From Aeromicrobium sp. Root344 (GTDB lineage Bacteria > Actinomycetota > Actinomycetes > Propionibacteriales > Nocardioidaceae): a stretch of DNA of 64,000 nt. Made by a program: the position numbers and the translations under genes. How positions within the stretch are numbered: the stretch's first letter is position 1; every line of letters starts with the position of its first letter. The stretch is taken from positions 1,706,335 to 1,770,334 of the forward strand of contig NZ_LMDH01000001.1 of NCBI RefSeq assembly GCF_001425755.1. The letters run 5' to 3'. Below, piece by piece: positions 1 through 64,000 of the stretch. The notes beneath the pieces were generated by a model. It was not told the origin of the DNA, searched no databases, and saw only the letters and a program-made list of their open reading frames with translations.

Positions 1-66
1 AACCTCGGTGATGCCCGATCCCATCAGCCCGCCGCCGATGACTCCGACGCGTTCGATCCCGCTCAT
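1..66 (-). CDS. 3-hydroxyacyl-CoA dehydrogenase, N-terminal fragment
   Basis: Only the first 22 codons are inside the window; the gene runs off the left edge. They read MSGIERVGVIGGGLMGSGIT..., and the GxGxxG-type fingerprint at about residues 10-16 is the NAD-binding opening typical of 3-hydroxybutyryl-CoA / 3-hydroxyacyl-CoA dehydrogenases, which oxidise the beta-hydroxyl of acyl-CoAs in fatty-acid or butyrate metabolism. A GAGGAG ribosome site precedes the ATG at a suitable distance. A 20-bp pseudopalindrome lies just upstream. With so little sequence, another Rossmann dehydrogenase of the same superfamily cannot be excluded. Confidence 0.7.
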   Translation of the reverse strand, partial: MSGIERVGVIGGGLMGSGITEV

Positions 67-79
67 GGTGCTCCTCAAG

Positions 80-99
80 TTAGTAGGACGTCATAGTAA
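80..99. promoter_or_regulatory. 20-bp pseudopalindromic operator candidate
   Basis: TTAGTAGGACGTCATAGTAA equals its own reverse complement at 16 of 20 positions and lies 14 bases upstream of the dehydrogenase start codon, overlapping a TACTAT box on the minus strand. Size and symmetry suit a TetR-type repressor site. No matching regulator gene is in view. Confidence 0.4.
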
Positions 100-318
100 T
101 TGGTCGGGAGGCTCCGCACGACATGGCCCTCCTGGACCAGTCACTTCGGGTCAAGAAGAGACGCGATGTCCCGGCGTAGCGTCCGCGGTGGGGCACGTGT
201 GGAACGTGCTCCTGACGTGGACCTCCTGGAGCCGGAGTTCCTGGCGCTTGCGCGCTGGGGGGCGAACGAGCGCAAGCGCACTCCGCACGATCGCTCACCT
301 CTCCCAGGAAGACCCACC

Positions 319-783
319 ATGATTTCACGGCGAATTTTCTCTGTGATTGCCGCAGCAAGTGCGGCTCTCCTCTTCACGTCCACCGCGGCACAAGCCGGCA
401 ACGCCCACTTCATCGCCAGTCAGACATCGGTCTCGCAGTCCGGGACCGCGCTGACCGTCAAGTTCAAGGAAGCGGGGCTCGAGTCCGGCTCCACGGAGAC
501 GATCCAGGTCAGCGCCCACCTCGACGCCACGTACTCCTGCGTCAACGGTGGCAAGAAGGTGCCGTCCGACCCGAAGAAGACGACGGTCAGCGGCGACTTC
601 CAGCAGAGCGGGACGTTCACGGCAGCGAAGAACGGCAACCTCCTCGGCTCGCTCAGCGTCACGGGACCGGCGGCATCGAGCGTGCTCGACTGCCCGCCGG
701 GGCAGCGAGCCACCTTGGTCGCCGCAGCATGGTCGAGCATCACGATCGACGACCTCACCAGTGGGGCGCACCTCGAGCTCTGA
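319..783 (+). CDS. Small exported protein of unknown function (154 aa)
   Basis: The reading frame is open further upstream, but the start at 319 is chosen because it follows a GGAAG ribosome site and begins a classic signal peptide: two arginines, a hydrophobic stretch, then an AQA cleavage site near residue 26. The mature part of about 128 residues is rich in Ser, Thr, Gly and Val, has two cysteines (in YSCVNGGK and LDCPPGQ) that could form a disulfide, and shows no catalytic motif I recognise. It looks like a small beta-rich secreted protein. It stands alone, followed by a strong terminator hairpin. Confidence 0.7.
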   Translation: MISRRIFSVIAAASAALLFTSTAAQAGNAHFIASQTSVSQSGTALTVKFKEAGLESGSTETIQVSAHLDATYSCVNGGKKVPSDPKKTTVSGDFQQSGTFTAAKNGNLLGSLSVTGPAASSVLDCPPGQRATLVAAAWSSITIDDLTSGAHLEL

Positions 784-804
784 TGACCTGAGCTCGGCAG
801 GACA

Positions 805-837
805 GGAGATGGCCCGGCCCTGCGCCGGGCCATCTCC
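805..837 (+). terminator. Perfect 14-bp stem hairpin
   Basis: GGAGATGGCCCGGC at 805-818 and its exact reverse complement at 824-837 enclose a 5-base loop. It lies 21 bases after the stop of the exported protein gene. There is no T-run, as is common for terminators in high-GC actinobacteria. Confidence 0.75.
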
Positions 838-892
838 CCGTCGAGGAGCGCGCCTCCGACCCGCCGCGGCCGCCGCGTGATGGGATGACCCC

Positions 893-1303
893 ATGCGTAC
901 GCTCGCGGTGGCCCTGCTCCTGGTGCTGGCGGGCTGCGGTGGTGGCTCGGACGATCCGCCCGCCACGAAGGCCACGACCACCGCACCGACCCAGGCCGTG
1001 ACCACGCCGACCATCGCGCCGCCCAAGGGAACACCGGCGCCAGAGGCGCTGTCGAAGTTCCGCTGTGCCAAGACCTCCAAGGGCATCTGGAACTCGTCGG
1101 GATTCATCGCCAACACCGGCAAGACCAAGGTGACCTATCAAGTCACCGTGTACGTCGGCGAGGCTGCCGGGGGTGCGGAGAAGGCCAAGACGCGTCAGCT
1201 GGCCAACGTGTCGGCCGGCGGGTCCACGCGCTTCGTCATCAACAACCTCCCGGCGCCCGACAACGGTGGCAGCTGCCACGTCCAGGTGCTGGCCCAGCGC
1301 TGA
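893..1303 (+). CDS. Putative lipoprotein (136 aa)
   Basis: Residues 1-14 form a short hydrophobic signal ending in the lipobox LAGC, so the cysteine is expected to be lipidated and the protein anchored on the outer face of the membrane. A Thr/Pro/Ala-rich spacer (about residues 20-50) is followed by a compact domain of about 85 residues with two cysteines (RCAK and SCHV). The pattern STRFVINNLPAP near the end resembles the FxxLxP segment of small immunoglobulin-like (FxLYD or DUF4352 type) extracellular domains; that is a guess. A TGGGAT box ends 6 bases before the ATG and no ribosome site is visible, so the mRNA may be leaderless. Confidence 0.65.
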   Translation: MRTLAVALLLVLAGCGGGSDDPPATKATTTAPTQAVTTPTIAPPKGTPAPEALSKFRCAKTSKGIWNSSGFIANTGKTKVTYQVTVYVGEAAGGAEKAKTRQLANVSAGGSTRFVINNLPAPDNGGSCHVQVLAQR

Positions 1304-1372
1304 ACCGTCTCCGCGCAGCCCACGACCCGCCCGGCTCATGCCGTGACGGGTCGCGGGCAACGCGCGGCGCGA

Positions 1373-2875
1373 TCAGTGCGCCAGGACGGGCGCCGCGTCG
1401 GGGTCGACCGCGATGGGCCCGGGGCGGAGCAGGAGACCGCAGATGACAGCTCCGACGGCGAAGATCCCGGCACCCCACCAGAACACGGTGGTGTAGCTCT
1501 CCATCGCGGCGAGTGCCTGGTTGTGCGGGCTGGGAGCCTTGCCGTCGAGGTAGTTCGTCGCAGCGGTCGCGGCGAATGCGCTCAGCACGGCCGTGCCGAT
1601 CGAGCCACCGATCTGCTGGAACGTGTTGACGGCGGCTGAGGCGACGCCGGCATGCTCGGCGTCGACTCCGGACGTCGCCGCGCTGAACGCGGGAGCCATG
1701 GCCAGACCGACACCCAGGCCGGTGATGATCAGGCCCGGCAGGATGTTCGCCGCGTACGTGCTGTCGAGGTCGAGCTGGGCGAACAGCACCAGGCCGAAGG
1801 ACGCCAGCAGCATGCCGGAGAAGACCGGGATCTTCGGGCCGGTGCGAGCCACCACGCCGGAGAACCCCGTGGCCGTGGCCATGATGCCGAGGATCATCGG
1901 GATGAACGCGAACCCGGTCTTGAGCGGGCTGTAGCCGAGGGTCAGCGAGACGTAGTAGGTCAGGAACAGGAACACCGCGAACAGGCCGATCCCGATGATC
2001 GCCACCGTCAGGAACGAGCCACCGCGGGTGCGGTCCCAGATGATGTGCAGCGGGAGCAGCGGGTTGTGCACCCGGCTCTCGATCACGGCGAACACCGCGA
2101 GCAGGGCGAGACCGACGGCGATGCAGACGAGCGTGACGGCGCTGGACCAGCCGTCGGACTCGGCGTTGGCGAGTCCGTAGACGAACGACACGAGGCCGGC
2201 GACGACGACGGCGGTGCCCGGGATGTCGAGCTTGGGAGGGTTCTCCTCGCGAGCCTGCTTCTTGAGGAGCAGCACGCCGCCGATCACGGCGAGCGCGGCG
2301 AGCGGAACGTTGACGTACAGGCACCACCGCCAAGAGAGGTACTCGGTGAGCGCTCCGCCGAGCATGAGGCCGATGGCGCCGCCACCGCCGGAGATCGCGC
2401 CGAAGATCGCGAACGCCTTGGCGCGTTCCGCGGCGTCGGTGAACGTGACGGTCAGCAGCGACAGGGCGGCGGGTGCGAGCAGAGCGCCGAAGATGCCTTG
2501 CGCCACGCGGGCCGAGACGAGCATCTCGAAGTTCTGTGCCGCGCCGCCGATCGCGGAGGCGCCGGCGAAGCCGATCAGACCGACGATGAACATCGGCTTG
2601 CGGCCCACGAGGTCGCTCAGCCGCCCACCGAGCAGCAGGAGCGAGCCGAACGCCAAGGCGTACCCGGTCACGATCCACTGCCGGTTGTCGTTGGAGAAGC
2701 CGAGCGACTCCTGGGCGGTCGGGAGCGCGATGTTCACGATCGTCGCGTCGAGGACGACGATGAGCTGCGCCAGCGCGATGACGCCGAGGATCAGCCAGCG
2801 CGTCGTGTGGTGCGGGTTGTCGGCATGGTCGGGCGGCGTGGCCCGCAGTCGGTCGACGACCAAGGTGTCAGTCAT
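1373..2875 (-). CDS. MFS drug:H+ antiporter, DHA2 (EmrB/QacA) type, 500 aa
   Basis: A 14-helix type major facilitator. The first helix carries the DHA2 signature LDATIVNIALPTAQESL (about residues 43-59), and the helix 2-3 loop has GGRLSDLVGRKPMF, the conserved motif A. Such carriers export hydrophobic drugs or metabolites in exchange for protons. The ATG at 2875 follows a GGAG site. The gene is transcribed divergently from a TetR regulator at 3012; the shared 136-bp region carries repeated GGAAAG-type half-sites, so the pair is very likely a repressor/efflux module. The substrate cannot be told from sequence. Confidence 0.9.
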   Translation of the reverse strand: MTDTLVVDRLRATPPDHADNPHHTTRWLILGVIALAQLIVVLDATIVNIALPTAQESLGFSNDNRQWIVTGYALAFGSLLLLGGRLSDLVGRKPMFIVGLIGFAGASAIGGAAQNFEMLVSARVAQGIFGALLAPAALSLLTVTFTDAAERAKAFAIFGAISGGGGAIGLMLGGALTEYLSWRWCLYVNVPLAALAVIGGVLLLKKQAREENPPKLDIPGTAVVVAGLVSFVYGLANAESDGWSSAVTLVCIAVGLALLAVFAVIESRVHNPLLPLHIIWDRTRGGSFLTVAIIGIGLFAVFLFLTYYVSLTLGYSPLKTGFAFIPMILGIMATATGFSGVVARTGPKIPVFSGMLLASFGLVLFAQLDLDSTYAANILPGLIITGLGVGLAMAPAFSAATSGVDAEHAGVASAAVNTFQQIGGSIGTAVLSAFAATAATNYLDGKAPSPHNQALAAMESYTTVFWWGAGIFAVGAVICGLLLRPGPIAVDPDAAPVLAH

Positions 2876-2898
2876 GGGAAGCTCCGGAAGGTCAGTAA

Positions 2899-2988
2899 GT
2901 GGAAAGTCTCTTCCGTTTCACTGTAGACGATAACCGGAAAGAACTCTCCATTTGTACGTGTGACCTGTCCCACGAAACGGAAAGTTGT
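2899..2988. promoter_or_regulatory. Divergent promoter region with repeated GGAAAG half-sites
   Basis: Related elements occur at 2899-2921 (GTGGAAAG ... CTTCCGTTTCAC, an imperfect palindrome), 2932-2945 (AACCGGAAAGAACT) and 2974-2988 (GAAACGGAAAGTTGT). They lie between the starts of the efflux pump and the TetR gene and are the probable operators of that regulator. Confidence 0.5.
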
Positions 2989-3011
2989 CTCCGGTCCGGT
3001 AGTATGGCGGC

Positions 3012-3677
3012 ATGACCCCAGGCAGCATCTCCACGCAGGAAGCCGAACGGCCGCTGCGCAAGGACGCTGCGCGCAACCGTGAGCTGATCCTCGAGACCGC
3101 CGCGGAAGTCTTCGCCGAGCAGGGGCTCGAGGCCGGCTACGACGAGATCGCCCGCCGCGCGGGCATCGGCGTCGGCACGGTCTATCGGCGGTTCCCGGAG
3201 CGTTCGGAGCTCGTGCAGGCCCTGTTCGAGTCGCGGATCGACGAGATGGTCGCGATCGGTGACGAGGCCGCTGCGATCCCCGATGCGTGGGACGGCCTGA
3301 CCTGGTTCTTCGAGAAGTCCGTCGAGAAGCAGGTCGCCGACCGCGGGCTCAAGGAGGTCATGGTCCAGACCCTCAACGAGAGCGGTCAGATGACCGTCGG
3401 CCGCGAACGAATCGCACCGATCGTCGAGAGCCTCATGCAGCGGGCGCAGGCCGAGGGAGCGCTTCGCAAGGACGTCGAGGTCACGGACCTGGGCATGCAG
3501 TTCATGCTGATCGGGTCGCTGTCGACGCCCGAGCAGCCCGAGCTCTGGCGCCGCTACCTGACGCTGCTGTTCGACGGGTTGCGGGCGCGCCCGGACTCCA
3601 CGCCGCTGCCCCTCGAGGCACCGCCCGACGAGGCGATGCACCTGCTGATGTGCAACCTGCAGGGCCGCCGCAGCTGA
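3012..3677 (+). CDS. TetR family transcriptional repressor (221 aa)
   Basis: The N-terminal part (about residues 20-65) is a TetR helix-turn-helix: RELILETAAEVFAEQG, then YDEIARRAGIGVGTVYRRF. The rest is an all-helical ligand-binding domain. A TAGTAT box at 3000-3005 ends six bases before the ATG with no ribosome site between, so translation is probably leaderless. It is divergent from the MFS efflux gene and most likely represses it until the pump substrate binds. Its stop codon abuts the stop of the convergent fprA gene, inside a 20-bp perfect palindrome. Confidence 0.9.
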   Translation: MTPGSISTQEAERPLRKDAARNRELILETAAEVFAEQGLEAGYDEIARRAGIGVGTVYRRFPERSELVQALFESRIDEMVAIGDEAAAIPDAWDGLTWFFEKSVEKQVADRGLKEVMVQTLNESGQMTVGRERIAPIVESLMQRAQAEGALRKDVEVTDLGMQFMLIGSLSTPEQPELWRRYLTLLFDGLRARPDSTPLPLEAPPDEAMHLLMCNLQGRRS

Positions 3678-3687
3678 TCAGCTGCGG
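3668..3687. terminator. 20-bp perfect palindrome over two convergent stop codons
   Basis: CCGCAGCTGATCAGCTGCGG is its own reverse complement and contains TGA of the TetR gene and TCA (stop of fprA on the other strand) at its centre. It could fold as an 8-bp hairpin in either transcript and act as a bidirectional terminator. Confidence 0.5.
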
Positions 3688-5030
3688 GAGATCCGCACCA
3701 TCTCGTCGCGCGGGACGACCTTGATGCGCGTACGCCCGGCCGCCTCGCCGAGCGCGAGCTCGTGCTCGTCGAGCTGCTCCCAGCCCTCCCACGTCGTGAA
3801 CTCGATGCCGCGTCCCGCAAGGTAGCGGTCGACGGCGTCACGCTCGGGCTCCGGCGGCGCGACGAGTGCGTCGACGTCGGAGAGCAGCAGCTCGATGGTC
3901 TGCGCGGCATCGGACTTGGTATGTCCGATCAGTCCGACGGGTCCGCGCTTGATCCAGCCCGTGACGTACGCGCCGGGCAGCGGGTCGCCCTCGATGTCGA
4001 TCACGCGTCCGCCGTCGTTGGGCACGATCGCCTGGGTGTCGTCGAACGGGATGCCGGCGAGGTTCTCCGAGCGGTAGCCCACGGCCCGGTAGACCGCCTG
4101 GACCGGCCAGTCGACGAGCTCGCCGGTGCCGCGTACGTTGCCGGTGCCGTCGAGCTCGGTGACCTCGGTGCGCAGGCCGACGACGCGGCCGTCCTCGCCG
4201 AGGATCTCGACGGGGTTCTGGCAGAAGTGGATGTGGATGCGGTGTGCGGCGCCGGTCGGCTCCTTGGCGAGGTAGTTCTGCAGCACGTCGACGACCAGCT
4301 TGACCGACTTGGAGGCGCGGATGGCGTCCATGGATCCTTCGTCGAGCTCGAAGCCCTCCGGATGGATGATGACGTCGATGCTGGGCGAGTGCGACAGCTC
4401 CCGCAGCTCCATCGGGGTGAACTTGACCTGCGCGGGACCGCGGCGGGCGAAGACGTGGACGTCCTTGGCGGCGTTCGCCTTGAGGCCGGCGTAGACGTTG
4501 TCGGGGATCTCGGTGACGAGCTGCTCGTCGGCGGTCTTGGCAAGCATGCGGGCGACGTCGAGGCCGACGTTGCCGACGCCCAGGACGGCGACGCTCTCGG
4601 CGTGAGGGTCGAACGGCCAGTCGCGCGGGGCGTCGGGGTGGCCGTCGTACCAGGAGACGAAGTCCGCCGCGCCGAACGAGCCCTTGAGGTCGATGCCCGG
4701 GATCTCGAGGTCGCGGTCGGCGCGGGCGCCGGTCGCAAAGATGACGGCGTCGTAGAACTGCTGGAGGTGGTCGAGCTTGAGGTCGGCGCCGTAGTTGACG
4801 TTGCCGAAGAAGCGGATGTCGTCGTTGGACAGCACGCGCTTGAGCGCCTTGACGATCTCCTTGATGCGCGGGTGGTCCGGCGCGACCCCGTAGCGGATCA
4901 GGCCGAACGGCGTCGGATCGCGGTCGAGGATGTCGATCGTGACGTCCACCTCGGACTTGGTGAGGATGTCGGCCGCGTAGATTCCCGCCGGTCCGGCGCC
5001 GATCACGGCGACACGCAATTGCCTGCTCAT
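3678..5030 (-). CDS. fprA: Ferredoxin/flavodoxin--NADP+ reductase, FprA type (450 aa)
   Basis: A two-dinucleotide-domain flavoprotein of the adrenodoxin-reductase family. GAGPAG at residues 11-16 binds FAD; FGLIRYGVAPDHPRIKEI, RDLEIPGIDLKGSFGAADFVSWYDGHPD and VLGVGNVGLDVARML are family hallmarks. The C-terminal section GWIKRGPVGLIGHTKSDAAQTI matches the NADP/FAD closing region. It passes electrons between NADPH and ferredoxins for P450s and iron enzymes. The start at 5030 is preferred over an upstream in-frame ATG because AGGAG precedes it. A DtxR/IdeR-like box lies just upstream, suggesting iron control. Confidence 0.92.
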   Translation of the reverse strand: MSRQLRVAVIGAGPAGIYAADILTKSEVDVTIDILDRDPTPFGLIRYGVAPDHPRIKEIVKALKRVLSNDDIRFFGNVNYGADLKLDHLQQFYDAVIFATGARADRDLEIPGIDLKGSFGAADFVSWYDGHPDAPRDWPFDPHAESVAVLGVGNVGLDVARMLAKTADEQLVTEIPDNVYAGLKANAAKDVHVFARRGPAQVKFTPMELRELSHSPSIDVIIHPEGFELDEGSMDAIRASKSVKLVVDVLQNYLAKEPTGAAHRIHIHFCQNPVEILGEDGRVVGLRTEVTELDGTGNVRGTGELVDWPVQAVYRAVGYRSENLAGIPFDDTQAIVPNDGGRVIDIEGDPLPGAYVTGWIKRGPVGLIGHTKSDAAQTIELLLSDVDALVAPPEPERDAVDRYLAGRGIEFTTWEGWEQLDEHELALGEAAGRTRIKVVPRDEMVRISRS

Positions 5031-5063
5031 ACACAACTCCTGGGGGAAGATCGCCACGCTGTC

Positions 5064-5082
5064 TTAGGCAAGGCTAAGGACG
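5064..5082 (-). promoter_or_regulatory. DtxR/IdeR-like iron box upstream of fprA
   Basis: TTAGGCAAGGCTAAGGACG keeps the left half (TTAGG) and the central CTAA of the actinobacterial iron-box consensus TTAGGTTAGSCTAACCTAA but has a poor right end. It is 33 bases upstream of the fprA start. Iron-dependent repression is inferred. Confidence 0.5.
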
Positions 5083-5142
5083 CTGATCAAGGGCACTTCG
5101 GGCGTCTTGCGATGCGAACGGCAATCGTGTGGGGTGGGTCAC

Positions 5143-5161
5143 ACCTGAACTGAGTTCAGGT
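5143..5161 (+). promoter_or_regulatory. 19-bp MerR-type operator with no regulator nearby
   Basis: ACCTGAAC-TGA-GTTCAGGT is a perfect inverted repeat with the ACCT-N11-AGGT frame typical of MerR-family operators. A TATCCT box starts at its last base (5161-5166) and would give a plus-strand start near 5175, reading into the 3' end of the oppositely oriented hydrolase gene. It also lies 113 bases upstream of fprA. Confidence 0.5.
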
Positions 5162-5213
5162 ATCCTGAAAGTGTATGTGCGACAGGGCTCAGGTGCTGAA
5201 GTTGTGGCGCGGC

Positions 5214-6035
5214 TCACATGTCGAGCGGATGTCTCGCCAGGTAGTCGTCGACCAACGCGTTGACCTGGTCGGGCACCTCCAGCGCAGCGAGGTGGGCGGC
5301 GCCGTCGATCACGACGAAGTCGGCACCGGGGATCGCGTCAGCCATCGCGCGGTTCTCCGCGACCGGGAACGTGGCATCCTCGGCGCCGGCGATCACGAGC
5401 ACCGGCGTGGTGATGCGTGCGAACAGCTCGCGCTGGTCGGGGCGCTCGGGAACCACGCTCCGCACGGCCCAGGTCGCTGAGGTCATGTCGACCCGCGACA
5501 GCGACGCGCGGACGGTGCGCACGACGTCGCCGCGCGTCCGCAGGGTCGTCGGCCCGAGGAACGCCTTGAGCACCGAGCGCGTCAATGGCGGTCTGATGCC
5601 GCGCAGGACGCGAGCGGTTCGCAGCATCGCCGCGTACTCGATCCGCTGGTAGCGGCCGGCGGTCGTCGCGGTGGCGTTCATGAGCACCGAGACGCCGACG
5701 CGGTCCGGGTGCAGAGCGGCGAACGTGCCGCCGATCATGCCGCCCCACGAGTTGCCGAGGACGTGCGCGCGTGTGACACCGAAGTGGTCGAGCACCTGCT
5801 CGATGACGGTGGCGCACTCCTCGAAGCTGAACCCTCGCGTGAGCGGCTCGCTGTCGCCGTGGCCGGGTGGGTCGACCACGAGCACGGTGAACCGGCCGGC
5901 GAAGTGCGCGGCCTGCGCCGCCCAGAGCCTGCCGTCCATCAGGAGGCTCGGCCACATCAGCATCGCCGGCCCGTCACCGTCGACGCGAACGCGGAGCCGG
6001 CCGAGGACGGTGGGCACATCGTGATCGACCAGCAT
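5214..6035 (-). CDS. Alpha/beta-fold hydrolase (273 aa)
   Basis: A typical alpha/beta hydrolase: oxyanion-region DPPGHGDSEPLTRGF, nucleophile elbow GNSWGG with the catalytic serine at about residue 95, an aspartate in VIAGAEDATFPV and the last histidine in DGAAHLAALEVPDQVN. Length and motifs fit esterases or haloalkane-dehalogenase-like hydrolases of 260-290 residues; the substrate is unknown. TAGGGT followed by six bases and the ATG suggests a leaderless mRNA. It is back-to-back with the CrtI-like gene at 6088. Confidence 0.88.
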   Translation of the reverse strand: MLVDHDVPTVLGRLRVRVDGDGPAMLMWPSLLMDGRLWAAQAAHFAGRFTVLVVDPPGHGDSEPLTRGFSFEECATVIEQVLDHFGVTRAHVLGNSWGGMIGGTFAALHPDRVGVSVLMNATATTAGRYQRIEYAAMLRTARVLRGIRPPLTRSVLKAFLGPTTLRTRGDVVRTVRASLSRVDMTSATWAVRSVVPERPDQRELFARITTPVLVIAGAEDATFPVAENRAMADAIPGADFVVIDGAAHLAALEVPDQVNALVDDYLARHPLDM

Positions 6036-6087
6036 CCAGTCACCCTAGGGCCGTACGGCGGGCGGAGGTGCCGACTAGGTTGAACAC

Positions 6088-7488
6088 ATGACCACTGCCG
6101 TCGTCGTGGGCTCCGGGCCCAACGGGCTGGCCGCTGCCGTCGTGCTGGCCCGGGCCGGGATCGACGTGACCGTGCTGGAGGCCGCGGACGAGATCGGCGG
6201 TGGCACCCGGTCGGCGGAGCTCAACGTCCCAGGCGTCCTGCACGACATCTGCAGCGCCACGCACCCGACAGCGGTCGCATCGCCGTTCTTCCGTTCCCTC
6301 GACCTCGAGCGCCACGGCCTCGAGTGGTTGTGGCCCGAGGTCGACGCCGTCCACCCGCTCGACGGCGGCCGGGCCGGTGTGCTGTTCCGTGACCTCGACC
6401 GCACGGTCGAAGGGCTCGGCGTCGACGGCCCGGCATGGCGCAAGCTGTACGCCCCGCTGGCCGCGTCGAGCGACGAGCTGATCGGCGAGCTGTTCCGCCC
6501 GATCGTGCACGTGCCGAAGCACCCGATCATGATGGCGAAGTTCGGCATGCGGGCGCTGCAGCCGGCCTCGTGGATCGCCCGTCGCTGGGAGACCGACGAG
6601 GCGCGTGGGCTGTTCGCCGGATTGGCCGCCCACGCGATCTACCCGTTGAGCCGGCCGACGACGGGCGGGCTCGGCCTGATGTTCGGCCTGACCAGTCATG
6701 CGTACGGCTGGCCGGTGGCCAAGGGCGGTTCGGCCGCGATCGCCCGGGCCCTCGCTGCCGACATCGTCGAGCACGGTGGCCGCATCGAGACGGGGCATGA
6801 GGTCACCGAGCTGCCCCAGGCCGACATCGTCATCTTCGACACCTCGCCGGCAGGTGCACTGCGGATCGCGGGCGATGCGCTGCCCGGGCGCGTACGCCGG
6901 CCGCTCACGCGGTGGCGCTCAGGACCCGGCGTGTTCAAGGTCGACTTCGCGGTCGAGGGTGGCGTTCCCTGGACCAACGAGTGGGCCCGCAAGGCCGGCA
7001 CCCTGCACCTCGCGGGCACGTTCGAGGAGCTCAACGCCGCCGAGCGCGACGTCCACGCCGGCCGGATGCCCGACCGCCCGTTCGTCCTGGTGTGCCAGCA
7101 GTACCTCGCCGACCCGGGCCGTTCGGCCGGCGACGTGCATCCCGTGTGGTCCTATGCGCACGTCCCCAACGGCTACACGGGCGATGCGACCGAGGCGATC
7201 ACCGACCAGATCGAGCGCTTCGCACCGGGCTTTCGCGACCGGATCGTCGCGAAGACCACGGCGGGCCCGGCGCAGCTCGAGGCCCACAACGCGAACTACG
7301 CCGGAGGCGACATCGGCGGCGGCGCCAACGACGCGTGGCAGGTCGTCATGCGGCCGCGGTTCTCGCCCAACCCGTACTCGCTCGGGGCCAAAGGCCTCTA
7401 CCTCTGTTCGGCCTCGACGCCACCCGGTGGCGGCGTCCACGGCATGGGCGGGTTCCACGCGGCGACGGCGGCTGTGCGGAACCTGTGA
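6088..7488 (+). CDS. FAD-dependent oxidoreductase, phytoene-desaturase-like (466 aa)
   Basis: Opens with a dinucleotide-binding fold VVGSGPNGLAAAVVLARAG and VLEAADEIGGGTRSAEL, the signature of the CrtI/amine-oxidase superfamily; the C-terminal stretch LYLCSASTPPGGGVHGMGGFHAA is the matching FAD-binding tail seen in CrtI-like proteins. Members dehydrogenate isoprenoids or other hydrophobic substrates, but no carotenoid genes are nearby, so the real substrate is unknown. A TAGGTT box ends 6 bases before the ATG (leaderless). A strong hairpin overlaps the stop codon. Confidence 0.85.
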   Translation: MTTAVVVGSGPNGLAAAVVLARAGIDVTVLEAADEIGGGTRSAELNVPGVLHDICSATHPTAVASPFFRSLDLERHGLEWLWPEVDAVHPLDGGRAGVLFRDLDRTVEGLGVDGPAWRKLYAPLAASSDELIGELFRPIVHVPKHPIMMAKFGMRALQPASWIARRWETDEARGLFAGLAAHAIYPLSRPTTGGLGLMFGLTSHAYGWPVAKGGSAAIARALAADIVEHGGRIETGHEVTELPQADIVIFDTSPAGALRIAGDALPGRVRRPLTRWRSGPGVFKVDFAVEGGVPWTNEWARKAGTLHLAGTFEELNAAERDVHAGRMPDRPFVLVCQQYLADPGRSAGDVHPVWSYAHVPNGYTGDATEAITDQIERFAPGFRDRIVAKTTAGPAQLEAHNANYAGGDIGGGANDAWQVVMRPRFSPNPYSLGAKGLYLCSASTPPGGGVHGMGGFHAATAAVRNL

Positions 7489-7509
7489 GTCTGTAACAAG
7501 ACTCACAGG
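7482..7509 (+). terminator. 11-bp perfect hairpin overlapping a stop codon
   Basis: CCTGTGAGTCT at 7482-7492 pairs exactly with 7499-7509 around the loop GTAACA. The TGA stop of the CrtI-like gene lies inside the left arm. It separates this gene from the flavin operon. Confidence 0.65.
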
Positions 7510-7545
7510 CTGGAACTCCCCCCGCGAAGGTCCCGTTCATACGGT

Positions 7546-7555
7546 TGAACGTTCA
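7546..7555. promoter_or_regulatory. TGAACGTTCA palindrome upstream of the flavin operon
   Basis: A 10-bp perfect palindrome 66 bases before the lipoprotein start, in the only non-coding stretch that can hold the operon promoter. It overlaps a TTGAAC that could serve as a -35 box, though I see no good -10 at 17 bp. Operator function is a guess. Confidence 0.3.
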
Positions 7556-7620
7556 GCCATCCTGTTCCGTTCTCTCCATTGCACGGTGATTCCATACCCT
7601 CGAGCTCAGGAGCCCGACCG

Positions 7621-8079
7621 ATGAAACTCCCAGCGCACAAGAAGATGCTCTCCGCGGCAGCAGCCGCCTCCGTCATGCTGCTCACCGCCGCCTGCGGCAG
7701 TGGTGGCAGCGACGATGCGTCCAGCATGCCCAGCTCGTCGGCGCCGTCCGCCACGACCGATGACTCGTCAGCCGCAGCAGCCACCTACAAGGACGGCGAC
7801 TACGAGGCCGAGGCGAGCTACGTCAACCCGGGTGGTGACTCGAAGGTCAAGGTCGAGCTCACGCTGGCCGACAACAAGGTCAGCAAGGTCGAGGTCACGC
7901 CCGAGGCCACGGACGGCACCTCCAAGAGCTTCCAGGAGAAGTTCGCGAGCGGCATCTCGAGCGAGGTCGTGGGCAAGAGCCTCGACGACCTGAAGGTCGA
8001 CAAGGTGGCGGGCTCGTCACTCACGCACCTCGGCTTCAACGAGGCGATCGACAAGATCAAGGCTGATGCCAAGGCCTGA
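7621..8079 (+). CDS. FMN-binding-domain lipoprotein (152 aa)
   Basis: Signal peptide with lipobox LTAAC (lipidated Cys25), a low-complexity Ser/Ala/Asp spacer (about residues 26-54), then a single FMN-binding domain (about 55-152) of the NqrC/RnfG-type family, with YKDGDYEAEASYVNPGGDSKV and the C-terminal motif region VAGSSLTHLGFNEAIDKI. In related proteins ApbE attaches FMN covalently to a Thr in an SGATxT motif; the aligned stretch here is A130-G-S-S-L-T135, so a serine (S133) would be the acceptor. The next gene is apbE, overlapping by 14 bases. The protein probably sits outside the membrane carrying electrons. Confidence 0.88.
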   Translation: MKLPAHKKMLSAAAAASVMLLTAACGSGGSDDASSMPSSSAPSATTDDSSAAAATYKDGDYEAEASYVNPGGDSKVKVELTLADNKVSKVEVTPEATDGTSKSFQEKFASGISSEVVGKSLDDLKVDKVAGSSLTHLGFNEAIDKIKADAKA

Positions 8080-8938
8080 GCCGACCGCCTGGCAGTTCGA
8101 GGCGATCGGCACCGCGTGGCAGATCGACACCCCTGAGCCGCTCGCCCTGGACGTCGCCGCAGCCGTGACCGCCCGCATCGATGAGTTCGATGCGGTGTGG
8201 TCACGGTTCCGGCCAGACTCGGTGGTCTCCCGGATCGCCGTCGAGGGCGGGACGTGGGTGCTCGATCCCGACTCGCGCGCCCTGCTCGACCTCTACGTCG
8301 CGTTGCACGAGGTCACCGGCGGCGCGGTGACGCCGCTTGTCGGGCGTACGCTCGCCGATCTCGGCTACGACGACACGTATTCCCTGCGACCTGTCGCTTC
8401 GCCCGCTGCCGTGCCGGCGTGGGACCTGATCGCCTGGGACTATCCGGCGCTGACCGCCCATGAGCCGTTGCTGCTCGATGTCGGCGCAGCGGGCAAGGGC
8501 CACCTCGTCGACCTCGTGGCGGGCGTGCTCACGGCCCACCGGGTCGCCGACGTCACGATCGACGCGAGCGGCGACCTGCTGCACCGCAGGGACGATCCCT
8601 TGCGCGTCGCCCTCGAGCATCCCGGCGACGCGACCCGTGCCATCGGCGTCGCGGAGCTGTCTCGTGGACAGGCGCTCTGCGCCTCCGCAACGAACAGGCG
8701 CGCGTGGGGCGACGGCCTGCACCATGTGCTCGACGGGCGCACCGGCGAGCCGACCCGCGACATCGTGGCGACGTGGGTCGTGGCCGACTCGTGCCTGCTC
8801 GCCGACGGCCTCGCCACCGCCCATTTCCTCGCCGATCCGGCCCGACTCGTGTCACGCTTCGACCACGAGTTCGTACGCATGCACGCTGACGGCCGGGTCG
8901 AACGATCCCCGGACTTTCCTGGAGAGGTGTTCTCATGA
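8066..8938 (+). CDS. apbE: FAD:protein FMN transferase, ApbE family (290 aa)
   Basis: ApbE enzymes use FAD to attach FMN through a phosphoester to Thr/Ser of electron-transfer proteins. Here IDEFDAVWSRFRPDSVVSRI, VGRTLADLGYDD and DVGAAGKGHLVDLVAGVL match the family, as do the conserved SGDLLHRRDDPLRVALEHP region and HHVLDGRTGEPTRDIVATWVVADS (His and Thr near the active site). It is clearly partnered with the FMN lipoprotein upstream (14-base overlap) and the RnfD-like/reductase fusion downstream (ATGA overlap). No obvious signal peptide is present, so the location of flavinylation is uncertain. Confidence 0.9.
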   Translation: MPRPEPTAWQFEAIGTAWQIDTPEPLALDVAAAVTARIDEFDAVWSRFRPDSVVSRIAVEGGTWVLDPDSRALLDLYVALHEVTGGAVTPLVGRTLADLGYDDTYSLRPVASPAAVPAWDLIAWDYPALTAHEPLLLDVGAAGKGHLVDLVAGVLTAHRVADVTIDASGDLLHRRDDPLRVALEHPGDATRAIGVAELSRGQALCASATNRRAWGDGLHHVLDGRTGEPTRDIVATWVVADSCLLADGLATAHFLADPARLVSRFDHEFVRMHADGRVERSPDFPGEVFS

Positions 8939-10494
8939 ACGCGAATCCCCGCGACCTGCTCGACCGCCAGCTCGGGCGGGTGACGATGTACCGCCTCGTC
9001 ACGATCGTGCTCCTCGCGCTGGCCGCCGTGATGGTCGCCTACACGGCCGGCGGCACGTTCACCGACCCGTTCACGGTCAAGGCCGAGCTCGTCACGCTGG
9101 TCGTGCTGCTCGCCGCGTCGTACGTCAGCAATCGCGTGTGCGGATTCATCTGGCGCATCACGCCGCACGGTGAGTCGTCGATCATCACGGGGCTGCTGCT
9201 GTGGTTCCTGTTCTGGCCGACGACCGACGGGGAGACGCTTGCGTGGCTCGCCGGCGCTGCCGTGCTGGCGAACCTGTCGAAGTACCTCCTCGCGTGGCGC
9301 GGGCGGCACATCTTCAACCCGGCCGCAGCCGGGGCCTTCCTGATCGTGGTGCTCCAACACGTCGTGAACCGCGAGACCACGGTCGACCCGACGTGGTGGG
9401 CCGCCTCCAAGACCCTGTTGCCGTACGTCGCCGTCGGCGCGTTCCTGGTGCTCTGGCGAACCCGGCGCCTGGACCTCGGCGCGGTGTTCATCGTCCTCGC
9501 CGGCGCCCTGACCGTCTGGGGCTTCACGTCCGGGTACGACCAGCCGTTCGACGCAGCCCTCAAGACCACCGCCTACTCGGTCGCCCTCGTCTTCATCGCC
9601 GGCTTCATGCTGAGCGAGCCGCTGACGCTTCCGCCGCGACGGCACCAGCAGCTGGTCGTGGCCGTTGTCGTGGCCGTCGTGATCTCGTACCCCCAGTGGA
9701 TCGCCCTGCTCGACAAGACGCCGTTCACCGTGGACGGGATCGGCGTGAGCCAGCAGCTCGCGCTGCTGATCGGCAACCTGCTCGCGTTCGCCTTCGCCCG
9801 CCGGCACGGCGTCACGTTCGTGCTCGAGGGGAGCCGGGTGCTCACACCGGAGACACGCGAGCTGACGTTCCGCGCCAAGCGCCCGGTGTCGTTCGAGCCC
9901 GGCCAGTATGCCGAGCTCACCGTGCCGCACGCGGGGGTCGACGGCCGTGGCAGCCGTCGTTCGTTCAGCATCAGCTCGCCGCCGAACGCCGAGGGCCGGG
10001 TGTCGTTCGCGTTGCGCGTGCCGGAGGACTCGTCGAGCTTCAAGAAGGCGCTGCTGGCCCTCGAGCCCGGCGACACGGTCCACGCGACCGGCATCGGCGG
10101 CGACTTCCTGCTGCCGTCGGACTCCTCCGAACCTCTGCTGCTCGTCGCGGGCGGCATCGGCATCACGCCGTTCCTGAGCCAGCTGCGGCACGAGTCGTCG
10201 CGCGATGCGGTGCTGGTCTACGGTGTCTCGTCGCCCGACGAGGTGCCGTTCGTGGAGGAGCTCGCGGGGCTCCGGGTCGTGCTCGTCGGACCCGCTGCGC
10301 CGAGCGGGCTGCCGGACAGCTGGACCTACGTCGAGGCACCCTTCCTGTCGACGGACCTGATCGCCCAGGCCGTCCCGGACCTGGCGGCCCGCACGGCGTA
10401 CGTCTCCGGGCCGCCGGCCATGGTCAACGCCGTGCGCCCGGGCCTCGCGAAGCGGTGCAAGGGCGTCAAGACCGACTACTTCACCGGCTACTGA
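8935..10494 (+). CDS. RnfD/NqrB-like membrane domain fused to a ferredoxin-reductase domain (519 aa)
   Basis: Residues about 20-285 contain roughly nine membrane helices and the motif GRHIFNPAAAGAF, similar to NqrB/RnfD subunits of sodium-pumping or RNF redox complexes. Residues about 290-519 form an FNR-type FAD/NAD module: RRSFSISSPP binds FAD, GGIGITPFLSQL starts the NAD(P) fold, and YVSGPPAMVNAV plus a C-terminal aromatic end close it. The fusion would take electrons from NAD(P)H in the cytosol and carry them across the membrane to the flavinylated lipoprotein encoded two genes upstream. I see no SGAT flavinylation motif in the membrane part. The start overlaps apbE by 4 bases. Confidence 0.82.
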   Translation: MNANPRDLLDRQLGRVTMYRLVTIVLLALAAVMVAYTAGGTFTDPFTVKAELVTLVVLLAASYVSNRVCGFIWRITPHGESSIITGLLLWFLFWPTTDGETLAWLAGAAVLANLSKYLLAWRGRHIFNPAAAGAFLIVVLQHVVNRETTVDPTWWAASKTLLPYVAVGAFLVLWRTRRLDLGAVFIVLAGALTVWGFTSGYDQPFDAALKTTAYSVALVFIAGFMLSEPLTLPPRRHQQLVVAVVVAVVISYPQWIALLDKTPFTVDGIGVSQQLALLIGNLLAFAFARRHGVTFVLEGSRVLTPETRELTFRAKRPVSFEPGQYAELTVPHAGVDGRGSRRSFSISSPPNAEGRVSFALRVPEDSSSFKKALLALEPGDTVHATGIGGDFLLPSDSSEPLLLVAGGIGITPFLSQLRHESSRDAVLVYGVSSPDEVPFVEELAGLRVVLVGPAAPSGLPDSWTYVEAPFLSTDLIAQAVPDLAARTAYVSGPPAMVNAVRPGLAKRCKGVKTDYFTGY

Positions 10495-10569
10495 GCCGGC
10501 GGTGGTTGCTGGCAGACCGTCGCCGACCTAGTGTGATGCAGGACACATCCTTTCGTCCCAAGGAGGGGC

Positions 10570-10719
10570 ATGTCCGAGATGCCAGCCGAGTTCCTCGAGC
10601 CCGAACGGCGAGAGGAGCGCGACGCGCCGAGCGTGCGAGACCGCGGAGCCGACGAGCCGGTCCGCGATCCGCGAAGCTCGAGCCAGCCCGAGACCGATCG
10701 GCCGTACGGCGACGGCTGA
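10570..10719 (+). CDS. Small charged protein of unknown function (49 aa)
   Basis: A short ORF with a very strong ribosome site (AAGGAGG, 5 bases before the ATG). It encodes MSEMPAEFLEPERREERDAP and then a run rich in Arg, Asp, Glu, Pro and Ser, ending in RPYGDG; it has no hydrophobic or structured segment and is probably disordered. It sits between the flavin operon and clpB, directly before the HAIR-like element. I do not recognise a family. The excellent ribosome site and high-GC codon pattern favour a real gene, but length makes chance possible. Confidence 0.45.
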   Translation: MSEMPAEFLEPERREERDAPSVRDRGADEPVRDPRSSSQPETDRPYGDG

Positions 10720-10756
10720 TTCGCTCTGCTCGACGGATTGGCACCGATCGGGCAAA

Positions 10757-10777
10757 GTTGATAGGAATGGACTCAAC
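10757..10777 (+). promoter_or_regulatory. HAIR-like (HspR) element upstream of clpB
   Basis: GTTGATA-N7-ACTCAAC matches the HAIR consensus CTTGAGT-N7-ACTCAAG at 10 of 14 positions with exact spacing, 51 bases before clpB. HspR represses clpB and dnaK in actinobacteria; its action here is inferred. Related TTGAG half-sites continue to about 10797. Confidence 0.55.
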
Positions 10778-10827
10778 TTTGAATGCGTTGAGATGAGTGA
10801 CACTCGTTCCATTCCAGGAGAACCACC

Positions 10828-13416
<2,589 letters not shown>

Positions 13417-13450
13417 GGTTCGTCACCACCGTGATGGTGGGATGGAGGGC

Positions 13451-14326
13451 ATGACCGAGGACCGTCCCGAGCGCCCGCACCGGCTGGTGTCGACCTGCCT
13501 CTACCTGGGGTTCATCGGTGTGTTCCAGGCCGTCCAGGCCCTGCGCGCCCTGACTGGCTGGGACTCCATCGAGGGTCAGGAGCGGGTCGCGAGATTCACC
13601 GATCCATGGGTCGAGGACGGCCTCACCCGCGGTCACGCCGAGCTGATCTATCGGATCTACCTCGGCGTGCTCGCGTTCCTGGGCGCCGCGGTGCTCGTGT
13701 TCGCGATCTACAGCGCGATGGGACATGCGGTCAGCCGCATCATGCTGACGATCGCGACGCCGATCATGGCCACGGTGGGGATTCTCCAGTCGATTCCGGC
13801 GTTCCTCGTGGGATTCCTCGCGCTGTTCCTCGTGTTCCAGCTCTGGCACCCGGACGTCCGGCGGTGGTTCGACCTGATGAACGGCAAGGAGCCGCCGCCG
13901 GCGCGTCCGGCCGCGTGGCCGCCGCCGTTGCCCTCGACGCCTCACGCGGATCCGGCCGGAGGCGCCGGGCCCGGAGCGCCGCAGCACTGGCCGGGTCCGC
14001 CGCCGTGGGCGCCGCACCCGCAGGCGTACGCGCCCCGGCCGCCGGCACCGACCGATCCCGTCAAGGTCGTCTCGATCATCGCGCTGATCATCTCGTCGAT
14101 CGTCGCCGCAGGCTGCGCGTTCTTCCTCGTGGTCTACGGCTTCGCGCGCGAGGAGCTCGTCCAGCAGCAGGTCGACTCGGACATGAACTGGATGAACCTC
14201 TCGGAGGCCGAGATCCGCGACAGTTACCACGATCTCGCCGTGCTCTCCTGGGTCGTGCTGCCGCTCTGCCTCGTGGCGATCGTGGTCTCCGCGGTGCTCC
14301 TCGTACGTCGTCGCCGCCGCGACTGA
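13451..14326 (+). CDS. Integral membrane protein with a Pro-rich loop (291 aa)
   Basis: No family recognised. Hydrophobic segments lie near residues 13-33 (LVSTCLYLGFIGVFQAVQAL), 70-95, 98-135, 205-232 and 260-285, giving about five helices. Between the third and fourth is a cytosolic or external loop (about 145-200) made almost only of Pro, Ala, Gly and His. The C-terminus ends in RRRRRD, a strong positive-inside signal. The start at 13451 is preferred because GGAGG lies close upstream; an in-frame ATG at 13442 would add three residues. It lies alone between clpB and ndh. Confidence 0.65.
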   Translation: MTEDRPERPHRLVSTCLYLGFIGVFQAVQALRALTGWDSIEGQERVARFTDPWVEDGLTRGHAELIYRIYLGVLAFLGAAVLVFAIYSAMGHAVSRIMLTIATPIMATVGILQSIPAFLVGFLALFLVFQLWHPDVRRWFDLMNGKEPPPARPAAWPPPLPSTPHADPAGGAGPGAPQHWPGPPPWAPHPQAYAPRPPAPTDPVKVVSIIALIISSIVAAGCAFFLVVYGFAREELVQQQVDSDMNWMNLSEAEIRDSYHDLAVLSWVVLPLCLVAIVVSAVLLVRRRRRD

Positions 14327-14412
14327 GCGACCGGATTTGTCCGGACATGAGAGTCGTCACAGAGCCCGCCCGCGATGTGCGTCGCCCACCCCTCGGTCGA
14401 TAGACTGAAGAC

Positions 14413-15774
14413 ATGCCAGACAGCAGCGCTCCCGGTCAGAAACGCCCTCACGTCGTCGTGGTCGGAGGCGGGTTCGGCGGCATCGCTGCCGTCCGCAAGC
14501 TCAAGCGCGCCGACGTCGACGTGACGCTGATCGACCGGCACACCTACAACACGTTCCAGCCGTTGCTCTACCAAGTGGCGACCGCGAGCCTCAACCCCGG
14601 CGACATCACGTGGTTCCTCCGCGCGATCCGGTCCAAGCAGAGCAACGTGCGGTTCCTCAAGGGCCTCGTCGAGTCGATGGACCACGACAACAAGACGCTG
14701 CAGCTCGACGGTGGGCTCGAGGTCAAGTACGACTACCTCGTCATCGCCGTGGGCGTGACCGCCAACTTCTTCGGCATCCCCGGCGCCGCCGAGCTCGCGA
14801 TGCCGCTCTACCGCCGGTCGCAGGCCCTGGCCGTGCGCGACAAGATGTTCGCCGCCCTCGAGGACGCTGCGGTCAACGGGCAGGACCGTGACCTGCGCAT
14901 CATCGTCGTGGGCGGTGGCGCCACGGGCGTCGAGACTGCCGGAGCATTCGCCGAGCTGCGCAACAACGACATGCCGGTCACCTATCCCGAGCTCGACCGC
15001 AAGCGCGTCCACATCACCCTGATCGAGATGCTGCCGCACGTCCTCGGGCCGTTCCACCCCAAGCTGCGCGACTACGCCAGGAAGTCGCTCGAGAAGCGCG
15101 ATGTCGACCTGCGCCTCGAGACCGCCGTCAAGGAGGTCCGCGAGGACGGTGTGCTCGTCGAGCACAACGGTGAGCAGGAGTTCCTCCCCGCCGGCATCGT
15201 CGTGTGGGCCAGTGGCATCACGGCGCACCCGACGGTCCAGGACTGGGCCGTGCCCCAGGGTCGCGGCGGACGCATCGAGACCGACGAGCACCTCCGGGTC
15301 AAGGGCATGAAGGACGTCTTCGCGATCGGCGACGTCTCGATCAGCCCCGACGAGCCGCTCCCGCAGCTGGCGCAGCCGGCGATCCAGGGTGGCAAGCACG
15401 CCGCGAAGTTCATCAAGGCCGAGCTCGCGGGCAAGACGATCAAGCCGTTCAAGTACAAGGACAAGGGCACGATGGCCACGATCGGTCGCTCGTCAGCCGT
15501 TGCCGAGATCAAGTTCCTGCCGCGGCTCAAGGGCTTCCCGGCCTGGGTCATCTGGGTCGGCCTGCACGTCGCGACGCTGCTCGGCAACCGCAACCGGTTC
15601 GCCACCATGATCAACCTGACGGCCAAGTACCTCGTCTGGGGCAGCCACAACGCGATCGTCGGCGAGACGCCGCCGGTCGTCGCCCTCAAGCCCGTCACGG
15701 TCGAGGCGCGCGAGCCTCGCAAGGCCGTGTCGCGCGCTGCCGCCCGCAAGGCGACGGCGGCCAAACGCCCCTAG
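14413..15774 (+). CDS. ndh: Type II NADH dehydrogenase (453 aa)
   Basis: A single-subunit, non-proton-pumping NADH:quinone oxidoreductase. VVVVGGGFGGIAAVRKLKR (about residues 15-33) binds FAD, TYNTFQPLLYQVATASLNPGDI is the quinone/FAD motif, IIVVGGGATGVETAGAFAEL binds NADH, and AIGDVS with LPQLAQPAIQGG is the second FAD motif. The tail GFPAWVIWVGLHVATLLGNRNR resembles the membrane-anchoring end of actinobacterial NDH-2. A TAGACT box ends 6 bases before the ATG (leaderless). It converges with and overlaps the next gene by 4 bases. Confidence 0.95.
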   Translation: MPDSSAPGQKRPHVVVVGGGFGGIAAVRKLKRADVDVTLIDRHTYNTFQPLLYQVATASLNPGDITWFLRAIRSKQSNVRFLKGLVESMDHDNKTLQLDGGLEVKYDYLVIAVGVTANFFGIPGAAELAMPLYRRSQALAVRDKMFAALEDAAVNGQDRDLRIIVVGGGATGVETAGAFAELRNNDMPVTYPELDRKRVHITLIEMLPHVLGPFHPKLRDYARKSLEKRDVDLRLETAVKEVREDGVLVEHNGEQEFLPAGIVVWASGITAHPTVQDWAVPQGRGGRIETDEHLRVKGMKDVFAIGDVSISPDEPLPQLAQPAIQGGKHAAKFIKAELAGKTIKPFKYKDKGTMATIGRSSAVAEIKFLPRLKGFPAWVIWVGLHVATLLGNRNRFATMINLTAKYLVWGSHNAIVGETPPVVALKPVTVEAREPRKAVSRAAARKATAAKRP

Positions 15775-16529
15775 TCGAGCGTCGACTCGAGCTCGGCACG
15801 GGCGGTCAGCATCGACGGCCCGTACCACGTGAGCGATCGACCGGACACGAGCCGGGTCGGCGTGTGGCTGAACGCCTCCGGCCCGTCGTCGGCGGTGAAG
15901 ACGTACGGTTCGTCCGGCAGCAGCACGAGGTCGACGTCGGGGGAGTCGATGTCGGCGAGCTCGACCTGGGGATAGCGCTCGTCGCCCTCGCCGAACGCGT
16001 TGACCAGGCCGAGCCGAGCGGCCAGGTCGCCGGTGAACGTACGGCCGCCCACGACCATCCACGGGTCGCGCCAGATCGGGATCGCCACCCGCCGGCCGGA
16101 GTCGGGTGCGGGCTCGGCCCACACCGCCCTGGCCTCGTCGAGCCAGTCCGGGGACTCCCAGCCGAGCGCCTCGGTGAACATCCGCTCCATCGACGCGAAC
16201 GCCTCGTCGACGGTCTCGATCACCGTGACCCACACGGCGATGCCGGCGTCGCGGAGGCGCCGCACGTCGAGCTCGCGGTTCTCCTCCCGGTTGGCCAGGA
16301 CGAGATCCGGGCGCAGGGCGGCGATCGCAGCACGGTCGGGGTTCTTGGTGCCGCGGACGCGGGGGACGTCGAGGTCGCGCGGATGCGTGCACCAGTCGGT
16401 GGCGCCGACGAGCGCTTCGGGCCGGGTCGCCGCGACGGCCTCGGTGAGTGACGGGACGAGTGACACCACGCGCCGCGCCGGACGGACGACCTCGACCGGG
16501 TGCCCGAGGTCGTCCGTGGCGCTCGTCAT
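15771..16529 (-). CDS. BtuF-like helical-backbone metal receptor without signal peptide (252 aa)
   Basis: The fold of class III periplasmic binding proteins (BtuF/FhuD type) is visible: RRVVSLVPSLTEAVAAT at the start, ALVGATDWCTHP, RVRGTKNPDRAAIAALRPDLVLANREENR, then a long backbone helix and VVGGRTFTGDLAARLGLVNAFG. Normal members bind vitamin B12, haem or siderophores outside the cell, but this one begins directly with the domain and has no signal peptide or lipobox, so it should be cytosolic. No ABC-transporter genes adjoin it. TAGAGT lies 6 bases before the ATG (leaderless). Ligand unknown; cobalamin is plausible given the locus. Confidence 0.75.
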   Translation of the reverse strand: MTSATDDLGHPVEVVRPARRVVSLVPSLTEAVAATRPEALVGATDWCTHPRDLDVPRVRGTKNPDRAAIAALRPDLVLANREENRELDVRRLRDAGIAVWVTVIETVDEAFASMERMFTEALGWESPDWLDEARAVWAEPAPDSGRRVAIPIWRDPWMVVGGRTFTGDLAARLGLVNAFGEGDERYPQVELADIDSPDVDLVLLPDEPYVFTADDGPEAFSHTPTRLVSGRSLTWYGPSMLTARAELESTLD

Positions 16530-16548
16530 GGGCTCACTCTAGGCAGCC

Positions 16549-17037
16549 CTACGAGAGGTCCCTGCGCGTGTCGCGGACGTGCTCGCCGGCCGGCCGTTCG
16601 TCAGCGAGCCGATCGTCGGCCTGGCTGTCGGTCAACCGGTCATCCGCCACGTCATTCGTGCGGGTGCCGCCCGTGTCGCGGCTCGTGAGGTCGTCGTCGA
16701 TGTCGGGATCGATCTGGTCTGCCTCGGCGAGTCGCTCGCCGGCTTCGGCGCGGACCTGCCCCGCATCGCGCTCGTGGTCCTGGGCCTGGCGCTCGAGCTG
16801 CTCGGCGGCGATCCTGGCCTGCTCCGCCTCGGCACGCGCTGCCGCGGCATCCGCCTCGCGGCGGCTGGCCTCGACGGCGCTGACCTCGGCCTCCTCGCGG
16901 AGCTGGCCCGCGCGGAAGCGGTCGCGCTGCACGGCCTTGACGTTGGCGCGGTTGCGCAGCGTGACGCCGATGATCGCGATCAGTGCGATGACGGCGAGGG
17001 CGATGAGCACCCACACCCACCAGTTGCTGTCGTCCAT
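16549..17037 (-). CDS. Single-pass membrane protein with coiled coil (162 aa)
   Basis: The start at 17037 is chosen because GGGAG precedes it; the frame is open further. One N-terminal transmembrane helix (about residues 5-27: NWWVWVLIALAVIALIAIIG) is followed by a long Ala/Glu/Arg/Gln-rich helix (about 40-115) with heptad character, then an Asp/Thr/Arg-rich acidic tail. The layout matches small actinobacterial membrane-anchored coiled-coil proteins of unknown role. It is adjacent to, and divergent from, the acyl-CoA dehydrogenase. Confidence 0.65.
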   Translation of the reverse strand: MDDSNWWVWVLIALAVIALIAIIGVTLRNRANVKAVQRDRFRAGQLREEAEVSAVEASRREADAAAARAEAEQARIAAEQLERQAQDHERDAGQVRAEAGERLAEADQIDPDIDDDLTSRDTGGTRTNDVADDRLTDSQADDRLADERPAGEHVRDTRRDLS

Positions 17038-17190
17038 GTCGGTCTCCCTCTCTCGACGGCGCGCGTCATGAGGCGTACGCGCCGCTGTTCCAGGGGGAAT
17101 ACCCGGTTCTGGCGCGGTCACACCTCTCCGTGACGAGGACGCGCGCGGCCGCCGTAGTCTGGAGTGGCGCCGACCCGATCAAGGAGACCC

Positions 17191-18333
17191 ATGCCCGCCG
17201 TTCGTCTGATGCCGTCCGAGGAGTCCTCCGACCTGATCGCGTTGACGCGGGACATCGTGGCCAAGGAGCTGGCGCCCCGGGTCGCGCAGATCGAGGCGTC
17301 GGGGGAGTTCCCGCGTGAGGTGTTCCGCACCCTCGGTCGCGCCGGGTTGCTGTCGCTGCCCTATCCCGAGGAGCTCGGTGGCGGCGGTCAGCCATACGAG
17401 GTCTATCTCCAGGTGCTGGAAGAGATCGCGACGGTGTCCGCGTCGGTCGGTGTCGGGGTCAGCGTGCATGCGCTGTCGTGCTTCGGCCTGTTCACCGCCG
17501 GCACGGATGAGCAGCGGGAGAAGTGGCTGCCGGAGATGCTGTCGGGCGAGCAGCTCGGGGCGTACTGCCTGTCGGAGGCGCACGCGGGATCGGATCCGGC
17601 GGCGATGAGGACCCGCGCGGTGCGCGACGGCGACTCGTACGTGCTCAACGGGGCGAAGGCGTGGACCACGCACGGCGGCAAGGCCGACTTCTACAAGGTC
17701 ATGGCCCGTACGTCCGACGATGGCGGCCGCGGGATCTCGTGCTTCCTGGTGCCGGCCGACACACCGGGCCTGTCCGCGGACCACCCGGAGCAGAAGATGG
17801 GCCTGATGGGCTCGACCACGGCGACGATGTTGTTCGAGGACGTGCGCATCCCGGCCGAGCGGCGGCTCGGTGAGGAGGGTCAGGGCCTGCCCATCGCGTT
17901 GGCGGGTCTCGACTCGGGCCGCCTCGGCATCGCCGCCGTCGCGACGGGCCTCGCCCAGGGCGCACTGGATGCGGCAGTGGCCTATGCCAAGGAGCGCCAG
18001 ACGTTCGGCAAGGCGATCATCGACCACCAGGGGCTGGGGTTCGTGCTGGCCGACATGGCCGCTGCGGTCGAGTCCGCCCGTGCGACCTATCTCGCGGCGG
18101 CGCGGATGAAGGACGCCGGGCAGACGTTCTCGCGCCAGGCCTCGATCGCCAAGCTCGTGTGCACCGACAACGCCATGAAGGTCACCACCGACGCGGTGCA
18201 GGTCTTCGGCGGCGCCGGCTACACCCGTGACTTCCCCGTCGAGCGGTTCATGCGCGAGGCCAAGGTCATGCAGATCTTCGAGGGCACCAACCAGATCCAG
18301 CGCCTCGTCATCGCCCGCGACCTCGCTCGCTGA
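17191..18333 (+). CDS. Acyl-CoA dehydrogenase (380 aa)
   Basis: Standard ACAD: an N-terminal helical domain, CLSEAHAGSDPAAMRTRAV (FAD/substrate loop, about residues 125-145), GQTFSRQASIAKLVCTDNAM, then VFGGAGYTRDFPVERFMREAKVMQIFEGTNQIQ, where the glutamate of FEGTNQIQ is the catalytic base of short- and medium-chain enzymes. It introduces the alpha,beta double bond of acyl-CoAs, donating electrons to ETF. The ATG at 17191 follows AAGGAG, better than the upstream in-frame ATG at 17164. It may work with the mutase and the acyl-CoA oxidase encoded nearby. Confidence 0.92.
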   Translation: MPAVRLMPSEESSDLIALTRDIVAKELAPRVAQIEASGEFPREVFRTLGRAGLLSLPYPEELGGGGQPYEVYLQVLEEIATVSASVGVGVSVHALSCFGLFTAGTDEQREKWLPEMLSGEQLGAYCLSEAHAGSDPAAMRTRAVRDGDSYVLNGAKAWTTHGGKADFYKVMARTSDDGGRGISCFLVPADTPGLSADHPEQKMGLMGSTTATMLFEDVRIPAERRLGEEGQGLPIALAGLDSGRLGIAAVATGLAQGALDAAVAYAKERQTFGKAIIDHQGLGFVLADMAAAVESARATYLAAARMKDAGQTFSRQASIAKLVCTDNAMKVTTDAVQVFGGAGYTRDFPVERFMREAKVMQIFEGTNQIQRLVIARDLAR

Positions 18334-18340
18334 CCCACGC

Positions 18341-20413
18341 TCAGCGCCCCAGCTGGGCCTCGATGCCGGCGGCGAAACGGCCGGCCAGCGTCAGCGCGAA
18401 CGTCCGCGTGAAGTGCAGCTTGTCGCGGTAGACCACGACGTCGCCGACCACCGGCAGGCACCTGCTGCGGGGGCACGCCGTGGCATTCGCGTCGACCAGG
18501 CCGGCCTCGCCAGGCAGCGCCCGAGCCGCAGCAGCCATGACCGAGGGCTGGCGGTCGAGCGGGAACGTGCACCGAGCAGCGTCACGCGTCTTGGCCAGGC
18601 AGCTCGTGGGGAAGAACGGCGCACGGTTGGGCGAGTCCGACAGCACGACGCCGATGCCCGCCGAGCGGAGCCGTTCGACGGTGTGCTCGAGGCCCCGCGT
18701 CGCGAGGTCCACGGCGTCGCGGCCCTCGGCCACTGAGCCGTCCGTCGCCAGCTCGCCGGTCGAGAGCCGGCTCATGGCCAGCACGACGACATCCGGATGC
18801 CGCTGCTCGATCGCCTGGAGCGCGGCGGCGCGGAACGTGTCGCAGGCGGTGTAGGCGCCGCCGAGCTCCGGGTCGTACTTCGTGACGTCGGCCATCGGGC
18901 AGCGGCTCTTGGCCCACACGGTGACGGCCCACCCGTGCTGCTTGCCGGCCTCGACGACGGCGGGAGCGATGGCGCCGCCGATGGAGTCGCCCAGCACCAC
19001 CACACTCGTGCCGGCCTTCGGGTCGCCGAACGTGCAGGTGCCCCAGTCCGGGAGCGTGAGCTGCTTGAACCCGACGTGGCAGCCCAGGTCCTTGTACGGA
19101 CCAGCGTCGGTGGCGGCGGCCTCGAGCGACGGTGTGACGTGCCGGGAGACGAGGGGCGTGCCTGCGGACGCGCGCTCCGGTGCCACGAGGACGTGGTCGA
19201 TCGTCTCGGTCTGCGACGCGTACGCGACCACCGGGATCGTCGCGGCGACCAGCGCGGCACCGATGGCGATGCTGAGCCTCGGGTGCGTCACCAGGACACG
19301 GGCGCGGCGTACGCGTTCCTCGAGGAGCCGGTGACTCGCGACGCTGAGGCCGAGCGCGAGCGCGACGAGCCCGAGACGTACGGGCAGGGCGCGCGTGTCC
19401 AGCGCCACCATCCCGATGACCAGCACGGGCCAGTGCCAGAGGTAGATCGAGAACGACAGGTCACCCACGTACGTCAGTGGCCGGATCGAGAGCAGCCGGT
19501 TGAGGCGGGAGTACGGACCCGTGCCCGAGACGACGAGCAGGACGCCGGCGAGGGTCGGGGCGATCGCGAGCCACGACGGGTAGCCGAGGCCGCCGGTGCC
19601 GGCCTCGTCGAGCAGCCCCACGCTGAGAGCGAAGAGCGCGACGCCGATGGCGCCGAGGCCCGCACGTGCCCGGCCGGACAGCCGCAGGAGTGCCGGCACC
19701 GCGACCGCGACGAGGGCACCCGCCGCGAGCTGCCAGGCCCGCGCCGGCGTGCCGAAGAAGGCGTACGGCTGGTTGGTCGCTGTCGTGTGCACGCAGTACG
19801 CGAGCGACAGGACGTTCACCGCGACGAAGGCGCCACCGAACGTCACCGCGTACGCCTTGCGGCGCCGGCCGGCCAGCCGCCAGACGACCGCAATCGTGAC
19901 GAGCAGCAGCGGCCAGACGAGGTAGAACTGCTCCTCGACGCCGAGCGACCAGTAGTGCAGCACCGGCGACGGGTCGCGGTCGCTCGCGAGGTAGTCGGTC
20001 TGCTGCTGGGCGAACCGCCAGTTGCCGGAGAACAGCGCCGACCACAGGACGTCCGTGCCGATCGCCTTGCGGTCGAGCGGGCTCATGAACGCCCGCACCG
20101 CGAGCATCGTCGTGACGAGCACCAGGACAGACACCGGGATGATGCGGCGGGCCCGGCGCGCCCAGAACTGGCGCAGGCTGACGGTGCCGGTCGTCGCCAC
20201 CTCGTGCAGCAGGAGCTGCGTGATGAGGAATCCCGACAGCACGAAGAACAGGTCGACCCCGACGAATCCGCCGGGCACGAAGGGCATCCCCGCGTGGTAG
20301 GCCACGACCGTCGTGACGGCCACCGCGCGCAGGCCCTGGATGTCGTCCCGCCGCCATGGCCTCGCCGTGGGCGTCCGCGCGGGGAGCACCCGCCGTTCTG
20401 CCACCACCGTCAT
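18341..20413 (-). CDS. Membrane acyltransferase 3 with SGNH domain, OafA/YrhL type (690 aa)
   Basis: Residues about 20-380 hold the ten-helix acyltransferase-3 domain, beginning DIQGLRAVAVTTVVAYHAG (with the conserved His) and including FFVLSGFLITQLLL and SLGVEEQFYLVWPLLL. Residues about 430-690 form an extracytoplasmic SGNH domain, with VVVLGDSIGG carrying the catalytic Ser and YRDKLHFT the Asp-x-x-His-like end. Such proteins O-acetylate cell-wall glycans or exopolysaccharides. The start at 20413 has GGAGG upstream. A 14-bp near-palindrome CATCTCAAGAGATG lies at 20441-20454, in the upstream region. Confidence 0.9.
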   Translation of the reverse strand: MTVVAERRVLPARTPTARPWRRDDIQGLRAVAVTTVVAYHAGMPFVPGGFVGVDLFFVLSGFLITQLLLHEVATTGTVSLRQFWARRARRIIPVSVLVLVTTMLAVRAFMSPLDRKAIGTDVLWSALFSGNWRFAQQQTDYLASDRDPSPVLHYWSLGVEEQFYLVWPLLLVTIAVVWRLAGRRRKAYAVTFGGAFVAVNVLSLAYCVHTTATNQPYAFFGTPARAWQLAAGALVAVAVPALLRLSGRARAGLGAIGVALFALSVGLLDEAGTGGLGYPSWLAIAPTLAGVLLVVSGTGPYSRLNRLLSIRPLTYVGDLSFSIYLWHWPVLVIGMVALDTRALPVRLGLVALALGLSVASHRLLEERVRRARVLVTHPRLSIAIGAALVAATIPVVAYASQTETIDHVLVAPERASAGTPLVSRHVTPSLEAAATDAGPYKDLGCHVGFKQLTLPDWGTCTFGDPKAGTSVVVLGDSIGGAIAPAVVEAGKQHGWAVTVWAKSRCPMADVTKYDPELGGAYTACDTFRAAALQAIEQRHPDVVVLAMSRLSTGELATDGSVAEGRDAVDLATRGLEHTVERLRSAGIGVVLSDSPNRAPFFPTSCLAKTRDAARCTFPLDRQPSVMAAAARALPGEAGLVDANATACPRSRCLPVVGDVVVYRDKLHFTRTFALTLAGRFAAGIEAQLGR

Positions 20414-20494
20414 GCTGCAACCTCCCGAGATCGACGTCGTCATCTCAAGAGATGCGCGCCGACCCCGAAAGGTTGTGGCGGGTTCGCGCCCGGG

Positions 20495-23400
20495 CTAGAC
20501 GTTGCGGCGGTACTGGCCGCCCACCTCGAAGAACGCCTCGGTGACCTGCTGCAGGGAGCAGACGCGCGCCGCGTCCATCAGCACCGCGAAGACGTTCTCG
20601 TGGTGGATCGCGGCCTGCTTGAGCCGCTCGATCGCCTCGGCGGCCTCGTCGCGGTGGGTCTGCTGGAACGACTGGACGCGTTCGAGCTGCGAGGACTTCT
20701 CGGTCTCGGTCGCGCGGGCGAGCTCGACGGTCGGCGGCTCGAGCTCGTCGGCGTGCGGATTGCGGAACGTGTTGACGCCGACGATCGGCAGCGAGCCGTC
20801 GTGCTTGCGCTGCTCGTAGAGCATCGACTCGTCCTGGATGCGGCCGCGCTGGTAGCCGGTCTCCATCGCGCCGAGCACGCCACCGCGCTCGTTGATGCGG
20901 TCGAACTCGGCGAGCACGGCCTCCTCGAGCAGATCCGTGAGCTCGTCGATGATGTAGGCGCCCTGCGTGGGGTTCTCGTTCATCGCCAGGCCCCACTCGC
21001 GGTTGATGACGAGCTGGATCGCCAGTGCCCGGCGCACGGACTCCTCCGACGGGGTCGTGACGGCCTCGTCGTACGCGTTGGTGTGCAGGCTGTTGGCGTT
21101 GTCGTAGATCGCGATGAGCGCCTGCAACGTCGTGCGGATGTCGTTGAAGCTCATCTCCTGCGCGTGCAGCGAGCGGCCCGAGGTCTGCACGTGGTACTTG
21201 AGCTTCTGCGAGCGTTCGTTGGCGCCGTACTTGTCGCGCATCGTGATGGCCCAGATGCGCCGGGCGACCCGGCCCAGCACGGAGTACTCGACGTCCATGC
21301 CGTTGGAGAAGAAGAACGACAGGTTGGGCGCGAAGTCGTCGATGTCCATGCCGCGTGCGAGGTAGGCCTCGACGTACGTGAAGCCGTTGGCGAGCGTGAA
21401 CGCCAGCTGGCTGATGGGGTTCGCCCCGGCCTCGGCGATGTGATAACCCGAGATGCTGACGGAGTAGAAGTTGCGCACCTGGTGCTCGATGAACCATTCC
21501 TGGATGTCGGCCATCATCCGCAGGCTGAACTCGGTGGAGAACAGGCACGTGTTCTGGCCCTGGTCCTCCTTGAGGATGTCGGCCTGCACCGTGCCGCGCA
21601 CGTTCTGCAGTGCGTACGACCGCAGGACGTCGTACTCCTCGGCGTCGGGCTCGCGGTCGTGCTCGGCGCGGAACACGTCGACCTGCTGGTCGATCGCGGT
21701 GTTGAGGAAGAACGCGAGGACCGTCGGCGCCGGGCCGTTGATCGTCATCGACACCGAGGTCGACGGCGAGATCAGGTCGAACCCGTCGTAGAGCGCCTTC
21801 ATGTCGTCGAGCGTCGCGACCGAGACGCCGGACGTGCCGACCTTGCCGTAGATGTCGGGGCGCAGGTCGGGGTCTCGGCCGTAGAGCGTGACCGAGTCGA
21901 ATGCGGTGGAGAGCCGCGTTGCGTCGCCGTCCTCGGAGAGCAGCTTGAAGCGCCGGTTGGTGCGGAACGGGTCGCCCTCACCGGCGAACATACGAGCGGG
22001 GTCCTCGCCGTCGCGCTTGAACGGGAACACGCCCGCGGTGAACGGGAAATGGCCCGGCAGGTTCTCGGTGCGCCAGTAGCGCACGAGGTCGCCGTGGTCG
22101 GTGTGCCTGGGCAGGCTGACCCGGCGCACCTTGGTGCCGGACAGCGACTCACGGGTCAGCGCCGTGCGGTTGTCGGTCTCGCGGATGCGCACGACGAGCT
22201 CGTCGCCGGCGTACGTCTCGACGACCGCGGGCCAGCCCTCGATCTGCTCCGCGACGTCGTGCGGGAGCTGCTTGCGGGCGTCGTCGACGAGAGCCGCCAG
22301 CTCTTCTCTTGAGCTTGTCGAAAGGTCTTCGGACGCCACCGCCTCGAGCCGTTGAAGGCGGCGCGCCTTGGCGACGAGGTCGTCGGTCGTGGCGTGATAG
22401 GCGCGTACGGTCTCGGTGATCTCGGCGAGGTAGCGCGTGCGCTCGGGCGGCACGACCTGGTCGATGCCGCTGGAGAACTTCACGTCGGCGCGAGGCAGGA
22501 TGCCCTCGGTGACGGCGAGCCCTTGAGGTTCGAGCACCGAGACGAGGTGCTGGAACAGCGCGGTGACCCCGTCGTCGTTGAACGTCGCGGCCGACGTGCC
22601 GAACACCGGCATGTCCTCGGGCTTCTTGCCGAACGCCTCGCGGTTGCGCACGAGCTGGCGGCCGACGTCGCGCAGGGCGTCCTTGGCGCCGCGGCGCTCG
22701 AACTTGTTGATCGCGACGACGTCGGCGAAGTCGAGCATGTCGATCTTCTCCAGCTGCGACGCGGCACCGAACTCCGGCGTCATGACGTACATCGACGTGT
22801 CGACGTAGGGGACGATCGCCGCATCGCCCTGGCCGATGCCCGGGGTCTCGACGATCACGAGGTCGTGGCCGGCGGCCTTGAGCAGGTCGACGACGACTGG
22901 CAGGCAGTCGGGCAGCTCGTGGCTGCCACGGGTCGCGAGCGAGCGGAAGTAGATGCGGTCGCCGTCGAGCGAGTTCATCCGGATGCGGTCGCCGAGCAGC
23001 GCGCCGCCACCGCGGCGCCGGGTCGGGTCGACGGCGATGACACCGATGCGCAGCTTGTCCTGCTGGTCGAGGCGGAACCGTCGAACGAGCTCGTCGGTCA
23101 GCGACGACTTGCCGGAACCGCCGGTCCCGGTGATGCCGAGCACCGGCGTGCCGGACGAGGCTGACGCCGAACGGATCGCCTCGATGAAGTGCGCGTCGAG
23201 CTGGCCGAGCTCGGCACCCGTGACGGCGCGGGCGAGCGCGCCACGGTCGCCCGCGAGCACCGCGTCGGCACCCGTCTGTCGGTCCGCCCAGAGATCGACG
23301 TCGCAGGCCTCGATCATCGTGTTGATCATGCCGGCGAGGCCGAGGCGCTGGCCGTCCTCGGGGGAGAAGATCGTGACGCCCGCCTCCCGGAGGCGGGTGA

Positions 23401-23728
23401 TCTCCTCGGGCACGATGACGCCGCCACCGCCGCCGTACACCTTGACGTGGCCGGCCCCGCGCTCACGCAGCGACTCCACGAGGTACTCGAAGTACTCGAC
23501 GTGGCCGCCCTGGTAGGAGCTGACCGCGACGCCCTGGACGTCCTCGTCGATCGCGGCGTCGACGACTTCCTGCACCGAGCGGTTGTGACCGAGGTGGATG
23601 ACCTCGGCGCCCTGCGACTGCAGGATGCGGCGCATGATGTTGATCGAGGCGTCGTGGCCGTCGAACAGGGCTGACGCGGTGACGAAACGTACGGGATGCT
23701 TCGGCGTGTGCATGTCGTGCGCGCTCAT
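20495..23728 (-). CDS. icmF: Fused isobutyryl-CoA mutase IcmF (1077 aa)
   Basis: Three domains are fused in the order known for IcmF: a B12-binding domain (about residues 12-145, DGHDASINIMRRILQSQGAEV carrying the cobalt-ligating His), a MeaI-type G-protein chaperone (P-loop GTGGSGKSS near residue 200, NKFERRGAKDAL as base motif), and the acyl-CoA mutase barrel (about 520-1077, YSVSISGYHIAEAGANPISQ). It interconverts isobutyryl- and n-butyryl-CoA with adenosylcobalamin. A short dispersed repeat encodes LSTSSR near residues 468-474, at the G-domain/mutase linker. The cobalamin genes 4 kb away would supply its cofactor. Confidence 0.95.
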   Translation of the reverse strand: MSAHDMHTPKHPVRFVTASALFDGHDASINIMRRILQSQGAEVIHLGHNRSVQEVVDAAIDEDVQGVAVSSYQGGHVEYFEYLVESLRERGAGHVKVYGGGGGVIVPEEITRLREAGVTIFSPEDGQRLGLAGMINTMIEACDVDLWADRQTGADAVLAGDRGALARAVTGAELGQLDAHFIEAIRSASASSGTPVLGITGTGGSGKSSLTDELVRRFRLDQQDKLRIGVIAVDPTRRRGGGALLGDRIRMNSLDGDRIYFRSLATRGSHELPDCLPVVVDLLKAAGHDLVIVETPGIGQGDAAIVPYVDTSMYVMTPEFGAASQLEKIDMLDFADVVAINKFERRGAKDALRDVGRQLVRNREAFGKKPEDMPVFGTSAATFNDDGVTALFQHLVSVLEPQGLAVTEGILPRADVKFSSGIDQVVPPERTRYLAEITETVRAYHATTDDLVAKARRLQRLEAVASEDLSTSSREELAALVDDARKQLPHDVAEQIEGWPAVVETYAGDELVVRIRETDNRTALTRESLSGTKVRRVSLPRHTDHGDLVRYWRTENLPGHFPFTAGVFPFKRDGEDPARMFAGEGDPFRTNRRFKLLSEDGDATRLSTAFDSVTLYGRDPDLRPDIYGKVGTSGVSVATLDDMKALYDGFDLISPSTSVSMTINGPAPTVLAFFLNTAIDQQVDVFRAEHDREPDAEEYDVLRSYALQNVRGTVQADILKEDQGQNTCLFSTEFSLRMMADIQEWFIEHQVRNFYSVSISGYHIAEAGANPISQLAFTLANGFTYVEAYLARGMDIDDFAPNLSFFFSNGMDVEYSVLGRVARRIWAITMRDKYGANERSQKLKYHVQTSGRSLHAQEMSFNDIRTTLQALIAIYDNANSLHTNAYDEAVTTPSEESVRRALAIQLVINREWGLAMNENPTQGAYIIDELTDLLEEAVLAEFDRINERGGVLGAMETGYQRGRIQDESMLYEQRKHDGSLPIVGVNTFRNPHADELEPPTVELARATETEKSSQLERVQSFQQTHRDEAAEAIERLKQAAIHHENVFAVLMDAARVCSLQQVTEAFFEVGGQYRRNV
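22308..22325 (+). repeat. Dispersed short repeat, copy 1 (in icmF)
   Basis: CTTGAGCTTGTCGAAAGG, in frame in icmF on the opposite strand, encoding LSTSSR at the linker between the GTPase and mutase domains. Confidence 0.7.
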
Positions 23729-23755
23729 GGTCCTCGATCTCGGTGCAGCGGTGAA

Positions 23756-23776
23756 TATTTCCTAGGTCTTAAAATA
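23756..23776. promoter_or_regulatory. A/T-rich pseudopalindrome between icmF and marR
   Basis: TATTT-N10-AAAATA is the only AT-rich patch in this divergent region and overlaps TATTTT boxes for icmF transcription. It is a plausible binding site for the MarR regulator, which starts 58 bases away. Confidence 0.35.
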
Positions 23777-23833
23777 GTCGGGCATCCAACTAATTGCCAC
23801 TCGGTGTGACGCATTCCCCTTACGATGGTGCCC

Positions 23834-24343
23834 ATGCCAGGGGATCCCAAGCTGCCATTCGATCCGATCGAGCGCGCGTCCGAGCTGTGGACGAAGCACA
23901 TCGGCGATCCGACCTCGATGCGTCTCGCGACCTCGATCATGCGTGTGCAGCAGCTCATCATCGCCGAGCTCGATGCGGCCCTGAAACCGTACGGCATCAC
24001 GTTCGCGCGCTACGAGGTCCTGGTGCTGCTGTCGTTCAGCTCGACCGGCCGGCTGCCGCTGAGCAAGATCGGCGAGCGCCTCATGGTGCACCCCACGTCG
24101 GTGACCAACGCGATGGACCGGCTCGAGGCTCAAGGCCTGGTCAAGCGCGTCGCCGACATCGAGGACCGGCGCCGGACGTTCGCCGAGCTCACGCCCGAGG
24201 GTGAGGCCGTGCTGGCGAAGGCGACGAAGCAGATCATGTCGATCGACTTCGCGATCAACGGTCTCGACGCCGAGCAGCAGGACCGGACGTACGACCTGCT
24301 GCGAAGCCTCAGATCCTCCGCCGGAGACTTTTCCGAAGGCTGA
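23834..24343 (+). CDS. MarR family transcriptional regulator (169 aa)
   Basis: A winged-helix MarR protein: ALKPYGITFARYEVLVLLSF, then LPLSKIGERLMVHPTSVTNAMDRLEAQGLVKR (recognition helix) and DIEDRRRTFAELTPEGEAVL (wing, with the DxRxxxxxLT signature). A TACGAT box at 23821-23826 puts the start at 23834 about 7 bases downstream (leaderless), preferred to the ATG at 23825. It is divergent from icmF with 105 bp between, so it probably controls that gene and itself, perhaps in response to an acyl-CoA. Confidence 0.88.
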   Translation: MPGDPKLPFDPIERASELWTKHIGDPTSMRLATSIMRVQQLIIAELDAALKPYGITFARYEVLVLLSFSSTGRLPLSKIGERLMVHPTSVTNAMDRLEAQGLVKRVADIEDRRRTFAELTPEGEAVLAKATKQIMSIDFAINGLDAEQQDRTYDLLRSLRSSAGDFSEG

Positions 24344-24378
24344 GCGAGCCGGCTGAGCCACGCAGCGCAACCAACGAC

Positions 24379-24410
24379 CAAGACCCCGCCCCCACAGGGG
24401 CGGGGTCTTG
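24379..24410. terminator. Bidirectional terminator, perfect 14-bp stem
   Basis: CAAGACCCCGCCCC and its exact complement enclose the loop CACA between the convergent marR and secreted-protein genes. The arm ends give short T-rich or A-rich tracts on each strand. Confidence 0.85.
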
Positions 24411-24424
24411 TCGGTGGAGCTGGA

Positions 24425-25336
24425 TCAGATGGTGCCGCTGGTCTGGCTGTACGAGCCCTGAGCCGTCTCGGTCGTCGAGATCAGCAGGCGGTAGCGACGC
24501 TTGGTCGAGTCCGTCCGCCAGTAGTAGCCGGTGCCGTACGAGTTGAGCGACATCGTCTTGAGCGTCGAGTATGAGCCGTCGGAGCGGCGGTACTGCAGCT
24601 TGATCGAACCGAGCCCGACGTACTTGCCGGTCGACGGCTGGAAGATCTTCCAGTTGTTGGCGGTGAACTTGATCTTCTTGCCGATGCGGTAGATCTCGAA
24701 GGGGTACTTGGTCGACGGCGCGAGCGAACCGGTCGCCCGGCGGATGTAGAACGAGCCGCCGACGAGCGGGTCGTTGCTCGCCGGGGTGTTCGGGTCCGGC
24801 ACCCCCGGCGCGGACTGGTGGGTGATGACGCTGGGCCCGAGGTGGGACTTGCCAAGCGCAATCTTCGTGGTGTCCACGATCAGGCCGGCATTGCCACCGT
24901 AGTAGTCGGCCGGCAGCACGCCGTGGAAAGCGAGCTCCTGCAAGCCCCGATCGGTGCCTCGGACCGTGAGGTGAGACCTGAGCAGGTCCACGCCGCCCGG
25001 ATCCGTGACGATCGGATTGCCTTCGTAGATCCAGAAGCCCGGCTGATCGAGCACGATGTGCTTCTGACCGAATCCCGACAGCACGTGCGCAGGCGGATCG
25101 ACAGCCATGCGTCCGGTCGACTTCGGGGCCGACCGTCCGATCGGCGTCCTGGCGAGCTGGCGGGCGTCCGAGAGCTTGATCTTGGCGGCGCCGGTGTCGG
25201 GCGTGACCACACCGAGCTTGGCGGTCTGGGTGCCGGTGCTGCCGTCCTCAGCAGTGGCGCTGCCGACGCCGAGCGACAGTGCGAGGGCGGAGGCAGTGAA
25301 CGCGGCGCCGAGTCGGACCGCTGTGGTTGTACGCAT
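24425..25336 (-). CDS. Secreted protein of unknown function (303 aa)
   Basis: A signal peptide with cleavage after SATA near residue 29 indicates export. The mature protein has a middle region with HVLSGFGQKHIVLDQPGFWIYEG, FHGVLPADYYGG and GDPLVGGSFYIRRATGSL, and a C-terminal beta-rich segment (KYVGLGSIKLQYRRSDGSYS ... GYYWRTDSTKRRYRLLIS) that resembles repeats of bacterial surface or wall-binding proteins in which Tyr, Trp and Arg recur in beta strands. I recognise no enzyme motif. It has few cysteines. A GGGGAA site precedes the ATG. Confidence 0.65.
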   Translation of the reverse strand: MRTTTAVRLGAAFTASALALSLGVGSATAEDGSTGTQTAKLGVVTPDTGAAKIKLSDARQLARTPIGRSAPKSTGRMAVDPPAHVLSGFGQKHIVLDQPGFWIYEGNPIVTDPGGVDLLRSHLTVRGTDRGLQELAFHGVLPADYYGGNAGLIVDTTKIALGKSHLGPSVITHQSAPGVPDPNTPASNDPLVGGSFYIRRATGSLAPSTKYPFEIYRIGKKIKFTANNWKIFQPSTGKYVGLGSIKLQYRRSDGSYSTLKTMSLNSYGTGYYWRTDSTKRRYRLLISTTETAQGSYSQTSGTI

Positions 25337-25426
25337 GAGTGTTCCCCGGGAGGTTGAGACAACAAGGAGCCTCAGTGTTCCAGACGGACGAGGGATGCGG
25401 ACATGGTTTCGCCTATCTCGCGCCAG

Positions 25427-27334
25427 TCAGTCGTCGAGCATCGCGGCGTTGAGTGTGCTCACCGGGACGCCGAAGCCCTCGATCAGCGTGAGGGTGTGCG
25501 GGCGCAGCTTTTCGAGCAGCTCGTTGACCAGCGACGTGACGGTCTTGGCGCGGGTGTCGGCGAGCCGGTTGTGGCCCATGAACCACGCGAGGTCCTCCTC
25601 GATCGAGGTCAGCGCGTAGAGCGAGCAGACGTCGCGGAGCAGCTCCTGCGCCTCAGGGCTCTCGGTGCGGGCGATGCCCGCGGTGAACGCCTCGAGCACG
25701 ACGCGCTCGATGTGGACCCGACCGGCGCGGATGACGTGGTCCTGGGCGGCGTTGAACACCGCGAACGCCTCGGCCTTGTCGCCGCTGTTGGCCCGCCGCA
25801 GGCGGCGAGCGGCGGTCTCGAGCACGTGCTGCTCACGGTCCTCGAACAGGTTGAGCTGCGTGCCACGGTCGAGCAGGTCGTGGTTGTCGTCGCTGCCACC
25901 GGGCCGGGCGTCGATCAGCCGCTGGATGAGCTGGGACGCCGCGGTGCGCTCCTTGACGACGTCGGCCACGGTGCCGGCCGCGAAACGTACGAGGCCGACG
26001 GGGTCGAGGCCGCCGACCTCCTGGGCGTACGACGTGAGCAGCTCCTTGGCGACGAGCTGGAACAGGACGTGGTTGTCACCTTCGAACGTCGTGAAGACGT
26101 CGGTGTCGCCCTTGAGCGTCGTGAGCCGGTTCTCGGCGAGGTAGCCGGCGCCACCGCAGGCCTCCCGGGCCTCCTGGATCGCCCGGGTCGCATGCCAGGT
26201 CTGGGCGGCCTTGAGCCCGGCCGCGCGGCTCTCGAGCTCGCGCTGCTGGTGCGGGGGTGGCGGTTCCTCGGCGCTCTGGACCGTGTCCATGCGGGCGACG
26301 AGCTGGTTCTGGGCGAACCGATAGGCGTACGACCGGGCGATCAGCGGCAGCAGGCGGCGCTGGTGCATCCGGTAGTCCATCAGCAGGATCTCGTTGCCCG
26401 GCTCGGGGCCGAACTGGCGGCGCTTGAGGGCGTAGCGGCCGGCGATGCTGAGCGCCACCTCGGTCGCCGCGCTGGCGGACCCGCCGACGCTGATCCGGCC
26501 GCGGATGAGGGTGCCGAGCATCGTGAAGAACCGTGCGTTGCTGCTCTCGATCGGCGAGGAGTAGGTGCCGCCCTGGTCGACCTGTCCGTACTTGTTGAGC
26601 AGGTTCTCGCGAGGCACGCGGACGTGGTCGAAGACGATGCGGCCGTTGTCGACCGCGCCGAGCCCACCCTTGTGGAAGTCGTCGGACGTCGTGATGCCCG
26701 GCAGGTCGTTGCCCTTGTCATCGCGCAGCGGCACGACGAAGCAGTGCACGCCGTGGTTCTCGCCCTTGGTGATGAGCTGCGCGAAGACCGCCGCGACCTG
26801 GGCATGCGCGGCGGCACCACCGATGTAGTCCTTGCGCGACGACGGCGTCGGCGAGTTGATGACGAACTCCTCGGTCGCCAGGTCGTACGTCGCGGTGGTC
26901 TCGAGGCTCTGCACGTCGCTGCCGTGACCCGTCTCGGTCATCGCGAAGCAGCCGAGGATGTCGAGGTTGATGAGGCCGGGAATGTACTTCTTGTGGTGCC
27001 GTTCGGTGCCGAGGTTCTCGATCGCTCCGCCGAACAGGCCCCACTGCACGCCGGCCTTGACCATCAGCGACAGGTCGAACTGGGCGAGCATCTCGATGCC
27101 GGTCACGGCCATGCCGGGGTCGCCCGTGCCGCCACTCTCGACCCGGAACCCGGCCGCTGGGATGCCCGTCGGGACCAGCTTGTGCATCTGCTCGAGGACC
27201 CGTGCGCGGGCCTCGTCGAGCGTGAGGTCGTGGTCGTAGGCGAGGTCGAGCTCGGCGAGGTCCTTGCGTGCCTGTTCCCTGACGTGGCGCCACTTGCCGT
27301 CGAGGGCGATGCGGACGTCGTCGCTGAGAGCCAT
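25427..27334 (-). CDS. Acyl-CoA oxidase / acyl-CoA dehydrogenase family (635 aa)
   Basis: Longer than an ordinary ACAD and with the acyl-CoA oxidase layout: CFAMTETGHGSDVQSLETTATYD (about residues 130-152), HGVHCFVVPLRDDKGNDLPGI, then GGAGYLAENRLTTLKGDTDVFTTFEGDNHVLFQLVAKELL, where the Glu of FEGDN is the catalytic base, and a C-terminal ACOX helical domain. It would oxidise acyl-CoA esters, possibly passing electrons to oxygen. The ATG at 27334 lies 7 bases after TACCTT (leaderless); a GTG at 27370 is an alternative start. It is divergent from the cobQ operon. Confidence 0.88.
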   Translation of the reverse strand: MALSDDVRIALDGKWRHVREQARKDLAELDLAYDHDLTLDEARARVLEQMHKLVPTGIPAAGFRVESGGTGDPGMAVTGIEMLAQFDLSLMVKAGVQWGLFGGAIENLGTERHHKKYIPGLINLDILGCFAMTETGHGSDVQSLETTATYDLATEEFVINSPTPSSRKDYIGGAAAHAQVAAVFAQLITKGENHGVHCFVVPLRDDKGNDLPGITTSDDFHKGGLGAVDNGRIVFDHVRVPRENLLNKYGQVDQGGTYSSPIESSNARFFTMLGTLIRGRISVGGSASAATEVALSIAGRYALKRRQFGPEPGNEILLMDYRMHQRRLLPLIARSYAYRFAQNQLVARMDTVQSAEEPPPPHQQRELESRAAGLKAAQTWHATRAIQEAREACGGAGYLAENRLTTLKGDTDVFTTFEGDNHVLFQLVAKELLTSYAQEVGGLDPVGLVRFAAGTVADVVKERTAASQLIQRLIDARPGGSDDNHDLLDRGTQLNLFEDREQHVLETAARRLRRANSGDKAEAFAVFNAAQDHVIRAGRVHIERVVLEAFTAGIARTESPEAQELLRDVCSLYALTSIEEDLAWFMGHNRLADTRAKTVTSLVNELLEKLRPHTLTLIEGFGVPVSTLNAAMLDD

Positions 27335-27398
27335 GGTCCACAAGGTACTCGCGTCAGGCGCGGTCGGCACGGGTCAAGCCCGGTCCTAGGCTGGTGGC

Positions 27399-27965
27399 AT
27401 GTCCGGGCCCGTCACCGTCTCCATCACGCGACAGGTGGATCCGTCGCAGGAGGACCAGATGCTCGCGTGGCTGCGCGCCGGCACCGAGCTGGCCGAGCGG
27501 TTCGACGGGTTCCTGGGCTCGGGGTGGGTACGCCCTGAGGAGTCGTCGGCCGAGTGGCACATGCTCTACCGGTTCTCGTCGCCGGAGTCGCTCGAGGCGT
27601 GGGAGCTCTCGGCGCAGCGCCGCTGGTGGCTCGATTCGGCGCAGGGCTTCGTCGACGAGTCGTCGCGCGAGCACCGCACCGGCATCGAGGGCTGGTTCGA
27701 CGAGCCGTCCAGCGTCGACGTGCAGGACCTGCGGAGCACCGCGCCTCCGCCGCCGCGGTGGAAGCAGATGTGCGCGATCTTCATCGTGTTCTTCCCACTG
27801 AGCCTCGCGGCCAACTACGTCGCCAAGGACTTCGCCGCCGACTGGTGGCTGCCGCTGCGGGTGCTGGCGACCGTCGCGGTCATGACGCCGCTCATGACCT
27901 ACCTCGCCCTGCCCTGGATCACCCGCCTGCTGCACGGCTGGCTCAACGCAGCGCGTACGCCATGA
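27399..27965 (+). CDS. Antibiotic-biosynthesis-monooxygenase-like domain with two membrane helices (188 aa)
   Basis: Residues about 5-95 look like a dimeric ABM/ferredoxin-like domain (VTVSITRQVDPSQEDQMLAWL, then WHMLYRFSSPESLEAWELS); residues about 125-180 form two membrane helices (CAIFIVFFPLSLAANYVAK and VLATVAVMTPLMTYLALPW). Two-part proteins of this sort are known in actinobacteria but their role is not. TAGGCT lies 6 bases before the ATG. Its stop overlaps the cobQ start by ATGA, so it is the first gene of a cobQ-cobK transcript; whether it contributes to cobalamin or haem chemistry is open. Confidence 0.75.
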   Translation: MSGPVTVSITRQVDPSQEDQMLAWLRAGTELAERFDGFLGSGWVRPEESSAEWHMLYRFSSPESLEAWELSAQRRWWLDSAQGFVDESSREHRTGIEGWFDEPSSVDVQDLRSTAPPPPRWKQMCAIFIVFFPLSLAANYVAKDFAADWWLPLRVLATVAVMTPLMTYLALPWITRLLHGWLNAARTP

Positions 27966-29446
27966 CCGGGTCGTTGCTGGTCGCCGGCACGACGTCGGAC
28001 GCGGGCAAGAGCATCGTCACGACCGGCCTGTGCCGGGCGTTCGCGCGTCGTGGGTTGAAGGTCGCGCCCTTCAAGGCGCAGAACATGTCCAACAACTCGA
28101 TGGTGTGCGCCGACGGGGCCGAGATCGGCCGCGCCCAGTGGATCCAGGCGCTCGCCGCCGGCGCCGTCCCGGAGGCCGCGATGAATCCCGTGCTGCTCAA
28201 GCCCGGCGGCGAGCGCAAGAGCCACGTCGTCGTCATGGGCCGGCCGGCGGGCGAGATCTCGTCGGCGGAGTTCATCGGCGGGCGCACGCACCTGGCCGCT
28301 GCGGCCCATGAGGCGTACGACGAGCTGGCCTCGCGCTTCGACCTCGTCGTGAGCGAGGGCGCCGGCAGTCCCGCGGAGATCAACCTGCGAGCCGGCGACT
28401 ACGTCAACATGGGTCTGGCCAGGCACGCCGACATCCCCACTGTGGTGGTCGGCGACATCGATCGAGGCGGGGTGTTCGCCGCGATGTACGGCACGGTGGC
28501 CCTGCTCGAGCCCGATGACCAGAGGCTCGTCGCGGGATTCGTGGTCAACAAGTTCCGTGGTGACGAGGCGTTGCTCAAGCCCGGGCTCGACCGGCTCGAG
28601 GCGCTGACCGGTCGGCGCGTGTACGGCGTGCTGCCGTGGAGCCCCGACGTGTGGCTCGACTCCGAGGACGCCCTCGACCTCGAGGGCAGACGCTCGACGG
28701 ACCGTGATGGTGCGCTCCGGGTCGCGGTGGTCCGGATGCCGCGCATCAGCAACTTCACCGACGTCGACGCGCTCGGCCTGGAGCCGGGGCTTGACGTCGT
28801 CTTCGCCGCCAAGCCGCACGACCTCAGCGGTGCCGATGTCATCGTGCTGCCCGGTACGCGCGCCACGATCTCCGATCTCGCCTGGCTGCGGTCGCGGGGC
28901 CTCGACCGAGCGGTGCTCGATCACGCGGCCGCGGGCCTGCCGGTGCTCGGCATCTGCGGAGGGTTCCAGATGCTCGGGCGGACGGTCAGCGATCCCGACG
29001 GGGTCGAGGGCGAAGCCGGTGCGACGGTCGACGGGCTCGGTCTGCTCGACGTGACCACGACGTTCCGTGCCGGCAAGGTGCTGCGGCTGCCGGCCGGGAC
29101 GGCACTCGGCACCGACGTGACGGGCTACGAGATCCACCACGGGCGCATCTCGCGCGGCGGCGACGAGGAGTTCCTCGGCGGTGCCCGCTCGGCCAACGTG
29201 TTCGGCACGATGTGGCACGGCAGCCTGGAGTCCGACGGGTTCCGCCGTGCGTTCCTCGCCGAGGTCGCGAGCCTGAACGGGCAGGCGTACGAGCCGTCGG
29301 ACGTCAGCTTCGGCGCTCGCCGCGAGCAGCGGCTCGACCTGCTCGGTGACCTGGTCGAGCGGCACCTGGACGTCGACGCGCTCCTCGCGATCGCGACCGA
29401 CGGTGCGCCGTCGGTGCCGGTGCTGCCGCCTGGGGCGATCGCATGA
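27962..29446 (+). CDS. cobQ: Cobyric acid synthase CobQ (494 aa)
   Basis: ATP- and glutamine-dependent amidation of adenosylcobyrinic acid a,c-diamide at b, d, e and g. The P-loop-like GTTSDAGKS (residues 9-17) and [10 protein letters not shown] open the dethiobiotin-synthetase-like domain; [19 protein letters not shown] and [11 protein letters not shown] (catalytic Cys near 332) with GTMWHG near the end form the glutamine amidotransferase domain. Length matches the family. The ATG at 27962 overlaps the upstream gene by 4 bases and the stop overlaps cobK by 4. Confidence 0.96.
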
Positions 29447-30177
29447 CGGTGCTGGTGCTCGGCGGTACGTCCGAGGCCCGCGAGCTCGCGGAGCTGCTGC
29501 AGGACGCCGGCGTACGTTTCGTGTCATCGCTCGCCGGTCGCGTCGCACAGCCGCGGATGCCGGTCGGCGCGGTGCAGATCGGCGGCTTTGGCGGGGTGGC
29601 CGGCCTGCGGGCGTACCTCATGGAGATGCGCATCTCGGCCGTCGTCGATGCGACGCATCCGTTCGCGGAGGGCATGAGCGCCAACGCCGTCGCCGCGTGC
29701 CACGCCGACGGCGTGCCGCTGCTGAGGCTCGAACGACCGGGCTGGTCCGAGGCCCCGGGTTCTGATCGCTGGCACTGGGTCGACGACCACGACGAGGCCG
29801 CGGGACTGACCGCGACCCTGGGCGACCGGCCGTTCCTCACGATCGGCCGGCAGTCGCTCCACCGATTCGTCGATGCGTTGGCCGGCAAGGCCGCCCTCGT
29901 CAGAGTCGTCGACGAGCCGGACTTCGAGCTGCCTGCGGCGTGGACGCTGCTGCGGAGCCGCGGCCCGTACGCGCTGGAGGACGAGCGCCGGGTCATGGCG
30001 GAGGTCGACGTGCTGGTGACGAAGGACTCCGGCGGCTCCTACACGTGGTCCAAGATGCAGGTCGCCAACGAACGGGGTCTCGAGGTCGTGATCGTCCGGC
30101 GCTCGGCGGTGCCGGTCGAGGTCGAGCTCGTCAGCGATCCTGGTGCTGCCGCTGCGTGGGTCATCGGCGGCGTTTGA
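29443..30177 (+). CDS. cobK: Precorrin-6A reductase CobK (244 aa)
   Basis: CobK reduces a C18-C19 bond of precorrin-6A with NADPH. Recognisable motifs are [21 protein letters not shown] at the N-terminus, [20 protein letters not shown] (about residues 65-85), [13 protein letters not shown] and [31 protein letters not shown] near the C-terminus, all characteristic of CobK/CbiJ. It is translationally coupled to cobQ. Its 3' end overlaps the convergent cobD gene by 17 bases. Confidence 0.95.
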
Positions 30178-31093
30178 GGGCCACGACCACGCTGACCGCG
30201 AGGGCTCCGAGGCCGACCGCATCGGCAAGGCGTACCGAGCGGTCGATGTCCGCCGGCAGGGCGACGGGGCCGTCGCCGAGGGTCGGGCGGTGCTCGACCC
30301 GCTCGCCGTAGACGTTGGTGCCGCCGAGCTGCACGCCGAGGGCGCCGGCGAAGGCCGCCTCGACGGGTCCGGCGTTGGGGCTCGGGTGGCGGCGCGCGTC
30401 GCGGGTCCAGGTGCGCAGGGCCGCTTCGCGACTGCCGCCGACGACCGGTGCGAGGGCGGCGGCCAGCAGGGCCGACACGCGGGCCGGGACGAGGTTGAGC
30501 ACGTCGTCGAGCCGGGCCGAGGCCCAGCCGAACTCGCGATAACGCGGGCTGCGGTAGCCCACCATCGCGTCGAGGGTGTTGGCCGCCCGGTAGGCCGCGA
30601 TGCCGGCGACTCCGCCGACCGCGCCGGCGAGCAGGGGGGCGACGACGGCGTCTGAGGTGTTCTCGGCGACCGACTCGACAACGGCGCGGGAGATCTCCTG
30701 CTGGTCGAGGTCCGACGGATCGCGCCCGACGAGGTGGGTCAGCTGTTGGCGAGCCTCCGGCAGGTTGTCGGCGTCGAGCCACGCGCGTACGTACGACGCC
30801 TCCCGCGACAGCGAGCGGCCGCCCAGCGCAGCCCACGTCGTCGCGGCCGTGAGGAGCGTACGCATGACGGGTCGGTGCGCGACCACGCGCTCGGCCAGGA
30901 ACCCGGCGGTCGCGACGCCGCTGACGAGCACCGAGGTGTAGGCGAGGCCCATCGTGCGGTGATTGCGGTAGACCTGCCGTTCGACGTCGCGGGCCATCAG
31001 GCCGAAGCCGGCGACGGGGTGGAAACGGGCCGGGTCGCCGAACACGCGGTCAGCGGCGAATCCCAGGGCGAGGCCTGCGGCACGTGCGCGCAT
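30161..31093 (-). CDS. cobD: Adenosylcobinamide-phosphate synthase CobD/CbiB (310 aa)
   Basis: An integral membrane enzyme that attaches aminopropanol (phosphate) to adenosylcobyric acid. [30 protein letters not shown] at the N-terminus, [53 protein letters not shown] and [20 protein letters not shown] are CbiB family signatures; several hydrophobic helices are spread between. It is divergent from cobU with a 59-bp gap. Confidence 0.94.
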
Positions 31094-31152
31094 TCGGGCT
31101 CCTCAGGGAACGGTCGTGGTCGGTATGGTGAGGTCGACAGTAGCGAGGTGCG

Positions 31153-31683
31153 ATGAAGGTCCTGATCACGGGCGGTGTGCGCTCCGGCAAGTCGTTCCAC
31201 GCCGAGTCGTTGCTGCTCGCCGAGCCGACGGTCACCTACGTCGCGCCGGGGCCCGCGGCCGATCCGGTGTCGGATCCGGAGTGGGCGGCGCGGGTGGCGC
31301 GGCACCAGAGCCGGCGACCGTCGTACTGGAAGACCGTCGAGACGAGCGATCTCGGCGAGGCCGTGAGATCGGCCGACGGGGCGGTGCTGATCGACTGCCT
31401 CGGCACGTGGCTCACCTCGGTGATCGACGAGCTCGACGGTTGGGACGCGGTGCTCGAGGACTGGGAGCCGGTGCTGTTCGAGCGGCTCGACGAGGCACTG
31501 ACTGCGATCGCCGAGCACCAGGGCACCGTCGTGGCGGTGACCAACGAGGTCGGCATGAGCGTCGTGCCGGAGCACAGGTCCGGCCGGGTGTTCCGCGACC
31601 TGCTCGGCACGGTCAACCAGCGCGTCGCCGAGGAGTGCGACGACGTCATGCTCGTCGTCGCCGGTCGCGTGCTGCGGCTCTGA
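31153..31683 (+). CDS. cobU: Adenosylcobinamide kinase/guanylyltransferase CobU (176 aa)
   Basis: Bifunctional nucleotide-loop assembly enzyme. The P-loop GGVRSGKS (residues 7-14) phosphorylates adenosylcobinamide; RHQSRRPSYWKTVET carries the guanylated His of the transferase step; DCLGTWLTSVIDELDGW and TNEVGMSVVPEHRSGRVFRDLLGTVNQRVAEECDDV are strongly conserved in CobU. Its product feeds CobS. The gene is alone on this strand and followed by an unusual structured repeat. Confidence 0.95.
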   Translation: MKVLITGGVRSGKSFHAESLLLAEPTVTYVAPGPAADPVSDPEWAARVARHQSRRPSYWKTVETSDLGEAVRSADGAVLIDCLGTWLTSVIDELDGWDAVLEDWEPVLFERLDEALTAIAEHQGTVVAVTNEVGMSVVPEHRSGRVFRDLLGTVNQRVAEECDDVMLVVAGRVLRL

Positions 31684-31694
31684 CGCGCGTGGCG

Positions 31695-31784
31695 CGGTTT
31701 ACCAAGAGGTCAGGGCAAACAGGCACTCCTCACGGTGTGTGCGCCTTGAGGAGTGGCACAACGCCGTGACCTCTTGGTAAACCG
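31695..31784. repeat. Structured inverted-repeat element, about 90 bp
   Basis: An 18-bp perfect outer stem (CGGTTTACCAAGAGGTCA at 31695-31712 against 31767-31784) encloses a second perfect 9-bp stem (CACTCCTCA at 31724-31732 against 31747-31755) that itself holds a GGTG/CGCC mini-stem. The arms are more AT-rich than the surroundings. It fills the gap between convergent cobU and the acetyltransferase gene. It could be a bidirectional terminator, a REP/MITE-like mobile repeat or a structured RNA. Confidence 0.7.
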
Positions 31785-31790
31785 GTGACG

Positions 31791-32237
31791 CTAGAGGTCC
31801 TTGGCGAAGCAGAGGGACAGGTCGCTGCCGGCGTAGTGGCCGAAGCTGGGGATGCGGCGATAGCCGGCCGACTCGTACAGGCCGACGGCCTCGGGCTGAC
31901 GGTCACCGGTCTCGAGCAGCAGCCGGTTCCAGCCGAGCGATCGCGCGTGCTTCTCGAGGCCGTTGAGGACGATCCGCGAGAATCCACGACCGCGATGCTC
32001 GGTGGGCACGAACATCCGTTTGATCTCGCCGCTCGTCGCGTCGATCGCGCGCAGGCCGCCGCACGCCACGGCCTCGTCGCCGTCACGCAGGAGGAAGAAC
32101 GCCGTGATGTCGTCGGCGGTCGGAGCCGGACCGGGCTCGCTGTCGGGCGTGCCGTAGCGCGCCTCGATGTCGACTCGTTGGGCAGCGCGCAGGGCGACGG
32201 CGTCGGGGTCCGACCAGTCGCAGGGGGTGAGCTTCAC
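31791..32237 (-). CDS. GNAT family N-acetyltransferase (148 aa)
   Basis: Shows the acetyl-CoA-binding core of the family: GEIKRMFVPTEHRGRGFSRIVLNGLEKHAR, where HRGRGF is the Q/RxxGxG/A-type pyrophosphate loop, followed by LLLETGDRQPEAVGLYESAGYRRI. The acceptor substrate is unknown. It probably starts at GTG (32237). It lies downstream of cobS on the same strand, 12 bases after the cobS stop, so it could share that transcript, but nothing in it suggests a cobalamin role. Confidence 0.82.
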   Translation of the reverse strand: MKLTPCDWSDPDAVALRAAQRVDIEARYGTPDSEPGPAPTADDITAFFLLRDGDEAVACGGLRAIDATSGEIKRMFVPTEHRGRGFSRIVLNGLEKHARSLGWNRLLLETGDRQPEAVGLYESAGYRRIPSFGHYAGSDLSLCFAKDL

Positions 32238-32249
32238 GCCGAGAATTGT

Positions 32250-33005
32250 TCAGGACGCGGCAACGAGCATCGCCGCCAGGGTGACCTCGATCGCCGCCCC
32301 GAACACGTCACCGGTGACGCCGCCGAACCGGTGGACGCAGCGGTAGGTCAGAGCCGCACCGACGAGCAGCCCGGCGCCGGCGACGACGAGCCCGCGCCAC
32401 CACGGCCAGCCGGCCCAGTCGAGCACGCCGGCGCACGCGAGGGCGACCAGGAGCCACGCGACGACGGCCGACGCACGCCCGACCGCTCCGGCGTACGTCA
32501 CGGCAAGACCGTCGGCCCGAGCGGCCGGGATCCCACGGGCGCAGCACACCGAGAGGATCGCCCGCGAGCAGCAGACGACCAGGCCGGCGACGACGGGACC
32601 GCGAGGCGCCGACAGCACAGCCGCCAGCGAGACCGCCTGGATGCCGAGCACGACGACCAGTGCAGCGGCGCCGGCGGGCCCGGCCGTGCCGCCCTTCATG
32701 ACCGCGAGCGAGCGCTCGCGGTCGTACGACGCCGTGAGCCCGTCGGCGACGTCCGACAACCCGTCGAGGTGCAGCGCCCGGCTCCCGAGGGCCAGGGCGC
32801 CCACGGCGATGAACGCGACGGCGAGGGGCGCCAGCTCCAGCTCCCGACCGGCCCACGAGACGAGCCCGACGAGCAGGCCGAGCGGGACGACCGCGAGTGG
32901 CGCGATCACCATCGCCCGGCCGGCGACGCCCCGGTCGACGACCGTCGGATGACGCCACCGCAGGGCGGTCAGCGTGCCGACGGCGAGCCGCCAGGAGTTC
33001 GTCAC
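32250..33005 (-). CDS. cobS: Cobalamin synthase CobS (251 aa)
   Basis: Membrane-embedded adenosylcobinamide-GDP ribazoletransferase, the step joining the lower ligand to the corrinoid. Conserved LHLDGLSDVADGLTASYDRERSLAVMKGGTAGPAG (about residues 80-115) is the metal-binding signature; hydrophobic helices fill the rest. The GTG start at 33005 overlaps the cobT stop by 4 bases, so the two are translationally coupled in the riboswitch-controlled cbtB-cbtA-cobT-cobS unit. Confidence 0.94.
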   Translation of the reverse strand: MTNSWRLAVGTLTALRWRHPTVVDRGVAGRAMVIAPLAVVPLGLLVGLVSWAGRELELAPLAVAFIAVGALALGSRALHLDGLSDVADGLTASYDRERSLAVMKGGTAGPAGAAALVVVLGIQAVSLAAVLSAPRGPVVAGLVVCCSRAILSVCCARGIPAARADGLAVTYAGAVGRASAVVAWLLVALACAGVLDWAGWPWWRGLVVAGAGLLVGAALTYRCVHRFGGVTGDVFGAAIEVTLAAMLVAAS

Positions 33006-34039
33006 ATCAGGTCGGCGAGCAACGCCACGTCGGAGAGCAGCAGGGCCGCGGAGCGTACGAGCGGCACCGCGGCGACCGCGCCACTGCCCTCGCCGAGCCG
33101 CATGCCGACGTCGAGGATCGGCTCGAGGCCGAGCTTGGCCAGCGCCAGCGACTGCGCGGGCTCGGTCGACCGGTGCCCGGCAGCGAACCAGGCTGCCGCG
33201 CCCGGAGCCAACCGGTCGGCCATGACGGCAGCCGCCACGGAGATGACCCCGTCGAGCAGCACGGGTACGCCTGCCCGTGCCGCGGCGGCCATGAAGCCCG
33301 CCGCTGCGGCGAGGTCGGCGCTGCCGAGTGCCGTGAGGGTGTCGATCGGGTCGCCGGTGCGTTCGCGGGTCCGGTCGAGGGCCTGCTGGACGACCGCCAT
33401 CTTGTGCGCGAGGGCGGACTCGTCGATGCCGGTGCCGCGCCCCGTGACCTCCATGGCCGGCAGGCCGAGCGACGCGGCGATCAGGGCGGCGGCAGGCGTG
33501 GTGTTGCCGATGCCCATGTCGCCGCTGATCAGCAGTTGTGCGCCGGCGGCGATCTCCTCGGCGGCGACGGTCTCACCCGCCGCGATGGCCTGGAGCGTCT
33601 CGTCGGCCGTGAGTGCGTCCTCGAGGTGGATCGCGCCGCTGCCGCGGCGGACCTTGAACCGCGTGACCTCGGGAGCCACGCCCTCGAGCTCGTCGTCGAC
33701 GCCGAGGTCGAGCACGCGGACGGACACGCCGTGCTGGGCGGCGAGCACCGAGACGCCGGCCTTGCCCATCAGGAACGTGCGGACCATGGCCGGGGTGATG
33801 GCCTTGGGGAACGCCGAGACGCCGTGGTCGGAGACACCGTGGTCTCCGGCGAAGATGACCGCGCGCACGTGGCTCACGGGCGACGGCGGGACCATGCTCT
33901 GCGTCGCCGCGATCCATATCGCCAGGTCGCCGAGCCGCCCCAGCGCGCCGGGAGGCGTGGCGAGACCCGCGAGTCGTTCGGCCGCAGCGGCGCGGACGAC
34001 CTCGGAAGGAGCCGCGACCGGCTCGTACGTGGCCGTCAC
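33002..34039 (-). CDS. cobT: Nicotinate-nucleotide:dimethylbenzimidazole phosphoribosyltransferase CobT (345 aa)
   Basis: Makes alpha-ribazole phosphate from dimethylbenzimidazole and NaMN. TPPGALGRLGDLAIWIAATQ at the N-terminus, VIFAGDHGVSDHGVSAFPKAIT, GDMGIGNTTPAAALIAA, and the C-terminal GMRLGEGSGAVAAVPLV with the catalytic glutamate identify it. The GTG start at 34039 is chosen because it overlaps the cbtA stop (GTGA) and gives the usual length of about 345; the open frame upstream is cbtA out of frame. Confidence 0.94.
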   Translation of the reverse strand: MTATYEPVAAPSEVVRAAAAERLAGLATPPGALGRLGDLAIWIAATQSMVPPSPVSHVRAVIFAGDHGVSDHGVSAFPKAITPAMVRTFLMGKAGVSVLAAQHGVSVRVLDLGVDDELEGVAPEVTRFKVRRGSGAIHLEDALTADETLQAIAAGETVAAEEIAAGAQLLISGDMGIGNTTPAAALIAASLGLPAMEVTGRGTGIDESALAHKMAVVQQALDRTRERTGDPIDTLTALGSADLAAAAGFMAAAARAGVPVLLDGVISVAAAVMADRLAPGAAAWFAAGHRSTEPAQSLALAKLGLEPILDVGMRLGEGSGAVAAVPLVRSAALLLSDVALLADLM

Positions 34040-34824
34040 AGGCTCGCCGCCAGGTCGCGCCGGGCCTGCGTCGCCGACTCCTGGGCGTACAGCTTGCCGA
34101 TCAGGCCGGTCAGCGCGATGCCGATGACGCCCCACAGCGTGGCGAGGGTCAGGAGCGAGCCGCGACGGAAGTACCAGAGCGTGTCACCCGGGAAGTCGCC
34201 GATCTCGTTGACGGTCGGCATGAGTGCGCCGGCGAGGATCACCGCCGCGAGGTAGGCGCCGGCACTCGTCAGGACGGCGGTGTAGGTGCCGAACCGGTCG
34301 ACGAGCTTGCGGAACAGCATCACGGCGGCGACCATCGCGAGCACCGAGATCGCCAGCATCACGAAGTACTGCGTCGTGCGGGAGCCGATCGTGTCGGCGT
34401 TGCCGACGGCCGGCGGGGTGGCCGGGTACTTGATGAACGGCACCAGTGCGACCGACACGAAGCCGAGGGCCGCGACGAGTGCGGTGGACTGGCTCGGGCG
34501 CAGTCGGCCGATGCGGCCGAGGGCGAATGCTGCGGCCAGGGCCACGATGCCGCCGAACGCGATGCCGGTCGAGATGGTCGCGGTGGCGAGGCCCCACGTG
34601 GACTGGTTCTGGCGCGACACCTCGGTGCCGTTCTCTTCGTGGTGGTCGCCGTCGTGCGTGGCGGGAGCCGACTGGCCGTGTGCGTGCGGGGCTTCGCCGG
34701 CCGACTCGACCTTGATGGCGGCGTCGACCGAGGGCTCGCCGGCGATGTAGGCCACCGCGAAGGTCAGGATGCCGGCGATCAGGCCGGCGAGAAGTCCTCG
34801 TACGAGGAAGTTGCGGGGGGTCAT
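34036..34824 (-). CDS. cbtA: Cobalt transporter subunit CbtA (262 aa)
   Basis: CbtA proteins have 5-6 membrane helices and a metal-binding loop and are B12-regulated cobalt importers. Here NFLVRGLLAGLIAGILTFAVAYIAGEPSVDAAI is the typical first helix, a His/Asp/Glu-rich loop (residues about 47-66: HAHGQSAPATHDGDHHEE) could bind cobalt, and GIAFGGIVALAAAFALGRIGRL follows. It lies 66 bases after cbtB and overlaps cobT, so cobalt uptake and lower-ligand assembly are made together. Confidence 0.9.
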   Translation of the reverse strand: MTPRNFLVRGLLAGLIAGILTFAVAYIAGEPSVDAAIKVESAGEAPHAHGQSAPATHDGDHHEENGTEVSRQNQSTWGLATATISTGIAFGGIVALAAAFALGRIGRLRPSQSTALVAALGFVSVALVPFIKYPATPPAVGNADTIGSRTTQYFVMLAISVLAMVAAVMLFRKLVDRFGTYTAVLTSAGAYLAAVILAGALMPTVNEIGDFPGDTLWYFRRGSLLTLATLWGVIGIALTGLIGKLYAQESATQARRDLAASL

Positions 34825-34890
34825 GTCAATCCGTTCGGGTATGCCGAGAAAGCCGGACGCCCGTGGGCGGTCCGGCTGGGTCGGGGCAGA

Positions 34891-35103
34891 TCAGTGGCAG
34901 GGGAATCCGAGCAGGTGGCGTCCATCGTGGACCCACTCGTGGATGGCCGTGCCGGCCGGGATCGACACCGCGCCCTGGTCAGCGCTGATGAAGAAGAGGA
35001 TGAAGGCCCCGATGAGGCCGAAGAACAGCGCCCACGGGGCGAGCTCGCGCAGGGGGATCGACGGGATCTCGATCTCGGGTGTGGCGGTGGTGACCTGTGA
35101 CAT
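34891..35103 (-). CDS. cbtB: Cobalt transporter subunit CbtB (70 aa)
   Basis: Small one-helix partner of CbtA. The start at 35103 follows GGAGAATTC; the frame is open upstream into the riboswitch but has no ribosome site there. A helix occupies about residues 23-44 (APWALFFGLIGAFILFFISA), and the C-terminal HEWVHDGRHLLGFPCH, with three His and one Cys, is the conserved CbtB metal-binding tail. It is the first gene after a cobalamin riboswitch. Confidence 0.92.
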   Translation of the reverse strand: MSQVTTATPEIEIPSIPLRELAPWALFFGLIGAFILFFISADQGAVSIPAGTAIHEWVHDGRHLLGFPCH

Positions 35104-35149
35104 GAATTCTCCTGACGGGATGATTGCGTCCCATGAATGGATGAAATTC

Positions 35150-35240
35150 CGAAGCTTTGGGTCTGGCTCCACTCGCTGGTGCGGGTGTCACAGTAGCGCT
35201 ACTGCGCCGGAGTCCCACCGGCTTCCTCGACCTCGGTGAA
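35150..35240 (-). promoter_or_regulatory. Cobalamin riboswitch upstream of cbtB
   Basis: Read on the minus strand it shows the conserved core GGAAGCCGGTG (35226-35216), ACTCCGGCGCAG, ACTGTGA (35194-35188) and AGCCAGAC (35168-35161, the B12-box end) in the right order. The distance to cbtB is about 50 bases. Binding of adenosylcobalamin should shut off cbtB-cbtA-cobT-cobS. Confidence 0.88.
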
Positions 35241-35246
35241 GTCATC

Positions 35247-35702
35247 CTAGGGCATCGCCGTGGTGACCTGTCGAGTGTCGGGATCGACGTGGGTGATGGA
35301 GCCGTTGGCCGGGAGCTCGGGTCGCTCGCCGCTCAGGAGTCCGACCGCGAGACCGATGGTGTCGCCGTGGCTGACCGCGACGGTGTGACGGGGCAGGTCC
35401 TGCTCCAGGAGCTGCTGCACGCGCACCAGCACCGAGGCGTAGTCCTCGTCGAGCCCCTTCTCCAGCAGCAGCGGTTCCTCGACGACCTCGAGGCCCAGCC
35501 GCTCCGCGATGATGTCGGCGGTCTGCCGCGCACGTACGGCGGGGGAGCTGAGGATGCGTACGACGTCGCGGTCGATGAGGAGCTCTGCCGTCCGGCCGGC
35601 CTGCTGGCGGCCCAGCTCGGTCAGCGGCGGGCTGAGCTCATGGCCCTGCATGCGGTCAATGACGTTCCATGTCGACTGGCCGTGGCGGACCCAGAGGATC
35701 AC
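35247..35702 (-). CDS. Histidine phosphatase family protein, possible alpha-ribazole phosphatase (151 aa)
   Basis: A short phosphoglycerate-mutase-type phosphatase: ILWVRHGQSTWN holds the catalytic RHG, SSPAVRARQTADIIAERL the second Arg, and VAVSHGDTIGLAVGLL the second catalytic His. In cobalamin loci such enzymes (CobC/CobZ role) dephosphorylate alpha-ribazole phosphate or adenosylcobalamin 5'-phosphate. It overlaps the cobA stop by ATGA, making it the last gene of the chelatase-cobO-cobBC-cobA unit. Specificity is inferred from context only, hence no gene symbol. Confidence 0.82.
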   Translation of the reverse strand: MILWVRHGQSTWNVIDRMQGHELSPPLTELGRQQAGRTAELLIDRDVVRILSSPAVRARQTADIIAERLGLEVVEEPLLLEKGLDEDYASVLVRVQQLLEQDLPRHTVAVSHGDTIGLAVGLLSGERPELPANGSITHVDPDTRQVTTAMP

Positions 35703-36676
35703 GCCAGGCCCTCGATGTCGGCGACCCGACCGATCACGGCGACGGCGGGGGCGCCGAGCTCGGCGGCAGCCTCGTCGATCTTCGCCAGTGTCGCGCGTAC
35801 GACGCGCTGGCTCGGCAGCGCACCGTCGGCGATCACGGCGGCCGGAGTCCGGGGGTCGAGGCCACCGTCGATGAGCGCTCCGCAGATCGCGCCGAGCGTG
35901 CGTACGCCCATCAGCACCACGATCGTCGTGCCGGAGGTGGCGAGCGCGGCGTAGTCGAGCGTGGACTCGGGGTGTCCGGGCGGGACGTGGCCGGAGATCA
36001 CCGTGAACCCCTGCGTCAGGCCGCGGTGCGTGACCGGGATGCCGGCCAGGGCCGGGGCCGCGATCGCGGAGCTGACTCCGGGAATCACGCGTGCCTCGAT
36101 GCCCGCGTCGAGGCAGGCCAGCAGCTCCTCGCTGCCGCGGCCGAACACGAAGTTGTCGCCGCCCTTGAACCTGACGACGTTCTTGCCGGACTTCGCGTGC
36201 TCGACCAGCAGCTGATTGATCTCGTCCTGGCTCGTGGACCGGCCACCGGGGATCTTGGCGACATCGATGATCTCGGCATCGGGGCGGGCCCAGGCCAGGG
36301 CGGCGAGCGGGGCGAGCCGGTCGGTGACGATGACGTCGGCGCGCTCGATCGCCGCGCGACCGGCCACGGTGACGAGGCCGGGGTCGCCGGGGCCGCCGCC
36401 GACGAGCGTCACGGTGCCGAGGTCGAGGATCTGGTCGGGAGCGGTGCGATCGGCGTGGCCCGTGAGGACGACGCCGGCGCTCTGCACGTCATCCATGTCT
36501 GGCTCGCGGGCGTGCCAGGTGATGAGTCCGCGCTCGGCGAGGTCTTCGATCGATGCCGTGACTGTCGGCGCGACGACCGTCACGACGGCGCCGCCCTCGA
36601 GCAGGGCGACGACCTGCGCGGCGGCGCGGGCGTCTCCGCCGATGACGAGCGCCGCGGTGCCAGGGGTCAGGTCCAT
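35699..36676 (-). CDS. cobA: Uroporphyrinogen-III C-methyltransferase CobA with short Rossmann-like N-domain (325 aa)
   Basis: Residues about 90-325 are a complete SUMT: TLVGGGPGDPGLVTVAGRAAIERADVIVTDRLA, VRFKGGDNFVFGRGSEE, IPGVSSAIAAPALAGIPVTHRGL, TIVVLMGVRTL. It makes precorrin-2, the entry to cobalamin and sirohaem. Residues 1-85 (ALVIGGDARAAAQVVALLEGGAVVTVVAP ...) resemble a shortened CysG-like precorrin-2 dehydrogenase fold, too short to be active in the usual way. The ATG at 36676 overlaps the cobBC stop by 10 bases. Confidence 0.92.
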   Translation of the reverse strand: MDLTPGTAALVIGGDARAAAQVVALLEGGAVVTVVAPTVTASIEDLAERGLITWHAREPDMDDVQSAGVVLTGHADRTAPDQILDLGTVTLVGGGPGDPGLVTVAGRAAIERADVIVTDRLAPLAALAWARPDAEIIDVAKIPGGRSTSQDEINQLLVEHAKSGKNVVRFKGGDNFVFGRGSEELLACLDAGIEARVIPGVSSAIAAPALAGIPVTHRGLTQGFTVISGHVPPGHPESTLDYAALATSGTTIVVLMGVRTLGAICGALIDGGLDPRTPAAVIADGALPSQRVVRATLAKIDEAAAELGAPAVAVIGRVADIEGLA

Positions 36677-39093
36677 GGCCCCTCGATCTGCAGCGTGGCG
36701 AGGAGCTTGCGGGTCGTGTCGGGCCTGCGCACCGCGATGCGTACCCAGGTCTCGTCGAGGCCGGGGAACGTGTCGGCGCGGCGTACGGCGTAGCCCGCGG
36801 CGCGGAGCCGGTCGTGCGCACCGGTGCCGACCTTGGCGAGGACGTACGGCGCGGCGGCCGGCACGTGGTGGATGCCGAGCTCGGTCAGTCCGTCGGTGAG
36901 GACGCGGCGGTGCTGGGCGATCTTCGTCGTACGCTTCGCGGCCTCGGCGAGTGCCTCGGGCGATGCCGTCGCGATCATCGCCGCGATCGCCGCGGATGAC
37001 ACCGACCACGGCGCCTGGTGGGCCTTGAGCTCGGCGAGCAGCTGCGGCGACCCCAGGACGTACCCCGCGCGGATGCCGGGGATCGACCACAGCTTGGTGA
37101 GGCTGCGGACGACGAGGAGGCCGGGGTCGGTGATCGCGGCCAGGGAATGGCGCTCGTCGGGCACGGAGTCCATGAACGCCTCGTCGACCACGACGACCCG
37201 GCCAGGACGCACGATGCGGCGCAGCGACTGCTCGGGGTGCAGGACGCTCGTGGGGTTCGTCGGGTTGCCGATCATGACGAGGTCGGCATCGTCGGGGATC
37301 TGCGCCGGGTCGAGGACGAATCCGTTGGCGGGGTCGGTGAGGACGTGCTCGGGCTGGTGGCCGGCGGCGGCGAGGGCGACGTCGGGCTCGGTGAACTGCG
37401 GGTGCACGACGACCGGGCGGCGCCAGGCGCGGGCCCGCGCGATGAGCCCGAACGCCTCGGCGGCGCCAGCGGTGGCGAGCACCTCGTCGGTGCGACGGCC
37501 GTGGCGCTGGGCGATGGCGTGCTGCGCTGCGGCGGCGTGGGGGTAGGCGCCGATGTCGTCGAGGCTCGCACGGAGCGCTGCGTCGAGCCACTGCGGGCGT
37601 ACGTCGTCGTGGATGTTGACCGCGAAGTCGATGAGCCCGTCGGAGAGCTCTTGATCGCCGTGAAAGGTGAGCCCTTCGGTCCTCGAGCTTGTCGAAAGGA
37701 CCTGCGGTCCGGGTGACGTCATTTCGACAGGCTCAATGACCGAGTGCGTCGGCACGTACGCATGGACGGCGTCGGCGAAGCGTTGGGCCATCTGCGGGTG
37801 GCCGGCCCAGTGGGTGTGCAGGTAGGAGGCGTGCAGCGTCGATGAGCCGAATCCGTGCGGCTGGCCGTCGACCAGCCACGCGGCGTCGGCCGAGGAAGGG
37901 GTGACCGTGGTGCGGTGGAACTCGTGGCCGGTGACCCGCGTGCCGGCGACGCCGGTGAGCTGGTCGGTCGGGACGATCGCTGTGCGGTACGACAAGGTGA
38001 GCCGCGGTGTCATGACCGCCTCGGCGTCAAGCGCGCCGACCATCGGGAGTCCGTCGACGGACCGGCAGAGATAGAGCAGTCCGGCGCACTCGGCGTACGT
38101 CGGCATGTCGGAGTCGACCGCCGCGCGCAGTGCCGCCCGCAGCGGCGTGTTGGCCGACAGGGCGGCGGCGTGCACCTCGGGGAAGCCGCCGCCGAGGTAG
38201 AGCCCGGCCGTGCGCTCGGGCAGCGCCTCGTCGGCCAGCGGGTCGAACGTCACGACGTCGCAGCCCGCGGCCCGGAGCAGCTCCTCGGTCTCGGCGTAGC
38301 GGAACGTGAACGCCCGCCCGCCAGCCATCGCAACGACGGGCTGTCCTTCGTTCGGGGCCACGATCTCGCGAGTCGCGTCCCACGGCTCGGCGTCGAGATC
38401 CGGCGCAGAGCGGGCGAGTGCGAGCAGCTGGTCGAGGTCGATCTTCTCGGCGATCTGCGCAGCCAACCGGTCGAGCGCGTGTGCGGCGTCGTCGCGCTCG
38501 GCGGCCGGGACGAGCCCGAGGTGCCGCGACGGCGCGACGATCCCGTCGTCGCGCTGCAGCACGCCGAGCACCGGCAGACCGGTCGACTCGAGCGCGCTGA
38601 CGACCTCGCCGGCATGCCGCGGCGAGCCGGCCTTGTTGAGGATCACGCCGACGATGCGCACGGACGGGTCGAACGCGACCATGCCCTGCACGAGCGCGGC
38701 GATCGAGCGCGAGGCGTGCGAGATGTCCACGACGAGCACCACGGGCGTACGCGTGACGGTGGCGACGTGTGCGGTCGACGCGAATCCCTCGCCACCGATC
38801 TGTCCGTCGTACAGGCCCATGACGCCCTCGATGATCGCGAGGTCGGCTCCGTGGGCACCGTGGAGCAGGAGCGGGACGAGGCGTTCCTCGCCGACGAGGT
38901 GCGGGTCGAGGTTGCGGCCCGGCTTGCCGGTCGCGAGCGCGTGGTAGCCCGGGTCGATGTAGTCGGGGCCGACCTTGTGGCCCGAGACGTCATGGCCTGC
39001 GCGCGACAGCGCCGCCATCAGCCCGGTCGCGACCGTGGTCTTGCCGTGGCCTGAGGCAGGAGCGGCGATGACGAGCCGCGGAAGGCCTACCAT
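36667..39093 (-). CDS. cobB: CobB-CobC fusion: cobyrinic acid a,c-diamide synthase plus threonine-phosphate decarboxylase-like domain (808 aa)
   Basis: Residues about 1-445 are CobB: RLVIAAPASGHGKTTVATGLM (P-loop), KVGPDYIDPGYH, GVMGLYDG, YLGGGFPEVHAAALSAN and YAECAGLLYL with the amidotransferase Cys near 336. Residues about 475-808 are a class-I PLP aminotransferase-like CobC: FAVNIHDDVRPQWL, MIGNPTNPTSVL, VVDEAFMDS and VRSLTKLWSIPGIRAGY with the PLP Lys near 667. CobB amidates the a and c side chains; CobC makes aminopropanol phosphate. The junction (about 451-471) is built from two inverted copies of a dispersed repeat. Confidence 0.92.
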   Translation of the reverse strand: MVGLPRLVIAAPASGHGKTTVATGLMAALSRAGHDVSGHKVGPDYIDPGYHALATGKPGRNLDPHLVGEERLVPLLLHGAHGADLAIIEGVMGLYDGQIGGEGFASTAHVATVTRTPVVLVVDISHASRSIAALVQGMVAFDPSVRIVGVILNKAGSPRHAGEVVSALESTGLPVLGVLQRDDGIVAPSRHLGLVPAAERDDAAHALDRLAAQIAEKIDLDQLLALARSAPDLDAEPWDATREIVAPNEGQPVVAMAGGRAFTFRYAETEELLRAAGCDVVTFDPLADEALPERTAGLYLGGGFPEVHAAALSANTPLRAALRAAVDSDMPTYAECAGLLYLCRSVDGLPMVGALDAEAVMTPRLTLSYRTAIVPTDQLTGVAGTRVTGHEFHRTTVTPSSADAAWLVDGQPHGFGSSTLHASYLHTHWAGHPQMAQRFADAVHAYVPTHSVIEPVEMTSPGPQVLSTSSRTEGLTFHGDQELSDGLIDFAVNIHDDVRPQWLDAALRASLDDIGAYPHAAAAQHAIAQRHGRRTDEVLATAGAAEAFGLIARARAWRRPVVVHPQFTEPDVALAAAGHQPEHVLTDPANGFVLDPAQIPDDADLVMIGNPTNPTSVLHPEQSLRRIVRPGRVVVVDEAFMDSVPDERHSLAAITDPGLLVVRSLTKLWSIPGIRAGYVLGSPQLLAELKAHQAPWSVSSAAIAAMIATASPEALAEAAKRTTKIAQHRRVLTDGLTELGIHHVPAAAPYVLAKVGTGAHDRLRAAGYAVRRADTFPGLDETWVRIAVRRPDTTRKLLATLQIEGPWT
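37681..37740. repeat. Dispersed short repeat, inverted pair (in cobBC linker)
   Basis: CCTCGAGCTTGTCGAAAGGA (37681-37700) and the inverted copy TTTCGACAGGCTCAATGAC (37722-37740) face each other across 21 bases. Translated in frame on the minus strand they encode VIEPVE and LSTSSR at the CobB/CobC junction. Confidence 0.75.
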
Positions 39094-39701
39094 TCGATGC
39101 CCCGCTGACCCTTCTGGCCGTTGTCGAACGGGTGCTTGACGTGCTTCATCTCGGTGACGAGGTCGGCGATCTCGACGAGCTTGGGGTCGGCGCCCCGCCC
39201 CGTGATGACGACGTACTGGCGGCCCGGCCGGTTGGCGAGGGTCTCGACGACGTCGTCGACATCGACCCAGCCCCACTTCATGGGATAGGTGAACTCGTCG
39301 AGCACGTAGAGGTCGTGCGTCTCGTCGGCGAGGCGGCGCTTGACCTCGGCCCAGCCCTCGGCGGCGTCGGCGGCGTGATCCTCGTCGGAGCCCTCCTTGC
39401 GCGACCACGACCAGCCCGAGCCCATCTTGTGCCACTCGACGGGTCCGCCCTCGCCGGTCTCGGCGTGCAGCTCGCCGAGCCGCTCGAGCACGGTCTGCTC
39501 GCCGATGCGCCACTTGGCGGACTTCACGAACTGGAAGACGCCGACGTTCCAGCCCTGGTTCCACGAACGGATCGCGAGGCCGAACGCGGCGGTGGACTTG
39601 CCCTTGCCGTCGCCCGTGTGGACCATCAGCAGCGGGCGATTGCGGCGCTGCCTCGTGGTGAGGCCGTCATCGGGGACGGCGACCGGCTGACCCTTGGGCA
39701 T
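39087..39701 (-). CDS. cobO: Cob(I)yrinic acid a,c-diamide adenosyltransferase CobO (204 aa)
   Basis: Transfers adenosyl from ATP to the reduced cobalt. Motifs are LLMVHTGDGKGKSTAAFGLAIRSWNQGWNVGVFQFVKS (P-loop, about residues 24-61), LYVLDEFTYPMKWGWVDVDDVVETLANRPGRQYVVITGR and VTEMKHVKHPFDNGQKGQRGIE, all typical of the CobO/BtuR family. It overlaps the chelatase stop by one base and cobBC by seven, so it is tightly coupled in the riboswitch-controlled unit. Confidence 0.96.
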   Translation of the reverse strand: MPKGQPVAVPDDGLTTRQRRNRPLLMVHTGDGKGKSTAAFGLAIRSWNQGWNVGVFQFVKSAKWRIGEQTVLERLGELHAETGEGGPVEWHKMGSGWSWSRKEGSDEDHAADAAEGWAEVKRRLADETHDLYVLDEFTYPMKWGWVDVDDVVETLANRPGRQYVVITGRGADPKLVEIADLVTEMKHVKHPFDNGQKGQRGIEW

Positions 39702-41737
39702 CAGGCGGCTCCCGTCTCGTGGAGGCCAGAACGTACGACGTCGGTGAGCGCCGAGGCGCTGACCTCGCCGAGCGGGACGTACTCGGCCATCAGGAGATCG
39801 GCGAGCTGTGAGGCGAGCCCCATGCGGAACTTCCCGGTCTCGCAGTCGATCACGAGGCTCGCGAGGCCCGTGGCACCGAGGTGCTTGGCGACCTGGTGCG
39901 CCCGGGCGAGGGCGTTGTCGCCGTACGTCGCCCGGCCGTCGGTGATGACGACGAGCAACGGTCGGCGCCGCGGGTCCCGTACGCGCTCGAGGCGCAGCAC
40001 GTCAGCGGTCTTGAGCAACGCCTCGGCCAGCGGCGTACGTCCACCGGCCGGCAGTTCGGCGAGACGCGTCGCGGCGATGTCGATCGAGCCGGTCGGCGGC
40101 AGGGCGAGCTCGGCGCCGTCCTGGCGGAACGTGATGAGGCCGACCTTGTCGCGGCGCTGGTAGGCGTCCATCAGCAGCGACAGGATCGCGGTCTTGACCT
40201 GCTCCATGCGCTTGCGGGCGGCCATGGAGCCGGACGCGTCGACGCAGAACAGGATCAGGTTGGACTCGTGCCCCTCCTTGACCGCGAGGCGCAGGTCGTC
40301 GGCGCGGAACTCGAGGCTGCCCGTGCGGCCGCGGGCGTGCTGGTGCGGTGCCGCGGCACGGATCGTCTCCATGAGATGGATCGACCCGCCCTGGCCCGTA
40401 CGCCTCTGGGCGCCGATGCGCCGGCCGGTCTCGGTGATCGCCCTCGACCGCTTGCCGGACTCGCCGGCACCCGTGCCGCCGACCGTGAACAGCTTGGGCC
40501 GGTAGGGCTGCTGCGGCGCGGCGACCGTGACCTCGGACGTACCGCCCGGCTGCTGCTCCTGTTCGCGCTGAGCGTGACGGTCTTGAGGTTCCTCGCGGCG
40601 TGTCGCATCAAGAGTGTCACTCTCACCGGGGTCGGAACCAGCATCGGTGGGTGAGTCGGTCTCGGAGGTCGGGGACTCCGGGGTCTCGGCGTCGTCGGTG
40701 ACATCGCCTTCGGGCTCCGGCGGCGGCTCGTCGTCGCCGAGGATCTGGTCGAGCAGGTCCTCGTCGATGCCCGGTGCGTCGAACGGGTTGCGCCGGCGAC
40801 GGTGCGGCAGGGCGAGCCGCGCCGCAGCGCGGATGTCCTCACGCAGCACGCTCGTACGCCCGTTCCAGGCGGCATGTGCCGCGGCGGCGCGAGCGGTCAC
40901 GATGTCGGCGCGCATGCCGTCGACCTCGAACGCCGCGCAGACCTCGGCGATCTTGAGCAGCGCCCAGTCGCTGAGGTCGACCTGGTCGACGAGCTTCTGC
41001 GCCGACTGGATGCGGTCGGTCAGCGTCGCCTCGTCCTCCGCGTACGTCGCGGCGAACGCATCGGGATCTGCCTCGTACGCCAGCCGGCGGCGTACGACCT
41101 CGACACGGGTCGACGGGTCGCGCGGTGCCGCGACCTCGACCGTCAGGCCGAACCGGTCGAGCAGCTGGGGTCGGAGCTCGCCCTCCTCGGGGTTCATGGT
41201 GCCGACGAGGACGAAGCGGGCGGCGTGCTCGACCGAGACGCCGTCGCGCTCGACCGTCGACCGACCCATGGCCGCGGCGTCGAGCAGCAGGTCGACGAGG
41301 TGGTCGTGCAGCAGGTTGACCTCGTCGACGTAGAGGATGCCGCGGTGCGCCCGAGCCAGCAGGCCGGGCTCGTACTCGGTGACGCCGTCGGACAGCGCCT
41401 TCTCGAGGTGCAGCGAGCCCAGCACCCGGTCCTCGGTGGCGCCGACCGGCAGCTCGACGAGGCGTACGGGCCGGGTCTCGACGTCGACGTCCGCGGCGAA
41501 CGGGCCGTCGGGCGACAGCGGGTGGGACTCGCGCGGGTCGGTCGAGAACCGGTCACCGGCGATGACGTCGATCGGCGGCAGGACCGAGGCCAGCGCGCGG
41601 ACCATCGTCGACTTGGCGGTGCCCTTCTCACCTCGTACGAGGACGCCGCCGATCGCGGGCGAGATCGTCGAGAGGGTGAGGGCGAGCGCCATGTCGTCGG
41701 ATCCGACGACGGCGCTGAACGGATAGTGCTGTGGCAT
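39701..41737 (-). CDS. Cobalt/magnesium chelatase AAA+ and VWA subunits fused (678 aa)
   Basis: Residues about 1-330 are a ChlI/BchI-type AAA+ motor: GEKGTAKST at 36-44 (Walker A), GILYVDEVNLLHDHLVDLLLDAA (Walker B). A Pro/Glu/Asp/Ser-rich acidic linker (about 350-440) leads to a ChlD/BchD VWA domain with the MIDAS motif DASGSM near 500 and TDGRATYGDNAL. Such I-D fusions serve as the ATP-driven partner of CobN in actinobacteria in place of CobS and CobT of the Pseudomonas chelatase. The start at 41737 follows GGGAG and the family N-terminus; the frame runs on upstream into the riboswitch. Confidence 0.92.
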   Translation of the reverse strand: MPQHYPFSAVVGSDDMALALTLSTISPAIGGVLVRGEKGTAKSTMVRALASVLPPIDVIAGDRFSTDPRESHPLSPDGPFAADVDVETRPVRLVELPVGATEDRVLGSLHLEKALSDGVTEYEPGLLARAHRGILYVDEVNLLHDHLVDLLLDAAAMGRSTVERDGVSVEHAARFVLVGTMNPEEGELRPQLLDRFGLTVEVAAPRDPSTRVEVVRRRLAYEADPDAFAATYAEDEATLTDRIQSAQKLVDQVDLSDWALLKIAEVCAAFEVDGMRADIVTARAAAAHAAWNGRTSVLREDIRAAARLALPHRRRRNPFDAPGIDEDLLDQILGDDEPPPEPEGDVTDDAETPESPTSETDSPTDAGSDPGESDTLDATRREEPQDRHAQREQEQQPGGTSEVTVAAPQQPYRPKLFTVGGTGAGESGKRSRAITETGRRIGAQRRTGQGGSIHLMETIRAAAPHQHARGRTGSLEFRADDLRLAVKEGHESNLILFCVDASGSMAARKRMEQVKTAILSLLMDAYQRRDKVGLITFRQDGAELALPPTGSIDIAATRLAELPAGGRTPLAEALLKTADVLRLERVRDPRRRPLLVVITDGRATYGDNALARAHQVAKHLGATGLASLVIDCETGKFRMGLASQLADLLMAEYVPLGEVSASALTDVVRSGLHETGAA

Positions 41738-41793
41738 ATGGGGCTCCCGCTCGATCTGCCATCGATGACGGGCACGGTTGCGTCCGCCAGTCA

Positions 41794-41903
41794 GCCTCGA
41801 GGCCGGTCTTCGGACTTCCCAGGTCGAGCCTGGGTCACCGCAGCGGGCCCTGTGCCGGATTTTCACCGGCTTCCCGATTCTCCCCGTGAGGGGCACCTCG
41901 AGA
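41794..41903 (-). promoter_or_regulatory. Cobalamin riboswitch upstream of the chelatase gene
   Basis: On the minus strand: GGGAAGCCGGTG (41875-41864), AAAATCCGGCACAGGGCCCGC, CTGCGGTGA (41843-41835) and AAGTCCGAAGACCGGCC (41817-41801), a nearly ideal cobalamin riboswitch core. The ends (CTCGAGG on both sides) can pair as stem P1. It should control chelatase-cobO-cobBC-cobA-phosphatase. Confidence 0.95.
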
Positions 41904-41982
41904 CTGTGATCGCAAGACTAACGGTTGTCGTCGTATGCCAGTAGGTCGCCGGGTTGGCAGTCCGGAGCCCAGCACCTCGAGC

Positions 41983-41997
41983 GGTGGATGTTCCACC
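41983..41997. promoter_or_regulatory. Operator A: GGTGGA-TGT-TCCACC
   Basis: First of three 15-bp palindromes GGTGGA-N3-TCCACC between the chelatase and cobL. With its flanks it is the left arm (41981-42002) of a 22-bp perfect inverted repeat whose right arm contains operator B. Confidence 0.7.
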
Positions 41998-42013
41998 GTA
42001 TGCGCGGTCATAC

Positions 42014-42028
42014 GGTGGAACATCCACC
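42014..42028. promoter_or_regulatory. Operator B: GGTGGA-ACA-TCCACC
   Basis: Second copy, centre 31 bp from A. It lies within the right arm (42009-42030) of the 22-bp inverted repeat; the loop between arms is 6 bases. Confidence 0.7.
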
Positions 42029-42039
42029 GCCAGAGGGGA

Positions 42040-42076
42040 TTCGGTGGAGGATCCACCGGCAGATATCGTCAGCCGC
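42040..42076 (+). promoter_or_regulatory. Leaderless promoter of cobL
   Basis: TTCGGT (42040-42045), an 18-base spacer and TATCGT (42064-42069) place the transcription start at or next to the ATG at 42077. No ribosome site and no riboswitch are present. Confidence 0.55.
42043..42057. promoter_or_regulatory. Operator C: GGTGGA-GGA-TCCACC
   Basis: Third copy, centre 29 bp from B. It covers the end of the -35 region (TTCGGT, 42040-42045) and the spacer before the -10 box TATCGT (42064-42069) of cobL, so a bound protein would block RNA polymerase. Confidence 0.7.
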
Positions 42077-43300
42077 ATGAGCACACAGGTCACGGTCGTC
42101 GGGATCGGCGCGGACGGCTGGACCGGGTTGAGCGCCCGGGCCAAGGAGCTGGTCGAGGCTGCCGACGTCGTGCTCGGCGGTGATCGGCACCTCGCGATGC
42201 TCCCATCGGAGAGCGACGCTGGCGACCAGACCCGCGAGTCCTGGCCGTCGCCGCTCCGTGAGGGCCTGCCCGCGCTTCTGGCGCAGCACGACGGCAAGAA
42301 CGTCGTCGCCCTGGCATCCGGCGACCCCCTCGTCTCCGGCATCGCAACGACGCTCGTCGACCTCCTCGGCAAGGACTCCGTGGAAGTCGTGCCCGCCCTC
42401 TCCTCTGTCGCCCTCGCTCGGGCCCGCATGCGCTGGTCGGCCGAGTCGACCGAGGTCGTGACCCTCGTCGGCCGCGACCCACACCTCGTCGCCCGCTCGC
42501 TCGCGCCAGGTCTCCGGCTGATCGTCCTCTCCTCCGACGGCTCGACCCCCGCTGAGGTGGCGAGCCTGCTGACGACTGCCGGCTACGGCGCGAGTCCCAT
42601 GACGGTGCTGGCGGACCTGGGGTCGGAGACCGAGTCGCGTACGGACGGCGTCGCCGCGTCGTGGGGTGACCAGGCAGCGCCGGACCTCAATGTCGTCGCG
42701 GTCGAGCTGGTGAGCTCCGGCGCGACGGTGCTGGGCTTCACGGCCGGCCTGCCCGAAGGCGCCTTCGACCACGACGGCCAGATCACCAAGCGGGACGTAC
42801 GCGCGTCAGCCCTTGCGCGACTCGCACCACTGCCGGGACAGCTGCTCTGGGACGTCGGCGCCGGTGCCGGATCCGTGGCCATCGAGTGGATGCGGGCACA
42901 CCCCACGTGCCGGGCGATCGCGATCGAGGCCCGCGAGGACCGCTCGGCGCGCATCGCCCGCAACGCCGACGCCCTCGGCGTGCCCGCCCTCCAGGTGCTG
43001 ACCGGCCACGCTCCCGAGGCGCTGACGGATCTCGATGCGCCGCACGCGATCTTCATCGGCGGCGGCGCGACCGAGGAGGGTGTGCTCGACGCGTGCTGGT
43101 CGGCGCTTCGCCCTGGCGGCCGCCTCGTGGTGCACGGCGTGACGCTCGAGACCGAGGCCGTGCTGGCCGTCCGCTACGCGGAGCTCGGCGGCGAGCTGAC
43201 CCGCCTCCACGTGGAGCATGCCGCCCCGATCGGCACGTTCACCGGCTGGACCCCTGCCCGCGCCATCACGCAGCTCGCCATCACGAAGGCCGACGTATGA
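42077..43300 (+). CDS. cobL: Precorrin-6B C5,15-methyltransferase (decarboxylating) CobL (407 aa)
   Basis: Two fused domains. Residues about 1-190 are a CbiE-type tetrapyrrole methylase (TVVGIGADGWTGLSARAKELVEAADVVLGGDRHL, ALASGDPLVSGIA); residues about 230-400 are a CbiT-type Rossmann methyltransferase (LLWDVGAGAGSVAIEWMRAHP near 255-275, AIFIGGGATEEGVLDACW). It methylates C5 and C15 and removes the acetate carboxyl. The mRNA is probably leaderless and the promoter carries three GGTGGA-N3-TCCACC operators. The stop overlaps cobM by 4 bases. Confidence 0.95.
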   Translation: MSTQVTVVGIGADGWTGLSARAKELVEAADVVLGGDRHLAMLPSESDAGDQTRESWPSPLREGLPALLAQHDGKNVVALASGDPLVSGIATTLVDLLGKDSVEVVPALSSVALARARMRWSAESTEVVTLVGRDPHLVARSLAPGLRLIVLSSDGSTPAEVASLLTTAGYGASPMTVLADLGSETESRTDGVAASWGDQAAPDLNVVAVELVSSGATVLGFTAGLPEGAFDHDGQITKRDVRASALARLAPLPGQLLWDVGAGAGSVAIEWMRAHPTCRAIAIEAREDRSARIARNADALGVPALQVLTGHAPEALTDLDAPHAIFIGGGATEEGVLDACWSALRPGGRLVVHGVTLETEAVLAVRYAELGGELTRLHVEHAAPIGTFTGWTPARAITQLAITKADV

Positions 43301-44055
43301 CCGTGCACTTCGTGGGGGCCGGCCCGGGCGCCGCCGACCTCCTGACCCTGCGCGCGGTCGCGCTGCTCAACGCCGCCGACGTCTGTGTCTATGCCGGCAC
43401 CTACCTCGACCATGCGGTCCTCGACCACTGCCGGGACGGCGCCGAGCTGGTCGACACGCAGGACCTCGACCTCGACCAGATCACGGCGCGCCTCGTCGAC
43501 GCCCACGCGGCCGGGCTCGAGGTCGTACGCCTGTGCTCCGGCGACCCCTCGATCTACTCCGCCCTGCACGAGCAGACCAAGCGGCTCGACGTGCACGGCG
43601 TGCCGTGGGACGTGACGCCCGGCGTGCCGGCGTACGCCGCGGCGGCGGCCCTGCTCGGCGCCGAGCTGACGGTGCCCGAGGTCGTGCAGTCCGTCGTGCT
43701 CACCCGTACGCAGGCCCGGTCGACCGCGATGCCGTCGGGCGAGGCGTTGGCCGGGTTCGCGGCGACGGGTTCGACCCTCGTGCTGCACCTCGCGATCACC
43801 CGCGCCCGTGCGCTCGCCGCCGAGCTCGCCGCGTCGTACGGTGACGACTGCCCCGTCGCGGTCGTGGCCAACGCGAGCCAGCCGACCGAGGTGGTCCTGC
43901 GGGGCACCCTCGGCGACATCGCCGACCAGGTCGAGGCCGCCGGGCTCCGGCAGGCCGCGGTCATCCTCGTCGGCAAGGCACTGGCCGAGGACGTACGCGG
44001 CGGCGAGTCCTACCTCTACGACCCGGCGCGCGACCGTTCGGCCAAGCGCCGCTGA
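43297..44055 (+). CDS. cobM: Precorrin-4 C11-methyltransferase CobM (252 aa)
   Basis: SAM-dependent methylation of C11. VHFVGAGPGAADLLTLRAVALLNAADVCVYAGTYLD (about residues 3-38), RLCSGDPSIYSALHEQ, VTPGVPAYAAAAALLGAELTVPEVVQSVVLTR and GSTLVLHLAIT are the conserved CobM/CbiF blocks. It is translationally coupled to cobL (ATGA overlap) and depends on the cobL promoter. Confidence 0.96.
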   Translation: MTVHFVGAGPGAADLLTLRAVALLNAADVCVYAGTYLDHAVLDHCRDGAELVDTQDLDLDQITARLVDAHAAGLEVVRLCSGDPSIYSALHEQTKRLDVHGVPWDVTPGVPAYAAAAALLGAELTVPEVVQSVVLTRTQARSTAMPSGEALAGFAATGSTLVLHLAITRARALAAELAASYGDDCPVAVVANASQPTEVVLRGTLGDIADQVEAAGLRQAAVILVGKALAEDVRGGESYLYDPARDRSAKRR

Positions 44056-44056
44056 C

Positions 44057-44497
44057 CTAGACGACGGCGAAGAGGCGGCCGTCGGGGTCGACCACGGCGC
44101 CGAGCGTGGCGCCCACGTGCAGGCCAGAGCCACCGTCGCGGGTGTGGCTCGCCTCGAACGGCTCGACTCCCGGTGCGTTGATCCAGAGCCTGAGCTCGAC
44201 CCGGGCGTTGCCGTCGTACGTCGTGGGGCGGACCGCGATGACCTCGGCCGTGGCGGGTACGCCGGCCGTGGTCAGCCGGCGCATTCGTTGAGCCGTGCTG
44301 CGCACGTCGCTCCACATCGCGATGCCCAACGGGACGAGGATCAGGGTCAGGACCGCGCCGATGAGCAGGCCCGCCCAGAGATCGGCGTGCAGCAGCAGGC
44401 TGAGGGCCAGGAATCCCGGCCCGCTCGACAGCATCACGACGCACAAGGCGTACATCGCCAGGCGTGCCACGCGCCCTGCCGGTGTGACCTCAGTCAT
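44057..44497 (-). CDS. Two-helix membrane protein of unknown function (146 aa)
   Basis: Two N-terminal membrane helices (about residues 10-33 and 38-60: LCVVMLSSGPGFLALSLLL, AGLLIGAVLTLILVPLGIAMW) are followed by a soluble domain beginning RMRRLTTAGVPATAEVIAVRPTTYDGNARVELRLWI, the pattern of DUF3592-like proteins where a G-x-P/x-A-T-A-x-V strand follows the membrane part. CAGGAT lies 6 bases before the ATG. It is convergent with cobM (1-base gap) and has no apparent link to cobalamin. Confidence 0.65.
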   Translation of the reverse strand: MTEVTPAGRVARLAMYALCVVMLSSGPGFLALSLLLHADLWAGLLIGAVLTLILVPLGIAMWSDVRSTAQRMRRLTTAGVPATAEVIAVRPTTYDGNARVELRLWINAPGVEPFEASHTRDGGSGLHVGATLGAVVDPDGRLFAVV

Positions 44498-44531
44498 GGC
44501 GACATCCTGTCAGACAGCCCCCGGGACTCGT

Positions 44532-46031
44532 TCAGTCGGTGAAGCGCGGGGTCCAGACCTGGCCTGCGCCCGTCGCCATTGTGCCTGAAGCGCCGACGAT
44601 GAGCAGGCACTTCATGTCGATCGAGGCGGGCTCGAGACCGGCCAGCGTCGTCACCGTCAGCGACTCCTCGTCGCGGCCGACGTCGCGGCCGACGATGACG
44701 ACGGTGTCCGGCGCGCGGTGCTCGAGCAGGATTCGCTGGGTGTCCGCGACCTGCGTCGTGCGCGACCGGGAGGCCGGGTTGTAGATCGCGAGCACGAGGT
44801 CGGCTTCAGCCACGGCACGGAGCCGCTTCTCGATCAGTGCCCACGGCTTGAGCCGGTCGGACAGGCTCATGACCGCGAAGTCGCCACCGATCGGTGCGCC
44901 GGCGCGAGCCGCGACGACCTGCACCGCGGAGAGCCCGGGCAGCACGCGGATCGGCACCTCCGCGTACGCCTCGTCGTCGGCGGCCTCGAACACGGCGGCG
45001 GCCATGCCGAAGATGCCGGCGTCGCCCCCGGACACCACGGCGACCCGCTCGCCCTTGAGCGCCAGGTCGAGGGCGAGTCGTGCACGGTCGACCTCGACGG
45101 TGTTGCCGGAGGCGTGCCGGGTGAGGCCCTCGCGCTGGGGGACCCGGTTGACGTACGGCGCGTAGCCGATCACGTGGTCGACCTCGGCGAGCGCCTCGCT
45201 GACCTCGGGGGTGATCCAGCGGTCCGGGCCGGGGCCGAGTCCGATGACGAGGAGCTCTGCCGGGCCCGACGAGCGTGTCGAGACCTCGCGTCCTTTCGAC
45301 AGGCTCAAGGACCTTTGGGTGTCGCCGGGGACGACGATCAGCGAGAAGTACGGCACCGACGCCGGGTCGACGTCGGCGACCGGCAGCCAGCGCTCCTCCG
45401 GCATGGAGGCCCGCTCGACGTAGAGCGCACCGTCGAGCCGGCCGGCCTGGCGCAGTGCCGAGACGACCTTGGGGAACGTCCGGCCGAGCTTCATGATGAT
45501 CGCGCCGTCGGTGTCTGCGAGGCGCCGTGCCAGCTCGGGCTCGTCGAGGGTGCCGGGCAGGATCGTGAGCACGTCGGTCTGGCGCACGAGCGGCGATGCG
45601 GTCGTCGCGGTTGCCGCGGCGAACGACGTCACACCCGGGACGACCTCGGTCTCGAACCGGTCCGAGAGCCGGTCGTGCATGTACATGTAGGAGCCGTAGA
45701 ACAGCGGATCGCCCTCAGCGAGCACGACGACCGTGCGGCCGGCCTCGAGGTGCACCGCGAGGCGGGCCGCGGACGCCTCGTAGAACTCGGCCATCGCTCC
45801 GGCGTAGCCACCGGCGTGAGCGGTCTCGCCGGTGGTCACCGGATAGCGGAGCTCCTCCTCCACGACGCCGTCGGGGATCAGCGAGGCGGCGATCCGTCGC
45901 GCGTTGGACTGCTTGCCGACGCCGGCGTGATAGGCGATGACGTCCGCGTCGGCGATCAGCCGGGCCGCCTTGAGGGTGATGAGCTCGGGGTCGCCGGGGC
46001 CGAGCCCCACGCCGTAGAGGCGGCCGGTCAC
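44532..46031 (-). CDS. cobIJ: Bifunctional precorrin-2 C20- and precorrin-3B C17-methyltransferase CobIJ (499 aa)
   Basis: Residues about 1-235 are CobI (LYGVGLGPGDPELITLKAARLIADADVIAYHAG, VLAEGDPLFYGSYMYMHDRL); residues about 255-499 are CobJ (LLVIGLGPGPDRWITPEVSEAL, VVSGGDAGIFGMAAAVFEAAD, LPGLSAVQVVAARAGAPIGGDFAVMSLSDRLKPW). CobJ performs the ring contraction step. The GTG start at 46031 overlaps the cobH stop (GTGA). A dispersed repeat encodes the CobI/CobJ linker (about residues 240-253). Confidence 0.95.
   Translation of the reverse strand: MTGRLYGVGLGPGDPELITLKAARLIADADVIAYHAGVGKQSNARRIAASLIPDGVVEEELRYPVTTGETAHAGGYAGAMAEFYEASAARLAVHLEAGRTVVVLAEGDPLFYGSYMYMHDRLSDRFETEVVPGVTSFAAATATTASPLVRQTDVLTILPGTLDEPELARRLADTDGAIIMKLGRTFPKVVSALRQAGRLDGALYVERASMPEERWLPVADVDPASVPYFSLIVVPGDTQRSLSLSKGREVSTRSSGPAELLVIGLGPGPDRWITPEVSEALAEVDHVIGYAPYVNRVPQREGLTRHASGNTVEVDRARLALDLALKGERVAVVSGGDAGIFGMAAAVFEAADDEAYAEVPIRVLPGLSAVQVVAARAGAPIGGDFAVMSLSDRLKPWALIEKRLRAVAEADLVLAIYNPASRSRTTQVADTQRILLEHRAPDTVVIVGRDVGRDEESLTVTTLAGLEPASIDMKCLLIVGASGTMATGAGQVWTPRFTD
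45271..45311. repeat. Dispersed short repeat, inverted pair (in cobIJ linker)
   Basis: CCTTTCGACAGGCTCAAGGA (45292-45311) is a full copy; GAGCGTGTCGAGA (45271-45283) is a degenerate inverted partner. In frame on the minus strand they encode SLSLSKG and VSTRSS between the two methyltransferase domains. Confidence 0.7.
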
Positions 46032-46672
46032 TCGCGCTCCTGGGCGAGCGCGTTGAGGGCCGAGGCGGCCATCGCCGAGCCGCCGCGGCGGCCGTGCACC
46101 GTGAGGTAGGGGATGTCCAGCGCGAACGCGGCGAGCGCCTCCTTGGACTCGGCGGCACCGATGAAGCCGACCGGCGTACCGATGATCGCCGCCGGTCGGG
46201 GTGCGCCGTCGAGCAGCATCTCGAGCAGGTGGAACAGCGCCGTCGGGGCGTTGCCGAACGCGACGACGGCTCCCTCGAGCCGGTCCTCCCACAGCGACAC
46301 CGCGGCGGCCGACCGGGTGGTCGCCCACTCCTTGGCCAGCGCGGGCACCCGCTCGTCGCGCAGCAGGCACAGCACCTCGTTGTCCTTGGGCAGCCGCGCC
46401 CGGGTGACGCCGGAGGCCACCATGGTGGCGTCGGTCAGGATCGGTGCGCCGGCCTCGAGCGCGGTGCGCGCCGCTGAGACGAGGCCGGGATGGATGTCGA
46501 GATCGCGGGTCAGGTCGACCTGGCCGCAGGCGTGCACCATGCGTACGGCGACCTTCTCGGCGTCGGCCGGGAGGTGGGACAGCTCCGCCTCGGCGCGGAT
46601 CGTCGCGAACGAGTCGACGTAGATCGCCGGTCCGTCGGCGACGTAGTCGTAGTGGCGCGTCGGTCGTTTCAT
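46028..46672 (-). CDS. cobH: Precorrin-8X methylmutase CobH (214 aa)
   Basis: Moves the methyl group from C11 to C12, giving hydrogenobyrinic acid. DYVADGPAIYVDSFATIRAEAELSHLP (about residues 9-35), VRMVHACGQVDL with the catalytic His, ILTDATMVASGVTRARLP, AFGNAPTALFHLLEMLLDGAPRPAAIIGTPVGFIGAAESKEAL are characteristic. It overlaps cobG by 4 bases upstream and cobIJ by 4 downstream. Confidence 0.96.
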   Translation of the reverse strand: MKRPTRHYDYVADGPAIYVDSFATIRAEAELSHLPADAEKVAVRMVHACGQVDLTRDLDIHPGLVSAARTALEAGAPILTDATMVASGVTRARLPKDNEVLCLLRDERVPALAKEWATTRSAAAVSLWEDRLEGAVVAFGNAPTALFHLLEMLLDGAPRPAAIIGTPVGFIGAAESKEALAAFALDIPYLTVHGRRGGSAMAASALNALAQERE

Positions 46673-47547
46673 ACGTTCTCCAGGTCGGGGATGACGATGC
46701 TGCGCCACGGCGTCACGATCACCTCGGCGCCGGCGCGATCCAGGATCGTCGCTGCGAGCTCGGGAGTGAGCAGGCCGTCGGGCACCGCGAGATGTTCGGC
46801 GCTGCGGCCGTCGTCCTGCGCGATGATGCCGTACGGCGGAGGCAGCGCGCTGACCTGGGTCCGGAGATCGCGGGCGTAGTGCGTGCCGAGCAGCTCGGCG
46901 CCGCCGTCGGGCAGGTCGTCGAGGTGCCACCGTGCCGTCTCGCCCTCACCGCGGTGCCGGAGGAACGACTGGGCGTACGACAGCAGCGCCTCGGGTGCCT
47001 CGTCGAGCGAGGCCAGGGGACCCCAGTGCTTCGACCCGATGCGCAGCTGCACGGTCTCGGCATCGACGGCCATCAGGCCGAGGTCGAGCGACCGCGAGGC
47101 GATGTCGCCGCGGCCGTCGTCGAGGACGAACAGGAAGCGGCCGGCCAGGCCCGCGAAGTCGGGCTCGGCGCACAGCTGCCGGTCGAGCTCGTGCGCCACG
47201 TGGCGGAGGTCCGCGCGGCCGCCGACACGGCCGGTCAGCGGCGACACCATGACGTTGCGGACGAGTTCGTGGCTCGGTGACGGCAGCAGTCCGGACTCGG
47301 CGATCGCGTCGACCAGCACCGCCGGCACGCAGCCGTCGGCGTGCTCGATCCCGCGGAGCTGCAGGTTGGTCCGCTTGGTCAGCAGCAGTGTGCCGTCGGC
47401 GTAATCGGCTGCGATGCCGACCACGTCGCGCAGTGCCGAGGTCGGCAGCACACCGCCGATGAGGCGCAGCCGCACGATCGCGCCGTCGTCCGCGATCCAC
47501 GGTCGCAGGACGCCGGGACAACGGTCGGGATGGGAGCGGTTCGTCAC
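46669..47547 (-). CDS. cobG: CobG-like precorrin-3B synthase lacking the cysteine-rich C-terminal part (292 aa)
   Basis: Nitrite/sulfite-reductase-like protein: an N-terminal ferredoxin-like half (GGVLPTSALRDVVGIAADYADGTLLLTKRTNLQLRGI, about residues 32-67), a first NIR/SIR domain (NVMVSPLTGRVGGRADLRHVA ... FLFVLDDGRGD), and a second half-domain ending TPWRSIVIPDL (279-289). In known CobG proteins the next segment carries the four cysteines for the 4Fe-4S cluster and sirohaem; here the protein ends at 292 and cobH begins at once. Only Cys10, Cys73 and Cys126 are present. It may be inactive as an oxygenase or act differently. Confidence 0.8.
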   Translation of the reverse strand: MTNRSHPDRCPGVLRPWIADDGAIVRLRLIGGVLPTSALRDVVGIAADYADGTLLLTKRTNLQLRGIEHADGCVPAVLVDAIAESGLLPSPSHELVRNVMVSPLTGRVGGRADLRHVAHELDRQLCAEPDFAGLAGRFLFVLDDGRGDIASRSLDLGLMAVDAETVQLRIGSKHWGPLASLDEAPEALLSYAQSFLRHRGEGETARWHLDDLPDGGAELLGTHYARDLRTQVSALPPPYGIIAQDDGRSAEHLAVPDGLLTPELAATILDRAGAEVIVTPWRSIVIPDLENV

Positions 47548-47559
47548 CCCGTCATGGTG

Positions 47560-48285
47560 TCACGCGGGCTTCGGTGCCTCGTCGAGCACGCAGTCACCGC
47601 AGATGCCGGCGCCGGGCACGCGGTAGAACAGGCAGCACGAGCGGCGTACGAATGAAGGTCCTGCGGGGTCGAGGTCGCCCGTCCCGGCGAGCGTGCCGCG
47701 GTCGAGGAGCTGCGCGACCAGTCGCGTGGCGGCCTCCGCGCGATCGGGGCGCGCCGCACGGAGCATCGTCGATGCACCGGCGAGGCTCGACGCGACGTTG
47801 CCCCACAGCACCTGCGGCGAGACCGCGAACGTACGCCCGAACGCCTCGAGCACCGGCGCGACGATCGGCTGCAGCACGTACGCGTCGAGGTCCTCGGCGA
47901 GATCTCCGGTCACCGCCCCGCCGACGGCGCTGCGGGCCAGCGGCCACGGACCACCGACGACCGGCTGCCACCAGAGCTCGTCGAGCTCCAGTCGCGGCAC
48001 GCGATCGGCGAGCACCGCCGAGGCGAAGGCGGGCGACACCAGGCGAGCCGCCAGGCCGAGGAACACGATCGACGCCGTGGCGCGTTCCTCGATCTCGGCG
48101 GCGGCCACGCGTGAACGCTCGGCGAGCATCTCGCGCGCCGCGGCCACACGGTCGGCGATGACGTCCGGCCCGGTGAGCTCACGCAACGGCCGCCACCCGG
48201 CATCGGGCGTCCAACGGTCCAGGACGAAGAACGGCCCGACCTCGGCAGCGAGGTCGAGCGCCGCGTCATCCGGGCCGGTGGTCAT
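47560..48285 (-). CDS. FhuF-like 2Fe-2S protein (241 aa)
   Basis: The C-terminus has FVRRSCCLFYRVPGAGICGDC, i.e. Cys217, Cys218, Cys229 and Cys232, the CC-x10-C-x2-C arrangement that binds the 2Fe-2S cluster in FhuF-type ferric-siderophore reductases. The first 190 residues are Ala-rich and helical, as in that family. The usual role is to reduce ferric siderophores in the cytosol. Here it lies 12 bases before cobG and overlaps the RNase HI gene by ATGA. No siderophore genes are near, so a role as an electron donor to corrin synthesis is possible but unproven. Confidence 0.82.
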   Translation of the reverse strand: MTTGPDDAALDLAAEVGPFFVLDRWTPDAGWRPLRELTGPDVIADRVAAAREMLAERSRVAAAEIEERATASIVFLGLAARLVSPAFASAVLADRVPRLELDELWWQPVVGGPWPLARSAVGGAVTGDLAEDLDAYVLQPIVAPVLEAFGRTFAVSPQVLWGNVASSLAGASTMLRAARPDRAEAATRLVAQLLDRGTLAGTGDLDPAGPSFVRRSCCLFYRVPGAGICGDCVLDEAPKPA

Positions 48286-48824
48286 CCATTCGTGCCGCTG
48301 AGCAGCCCTGTCGTACGTACTTCGGTGACGTCCCCTCGCGCAGCCCGGGCCGAGGCCTGGCCCGCGAGCGCATCGGCGGCGACGTTGAGCGGCCACACCG
48401 TGAGGTCCGTGAGGTGCGCCTTGACCTTCTGGAAGAACACCGGAGCGCCGGTGTCACGCCTGGCCTGCATCAACGCGTAGATCGCCTGCACGATCTCGAC
48501 ATTGGCGACGATCTCCTTCTTGGAGTTGCGCCAGCCGTTGCGCGCCCAGCCGCCGGCCCACGTCGTCGAGCAGCCGATCGTGTAGGACGAGTCGGCCTGG
48601 ATCACGAGCGGCCGGTCGGCGAAGTCGCGCAGCGCGTTCTCGACCGCCAGCAGCTCGCCGATGTTGTTGGTGCCCTGCAGCAGCCCGCCGCACGCGGACG
48701 TGCCGTCGTCCGCGACGTACGCCCACCCGGTCGGCCCGGGATTGGTGACGCACGAGCCGTCGGTGCCGACGACGATCGCGCCGCCGAGCTCGAGCACGGC
48801 GGTGTGGGTCCTGGCGAGTGTCAC
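48282..48824 (-). CDS. Ribonuclease HI family protein (180 aa)
   Basis: All four metal-binding acidic residues of RNase HI can be placed: Asp22 in TDGSCVTNPGPTGWAYV, Glu57 in NNIGELLAVENAL, Asp78 in IQADSSYTIGC and Asp151 in NVAADALAGQ. It should cut RNA in RNA:DNA hybrids. The spacing and length (about 150 residues of core plus a 30-residue tail) are normal. It is the first gene of a possible rnh-fhuF-cobG-cobH-cobIJ transcript; nothing in it hints at a cobalamin role. Confidence 0.88.
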   Translation of the reverse strand: MTLARTHTAVLELGGAIVVGTDGSCVTNPGPTGWAYVADDGTSACGGLLQGTNNIGELLAVENALRDFADRPLVIQADSSYTIGCSTTWAGGWARNGWRNSKKEIVANVEIVQAIYALMQARRDTGAPVFFQKVKAHLTDLTVWPLNVAADALAGQASARAARGDVTEVRTTGLLSGTNG

Positions 48825-48861
48825 GTGGCTGCTCCTGGCTGTTGGTGGATCGAGTCTCGCA

Positions 48862-49341
48862 TCATCCGCGCGGGTAGCCGCGCCGGACGGTCCGGTCGAG
48901 GATGCCGAGCGTGCCGCTCAGGTTGGTCACCGAGACGACCGGGAAGATGCCCGAGTCCTTCCAGTCCTGGCTGACGTTCGACCAGTCGTAGAACGACGTG
49001 ACCAGTGTCCCGCCCTCAGCCGGCTCCAGCTGGTAGCCGTAGACGTGTCCTATGCCTGGACGGACCTTGCCGACGATCGACCAGGAGATCAGCCGATCAC
49101 GCTCGAAGTCCTCGATCGTGACCGTGACGTCGTACTTCCCGTAGTCGGGAATGTCGTTGAGCGACTCCCGATCCATGTGGACGACGAACGTGTCACCGAC
49201 TGCCTCGACGACGTCGCCGTCAGCGTCCTGCAACATGCCCGAGGCGTCGATCGCGACGTGACCCTGGGGATCACACAGGACCGCGAAGATGTCCGCTGCC
49301 GAGGCCGGGATCAACCGCTGGGCTTCGATGCGCTCAGTCAT
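48862..49341 (-). CDS. SRPBCC family protein (159 aa)
   Basis: A START/Bet-v1-like ligand-binding fold: RLIPASAADIFAVLCDPQGHVAIDASGML at the start, then alternating strands (FERDRLISWSIVGKVRPGIGHVYGYQLEP, TLVTSFYDWSNVSQDWKDSG) and a long C-terminal helix region. Members bind hydrophobic ligands or act as cyclases or dehydratases; the function here is unknown. TAGGGT ends 6 bases before the ATG (leaderless). It is divergent from cobN. Confidence 0.82.
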   Translation of the reverse strand: MTERIEAQRLIPASAADIFAVLCDPQGHVAIDASGMLQDADGDVVEAVGDTFVVHMDRESLNDIPDYGKYDVTVTIEDFERDRLISWSIVGKVRPGIGHVYGYQLEPAEGGTLVTSFYDWSNVSQDWKDSGIFPVVSVTNLSGTLGILDRTVRRGYPRG

Positions 49342-49394
49342 GCGCCGACCCTATCGAGCGGCTGGTCTGCCGGCTCGGGTCAACGCGCTGGGCC

Positions 49395-49496
49395 GGTAGG
49401 CTGAGCCCATCCGCTCGCCGCGGATGCAGGAACTCCGGTGCGAGCCCGGGGCGGTTCCGCCACTGTGAGTCTTCGGACGAGCCAGACACTGACCGC
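49395..49496 (+). promoter_or_regulatory. Cobalamin riboswitch upstream of cobN
   Basis: GGAACTCCGGTG (49429-49440), GAGCCCGGGGCGGTTCCGC, CACTGTGA (49461-49468) and GAGCCAGACACTG (49479-49491) form the conserved core. A GGGG/CCCC hairpin just before the AGGAGG ribosome site (about 49514-49534) could be the switching element. It should control cobN-cobF. Confidence 0.93.
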
Positions 49497-49538
49497 GGCG
49501 GCTCCCACCACAACGGGGCGAGAACCCCGAGGAGGAAC

Positions 49539-52500
49539 ATGACGCGCATCGCGTTGCTGTCCACGTCCGACACCGACCTGCTGTCGGCCCGCGCGAGCGG
49601 CGCGGACTACGTGCTGGCCAATCCTGTGCGCGGCGTGCCCGACCTGACCGATGTCGACCTGGTCGTCGCGCGCGTGCTCGGCGCCGCGGACGACGTGCAG
49701 AAGCTGGTGCTGCCGCACGTCGGTCAGCGGCCCGTGGTCGTGCTCGGAGGTGAGCAGACCCCGAGCGCCGAGCTGATGGAGCTGTCGACCGTCCCGGTGG
49801 GCACGGCCGCCGAGGCGCACCGCTACCTCGCCGAGGGTGGTCCGGCCAACCTCGGCCAGCTGCACGCGTTCTTGTCCGACACGGTCCTGCTGACCGGTGA
49901 GGGCTTCGAGCCGCCGGCGGTGCTGCCGGAATGGGGAGTCGCGGATCGTTCGGACGTTGAGCCTGTCGAAGCCACGCCCCGCCCCAAGATCGGCATCCTC
50001 TATTACAGGGCTCACGAGGCGTCGGGCAACAGTGCCTTCGCGCACCAGCTCGCCGACGCGATCGATGCGACCGGTGAGGCGTACGGCGTGCCGATCTTCT
50101 CCTCGTCGCTGCGTGCGGCGCCCGACGAGCTGTTCACCGAGCTCGGCAAGCTCGACGCCCTGATCGTGACGGTGCTGGCGGCTGGCGGCACCAAGCCCGG
50201 CACCGTCAGCGCCGGCGGCGACGACGAGTCGTGGGACGTCGAGCGCATGAAGGCCCTCGACATCCCGATCCTCCAAGGGCTCTGCCTGACCTCGAGCCGC
50301 GAGGACTGGGCGGCGTCCGACGACGGCGTCACGCCGCTCGACTCGGCCAACCAGATCGCGATCCCGGAGTTCGACGGCCGCATCATCACGGCACCGTTCT
50401 CGTTCAAGGAGATCGACGAGGACGGCCTGCCGCGCTACGTCGCCGACCCCGAGCGCTGCGCCCGGGTCGCCGGCATCGCCGTCGCCCATGCTCGCCTGCG
50501 GCACACGCCGCCGGCTGAGCGCAAGGTCGTGCTGATGCTGTCGGCCTACCCGACCAAGCACAGCCGGGTCGGCAACGCCGTGGGCCTCGACACCCCCGTG
50601 TCCACCATTCGCCTGCTGCGCGCGATGCGCGATGCCGGCTACGACCTCGGCGCGCCGGGCGAGGTTCCCGGCCTGGAGCTCGACGACCTGACCGAGGCCG
50701 GCAACGCACTGATCCACGCCCTCATCGCCGCCGGTGGCCAGGACGAGGAGTGGCTGACCCAGGTGCAGCTGACCGAGAGCCACGTCCGCATCCCCGCGGC
50801 GCAGTACGCGGACTGGTTCGACGGCTTCCATCCCGACCTGCGCGACGCGATGCTCGAGGCGTGGGGCCCCGCCCCCGGCAAGCTCTTCGTCAACGACGAC
50901 CACGAGATCGTGCTGGCCACGATCCGCGCCGGCAACATCGTGCTGATGATCCAGCCGCCCCGCGGCTATGGCGAGAACCCCGTCGCGATCTATCACGATC
51001 CGGACATGGCGCCCTCCCACCACTACCTCGCCGCATACCGATGGGTCGAGCAGGAGTTCGGCGCCCACGCCGTCGTCCACCTCGGCAAGCACGGCTCGAT
51101 GGAGTGGCTGCCGGGCAAGAACGCGGCACTGTCGGCGTCGTGCGGCACGGACGCCGCCATCGGCAACCTGCCGCTGATCTATCCGTTCCTGGTCAACGAC
51201 CCGGGCGAGGGCGCGCAGGCCAAGCGCCGCGCGCACGCCACGATCGTCGACCACCTGATCCCGCCGATGGCCCGCGCCGAGTCGTACGGCGACATCGCCA
51301 AGCTCGAGCAGCTGCTCGACGAGTACGCCAACATCGCGGCCATGGACCCGGCCAAGCTGCCGGCGATCCGGTCGCAGATCTGGACCCACATGCGGGCCGC
51401 GGAGATGCACCGGGACCTCGGGCTCGACGACATCCCGGACGAGGACGACTTCGACGACTTCATCTTCAACGTCGACGGCTGGCTGTGCGAGATCAAGGAC
51501 GCGCAGATCCGCGATGGCCTGCACGTTCTGGGCCAGGCTCCCCACGGCGAGGCTCGGGTCAACCTCGTGCTCTCGATCCTGCGGGCGAGCCAGATCTGGG
51601 GCGGCGAGACCGGGGCGGTCCCCGGCCTGCGCGCGGCGCTCGGTCTCAAGGAGGGCTCCCAGCTCGGCGCGATCGACGAGATCGAGAGCCAGGCCAAGGC
51701 GCTGATCCAGGCCATGGAGGACGCTGAGTGGGACGCCGCCGCGGCCCAAGGCCTCACCGATGTGCCCGAGGTGGCGCGGGTCCTCGAGTTCGCCGCCACC
51801 GAGGTCGTACCGCGCCTCGCCAAGACCACTGACGAGCTCGACCACGTGCTCCACGCGCTCGAGGGCGGCTTCGTCCCCGCCGGGCCCTCGGGCTCCCCGC
51901 TGCGCGGACTCGTCAACGTCCTGCCGACCGGTCGCAACTTCTACACCGTCGACCCCAAGGCGGTGCCGTCACGCCTCGCGTGGGAGACCGGCCGCGCCAT
52001 GGCCGACTCGCTGATCGAGCGCCACCTCGCCGACACGGGCGACTACCCGCGCTCGGTGGGCCTGTCGGTCTGGGGCACCTCCGCCATGCGTACGTCCGGC
52101 GACGACATCGCCGAGGTCCTCGCGCTGGTCGGCGTCGAGCCCGAGTGGGACCCCGCCTCTCGCCGGGTCAACGGCCTGCGGGTCATCCCGCTCGACGAGC
52201 TCGGCCGTCCGCGCATCGACGTGACGGTGCGGATCTCCGGCTTCTTCCGCGACGCGTTCCCGCACGTCATCGGCATCCTCGACGACGCGATCCGCCAGGT
52301 CGCCGAGCTCGACGAGCCCGAGGACCGCAACTACGTCCGCGCGCACGCGCAGCGCGACCTCGCCGACCACGGCGACCAGCGCCGGGCCACGACCCGGATC
52401 TTCGGGTCGAAGCCGGGGTCGTACGGTGCGGGCATCCTGCAGGTCATCGAGGCCGGCAACTGGCGCGACGACAAGGACCTCGCCGAGGTCTACACCGCCT

Positions 52501-53114
52501 GGGGCGGCTTCGCGTACGGGCGTGACCTCGACGGCGCTCCGGCGGCCGACGACATGCGCGCCAACTACAAGCGCATCGCCGTCGCGGCCAAGAACATCGA
52601 CACCCGCGAGCACGACATCGCCGACTCCGACGACTACTTCCAGTACCACGGCGGCATGGTCGCCACGGTCCGCGCGCTGACCGGCGCCGACCCCAAGGCG
52701 TACGTGGGCGACTCGACGACGCCCGACGCCGTCCGCACGCGGACGCTGCAGGAGGAGACGACGAGGGTGTTCCGCGCCCGCGTCGTCAACCCGCGCTGGA
52801 TCGGTGCGATGCAGCGGCACGGCTACAAGGGCGCGTTCGAGCTCGCCGCGACGGTCGACTACCTCTACGGGTTCGACGCCACGACCGGCGTCGTGCACGA
52901 CTGGATGTACGAGACGCTCGCCAAGGAGTACGTGCTCGACGAGGACAACCAGGCGTTCATGAAGGACGCCAACCCGTGGGCGCTGCGCGGCATCATCGAG
53001 CGGCTCAACGAGGCCGCCGACCGCGACCTGTGGGCCGATCCCGATCCGGAGGTGCTGGCCGCGATGCAGCAGGTCTACCTCGACATCGAGGGCGACCTCG
53101 AGGACCAGGAATGA
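49539..53114 (+). CDS. cobN: Cobaltochelatase subunit CobN (1191 aa)
   Basis: The large substrate-binding subunit that inserts cobalt into hydrogenobyrinic acid a,c-diamide. Diagnostic block: [66 protein letters not shown] (about residues 507-575); also [25 protein letters not shown] before it and [22 protein letters not shown] later. Length is normal. A dispersed repeat sits at about residues 139-145 (VEPVE). AGGAGG precedes the ATG; the motor partner is the I-D fusion at 39701-41737. Confidence 0.97.
   Translation: [1191 protein letters not shown]
49954..49973 (+). repeat. Dispersed short repeat, copy in cobN
   Basis: ACGTTGAGCCTGTCGAAGCC, in frame in cobN, encoding DVEPVEA in a low-conservation segment before [10 protein letters not shown]. 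Confidence 0.65.
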
Positions 53115-53845
53115 GGCGCATCCGGGTCATCGGGATCGGACCCGGCGACCCGGACCAGGTGACCCTCGAAGCGGTCGCCGCGATGCACTCGGTGGCCTAC
53201 TTCGTCGTCGCCGACAAGGGACCCGACGACCCGTTGCTGGCCGCCCGGCGCGAGCTGCTGAGCCGGCACGTCGGGTCCGGCGCGACCGTCGTCGCCGTAC
53301 GCGACCCGGAGCGCGACCGGGCCGACCCTGCCGACTACCGCGGCGCCGTGAGCGACTGGCACGAGGCGCGCGCCGAGGCGTACGAACAGGTGCTCCTCCA
53401 GCAGCCGGGCGACGTCGGCTTCCTCGTGTGGGGCGATCCGGCGTTCTACGACTCGACGATCCGCATCGTCGAGCGCGTCCTCGCACGGGGTCACGTCGAG
53501 GCCGAGTGGGACGTGATCCCCGGCATCTCGAGCCTGCAGCTGCTCGCCGCGCGGCACCGCATCGTGCTGCACGAGATCGGTCAGCCCATCACGGTGACGA
53601 CGGCCCGCAAGCTCGGCGAGGCGGTCGAGGCCGGCGCCGACAACATCCTCGTGATGCTGAGCGCACGCATCGACCTCGATGGGCTCGACGACTGGCACAT
53701 CTGGTGGGGTGCCAACCTCGGCACCGCACACGAGCGACTCGTCGCCGGCAAGGTCGCCGATGTCGCGGCCGAGATCGACGCAGCCCGCGCCGCCACCAAG
53801 GCTGACGCGGGCTGGGTCATGGACGCCTACCTGTTGCGCCGCTGA
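53111..53845 (+). CDS. cobF: Precorrin-6A synthase (deacetylating) CobF (244 aa)
   Basis: The C1-methyltransferase unique to the aerobic pathway. IRVIGIGPGDPDQVTLEAVAAMHSVAYFVVADKG (about residues 3-36), VGFLVWGDPAFYDSTIRIVERV, VIPGISSLQLLAARHRIVLHEIGQPITVTTARKL and the C-terminal GWVMDAYLLRR are CobF hallmarks. It overlaps the cobN stop by ATGA. Its presence, with CobL and CobN, marks the cobalt-late aerobic route. Confidence 0.95.
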   Translation: MRRIRVIGIGPGDPDQVTLEAVAAMHSVAYFVVADKGPDDPLLAARRELLSRHVGSGATVVAVRDPERDRADPADYRGAVSDWHEARAEAYEQVLLQQPGDVGFLVWGDPAFYDSTIRIVERVLARGHVEAEWDVIPGISSLQLLAARHRIVLHEIGQPITVTTARKLGEAVEAGADNILVMLSARIDLDGLDDWHIWWGANLGTAHERLVAGKVADVAAEIDAARAATKADAGWVMDAYLLRR

Positions 53846-55300
53846 TCAGACGGGCTCGTCAACGACCCGCGAGCTGCTCAGCGTGAGTGCGCCGAGCGCG
53901 CCGATCAGGCCGACGACGACCGCCAGCACGGCGTACGTGATCCGCTCTCCGTGGAAGAACGACGCGACCAGGTCGCTGCTCCACCCGCCGGCCGGCAGCT
54001 GCGTGGTGACGAGCAGCGCGATCATCGTGCCGACGACGGCGGTGCCGACGCTGGTGCCGACCTCCTGAGCCGTGTCGTTGAGTGCCGTGCCGATCGACGT
54101 GCGGTTCTCCGGCATCGCGCTGACCAACGCGACGGCGCAGATCGTCATGACGGTGCGCAGGCCGACGGTCATCACGACCATCGAGACCGCGATCGCGAGG
54201 TAGCCGTGCTCGACGCCCCAGGCGAGCCCGCCGAGTGCACCAGCCAGCAGGCCGGCGCCGACGAGGCAGGCGACCCGGTGCCCGAACCTCCGCGCGAGCC
54301 ACTCCGACACCGGTGTCGCGACGATCATCGTGACGATCAGCGGGAGGTTGGCCAGGCCGGCCCGCACGGGACTCCACCCGTAGGCGTACTGGAAGTGCAG
54401 GATCAGGCCGAACATCACGCTGGCCATCGCGATCGACGTGCCGATCTGCGCGATCGCGGCGCCGCGGACCGTGCCGTTCGAGAACAGCCCGAGGTCCAGC
54501 ATCGGCGATGCCGTACGACGCTCGTGCCGGACGAACGCGATGCCCGCGGCCAGGGCGCCGACGATCGAGCCGAGGGTGAGGGCCGACAGCCAGCCGTGCT
54601 CGACACCGCTGGTGAGCGAGAAGCAGGCGAGGCCGATCGCCGCGATGCTCAGCACAGCACCGGGCAGGTCGAGCGCATCGTCGGTCAGGTCCTCCGGGCG
54701 GTCAGCCGGTACGCCACGACGGACGCCGAGGAACGCGATCAGGGCGATCGGCGCGTTGACGACGAGCAGCCACTCCCACCGCACGTGGGCCAGCGCGGTG
54801 CCGCCCAGCAACGGACCGAGGATGAACCCGGACATGCCGACGACGATCATCACCGTCATGGCGCGCATCCGCAGCGCCTGGTCGTCGAAGAGGCGGAAGA
54901 CCAGCGAGTTGGTGATCGGCGCCATCGCGGCGGCGGTGACGCCGAGCGCGGCCCGCAGGCCGATGAGCTCACCGGCGCTGCTGACCGCGACGACGCACAG
55001 GCTGATCAGCCCGAACGCCGCCAGCCCGACCAGCAGAACGCGGCGGCGACCAAGTCGGTCGGCGGCTGAGCCCGCGGTCAGCAACAGGCCGCCGAACGTC
55101 AGCGAGTAGGCGCCGGTGACCCACTGCAGGGCGGTCGTGCCGCTGCCGAGGTCGCGCCCGATCGTGGGCAGGGCGATCGTCAGCAGGGTGTTGTCGACCA
55201 TCTCGACGAAGAACGCGAGGCAGAGGGCCGAGAGCGGGATCCAGGCGGCGCGCAGCGATGTGTACGTACGCGGCGGGGCCGAAGTCGTGGTGGGGGTCAT
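53846..55300 (-). CDS. MFS transporter, DHA2 type (484 aa)
   Basis: A 14-helix drug:proton antiporter: FFVEMVDNTLLTIALPTIGRDL in helix 1 (DHA2-like), GSAADRLGRRRVLLVG as motif A and a helical remainder through ITYAVLAVVVGLIGALGAL. The ATG at 55300 has an ideal AGGAGG site; the open frame upstream covers the operator region and is not coding. It is divergent from a TetR gene with three operators between, so export is probably induced by its substrate. Confidence 0.9.
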   Translation of the reverse strand: MTPTTTSAPPRTYTSLRAAWIPLSALCLAFFVEMVDNTLLTIALPTIGRDLGSGTTALQWVTGAYSLTFGGLLLTAGSAADRLGRRRVLLVGLAAFGLISLCVVAVSSAGELIGLRAALGVTAAAMAPITNSLVFRLFDDQALRMRAMTVMIVVGMSGFILGPLLGGTALAHVRWEWLLVVNAPIALIAFLGVRRGVPADRPEDLTDDALDLPGAVLSIAAIGLACFSLTSGVEHGWLSALTLGSIVGALAAGIAFVRHERRTASPMLDLGLFSNGTVRGAAIAQIGTSIAMASVMFGLILHFQYAYGWSPVRAGLANLPLIVTMIVATPVSEWLARRFGHRVACLVGAGLLAGALGGLAWGVEHGYLAIAVSMVVMTVGLRTVMTICAVALVSAMPENRTSIGTALNDTAQEVGTSVGTAVVGTMIALLVTTQLPAGGWSSDLVASFFHGERITYAVLAVVVGLIGALGALTLSSSRVVDEPV

Positions 55301-55313
55301 GGTGACACCTCCT

Positions 55314-55368
55314 ATCGAACGCTGTTCGACTATCGAACAACGTTCTATAGAATAGAACAACGTTCGAT
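55314..55368. promoter_or_regulatory. Three TetR-type operators between an MFS gene and its TetR gene
   Basis: ATCGAACGCTGTTCGAC (55314-55330), ATCGAACAACGTTCTAT (55332-55348) and ATAGAACAACGTTCGAT (55352-55368) share the palindromic pattern TCGAAC-N3-GTTCGA. They cover the space between the two divergent starts and are the likely binding sites of the adjacent TetR protein. Confidence 0.72.
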
Positions 55369-55397
55369 GATGCACAACATCTGGTTGGATGTGAGTC

Positions 55398-56111
55398 ATG
55401 GCACCTTCGCGACAGCGCCCCGAACCGCGGCGTCCTGGGCGGCGGCAACGCGCCTCGCACTCGATGGAAGCCGTCCTGACGGAGGCCGTCGCGCTGCTCG
55501 ACGAGGCTGGGGACGGCGCACTGACCTTCCGCGCCCTCGCGGCCCGGCTGGGCACTGGTGTCGGCAGCATCTACTGGTACGTCGCCAGCCGCGACCAGCT
55601 CCTCGACCGCGCCACGGATCACGTCGTCGGTCAGCTGTTGGCCGACGTCCAGGAGCACTCCGACGGCGACGACGCCATCGACGACCTGAGAACCATCGCC
55701 CTGATGATGTTCGACGCGATCGCCGCCCGGCCGTGGCTGGGCGCCTACTTCATGCGCAACTCCCTGCTCCAGCCCAACACGCTGCGCCTCTACGACCTGC
55801 TGGGCCAGCAGGTGCTGCGGCTCGAGCTCACGCCGCGCCAGAGCTTCCACGCCGTCTCGGCGGTCGTCGGGTTCACCGTGGGGGCTGCGGCCGACCTGGG
55901 ACAGGAGCCGCCGCAGGAGATCCTCGACGGCAGCGTGGGCCGCGAGGAGTACCTCGCCCTGTTCGCCGACATGTGGCGGGCACTCGACCCGGACGAGTAC
56001 CCGTACGTCCACCAGATCGCGGACGAGTTCGCGCACCACGACGACGCCGAGCAGTTCCGCGCGGGCCTCGACCTGCTGCTGGCCGGGCTCCGGCAGCAGG
56101 CCCGTCGCTGA
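55398..56111 (+). CDS. TetR family repressor (237 aa)
   Basis: N-terminal helix-turn-helix (about residues 22-65: SMEAVLTEAVALLDEAGDGALTFRALAARLGTGVGSIYWYVASRDQLLDRA) and a TetR_C-type ligand domain; SIYWYV with a C-terminal His/Asp/Glu-rich end resembles the TetR/Mar class that governs drug pumps. It is divergent from the MFS gene it probably represses. Its stop abuts the stop of the convergent SDR gene. Confidence 0.9.
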   Translation: MAPSRQRPEPRRPGRRQRASHSMEAVLTEAVALLDEAGDGALTFRALAARLGTGVGSIYWYVASRDQLLDRATDHVVGQLLADVQEHSDGDDAIDDLRTIALMMFDAIAARPWLGAYFMRNSLLQPNTLRLYDLLGQQVLRLELTPRQSFHAVSAVVGFTVGAAADLGQEPPQEILDGSVGREEYLALFADMWRALDPDEYPYVHQIADEFAHHDDAEQFRAGLDLLLAGLRQQARR

Positions 56112-56121
56112 TCAGACGGGC
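56100..56121. terminator. Hairpin across two convergent stops
   Basis: GCCCGTC and GACGGGC (7 bp) flank GCTGATCA, which holds both stop codons. Weak but suitably placed. Confidence 0.4.
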
Positions 56122-56828
56122 TGGGCCGCCAGCTGCGAGTAGACCGCCTCGATCGGCAGACCCGGCGCGGCCTTGGCCTGGTGGCTGACCTCGTCGGCCA
56201 GGACCTCGAAGTCGCCGGCCTCGATGCCGTCGAGGGCGGACTTCACGACGTCGGCGGGGTCGGACTTCGGCGCGTCGACGCCGGCCACCATGTCGGTGTC
56301 GACATAGCCGACGTGCAGCCCGACGACCTGGACGCCGCGGGGCGCGAGCGCGAGGCGCAGGCCGTTCGTGGCGCTCCAGAGCGCGGCCTTGGTCGGCTCG
56401 TACGTGCCGCCGAACGAGACCCACGACAGGGCCGAGTGCACGTTGAGGATGACGCCGTTGCCGTTGTCGGCGATGCGGTCAGCCAGGAGCGACGCGAGGC
56501 GCAGCGGGCCGAAGTAGTTGGTCTCGAACTCCTGGCGGATCGCGGTCTGGTCCGCGGTCAGGAGCGGTCCGCCGGCCACGATGCCGGCGTTGTTGATCAG
56601 GACGGTCACGTCGGGCGTCGCGGCAACCGCAGCGTCGACGGAGGCGGCGTCGGTCACGTCGAGCTGCAGCGCGACGACCCGCGGGTCGCTGGTGTCGATC
56701 GTCGAGGCGTCGCGGGCGGCCGCATAGACCTTCGTGGCGCCGCGCTCGAGGAGCTGGGTGACGTACTCCTTGCCCATGCCGCGGTTGGCTCCGGTGACGA
56801 GGACGGTCTGGTTCGCGAGTGCGGTCAT
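56112..56828 (-). CDS. Short-chain dehydrogenase/reductase (238 aa)
   Basis: Classical SDR: VLVTGANRGMGKEYVTQLL (TGxxxGxG cofactor loop, residues about 9-27), LINNAGIVAGG (NNAG), NVHSALSWVSFGGTYEPTKAALWS with catalytic Ser and YxxxK. The Arg following the loop suggests NADPH preference (inference). AAGGAA precedes the ATG. It is divergent from a TetR gene and shares two 18-bp operators with it; the substrate is unknown. Confidence 0.9.
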   Translation of the reverse strand: MTALANQTVLVTGANRGMGKEYVTQLLERGATKVYAAARDASTIDTSDPRVVALQLDVTDAASVDAAVAATPDVTVLINNAGIVAGGPLLTADQTAIRQEFETNYFGPLRLASLLADRIADNGNGVILNVHSALSWVSFGGTYEPTKAALWSATNGLRLALAPRGVQVVGLHVGYVDTDMVAGVDAPKSDPADVVKSALDGIEAGDFEVLADEVSHQAKAAPGLPIEAVYSQLAAQPV

Positions 56829-56849
56829 GATGATTCCTTGAGGAGAGAA

Positions 56850-56894
56850 GTAAACAGGTTGGTGTACTTCTGCAATGTACACAGGTCGGTTTAC
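56850..56894. promoter_or_regulatory. Two 18-bp operators between the SDR and TetR genes
   Basis: GTAAACAGGTTGGTGTAC (56850-56867) and GTACACAGGTCGGTTTAC (56877-56894) are near inverted copies of each other with GTA(C/A)AC ... GT(G/T)TAC ends, centres 27 bp apart. They are the probable sites for the TetR protein encoded at 56925. Confidence 0.65.
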
Positions 56895-56924
56895 TTTTCG
56901 CAACCAGCCGCCTATCCTGATGTG

Positions 56925-57479
56925 GTGACGACGACGAAGAGCAAGCCCCGCGAGCGGTTGCTGGCTGCCGCCGAGGAGCTGTTCTATCGCGAGGGCGTCC
57001 ACCTCGGCGTCGACCGGTTGTGCGAGGTGGCGCAGGTGTCGAAGCGATCGATGTACCAGCACTTCGGCAGCAAGGACGAGGTCCTCGTCGAGATGCTCAA
57101 GGCCCGTGCGGCGCACGTCATGGCCGGGCTCGACACAGACCCGGACGCCGCGCCCCGTGATCGGATCCTGACGGTGTTCGACTCGCTCCACGCCCAGGCG
57201 TCGACCCCGGACTTCTTCGGCTGCCCGTTCGTGAGCGTGGCCACGGAGCTCAAGGATCGCGAGCACCCGGCCAGCATCGCGGCGAAGGGCTACAAGCTCG
57301 AGCTCACGGCCTTCTTCGAGGAGCAGGCCAGGCTCGCCGGCGCGACCGACCCCGAGATGTTGGCGGTCCAGCTCACGATGATGTTCGACGGTGCGGGCGC
57401 CTACAGCGTGGTCCGGGGCGGTGCGTCGCCGGCGGCTCGCTCGGCGGTCGAGGCGCTGCTCGCCTCACAGGGGATCTAG
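56925..57479 (+). CDS. TetR family repressor (184 aa)
   Basis: Helix-turn-helix at about residues 8-55 (RERLLAAAEELFYREGVHLGVDRLCEVAQVSKRSMYQHFGSKDEVLVEML); the C-terminal domain has FFGCPFVSVATELKDREHP, as in the TetR_C_33-like group that often regulates SDR or quinone reductase genes. GTG start at 56925, six bases after TATCCT (leaderless); GTG at 56922 is equally possible. It is divergent from the SDR gene. Its end overlaps the next, convergent TetR gene by 4 bases. Confidence 0.88.
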   Translation: MTTTKSKPRERLLAAAEELFYREGVHLGVDRLCEVAQVSKRSMYQHFGSKDEVLVEMLKARAAHVMAGLDTDPDAAPRDRILTVFDSLHAQASTPDFFGCPFVSVATELKDREHPASIAAKGYKLELTAFFEEQARLAGATDPEMLAVQLTMMFDGAGAYSVVRGGASPAARSAVEALLASQGI

Positions 57480-58039
57480 CGGCCCATGACGGCGCGGCCC
57501 GCCGTCACGAGTGTGGCCGCGACCGACGTCGGTGAACCCCCGACGTAGCCGGCGACCATCGCGCCGTCGCGCAGCATCATGAGCTGCTCGGCCTTGCCGT
57601 CGACGTTGTCGACGCCGAGCTGGTCGAGCAGCTCACGGAACTGGCCGATCAGCCAGGCGCGGTGATCACGCACGACGCGACTGCCCGGATGGTCGCCGGG
57701 CAGCTCGGCGGCGGCGTTGATGAAGGCGCAGCCGCGGAAGCCCGGCTGGCACATCACCGAGCCGACCGCCTCGGCGTACCACTCGAGCACGCCGGCCGGA
57801 TCGTCGGGAAGCTCGGCGCGCTTGGCGGTGAGCGCGTCCTCGACGGCCGCGACCTGCTGGGCGAGATAGCTCGTGACGAGGTCGTCCTTGGTGGGGAAGT
57901 GCCGGTAGAACGTGACCTTGGAGACCCCGGCCTCGGCGATGAGCCGGTCTGCGCTGACCGCGCGGATGCCGTCGGCGTAGTAGCGACGGCTCGCGGCGTC
58001 CAGGATGCGCTCGCGCACGGGGGATGCGGTGCTCGGCAT
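57476..58039 (-). CDS. TetR family repressor, probable regulator of the adjacent Ohr gene (187 aa)
   Basis: Helix-turn-helix at about residues 8-55 (RERILDAASRRYYADGIRAVSADRLIAEAGVSKVTFYRHFPTKDDLVTSYL), ligand domain with VMCQPGFRGCAFINAAAELPGDHPG. The two cysteines in that stretch could sense oxidants, but this segment also occurs in related TetR proteins, so that is a guess. AAGGAG with 7-base spacing selects the ATG at 58039. It is divergent from the ohr gene across a 22-bp operator. Confidence 0.88.
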   Translation of the reverse strand: MPSTASPVRERILDAASRRYYADGIRAVSADRLIAEAGVSKVTFYRHFPTKDDLVTSYLAQQVAAVEDALTAKRAELPDDPAGVLEWYAEAVGSVMCQPGFRGCAFINAAAELPGDHPGSRVVRDHRAWLIGQFRELLDQLGVDNVDGKAEQLMMLRDGAMVAGYVGGSPTSVAATLVTAGRAVMGR

Positions 58040-58089
58040 CGTCACACTCCTTCGGGTTGTCATCGTGCCACGATCGTGCTTTGATTCAT

Positions 58090-58111
58090 GTAGACGTACT
58101 AGTTAGTCTAC
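58090..58111. promoter_or_regulatory. 22-bp operator between tetR and ohr
   Basis: GTAGAC-N10-GTCTAC with an ACTAGT centre, AT-rich against the surroundings, 20 bases before the ohr start and 50 before the TetR start. Its form matches the TAGAC...GTCTA sites of TetR repressors. Confidence 0.65.
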
Positions 58112-58131
58112 CTCAATCCCCAGGAGTTCAC

Positions 58132-58560
58132 ATGCCCGAGCAGATCCTCTACACCGCAGTCGCCACCTCGACCGGCGACGGCCGCAACGGTCACGTACGT
58201 TCGAGCGACGGCATCCTCGACACCGAGGTCCGCTTCCCGGTCGAGCTGGGTGGCGCGGGCGGCGCGACCAACCCCGAGCAGCTGTTCGCGGCCGGCTATG
58301 CCGCGTGCTTCCACTCCGCCCTCAAGTCGAGCAAGTCGCAGCACGGCGTCGACGTCACCGACTCGGCCGTCACCGCCGAGGTCGGCATCGGCCCCAACGG
58401 CCTCGGCGGGTTCGGCCTGGCCGTGACCCTGCGCGTCGAGCTGTCGGGCGTCTCGCAGGAGGACGCCGAGAAGGCCGTCGCGGTGGCGCATGAGTGGTGC
58501 CCCTACTCCAACGCGACCCGCGGCAACATCGACGTCATCCTCGACGTCGAGGTCGGCTGA
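58132..58560 (+). CDS. ohr: Organic hydroperoxide resistance protein, Ohr/OsmC family (142 aa)
   Basis: A thiol peroxidase that reduces organic hydroperoxides. Cys59 in FAAGYAACFHSAL and Cys123 in AHEWCPYSNATRGNI are the reactive and resolving cysteines in the Ohr arrangement; NPEQLFAAGYAACF is the family signature. The length is standard. AGGAG precedes the ATG. The gene is paired with a TetR repressor rather than the usual MarR-type OhrR. Confidence 0.94.
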   Translation: MPEQILYTAVATSTGDGRNGHVRSSDGILDTEVRFPVELGGAGGATNPEQLFAAGYAACFHSALKSSKSQHGVDVTDSAVTAEVGIGPNGLGGFGLAVTLRVELSGVSQEDAEKAVAVAHEWCPYSNATRGNIDVILDVEVG

Positions 58561-58563
58561 GGC

Positions 58564-59529
58564 TCAGTCCTCCGGGTCGACCGGCGGCTCGGCGCCTTCG
58601 CGCTCGTCCCGGTCGGCCCACTCCAGCAGCGGTGCGATGTCGAAGACCGCCTCGTCGATGCCGGCGTGGAGGTCGCCGAGCTCGGCGAAGCGCGCAGGCA
58701 CGGTCTCGATCGTGAAGTCGTGCGGGTCGACGTCCTCGACCTCGTCCCAGCGGATCGGCGTCGACACGCGGCCGTCGGCAAAGCCGCGCACGGAGTAGGC
58801 GGCTGCGATCGTGTGGTCGCGGGCGTTCTGGTTGTAGTCGACGAACAGCTGCGCCGGGTCACGGTCCTTGCGCCACCACGTCGTCGTGACGTCGTCGGGC
58901 GCGCGGCGCTCGACCTCCCGGGCGAACGCCAGCGCCCCACGGCGTACGTCCTTGAACTCGTGCTCGGGCTTGATGCGTACGTAGATGTGCAGGCCGTTGC
59001 CGCCTGACGTCTTGGGGAACCCCGTCGCGCCGAGCTCGTCGAGCACCTCCTCGGCGACCCGGGCGACGCGCTTGACCGTGGCGAAGTCGCACTCCGGCCC
59101 GGGATCGAGGTCGATGCGCCACTCGTCGGGCTTCTCGACATCGGCCTTGCGGCTGTTCCACGGGTGGAACTCGACGGTCGACATCTGCACGGCCCAGATC
59201 ACCGACGCGAGTTCGGTGACGCAGAGCTCGTGCACGTCGCGGTCGTAGCGGGGGAAGTGGACGCTGACGGTCTTGACCCAGGGCGGGGCGCCCGACGGCA
59301 GCTTCTTCTGGTGCACCTTGTCGCCGGCGAGGCCCTTGGGGAAGCGGTGCAGCATGCACGGTCGCTCATACAGCGCGTTGACGATGCCGTCGCCGACCGC
59401 GAGGTAGTAGTCGACGAGGTCGAGCTTGGTCCAGCCCCGCTCGGGGAAGTACACACGATCGGGGTTGCTCACGCGCACGACCTTGTCGTCCACCTCGATC
59501 TCCACCGCGGGCGACGATGCCTTGGCCAT
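58564..59529 (-). CDS. LigD-type DNA polymerase/primase domain protein, stand-alone (321 aa)
   Basis: Homologous to the polymerase module of bacterial NHEJ ligase D: LTKLDLVDYY-like GWTKLDLVDYYLAVGD, MLHRFPKG, HPWNSRKADVEKPDEWRIDLDPGP with the two metal-binding aspartates (Asp140, Asp142), FPKTSGGNGLHIYVRI, and WDEVEDVDPHDFTIETVPAR. No ligase or nuclease domain is attached, as in mycobacterial PolD1/PolD2. It fills gaps or adds ribonucleotides at DNA ends. TACGGT lies 6 bases before the ATG (leaderless). No ku or ligase gene is nearby. Confidence 0.93.
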   Translation of the reverse strand: MAKASSPAVEIEVDDKVVRVSNPDRVYFPERGWTKLDLVDYYLAVGDGIVNALYERPCMLHRFPKGLAGDKVHQKKLPSGAPPWVKTVSVHFPRYDRDVHELCVTELASVIWAVQMSTVEFHPWNSRKADVEKPDEWRIDLDPGPECDFATVKRVARVAEEVLDELGATGFPKTSGGNGLHIYVRIKPEHEFKDVRRGALAFAREVERRAPDDVTTTWWRKDRDPAQLFVDYNQNARDHTIAAAYSVRGFADGRVSTPIRWDEVEDVDPHDFTIETVPARFAELGDLHAGIDEAVFDIAPLLEWADRDEREGAEPPVDPED

Positions 59530-59545
59530 GCCCCCACCGTATGAC

Positions 59546-60382
59546 CTACGGTCGCCGCACGCCTGTGGGATTGGGGTACGCGACGGCGCCGGATGCCTCG
59601 ACGGCGCGGGCCAGGGCGAGCAACGGCTCCTCGATCGTGATCATCCGGCCGGTGGCCTCGCGGTCGATGCCGGCTGCACACACCCGGTCCGTCGTGTCCT
59701 CGACCTGTTGGCGGGCGGCCCGGCCGGTGTCGGTGATCGTGCCGTCGGCGCCGACCCACCCGCGCGTCGCCAGCCGGCTGACCGCCGCCGCCCACTCGTC
59801 CTCGGTCCAGCCGCGCATGGTGCGCTGCTGGTCGCTGGCGAGGCCTGCGGCGACGGCGAGGGCGTTCGCCGCGGCGCCGTCGAGGCCGGCGGAGGTCAGC
59901 ACCGCGACGTGGCAGTCGCCGCGATACTCACGCAGCGTCGTGGCGGCCTGCCAGATGCGGCCGATGTCATCATCGGGCTCGGGCAGTGAGTGGTGCGCGG
60001 CAGCCAGCGGCTTGCCGGCGAAGTCGATGCCGCGGGTGATCGCCGAGAGCTCCTTGGCCAACCGTGCGGTGTCCGCGCCGTCGGTCGCCGGCGCGAGTGT
60101 GTCGCGCGCCAGGCCGTACCTCGTCGCCAGCACGTCGTCGCGCGACGCCATCGACCACGCATCGGGCAGCGCTCGGGTCACCATGCGCGGGGCGAAGCCG
60201 TGGAACAGCGCCACGACGAGCTCGGGTGCGGGGGTGCCGACGGCCGCCGAGCGCGACGCCATGTAGCCCATCCAGTAGCCCTTGAGGCCGATCGCCTCGT
60301 AGCGCTGCTTGGTGTCGGGAGCGAAGTAGACGACGTCGTGCACCGCCTCGATCGCGCGCCAAAAGGTCGTGCCGTGGGTCAT
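59546..60382 (-). CDS. SCO6745-like protein of unknown function (278 aa)
   Basis: Starts ATFWRAIEAVHDVVYFAPDTKQRYEAIGLKGYWMGYMASRSAAVG-like and continues with ALFHGFAPRMVTRALPDAW, a pattern I know from a conserved actinobacterial family named after Streptomyces SCO6745; later WTEDEWAAAVSRLATRGWV and TDTGRAARQQVEDTTDR look like a winged-helix segment. No catalytic motif is known to me. CAGGAT lies 6 bases before the ATG. It is divergent from the MDR oxidoreductase. Confidence 0.75.
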   Translation of the reverse strand: MTHGTTFWRAIEAVHDVVYFAPDTKQRYEAIGLKGYWMGYMASRSAAVGTPAPELVVALFHGFAPRMVTRALPDAWSMASRDDVLATRYGLARDTLAPATDGADTARLAKELSAITRGIDFAGKPLAAAHHSLPEPDDDIGRIWQAATTLREYRGDCHVAVLTSAGLDGAAANALAVAAGLASDQQRTMRGWTEDEWAAAVSRLATRGWVGADGTITDTGRAARQQVEDTTDRVCAAGIDREATGRMITIEEPLLALARAVEASGAVAYPNPTGVRRP

Positions 60383-60431
60383 GGCCCCATCCTGTCAGGC
60401 CGGCTGGGAGCCGCCGGTACGGTCGACCTTG

Positions 60432-61475
60432 ATGACTGACACAGCGCAGAACACCCGCGTCCTGCTGGCCTCCCGCCCTCACGGCGAGCCGACCTCGGAC
60501 AACTTCACGATCGAGTCCGCCTCGATCCCCGCACCCGGTGAAGGTGAGGTCCTGCTCCGCACGATCTACTTGTCGCTCGACCCCTACATGCGCGGCCGCA
60601 TGAGCGCCGCCAAGTCGTACGCTGCACCGTTCGAGGTCGGCGAGCCGATGCAGGGTGGGATCGTCGCCGAGGTCGTCGAGTCGCGTGCCGACTCGCTCCG
60701 ACCGGGCGACATCGTGCTGGCCTACGGCGGCTGGCAGACGTACGGCGTGGCGTCGGCCTCGCACGTGCGCAAGCTCGATCCCACCCAGGCGCCGGTCTCG
60801 ACCGCGCTGGGGGTGCTCGGAATGCCGGGCTTCACGGCGTACGCCGGACTGCTCGAGATCGGCCGGCCCCAGCCGGGCGAGACCGTCGTGGTGGCCGCGG
60901 CGGCCGGACCGGTCGGCTCGGCCGTCGGTCAGATCGCGCGCATCAAGGGCGCTCGTGCGGTCGGCATCGCGGGCGGTCCCGCCAAGGTGGCCTGGCTCGA
61001 GGAGCTCGGCTTCGACGTGGCGCTCGATCACCGCTCGCCGACCTTCGCTGATGATCTCAAGGCCGCCGTGCCCGACGGCATCGACGTCTACTTCGAGAAC
61101 GTCGGTGGGCACGTGTGGGACGCCGTCCTGCCGCGCCTCAACACGTACGCCAGGGTGCCGGTGTGCGGGCTCGTCGCGCACTACAACGAGACTGAGCCGC
61201 CGGCCGGCCCGGACCGGTCGGTGCGACTGATGACCTCGATCCTGACCAAGGGCCTCACGGTGCGCGGCTTCATCCAGACCGAGTTCGTCACGACGCACCA
61301 GACGGCGTTCCAGGCGGACGCTGCCGGCTGGTTGCGCGACGGCTCGCTGCGCCATCGCGAGGACGTCGTCGACGGGCTCGAGAACGCACCTGAGGCGCTG
61401 GTCGGCCTGCTCAAGGGCAGGAACTTCGGCAAGCTGCTCGTGCAGGTCGGCCCCGACCCGACCCGCACGAGCTAG
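60432..61475 (+). CDS. NADP-dependent oxidoreductase, zinc-free MDR type (347 aa)
   Basis: Medium-chain reductase of the leukotriene-B4-dehydrogenase/curcumin-reductase branch: SLDPYMRGRMSAAKSYA, GGIVAEVVES, VSTALGVLGMPGFTAYAGLLEIGRPQPGETVVVAAAAGPVGSAVGQIARIKG (the AAxGxVG nucleotide loop), and FENVGGHVWDAVLPRLN. These reduce alkenals or alkenones with NADPH. No zinc ligands are seen. TACGGT lies 7 bases before the ATG and there is no ribosome site (leaderless). Confidence 0.92.
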   Translation: MTDTAQNTRVLLASRPHGEPTSDNFTIESASIPAPGEGEVLLRTIYLSLDPYMRGRMSAAKSYAAPFEVGEPMQGGIVAEVVESRADSLRPGDIVLAYGGWQTYGVASASHVRKLDPTQAPVSTALGVLGMPGFTAYAGLLEIGRPQPGETVVVAAAAGPVGSAVGQIARIKGARAVGIAGGPAKVAWLEELGFDVALDHRSPTFADDLKAAVPDGIDVYFENVGGHVWDAVLPRLNTYARVPVCGLVAHYNETEPPAGPDRSVRLMTSILTKGLTVRGFIQTEFVTTHQTAFQADAAGWLRDGSLRHREDVVDGLENAPEALVGLLKGRNFGKLLVQVGPDPTRTS

Positions 61476-61478
61476 CTC

Positions 61479-62693
61479 CTACTGCAGGGTCATCCGGGGT
61501 TCGCCGGCCGAGGTGAGCCCGGTGCCCGTACGCACACAGGACCCGCTCCTGGGCGCGCCGGCGTTGTAGGCCTGGCGGACGCACGAGCGGGTCGCGAGCT
61601 GGCCCCAGTAGTTGGGGTGCAGCGACTCCTGGATGTAGTACGGGCTGCTGCCGGCGGTCGTCACGGTGCGGATCTGGTTGACCCACTCCGTACGGTCGAC
61701 CGCCGTCGGCGCCGTCCAATTGGCCAGGCCGACCTCCTCGTAGAGGCCGACCCCGCCCTCGCACAGCCGCCGGCCGTTGAACGTCGACGACAGGTTGAGC
61801 GTCCTGGCGTTCGTGATCCCGGCCTGGCTGATCGCGCCGGTCACGGTGCTGTTGATCGTCGGGAGAGCGGTGTTGTTGGCCCAGTCGGCGTCGGCGTTCC
61901 AGAAGCCACAGCCGCCGGTGTTCTGCCGCGTGTAGCCGCTCTCGCTGTAGCGGAACCCCGAGCCGTTCGGCACCGGCGACGGGTAGTTCTGCACCAGCAG
62001 CGTCCACGAGCTGTCGGCATAGCCGGCGTTGCGCATCGCGGTCCGGACATTGGCGTACGCGTTCGCGATCCGCGTCTTCACCAGGGAGACGTTGCTGGTC
62101 GTGAAGTTGGCGACGACGCTGCTGTCGTCCTTGCAGTAGTCCTTCCACCAGCTCGGCGACGTCAGGAAGTCGGTGACGCACGACTGCACGACGCTCGCGA
62201 AGTTGAAGTCGTTGCCCCCGATCGACACCGCGACCATCCTGACGTTGTGGGTCGCGGCGAACTGCTGCAGCATCAGGGCCTGGCCCTGCTTGCCGGCGCC
62301 GTTGTCGTAGAAGTCGAGTCCGGGCTTGAAGTCGCTGCCGTCCGACGTCGCGGTCTTGGCGCCCGAGCACGCGAGGTTGAGACCCTGCACGCCGCCGCCG
62401 ATGTAGATCTCGGCGCTCTTGCTGCGGTGGCACCGGTTGATCTGCTCGGCGGTGTTGGAGGCGTTGTCGAAGTACGCGGTGCCGCCGCCCGCGTCCGACC
62501 GCGCCGAGCTGTCGTTGGACGAGCCAGCCCAGCGCCCGGCCTCACCGGAGATGTAGGAGTCGCCGACCGACACGACGTACGGGGTCCCGCTGCCGGGACC
62601 GTCGGCATGGGCCGGTGCGGCCACGACGGTGAGGGTGGCGAACGCGAGACTCAACGCGACGAGGAGTGGACGTGCTCGGGTGACCAGCGACAT
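61479..62693 (-). CDS. Secreted SGNH/GDSL hydrolase (404 aa)
   Basis: Signal peptide to about residue 30 (APAHA cleavage), then VVSVGDSYISGEAGRW with the nucleophile Ser46; IGGNDFNF gives the block III Gly/Asn; the C-terminal QESLHPNYWGQLA carries the Asp/His-type end. Length and inserts (several paired Cys) match the larger actinobacterial extracellular esterases. It would act on lipids or esters outside the cell. It is convergent with the MDR gene. Confidence 0.9.
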   Translation of the reverse strand: MSLVTRARPLLVALSLAFATLTVVAAPAHADGPGSGTPYVVSVGDSYISGEAGRWAGSSNDSSARSDAGGGTAYFDNASNTAEQINRCHRSKSAEIYIGGGVQGLNLACSGAKTATSDGSDFKPGLDFYDNGAGKQGQALMLQQFAATHNVRMVAVSIGGNDFNFASVVQSCVTDFLTSPSWWKDYCKDDSSVVANFTTSNVSLVKTRIANAYANVRTAMRNAGYADSSWTLLVQNYPSPVPNGSGFRYSESGYTRQNTGGCGFWNADADWANNTALPTINSTVTGAISQAGITNARTLNLSSTFNGRRLCEGGVGLYEEVGLANWTAPTAVDRTEWVNQIRTVTTAGSSPYYIQESLHPNYWGQLATRSCVRQAYNAGAPRSGSCVRTGTGLTSAGEPRMTLQ

Positions 62694-62799
62694 GCGGTGC
62701 CTCCTAGGCGGACGTGCTCCCTCCGACCCAGCGGGTCCGGATCGAACCTAGTGGCGCACGTCACACTTTGGGAAGACCTAAATTACTTCTCGGTAGCAG

Positions 62800-63192
62800 T
62801 CAGCGGCGCAGCGGCCGGGTCAGCACCTTGGCGATGCACGCCGGCACGCCCTCGTCGTCCCCGTGGTCGCGGGCCCGATAGGCACTCGGGCTCTCGCCGA
62901 CGAGCTCGGAGAACCGGGTGCTGAACGTGCCGAGCGAGGCGCAACCGACCTCGAAGCAGACCTCCGTGACGGAGAGGTCGCCCCGCCGGAGCAGGGCCAT
63001 GGCCCGCTCGATGCGCCGGGTCATGAGATAGCCGTACGGCGTCTCGCCGAACGCAGCGCGGAAGCTGCGCGAGAAGTGGCCGGGCGACATCAGGGCGACC
63101 CGGGCCAGGGCCTCGACGTCGAGCGGCTTCGCATACTCGCGGTCCATCGTGTCGCGTGCCCTGCGGAGCAGGACGAGGTCCTCGTTCGCCAC
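62800..63192 (-). CDS. AraC family regulator, DNA-binding domain only (130 aa)
   Basis: Two helix-turn-helix motifs occupy residues about 18-110: LDVEALARVALMSPGHFSRSFRAAFGETPYGYLMTRRIERAMALLRRG, then LSVTEVCFEVGCASLGTFSTRFSELVGESPSAYR. There is no separate sensor domain, so it is a short AraC/MarA-like activator; the final 20 residues include a Cys (PACIAKVL). GTG start at 63192. Its target is not evident. Confidence 0.88.
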   Translation of the reverse strand: MANEDLVLLRRARDTMDREYAKPLDVEALARVALMSPGHFSRSFRAAFGETPYGYLMTRRIERAMALLRRGDLSVTEVCFEVGCASLGTFSTRFSELVGESPSAYRARDHGDDEGVPACIAKVLTRPLRR

Positions 63193-63220
63193 GCCACCAT
63201 GATCGCATCCCGCTGCCGCT

Positions 63221-63240
63221 CCTTGAGCCGGTCGAAAGGA
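63221..63240 (+). repeat. Dispersed short repeat, intergenic copy
   Basis: CCTTGAGCCGGTCGAAAGGA, an inverted-repeat-like unit (CCTT...AAGG ends), the only copy outside a gene; it lies directly before the MerR promoter. Confidence 0.65.
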
Positions 63241-63241
63241 T

Positions 63242-63278
63242 TTGACCTGGAGTGCGCTCCAGGGTTCATGCTGAACGC
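63242..63278 (+). promoter_or_regulatory. MerR-type promoter with 19-bp spacer and operator
   Basis: TTGACC (63242-63247) and CATGCT (63267-63272) are separated by 19 bases, the long spacer typical of MerR-activated promoters, and CCTGGAG-TGCG-CTCCAGG (63246-63263) is a perfect palindrome in that spacer. The transcription start should coincide with the ATG at 63279. Confidence 0.78.
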
Positions 63279-63665
63279 ATGACTGTGACAGAGGTTCCCG
63301 CCGGGGGCGTGACGATCAGCGCGGCCGCCGAGCTGAGCGGGCTAACCGTCGACACCCTGCGCTACTACGAGAAGGAGGGCTTGTCCCTCCGCCGCCCGGG
63401 GCGGTCCGCGTCCGGGCAGCGTCGCTACACCGAGGAGGACGTGCGGTGGCTCGGCACGCTCGTCATGCTGCGCCGCACCGGCATGCCGATCCGCGACATC
63501 CGCCGCTTCGTCGACCTCTACCGCACCGAGGGCAGCGAGGCGCAACGGCTCGCGATCCTCGAGGCGCATCGCGAGCACGTGCTCGAGGAGCTGAACGAGG
63601 TGCAGACCCACCTCGACGCGATCAACCGCAAGATCACTTACTACAAGGAGCTGGTGAACGGATGA
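63279..63665 (+). CDS. MerR family regulator (128 aa)
   Basis: ISAAAELSGLTVDTLRYYEKEGLSLRRPGRSASGQRRYTEEDVRWLGTLVMLRRTGMPIRDIRRFVDL (about residues 12-80) is the winged helix of MerR proteins, followed by a coiled-coil dimer helix and a very short tail without metal-binding cysteines. Lack of a sensor domain fits the group that regulates aldo/keto reductases. The start at 63279 is preferred over 63252 because it matches the leaderless promoter and leaves the operator non-coding. It overlaps the next gene by ATGA. Confidence 0.9.
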   Translation: MTVTEVPAGGVTISAAAELSGLTVDTLRYYEKEGLSLRRPGRSASGQRRYTEEDVRWLGTLVMLRRTGMPIRDIRRFVDLYRTEGSEAQRLAILEAHREHVLEELNEVQTHLDAINRKITYYKELVNG

Positions 63666-64000
63666 AGACCACCGCATGGGGCGCCCAAGGCCTCGAGGCC
63701 AGCGTCGAGGGACTCGGCGCGATGGGGATGTCGGCGTTCTACGGAGACCGTGACGACACGGAGTCGACCGCGACTCTCAACCGCGCGCTCGACCTCGGTG
63801 TCACGATGATCGACACGGCCGAGATCTACGGCCCGTTCCTCAACGAGCGGCTCATCGGGCGCGCGATCGGCAGCCGCCGTGACGAGTACGCGATCGCGAC
63901 CAAGTTCGCCACCCACATCGAGGACGACGGCACGATGGGGCCGCCCGACGGCAGCCCGGCGTACGCCCGCAAGGCGGTGGAGCGCTCGCTGAAGAACCTC
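63662..64000 (+). CDS. Aldo/keto reductase, N-terminal fragment (113 aa, cut by the window end)
   Basis: VEGLGAMGMSAFYGDRDDTESTATLNRALDLGVTMIDTAEIYGPFLNERLIGRAI followed by DEYAIATKF is the AKR barrel start with the catalytic Asp51, Tyr56 and Lys81. Such enzymes reduce aldehydes and quinones with NADPH. It is translationally coupled to the MerR gene and under its promoter, so it is probably induced by the compound that the MerR protein senses. The C-terminal two-thirds lie outside the window. Confidence 0.92.
   Translation, partial: MKTTAWGAQGLEASVEGLGAMGMSAFYGDRDDTESTATLNRALDLGVTMIDTAEIYGPFLNERLIGRAIGSRRDEYAIATKFATHIEDDGTMGPPDGSPAYARKAVERSLKNL

Follow-up and report, generated by a model that had tools for sequence, protein, structure and literature searches.

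How could three overlapping genes, encoding an FMN-binding lipoprotein, a flavin transferase and a membrane protein fused to a reductase, move electrons across a membrane without the other subunits of Rnf or Nqr, and to what end? The genes lie at 7621-10494 on the plus strand of the window, which is the whole 64,000-nucleotide stretch of an Aeromicrobium genome analysed here. We believe, with a probability of roughly 0.78, that they encode a haem-free exporter that carries electrons across the membrane, built from two components and supplied with a maturase of its own, and probably placed in this genus under sigma-E-type stress control. The operon is a published NQR/RNF-like flavinylation system and not a new kind; what is new here is that the site of flavin attachment differs, that ApbE carries a change to match, and that a promoter motif of the sigma-E type precedes the operon. 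As far as we found in the literature, NQR/RNF-like systems are described by bioinformatics only, with no assigned role, and we are aware of no biochemical work on any of them. The set occurs in every Aeromicrobium sampled and, at two proteins plus ApbE, it is small enough to reconstitute.

Gene set and distribution

The three genes overlap head to tail. The lipoprotein gene (7621-8079, plus strand; 152 aa, lipobox LTAAC) shares 14 bp with the ApbE gene (8066-8938, plus strand; 290 aa), which in turn shares a 4 bp ATGA with the membrane-FNR fusion gene (8935-10494, plus strand; 519 aa). An earlier, sequence-only reading had these coordinates right, and the identities it gave the products, namely FMN-binding lipoprotein, ApbE and a fusion of an RnfD/NqrB-like domain to an FNR domain, are borne out by Pfam, profile comparison and predicted structure. 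Its claim that the other Rnf or Nqr subunits are missing, for which it named further rnf or nqr genes elsewhere as the refutation, also withstood scrutiny: in the complete genome (a single 3.87 Mb contig, 99.99% complete) there is no match to PF02508, the model for RnfA/E or NqrD/E subunits, and none to PF03116 that would reveal another NqrB/RnfD gene, while both models match control genomes.

The survey of other genomes that the same reading had proposed shows all three genes recurring, in unchanged order, in each of the relatives examined, one of which is a Saccharimonadia metagenome-assembled genome, so the operon is not a chance arrangement. A full-length fusion is encoded in 23/23 Aeromicrobium genomes sampled and in three other genomes of the family sample, and the membrane-domain profile matches 19 of the 396 genomes in the phylum sample, eight of them strongly. 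Lipoprotein and ApbE stand beside the fusion in all full-length loci closely examined, the Saccharimonadia locus among them. The closest named record found is from Aeromicrobium ginsengisoli (94% identity over the fusion), and our literature search returned no paper linking Aeromicrobium with flavinylation.

Several local observations accompany this distribution. At two loci (L052 and L053) about 2.6 kb of unrelated genes separate the lipoprotein (~2.1-2.6 kb) from ApbE (~5.1 kb), both being retained. In one genome (G417, loci L073 / L094) an in-frame stop splits the fusion gene into two frames, possibly a pseudogene or an assembly error. A carotenoid-type oxidoreductase and ClpB, neighbours of the set in the window, were considered as partners and dropped, as they are not adjacent to it in many relatives. 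In the tree, one Saccharibacteria sequence falls near each subtype on long branches flagged as unsafe, and since the placement rests on these branches we make no claim of horizontal transfer with Saccharibacteria.

A membrane domain of the NqrB/RnfD family joined to a reductase

The Pfam model for NqrB/RnfD, PF03116, does not match the first ~289 residues of the window fusion protein, although L035, a relative within this subtype, scores 1.2e-5 against it, just below the cut-off. A profile built from 18 relatives nevertheless reaches, beyond obvious kin, proteins that do match PF03116, and hhalign of the membrane domain (residues 1-289; 8935-9801, plus strand) against five PF03116 proteins gives 97.7% probability and an E-value of 1.5e-12, in an alignment anchored on SKY...RHxFNPA and FMxxEPLTLPPR. 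Direct sequence searches of the PDB returned no match with either the membrane-domain profile or a PF03116 relative, and structure comparison was thus required. The structure predicted for the fusion, with a mean pLDDT of 88.2, aligns 257-262 residues to the RnfD chains 8rbq_D, 8ahx_D, 9eri_D and 7zc6_D, with Z scores of 21.3-22.6. Judged by profile comparison and predicted fold, the N-terminal domain is a member of the NqrB/RnfD family, despite the failure of PF03116. A survey criterion based on Pfam would overlook such members, and the NQR/RNF-like system is therefore probably commoner than has been counted. The flavinylation motif [ST]G[AS][ST]x[ST] is absent from residues 1-290 of every aligned fusion member.

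The C-terminal part (residues 292-519; 9808-10494, plus strand) is a ferredoxin-NADP reductase-type FAD/NAD(P) domain, matched by NAD_binding_1 (PF00175; 30.6 bits, cut-off 22) and FAD_binding_6 (PF00970; 22.3 bits, cut-off 21.1), and its predicted structure compares with 4eh1 at Z 24.3 and with NqrF chains at about 21-22.

A variant attachment site and an altered ApbE loop

The lipoprotein is the presumed final carrier of covalent FMN. Its FMN_bind domain (residues ~59-151) scores 21.3 bits against PF04205, below the cut-off of 22, and the same model matches 22/23 of its relatives (best 7.7e-8); the predicted structure has a pLDDT of ~90 across the domain, and Foldseek retrieves the FMN_bind domains 8p2b (E 7e-3) and 8p2a (E 1.6e-2). 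Within it lies the variant flavinylation site D127-K-V-A-G-S-S133-L-T135 (7999-8025, plus strand). In the literature ApbE acts on the motif D-x-x-[ST]-G-A-[ST], with FMN on the last residue, and by register with this motif Ser133 (codon 8017-8019) is the presumed FMN acceptor. The window sequence, DKVAGSS, does not conform: the site departs from the consensus at two positions here and at three in many relatives, where the Asp is often Ser, so that the motif of the subtype is xxV[AS]GSSLT against the published DxxSGA[ST]. At the same time, V129, G131, S132, S133, L134 and T135 are invariant among 23 aligned lipoproteins, and [AS]GSSLT recurs in four more distant loci. With the site off the published consensus, covalent FMN on the lipoprotein is a real question. 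Membership of the NQR/RNF-like systems stands regardless, because the papers on the system, in the portions available to us, do not define it by the acceptor motif.

ApbE itself (8066-8938, plus strand) is readily recognised by Pfam (PF02424, 129.8 bits, cut-off 25.6) and by comparison with the PDB ApbE 6nxi (E 1.8e-23). One of its loops reads S-A-[TVSI]-N-R-R in 28/28 ApbEs from loci of the GSSLT subtype. The same loop is TSG in the three NQR/RNF-like loci whose target is canonical (SGAT or TGAT), and mostly TSG, with some TSS, in other ApbEs of the phylum. The 28 ApbEs are related, so the correlation between loop and site could in its entirety go back to a single event in their ancestor; their apparent co-change is a lead to an insulated ApbE-target pair, not proof of one. 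If loop and acceptor site have indeed changed to match each other, enzyme and target would amount to an orthogonal flavin-tagging pair. The full form of this idea, in which an S-A-x-N-R-R ApbE and a GSSLT site constitute an insulated code that has no cross-talk with the canonical ApbE/SGAT pair of the same cell, acts before export and is induced by envelope stress through sigma-E, strikes us as tentative and, on balance, rather unlikely.

No ApbE of the group has an N-terminal hydrophobic segment, and the lipoproteins of the group carry lipoprotein signals or membrane anchors. A signal-less ApbE with an exported target raises the question of where flavinylation takes place, and the simplest idea is that FMN is attached before export. 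Signal-less ApbEs are common in part of the Actinomycetota sample, and elsewhere in the phylum a signal or membrane anchor is mostly present (L155-L164).

A putative sigma-E-type promoter upstream of the operon

Upstream of the lipoprotein gene, at 7512-7537 on the plus strand, lies a conserved motif, GGAAC-N17-CGTT, which is a putative ECF sigma promoter of the sigma-E / sigma-H type. It occurs at this exact spacing in 16/24 upstream regions, or 11/18 after near-identical relatives were thinned, whereas every other spacing is found 0-1 times and shuffled upstream regions yield a mean of 0.011 (maximum 2). The spacer and flanks are variable, and the motif is missing upstream in relatives outside the main clade. 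It agrees with the sigma-E/sigma-H consensus of Corynebacterium, GGAAC-N17-18-cGTT, whose sigma-E version is said to be the same as that of mycobacteria (PMC10012870).

Across the genome the motif has 12 sites against 6 for a reversed control; seven of the 12 are inside long open frames and five precede genes in the right orientation. One of the five is the operon itself, and the others stand before sigE with its anti-sigma gene (sigE being identified by NF007229 at 289.8 bits, cut-off 265), a superoxide dismutase, a DsbA/thioredoxin-like protein and a luciferase-type monooxygenase. A site before sigE is the pattern expected of a self-regulated sigma-E, and in this genus the operon is probably switched on by a sigma-E-type ECF sigma factor. 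That sigE and the genes for superoxide dismutase and a thioredoxin-family protein have a promoter motif of this type offers a testable clue to the role of the system.

A near-palindrome, GGTTGAACGTTCAGCC (GGTTG-N6-CAGCC; 7543-7558), overlaps or just follows the predicted transcription start, placed at about 7544. A TTGA-centred element is found in 19/24 upstream regions (shuffled mean 2.1, maximum 8) and is palindromic in 10 of them (shuffled mean 0.04), and its arms sometimes co-vary in relatives (GGTTG..CAACC, GATTG..CAATC). The element may be an operator, possibly bound by a repressor; as a LexA or IdeR site it was rejected, since it matches neither.

A proposed pathway and its alternatives

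Taken together, these features suggest how the system could work. Consider an Aeromicrobium cell under envelope stress. NAD(P)H would reduce FAD in the cytosolic reductase domain. The NqrB/RnfD-like membrane domain would take over the electrons on a non-covalent flavin and relay them to the FMN that ApbE would have attached covalently to Ser133 of the lipoprotein. The lipoprotein, in turn, would pass them to an acceptor on the outer side of the membrane. The flow would be one-way and, as the other Rnf/Nqr subunits are lacking, it would probably pump no ions. The system would probably serve for reduction within the stressed envelope and not for respiration, a role favoured for the main clade by the sigma-E-type promoter.

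The main rival to envelope reduction under stress is iron acquisition, with the lipoprotein FMN reducing ferric iron outside the cell, which we regard as possible and yet distinctly the less probable. In a Saccharibacteria relative (L165, genome G516) the set, there with a canonical SGAT FMN_bind protein, adjoins a VIT1/CCC1-like iron transporter (named by eye), and a VIT1-like iron transporter is likewise a neighbour in six published clusters. Upstream of the lipoprotein gene of another relative (L060), an IdeR/DtxR-like iron box, TTAGGTTAGCCTTATCCAT, agrees with the consensus at 15/19 positions, a score unmatched in 2000 shuffles, and hints that the set is controlled by iron there. In the window, however, no iron gene was recognised beside the set, the upstream regions of the main Aeromicrobium clade contain no iron box with a similar score, and the promoter motif conserved there is of the stress type, which counts against the iron reading.

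Another alternative is that the lipoprotein is no longer flavinylated, with ApbE serving another target or the lipoprotein binding flavin loosely. The departure of xxV[AS]GSS from D-x-x-[ST]-G-A-[ST] speaks for such a loss, as do published mutants in which an Ala-to-Val or a Gly-to-Ala exchange halves flavinylation and the finding that Ser is a poorer FMN acceptor for ApbE than Thr. But replacing the Asp by Ala has only a minor effect, GSSLT is held invariant in the aligned and more distant loci alike, and every locus retains an adjacent ApbE in which the Ser, Arg and His residues are preserved; we consider loss of flavinylation improbable. Least credible by a wide margin is the notion that the fusion, instead of belonging to the NqrB/RnfD type, is an NADPH-oxidase or ferric-reductase-like cytochrome (MsrQ or NOX type). 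Foldseek does rank a bacterial NADPH oxidase highest for the fusion, and another locus of the genome does combine an MsrQ-like fusion with an FMN_bind protein and ApbE of its own, yet it is chiefly the dehydrogenase domain that the NADPH oxidase matches (rmsd 14-18 overall), PF01794 matches only that other locus, and RnfD chains cover the membrane part. Only two His residues of the membrane domain, H78 and H125, are invariant among the aligned relatives, so there is no haem-pair pattern, which speaks against a haem protein.

Comparison with known systems

The other flavinylation locus of this genome (L044, 3977-6634; G000:C1 ~1850976-1853633) resembles the operon in combining a membrane-FNR fusion with FMN_bind and ApbE. 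It differs in its MsrQ-like Ferric_reduct membrane domain (PF01794), expected to bear haem, and in pairing a canonical target (DMISGAT) with a TSG ApbE; this ApbE, too, has no signal peptide. With Rnf and Na+-NQR the operon shares the RnfD/NqrB-type membrane fold, the RnfG/NqrC-type FMN domain and an NqrF-like reductase domain, but its membrane domain lacks SGAT, and ion pumping is without basis.

The closest relationship is to the NQR/RNF-like systems (Méheust et al. 2021; Huang et al. 2024), a published arrangement that the earlier reading did not mention. As far as the available portions of the two papers go, these systems join an N-terminal NqrB/RnfD-like membrane domain and a C-terminal PF00175 domain in one protein and occur in Actinobacteria and the candidate phyla radiation (PMC8238504, PMC11334425), and the Ktedonobacter member modelled by Huang et al. 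has no flavinylation site in its membrane subunit, the two flavins lying close together in the model of the complex (PMC11334425). In the operon, PF00175 is likewise found in the fusion protein, FMN_bind and ApbE genes are clustered with it, the FMN_bind protein is exported, and no site is present in the membrane domain, for which PF03116 is unmatched but hhalign and RnfD structures agree. The domain fusion, the single extracytosolic FMN_bind protein and a membrane domain free of a flavinylation site are thus common to both, judging from the same portions. Four features, of which those portions of PMC8238504 and PMC11334425 make no mention that we found, set the operon apart: a membrane domain below the PF03116 threshold, the acceptor motif xxV[AS]GSSLT in place of DxxSGA[ST], an ApbE with an S-A-x-N-R-R loop and no signal peptide and, in the main clade, a sigma-E-type promoter.

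Follow-up and report, generated by a model that had tools for sequence, protein, structure and literature searches.

REP-like hairpins dispersed in actinobacterial genomes flank the gene of a predicted AbiEi-Vsr nuclease

RAYTs are said to stay in place while their repeats spread in trans, and for REP-like palindromes without a RAYT we know of no way to spread. In REP/RAYT systems, cognate palindromes surround a single-copy gene, further palindromes are dispersed elsewhere in the genome, and the families are lineage-specific (PMC3116915, PMC3733652, PMC8266576). CGTC-tagged REPs are also dispersed palindromes, with no known transposase (PMC3733652); the main text of that paper contains no mention of "actinobacteria", "Streptomyces" or "Mycobacterium". 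The element described here, taken by itself, is a REPIN- or MITE-like repeat.

The window, a 64,000-nucleotide stretch of the 3.87-Mb genome of an Aeromicrobium (G000), contains a 90-bp hairpin at positions 31695-31784, as delimited in the earlier note. Its left outer arm, CGGTTTACCAAGAGGTCA (31695-31712, plus strand), forms the end of the element, and the right outer arm (31767-31784, minus strand) is a perfect inverted copy of it. This 18-bp outer stem encloses a perfect 9-bp inner stem (5' arm 31724-31732, 3' arm 31747-31755, both plus strand) and an apical 4-bp mini-stem with its loop (31734-31745, plus strand; pairing 31734-31737/31742-31745). All three stems had been described in that note, as had the AT-rich composition of the arms, whose G+C content is, by eye, lower than that of the flanks. 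The entire hairpin amounts to a single 41-nt imperfect inverted repeat, and the minimum free energy of positions 31680-31800 (-77.4 kcal/mol, z -9.8) was reached by none of 200 dinucleotide shuffles. It lies between the ends of two host genes: cobU (31153-31683, plus strand; Pfam CobU, E 2.5e-52), with its stop 11 bp before the element, and a convergent GNAT acetyltransferase gene (31791-32237, minus strand; Pfam Acetyltransf_1, E 2e-12), which ends 6 bp beyond it. A consensus scan of positions 31500-32000 for a stem followed by a U-tract found no site, and an intrinsic terminator was rejected on this ground as the identity of the hairpin. The sole Rfam match, mir-1296 (31698-31781, minus strand), scored 33.8 bits, where the gathering score is 100, and was discarded as spurious, a chance match of a hairpin.

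As a query against its own genome, the hairpin gave 41 alignments. The 18-bp arm occurred at 34 sites with up to 3 mismatches, 29 of these with 0 or 1 mismatch, and the reversed arm, used as a control, at no site in G000. In total, the genome contains 15 places, comprising 14 short copies and one long copy, and orthologous copies of the window element occur in two other species, so that the element is neither single nor unconserved. The short copies span 90-122 bp (the one at 1515600-1515687 is truncated) and have both ends, as REPINs do. Among the G000 copies the ends are almost invariant while the interiors drift: when 15 oriented ends are aligned, 15 of the first 18 columns show no variation, and the inner hairpin is variable. 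Covariation analysis of the copies gave no signal beyond shuffles for this inner stem, in which 85.8% of cells pair, compared with 36-53% when the alignment is slid. Covariation, which bears on the structured RNA that the earlier note named as its other possibility, is thus absent from the G000 family and present in a sister repeat family from a congener, G060. There, in 16 aligned of 21 available sequences, four base pairs carry changes on both sides, in 14 cells; of 500 shuffles, 2 and 0 attain these figures, and there are 0 when slid. These both-side changes suggest that the hairpin itself is maintained, although the relatedness of the copies calls for caution.

The window copy is an insertion. 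The element is present at this site in G000, G047 and G021, and in G024 only a few bases stand in its place between cobU and the GNAT gene. A related-locus search of genome contigs returned one locus, in A. ginsengisoli JCM 14732. Elsewhere in the genome, 11 of the 15 G000 places are occupied in G047 and 3 are unoccupied (838168, 2626625 and 1515600, the truncated copy, in whose place G047 has a different sequence of about 900 bp); the place at 1272143 was not located in G047 and stands outside this count. All 7 places checked in G021 are occupied, and one G047 copy corresponds to an empty site in G000. No target-site duplication was recognised at the window site or at two G047 empty sites, where the junctions of empty and occupied sites are too diverged.

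Positions relative to genes were assigned from crude gene calls based on codon usage. On these calls, all 14 short copies in G000 are intergenic and lie at most 21 bp from a stop codon, compared with 8.8% of intergenic positions in the window; 7 copies are in convergent gaps, 7 in tandem gaps and none in divergent gaps. The share of convergent gaps exceeds the 5 of 33 gaps in the window (Fisher p 0.018, with the crude calls). Placement is looser in G060 (8 tandem, 4 convergent, 3 divergent and 1 without a call among 16 copies); in G151 the sample of 20 fetched places, one of them a long element, gave 19 copies (7 tandem, 5 convergent, 1 divergent, 6 without a call).

The long copy of G000 (C1:3152176-3153402, 1227 bp) has the ends of the short copies, in inverted orientation, on either side of a single gene, which has 324 codons when counted from L025:1849. 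Other open reading frames of at least 80 aa in L025:1677-2903 overlap this gene in other frames. With this longer, gene-bearing version, the dispersed copies and the empty orthologous sites, the mobile repeat suspected in the earlier note is upheld. The neighbours of the long copy are liv transport genes (named by reading), and 13 congeners were searched for its site; 12 of the loci were compared with L025. Eight of these have 140-458 bp between two stops, without such an element; three (G012, G040, G046) have a remote homologue, and one (L229) is unreadable across. At this site and at 2626625, a hairpin resembling a terminator is seen by eye in relatives at the position of the G000 element. 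The remote AbiEi-like homologues of G012, G040 and G046 (L234, L231, L227) are at the livK-livF junction, where G000 has its long element, the one in L231 between arrays of a 21-nt unit that are inverted across the gene, and in G008 and G043 (L232, L230) the junction contains other repeated sequence without a gene. The livK-livF junction thus looks like a hot spot.

Pfam models matched the long-copy protein in its first part, with AbiEi_4 over the cut-off and AbiEi_1 below it, and left the rest without a match; no transposase domain was found by Pfam in this one scanned protein, and NCBIfam gave no match for it. An AlphaFold2 model built with 30 homologues had a mean pLDDT of 90.2, with a poorly modelled short stretch near K254. 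In VIA-align comparisons, residues 1-197 matched AbiEi (6y8q; Z 10.5, rmsd 6.8 over 182) and Rv2827c (1zel; Z 7.7), and residues 202-312 matched the catalytic domain of I-Bth0305I (3r3p; Z 11.5, rmsd 2.3 over 96) and Vsr (1cw0; Z 9.5). Only 1zel and 6y8q, both on the AbiEi side, passed E 0.001 in Foldseek, so that the nuclease match rests on the second look by VIA-align and on E205, D237, E248, D250 and K254, which are invariant across 30 sequences. The protein is thus probably a fusion of a DNA-binding half resembling the AbiEi antitoxin with a nuclease half resembling Vsr and I-Bth0305I, and nuclease activity is its probable function as predicted solely from the fold and the conserved acidic residues. 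The gene is under purifying selection at a dN/dS of about 0.13 (0.125-0.131 between G000, G047 and G021, with dS near 1 for the G021 pairs). Close copies number one each in G000, G047, G021 and G060, and the position of the gene is common to several species in some lineages; since the gene-bearing copy is single in these four genomes, movement of its own is not evident. The AbiEi models of PADLOC match the L026 protein (E 9.6e-18) and the L066 protein (E 2.4e-8), and defence-finding tools may therefore count such genes as AbiE systems.

Homologues of the gene were detected in 42 of 49 genomes of the genus (E 0.001) and, with a profile, in 206 of 296 genomes sampled from the class (E 1e-10). 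The association with repeats was examined at 54 loci of high-scoring homologues, each from a different genome (31 within the genus, 23 from outside it), by a gene-anchored scan for inverted repeats that score at least 15 and lie no more than 350 bp from the gene on either side. Inverted repeats flank the gene at 53 of the 54 loci, and at most of these the upstream repeat is 75-195 bp from the aligned start; L157, outside the genus, is without flanking inverted repeats. A score of 15 was reached in 2 of 1080 dinucleotide shuffles and in none of 51 flanks displaced by 350 bp. These two nulls are preferred, because related ends contaminate a third, made of mismatched flanks, in which 130 of 2862 score at least 15. 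Two remote homologues have another layout of repeats, with inverted tandem arrays in L231 and direct palindromes of 70 nt in L048. The latter is a second, remote homologue in G000 itself (C1:1330565-1331122, L048:1768-2906; 25% identity), and the two direct palindromic repeats that flank it are 96% identical, which suggests that G000 may contain a second repeat family.

Different lineages have different repeats, and for three families dispersed copies occur in genomes that carry the matching gene. Repeats of the G000 type were found in 3 of 39 genomes (G000, G021 and, as one weak match, G011) and, separately, also in G047. Of the 49 genomes of the genus, 6 have the end of the G060 type: it is present many times in G060, G041, G006 and G045, once in G061 and once, weakly, in G016; G060 has 17 scored places, including a long copy. 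The end motif of the third family, AATGATCAYGTTCASY, was counted with up to 1 mismatch in genomes of family f23 and occurs 31-296 times in 9 of 14 of them (107 in G151, 100 in G223, 123 in G183, 296 in G275 and 31-65 in G203, G136, G251, G102 and G120), 2-9 times in the five others, and 0-1 times in four genomes outside f23; the reversed motif gave 1 match in all 18 genomes together. In G000, G060 and G151, the dispersed repeats also flank the gene of the same genome. The short copies of the families differ in form, mostly with one end and about 105 bp in G060 (a second inverted end is present, by eye, in 2 of 16) and as single units of about 76 bp in G151. One genome, G045, has G060-type repeats (C1:846788, 767087, 723064) and no close homologue of the nuclease; either these are orphan repeats or the gene was lost.

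In several respects these repeats resemble REP/REPIN-RAYT systems: they are short extragenic palindromes in many copies (15 places in G000 and 17 in G060; the motif is matched 107 times in G151 and 296 times in G275), the gene is flanked by repeats dispersed in its own genome, and the families are lineage-specific. However, the enzyme here is the probable AbiEi-Vsr fusion and not a Y1/HUH transposase, and the units are about 76-122 bp. The Y1_Tnp domain (PF01797) was found in none of 11 genomes with the AbiEi-Vsr system, while the same search was positive in 5 of 14 control genomes, E. coli among them; a RAYT was rejected as the partner enzyme on this basis. CGTC-tagged REPs share the dispersal of palindromes without a RAYT partner, but neither a GTAG nor a CGTC tag was seen by eye at the unit ends in G000, G060 and G151, and a dedicated gene was found here. 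The N-terminal 197 residues share the fold of AbiEi and Rv2827c, of the AbiE type IV toxin-antitoxin systems, although the G000 element contains no partner AbiEii toxin gene and its protein has the extra nuclease domain. Likewise, the C-terminal 110 residues share the catalytic-domain fold of the EDxHD homing endonuclease I-Bth0305I and of Vsr, whereas the gene described here is not in an intron or intein, is fused to an AbiEi-like half and is flanked by dispersed hairpins.

The repeats could instead be operators of the AbiEi-like protein, which would then be a regulator or nucleoid protein, spread by other means and not moved by the nuclease. The promoters of AbiEi and Rv2827c contain inverted repeats to which the proteins themselves bind (PMC7319586), and the position of the repeat before the aligned start at most of the 53 positive loci would be consistent with such a role. 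However, a repeat is also present behind the gene at 53 of 54 loci, all 14 short copies of G000 are close to a stop codon and none is in a divergent promoter region, and operator binding would leave the nuclease fold superfluous; we consider this explanation unlikely. An ordinary cut-and-paste insertion sequence of 1.23 kb, with the short copies as deletion derivatives in the manner of MITEs, appears less likely still. The inverted ends common to the long and short forms, the single gene, the two-ended short copies and the polymorphic sites are what such a parent and its derivatives would show. Against this, the one protein scanned has no Pfam transposase domain, no target duplication was recognised, the gene-bearing form occurs once in each of the four genomes checked and shares its position across species in some lineages, and the short forms of G060 and G151 are mostly one-ended.

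The abutment of every short G000 copy on a gene end and the excess in convergent gaps (on the crude gene calls) would also be consistent with hairpins that the host maintains as bidirectional terminators or stabilisers of mRNA 3' ends, with their repetition secondary, and at two sites the element takes, by eye, the place of a terminator-like hairpin of relatives. This explanation accounts neither for the close identity of the 18-bp ends nor for the presence of an enclosed nuclease gene, and the hairpin has no U-tract and belongs to repeat families that differ between congeners. We regard it as the least probable of the three, and very improbable in itself.

We favour instead, with a probability of about 0.65, the interpretation that the window hairpin belongs, as a short and non-autonomous copy, to a REP/REPIN-like family that the AbiEi-Vsr nuclease moves in place of a RAYT. 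Proteins of the AbiEi family bind inverted repeats (PMC7319586), so that the N-terminal half may plausibly recognise the hairpin ends, where a nuclease of the Vsr type could cut. Under this interpretation, the nuclease half would cut at or beside the ends, probably with the palindromes extruded or single-stranded, and the end, once released or copied, would be joined by host repair into junctions directly downstream of stop codons. In this way the short copies would spread in trans, with the nuclease gene staying put, as is said of RAYTs. The results establish the dispersal and insertion of the repeats, their association with the gene, the lineage-specific pairing of the two, the placement at gene 3' ends and the purifying selection on the gene; the role of the nuclease as mover, through recognition, cleavage and joining, is what we infer. 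Against the interpretation count that neither a target-site duplication nor a step of movement was seen and that the gene-bearing copy is single in G000, G047, G021 and G060. The orphan repeats of G045, the exception at L157, the mostly single-ended copies of G060 and G151 and the lack of inner-stem covariation in G000 also count against it.

The open-access PMC literature returned papers on RAYT/REP, AbiE and Vsr, none of which, among those listed, joins AbiEi or Vsr proteins to dispersed palindromes. As a system, the repeats have an enzyme that is unrelated to those of the known repeat families and whose role is putative, and the recurrence of the pairing of repeat and enzyme in many actinobacteria suggests a kind of selfish DNA that is apparently undescribed. 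A candidate enzyme of unrelated fold is now attached to REP-like palindromes. We lean slightly towards the broader view that this selfish DNA is widespread in actinobacteria, where the AbiEi-Vsr nuclease, matched by type IV antitoxin models, would replace the RAYT and both maintain and spread lineage-specific REP-like hairpins into gene 3' ends, in up to about 300 copies per genome and with the chemistry of no described transposase family. If this is true, a PD-(D/E)xK-type nuclease would do transposase-like work, and genes that match antitoxin or defence models, such as the AbiEi models of PADLOC, would be mobile-element nucleases miscalled as parts of toxin-antitoxin systems.
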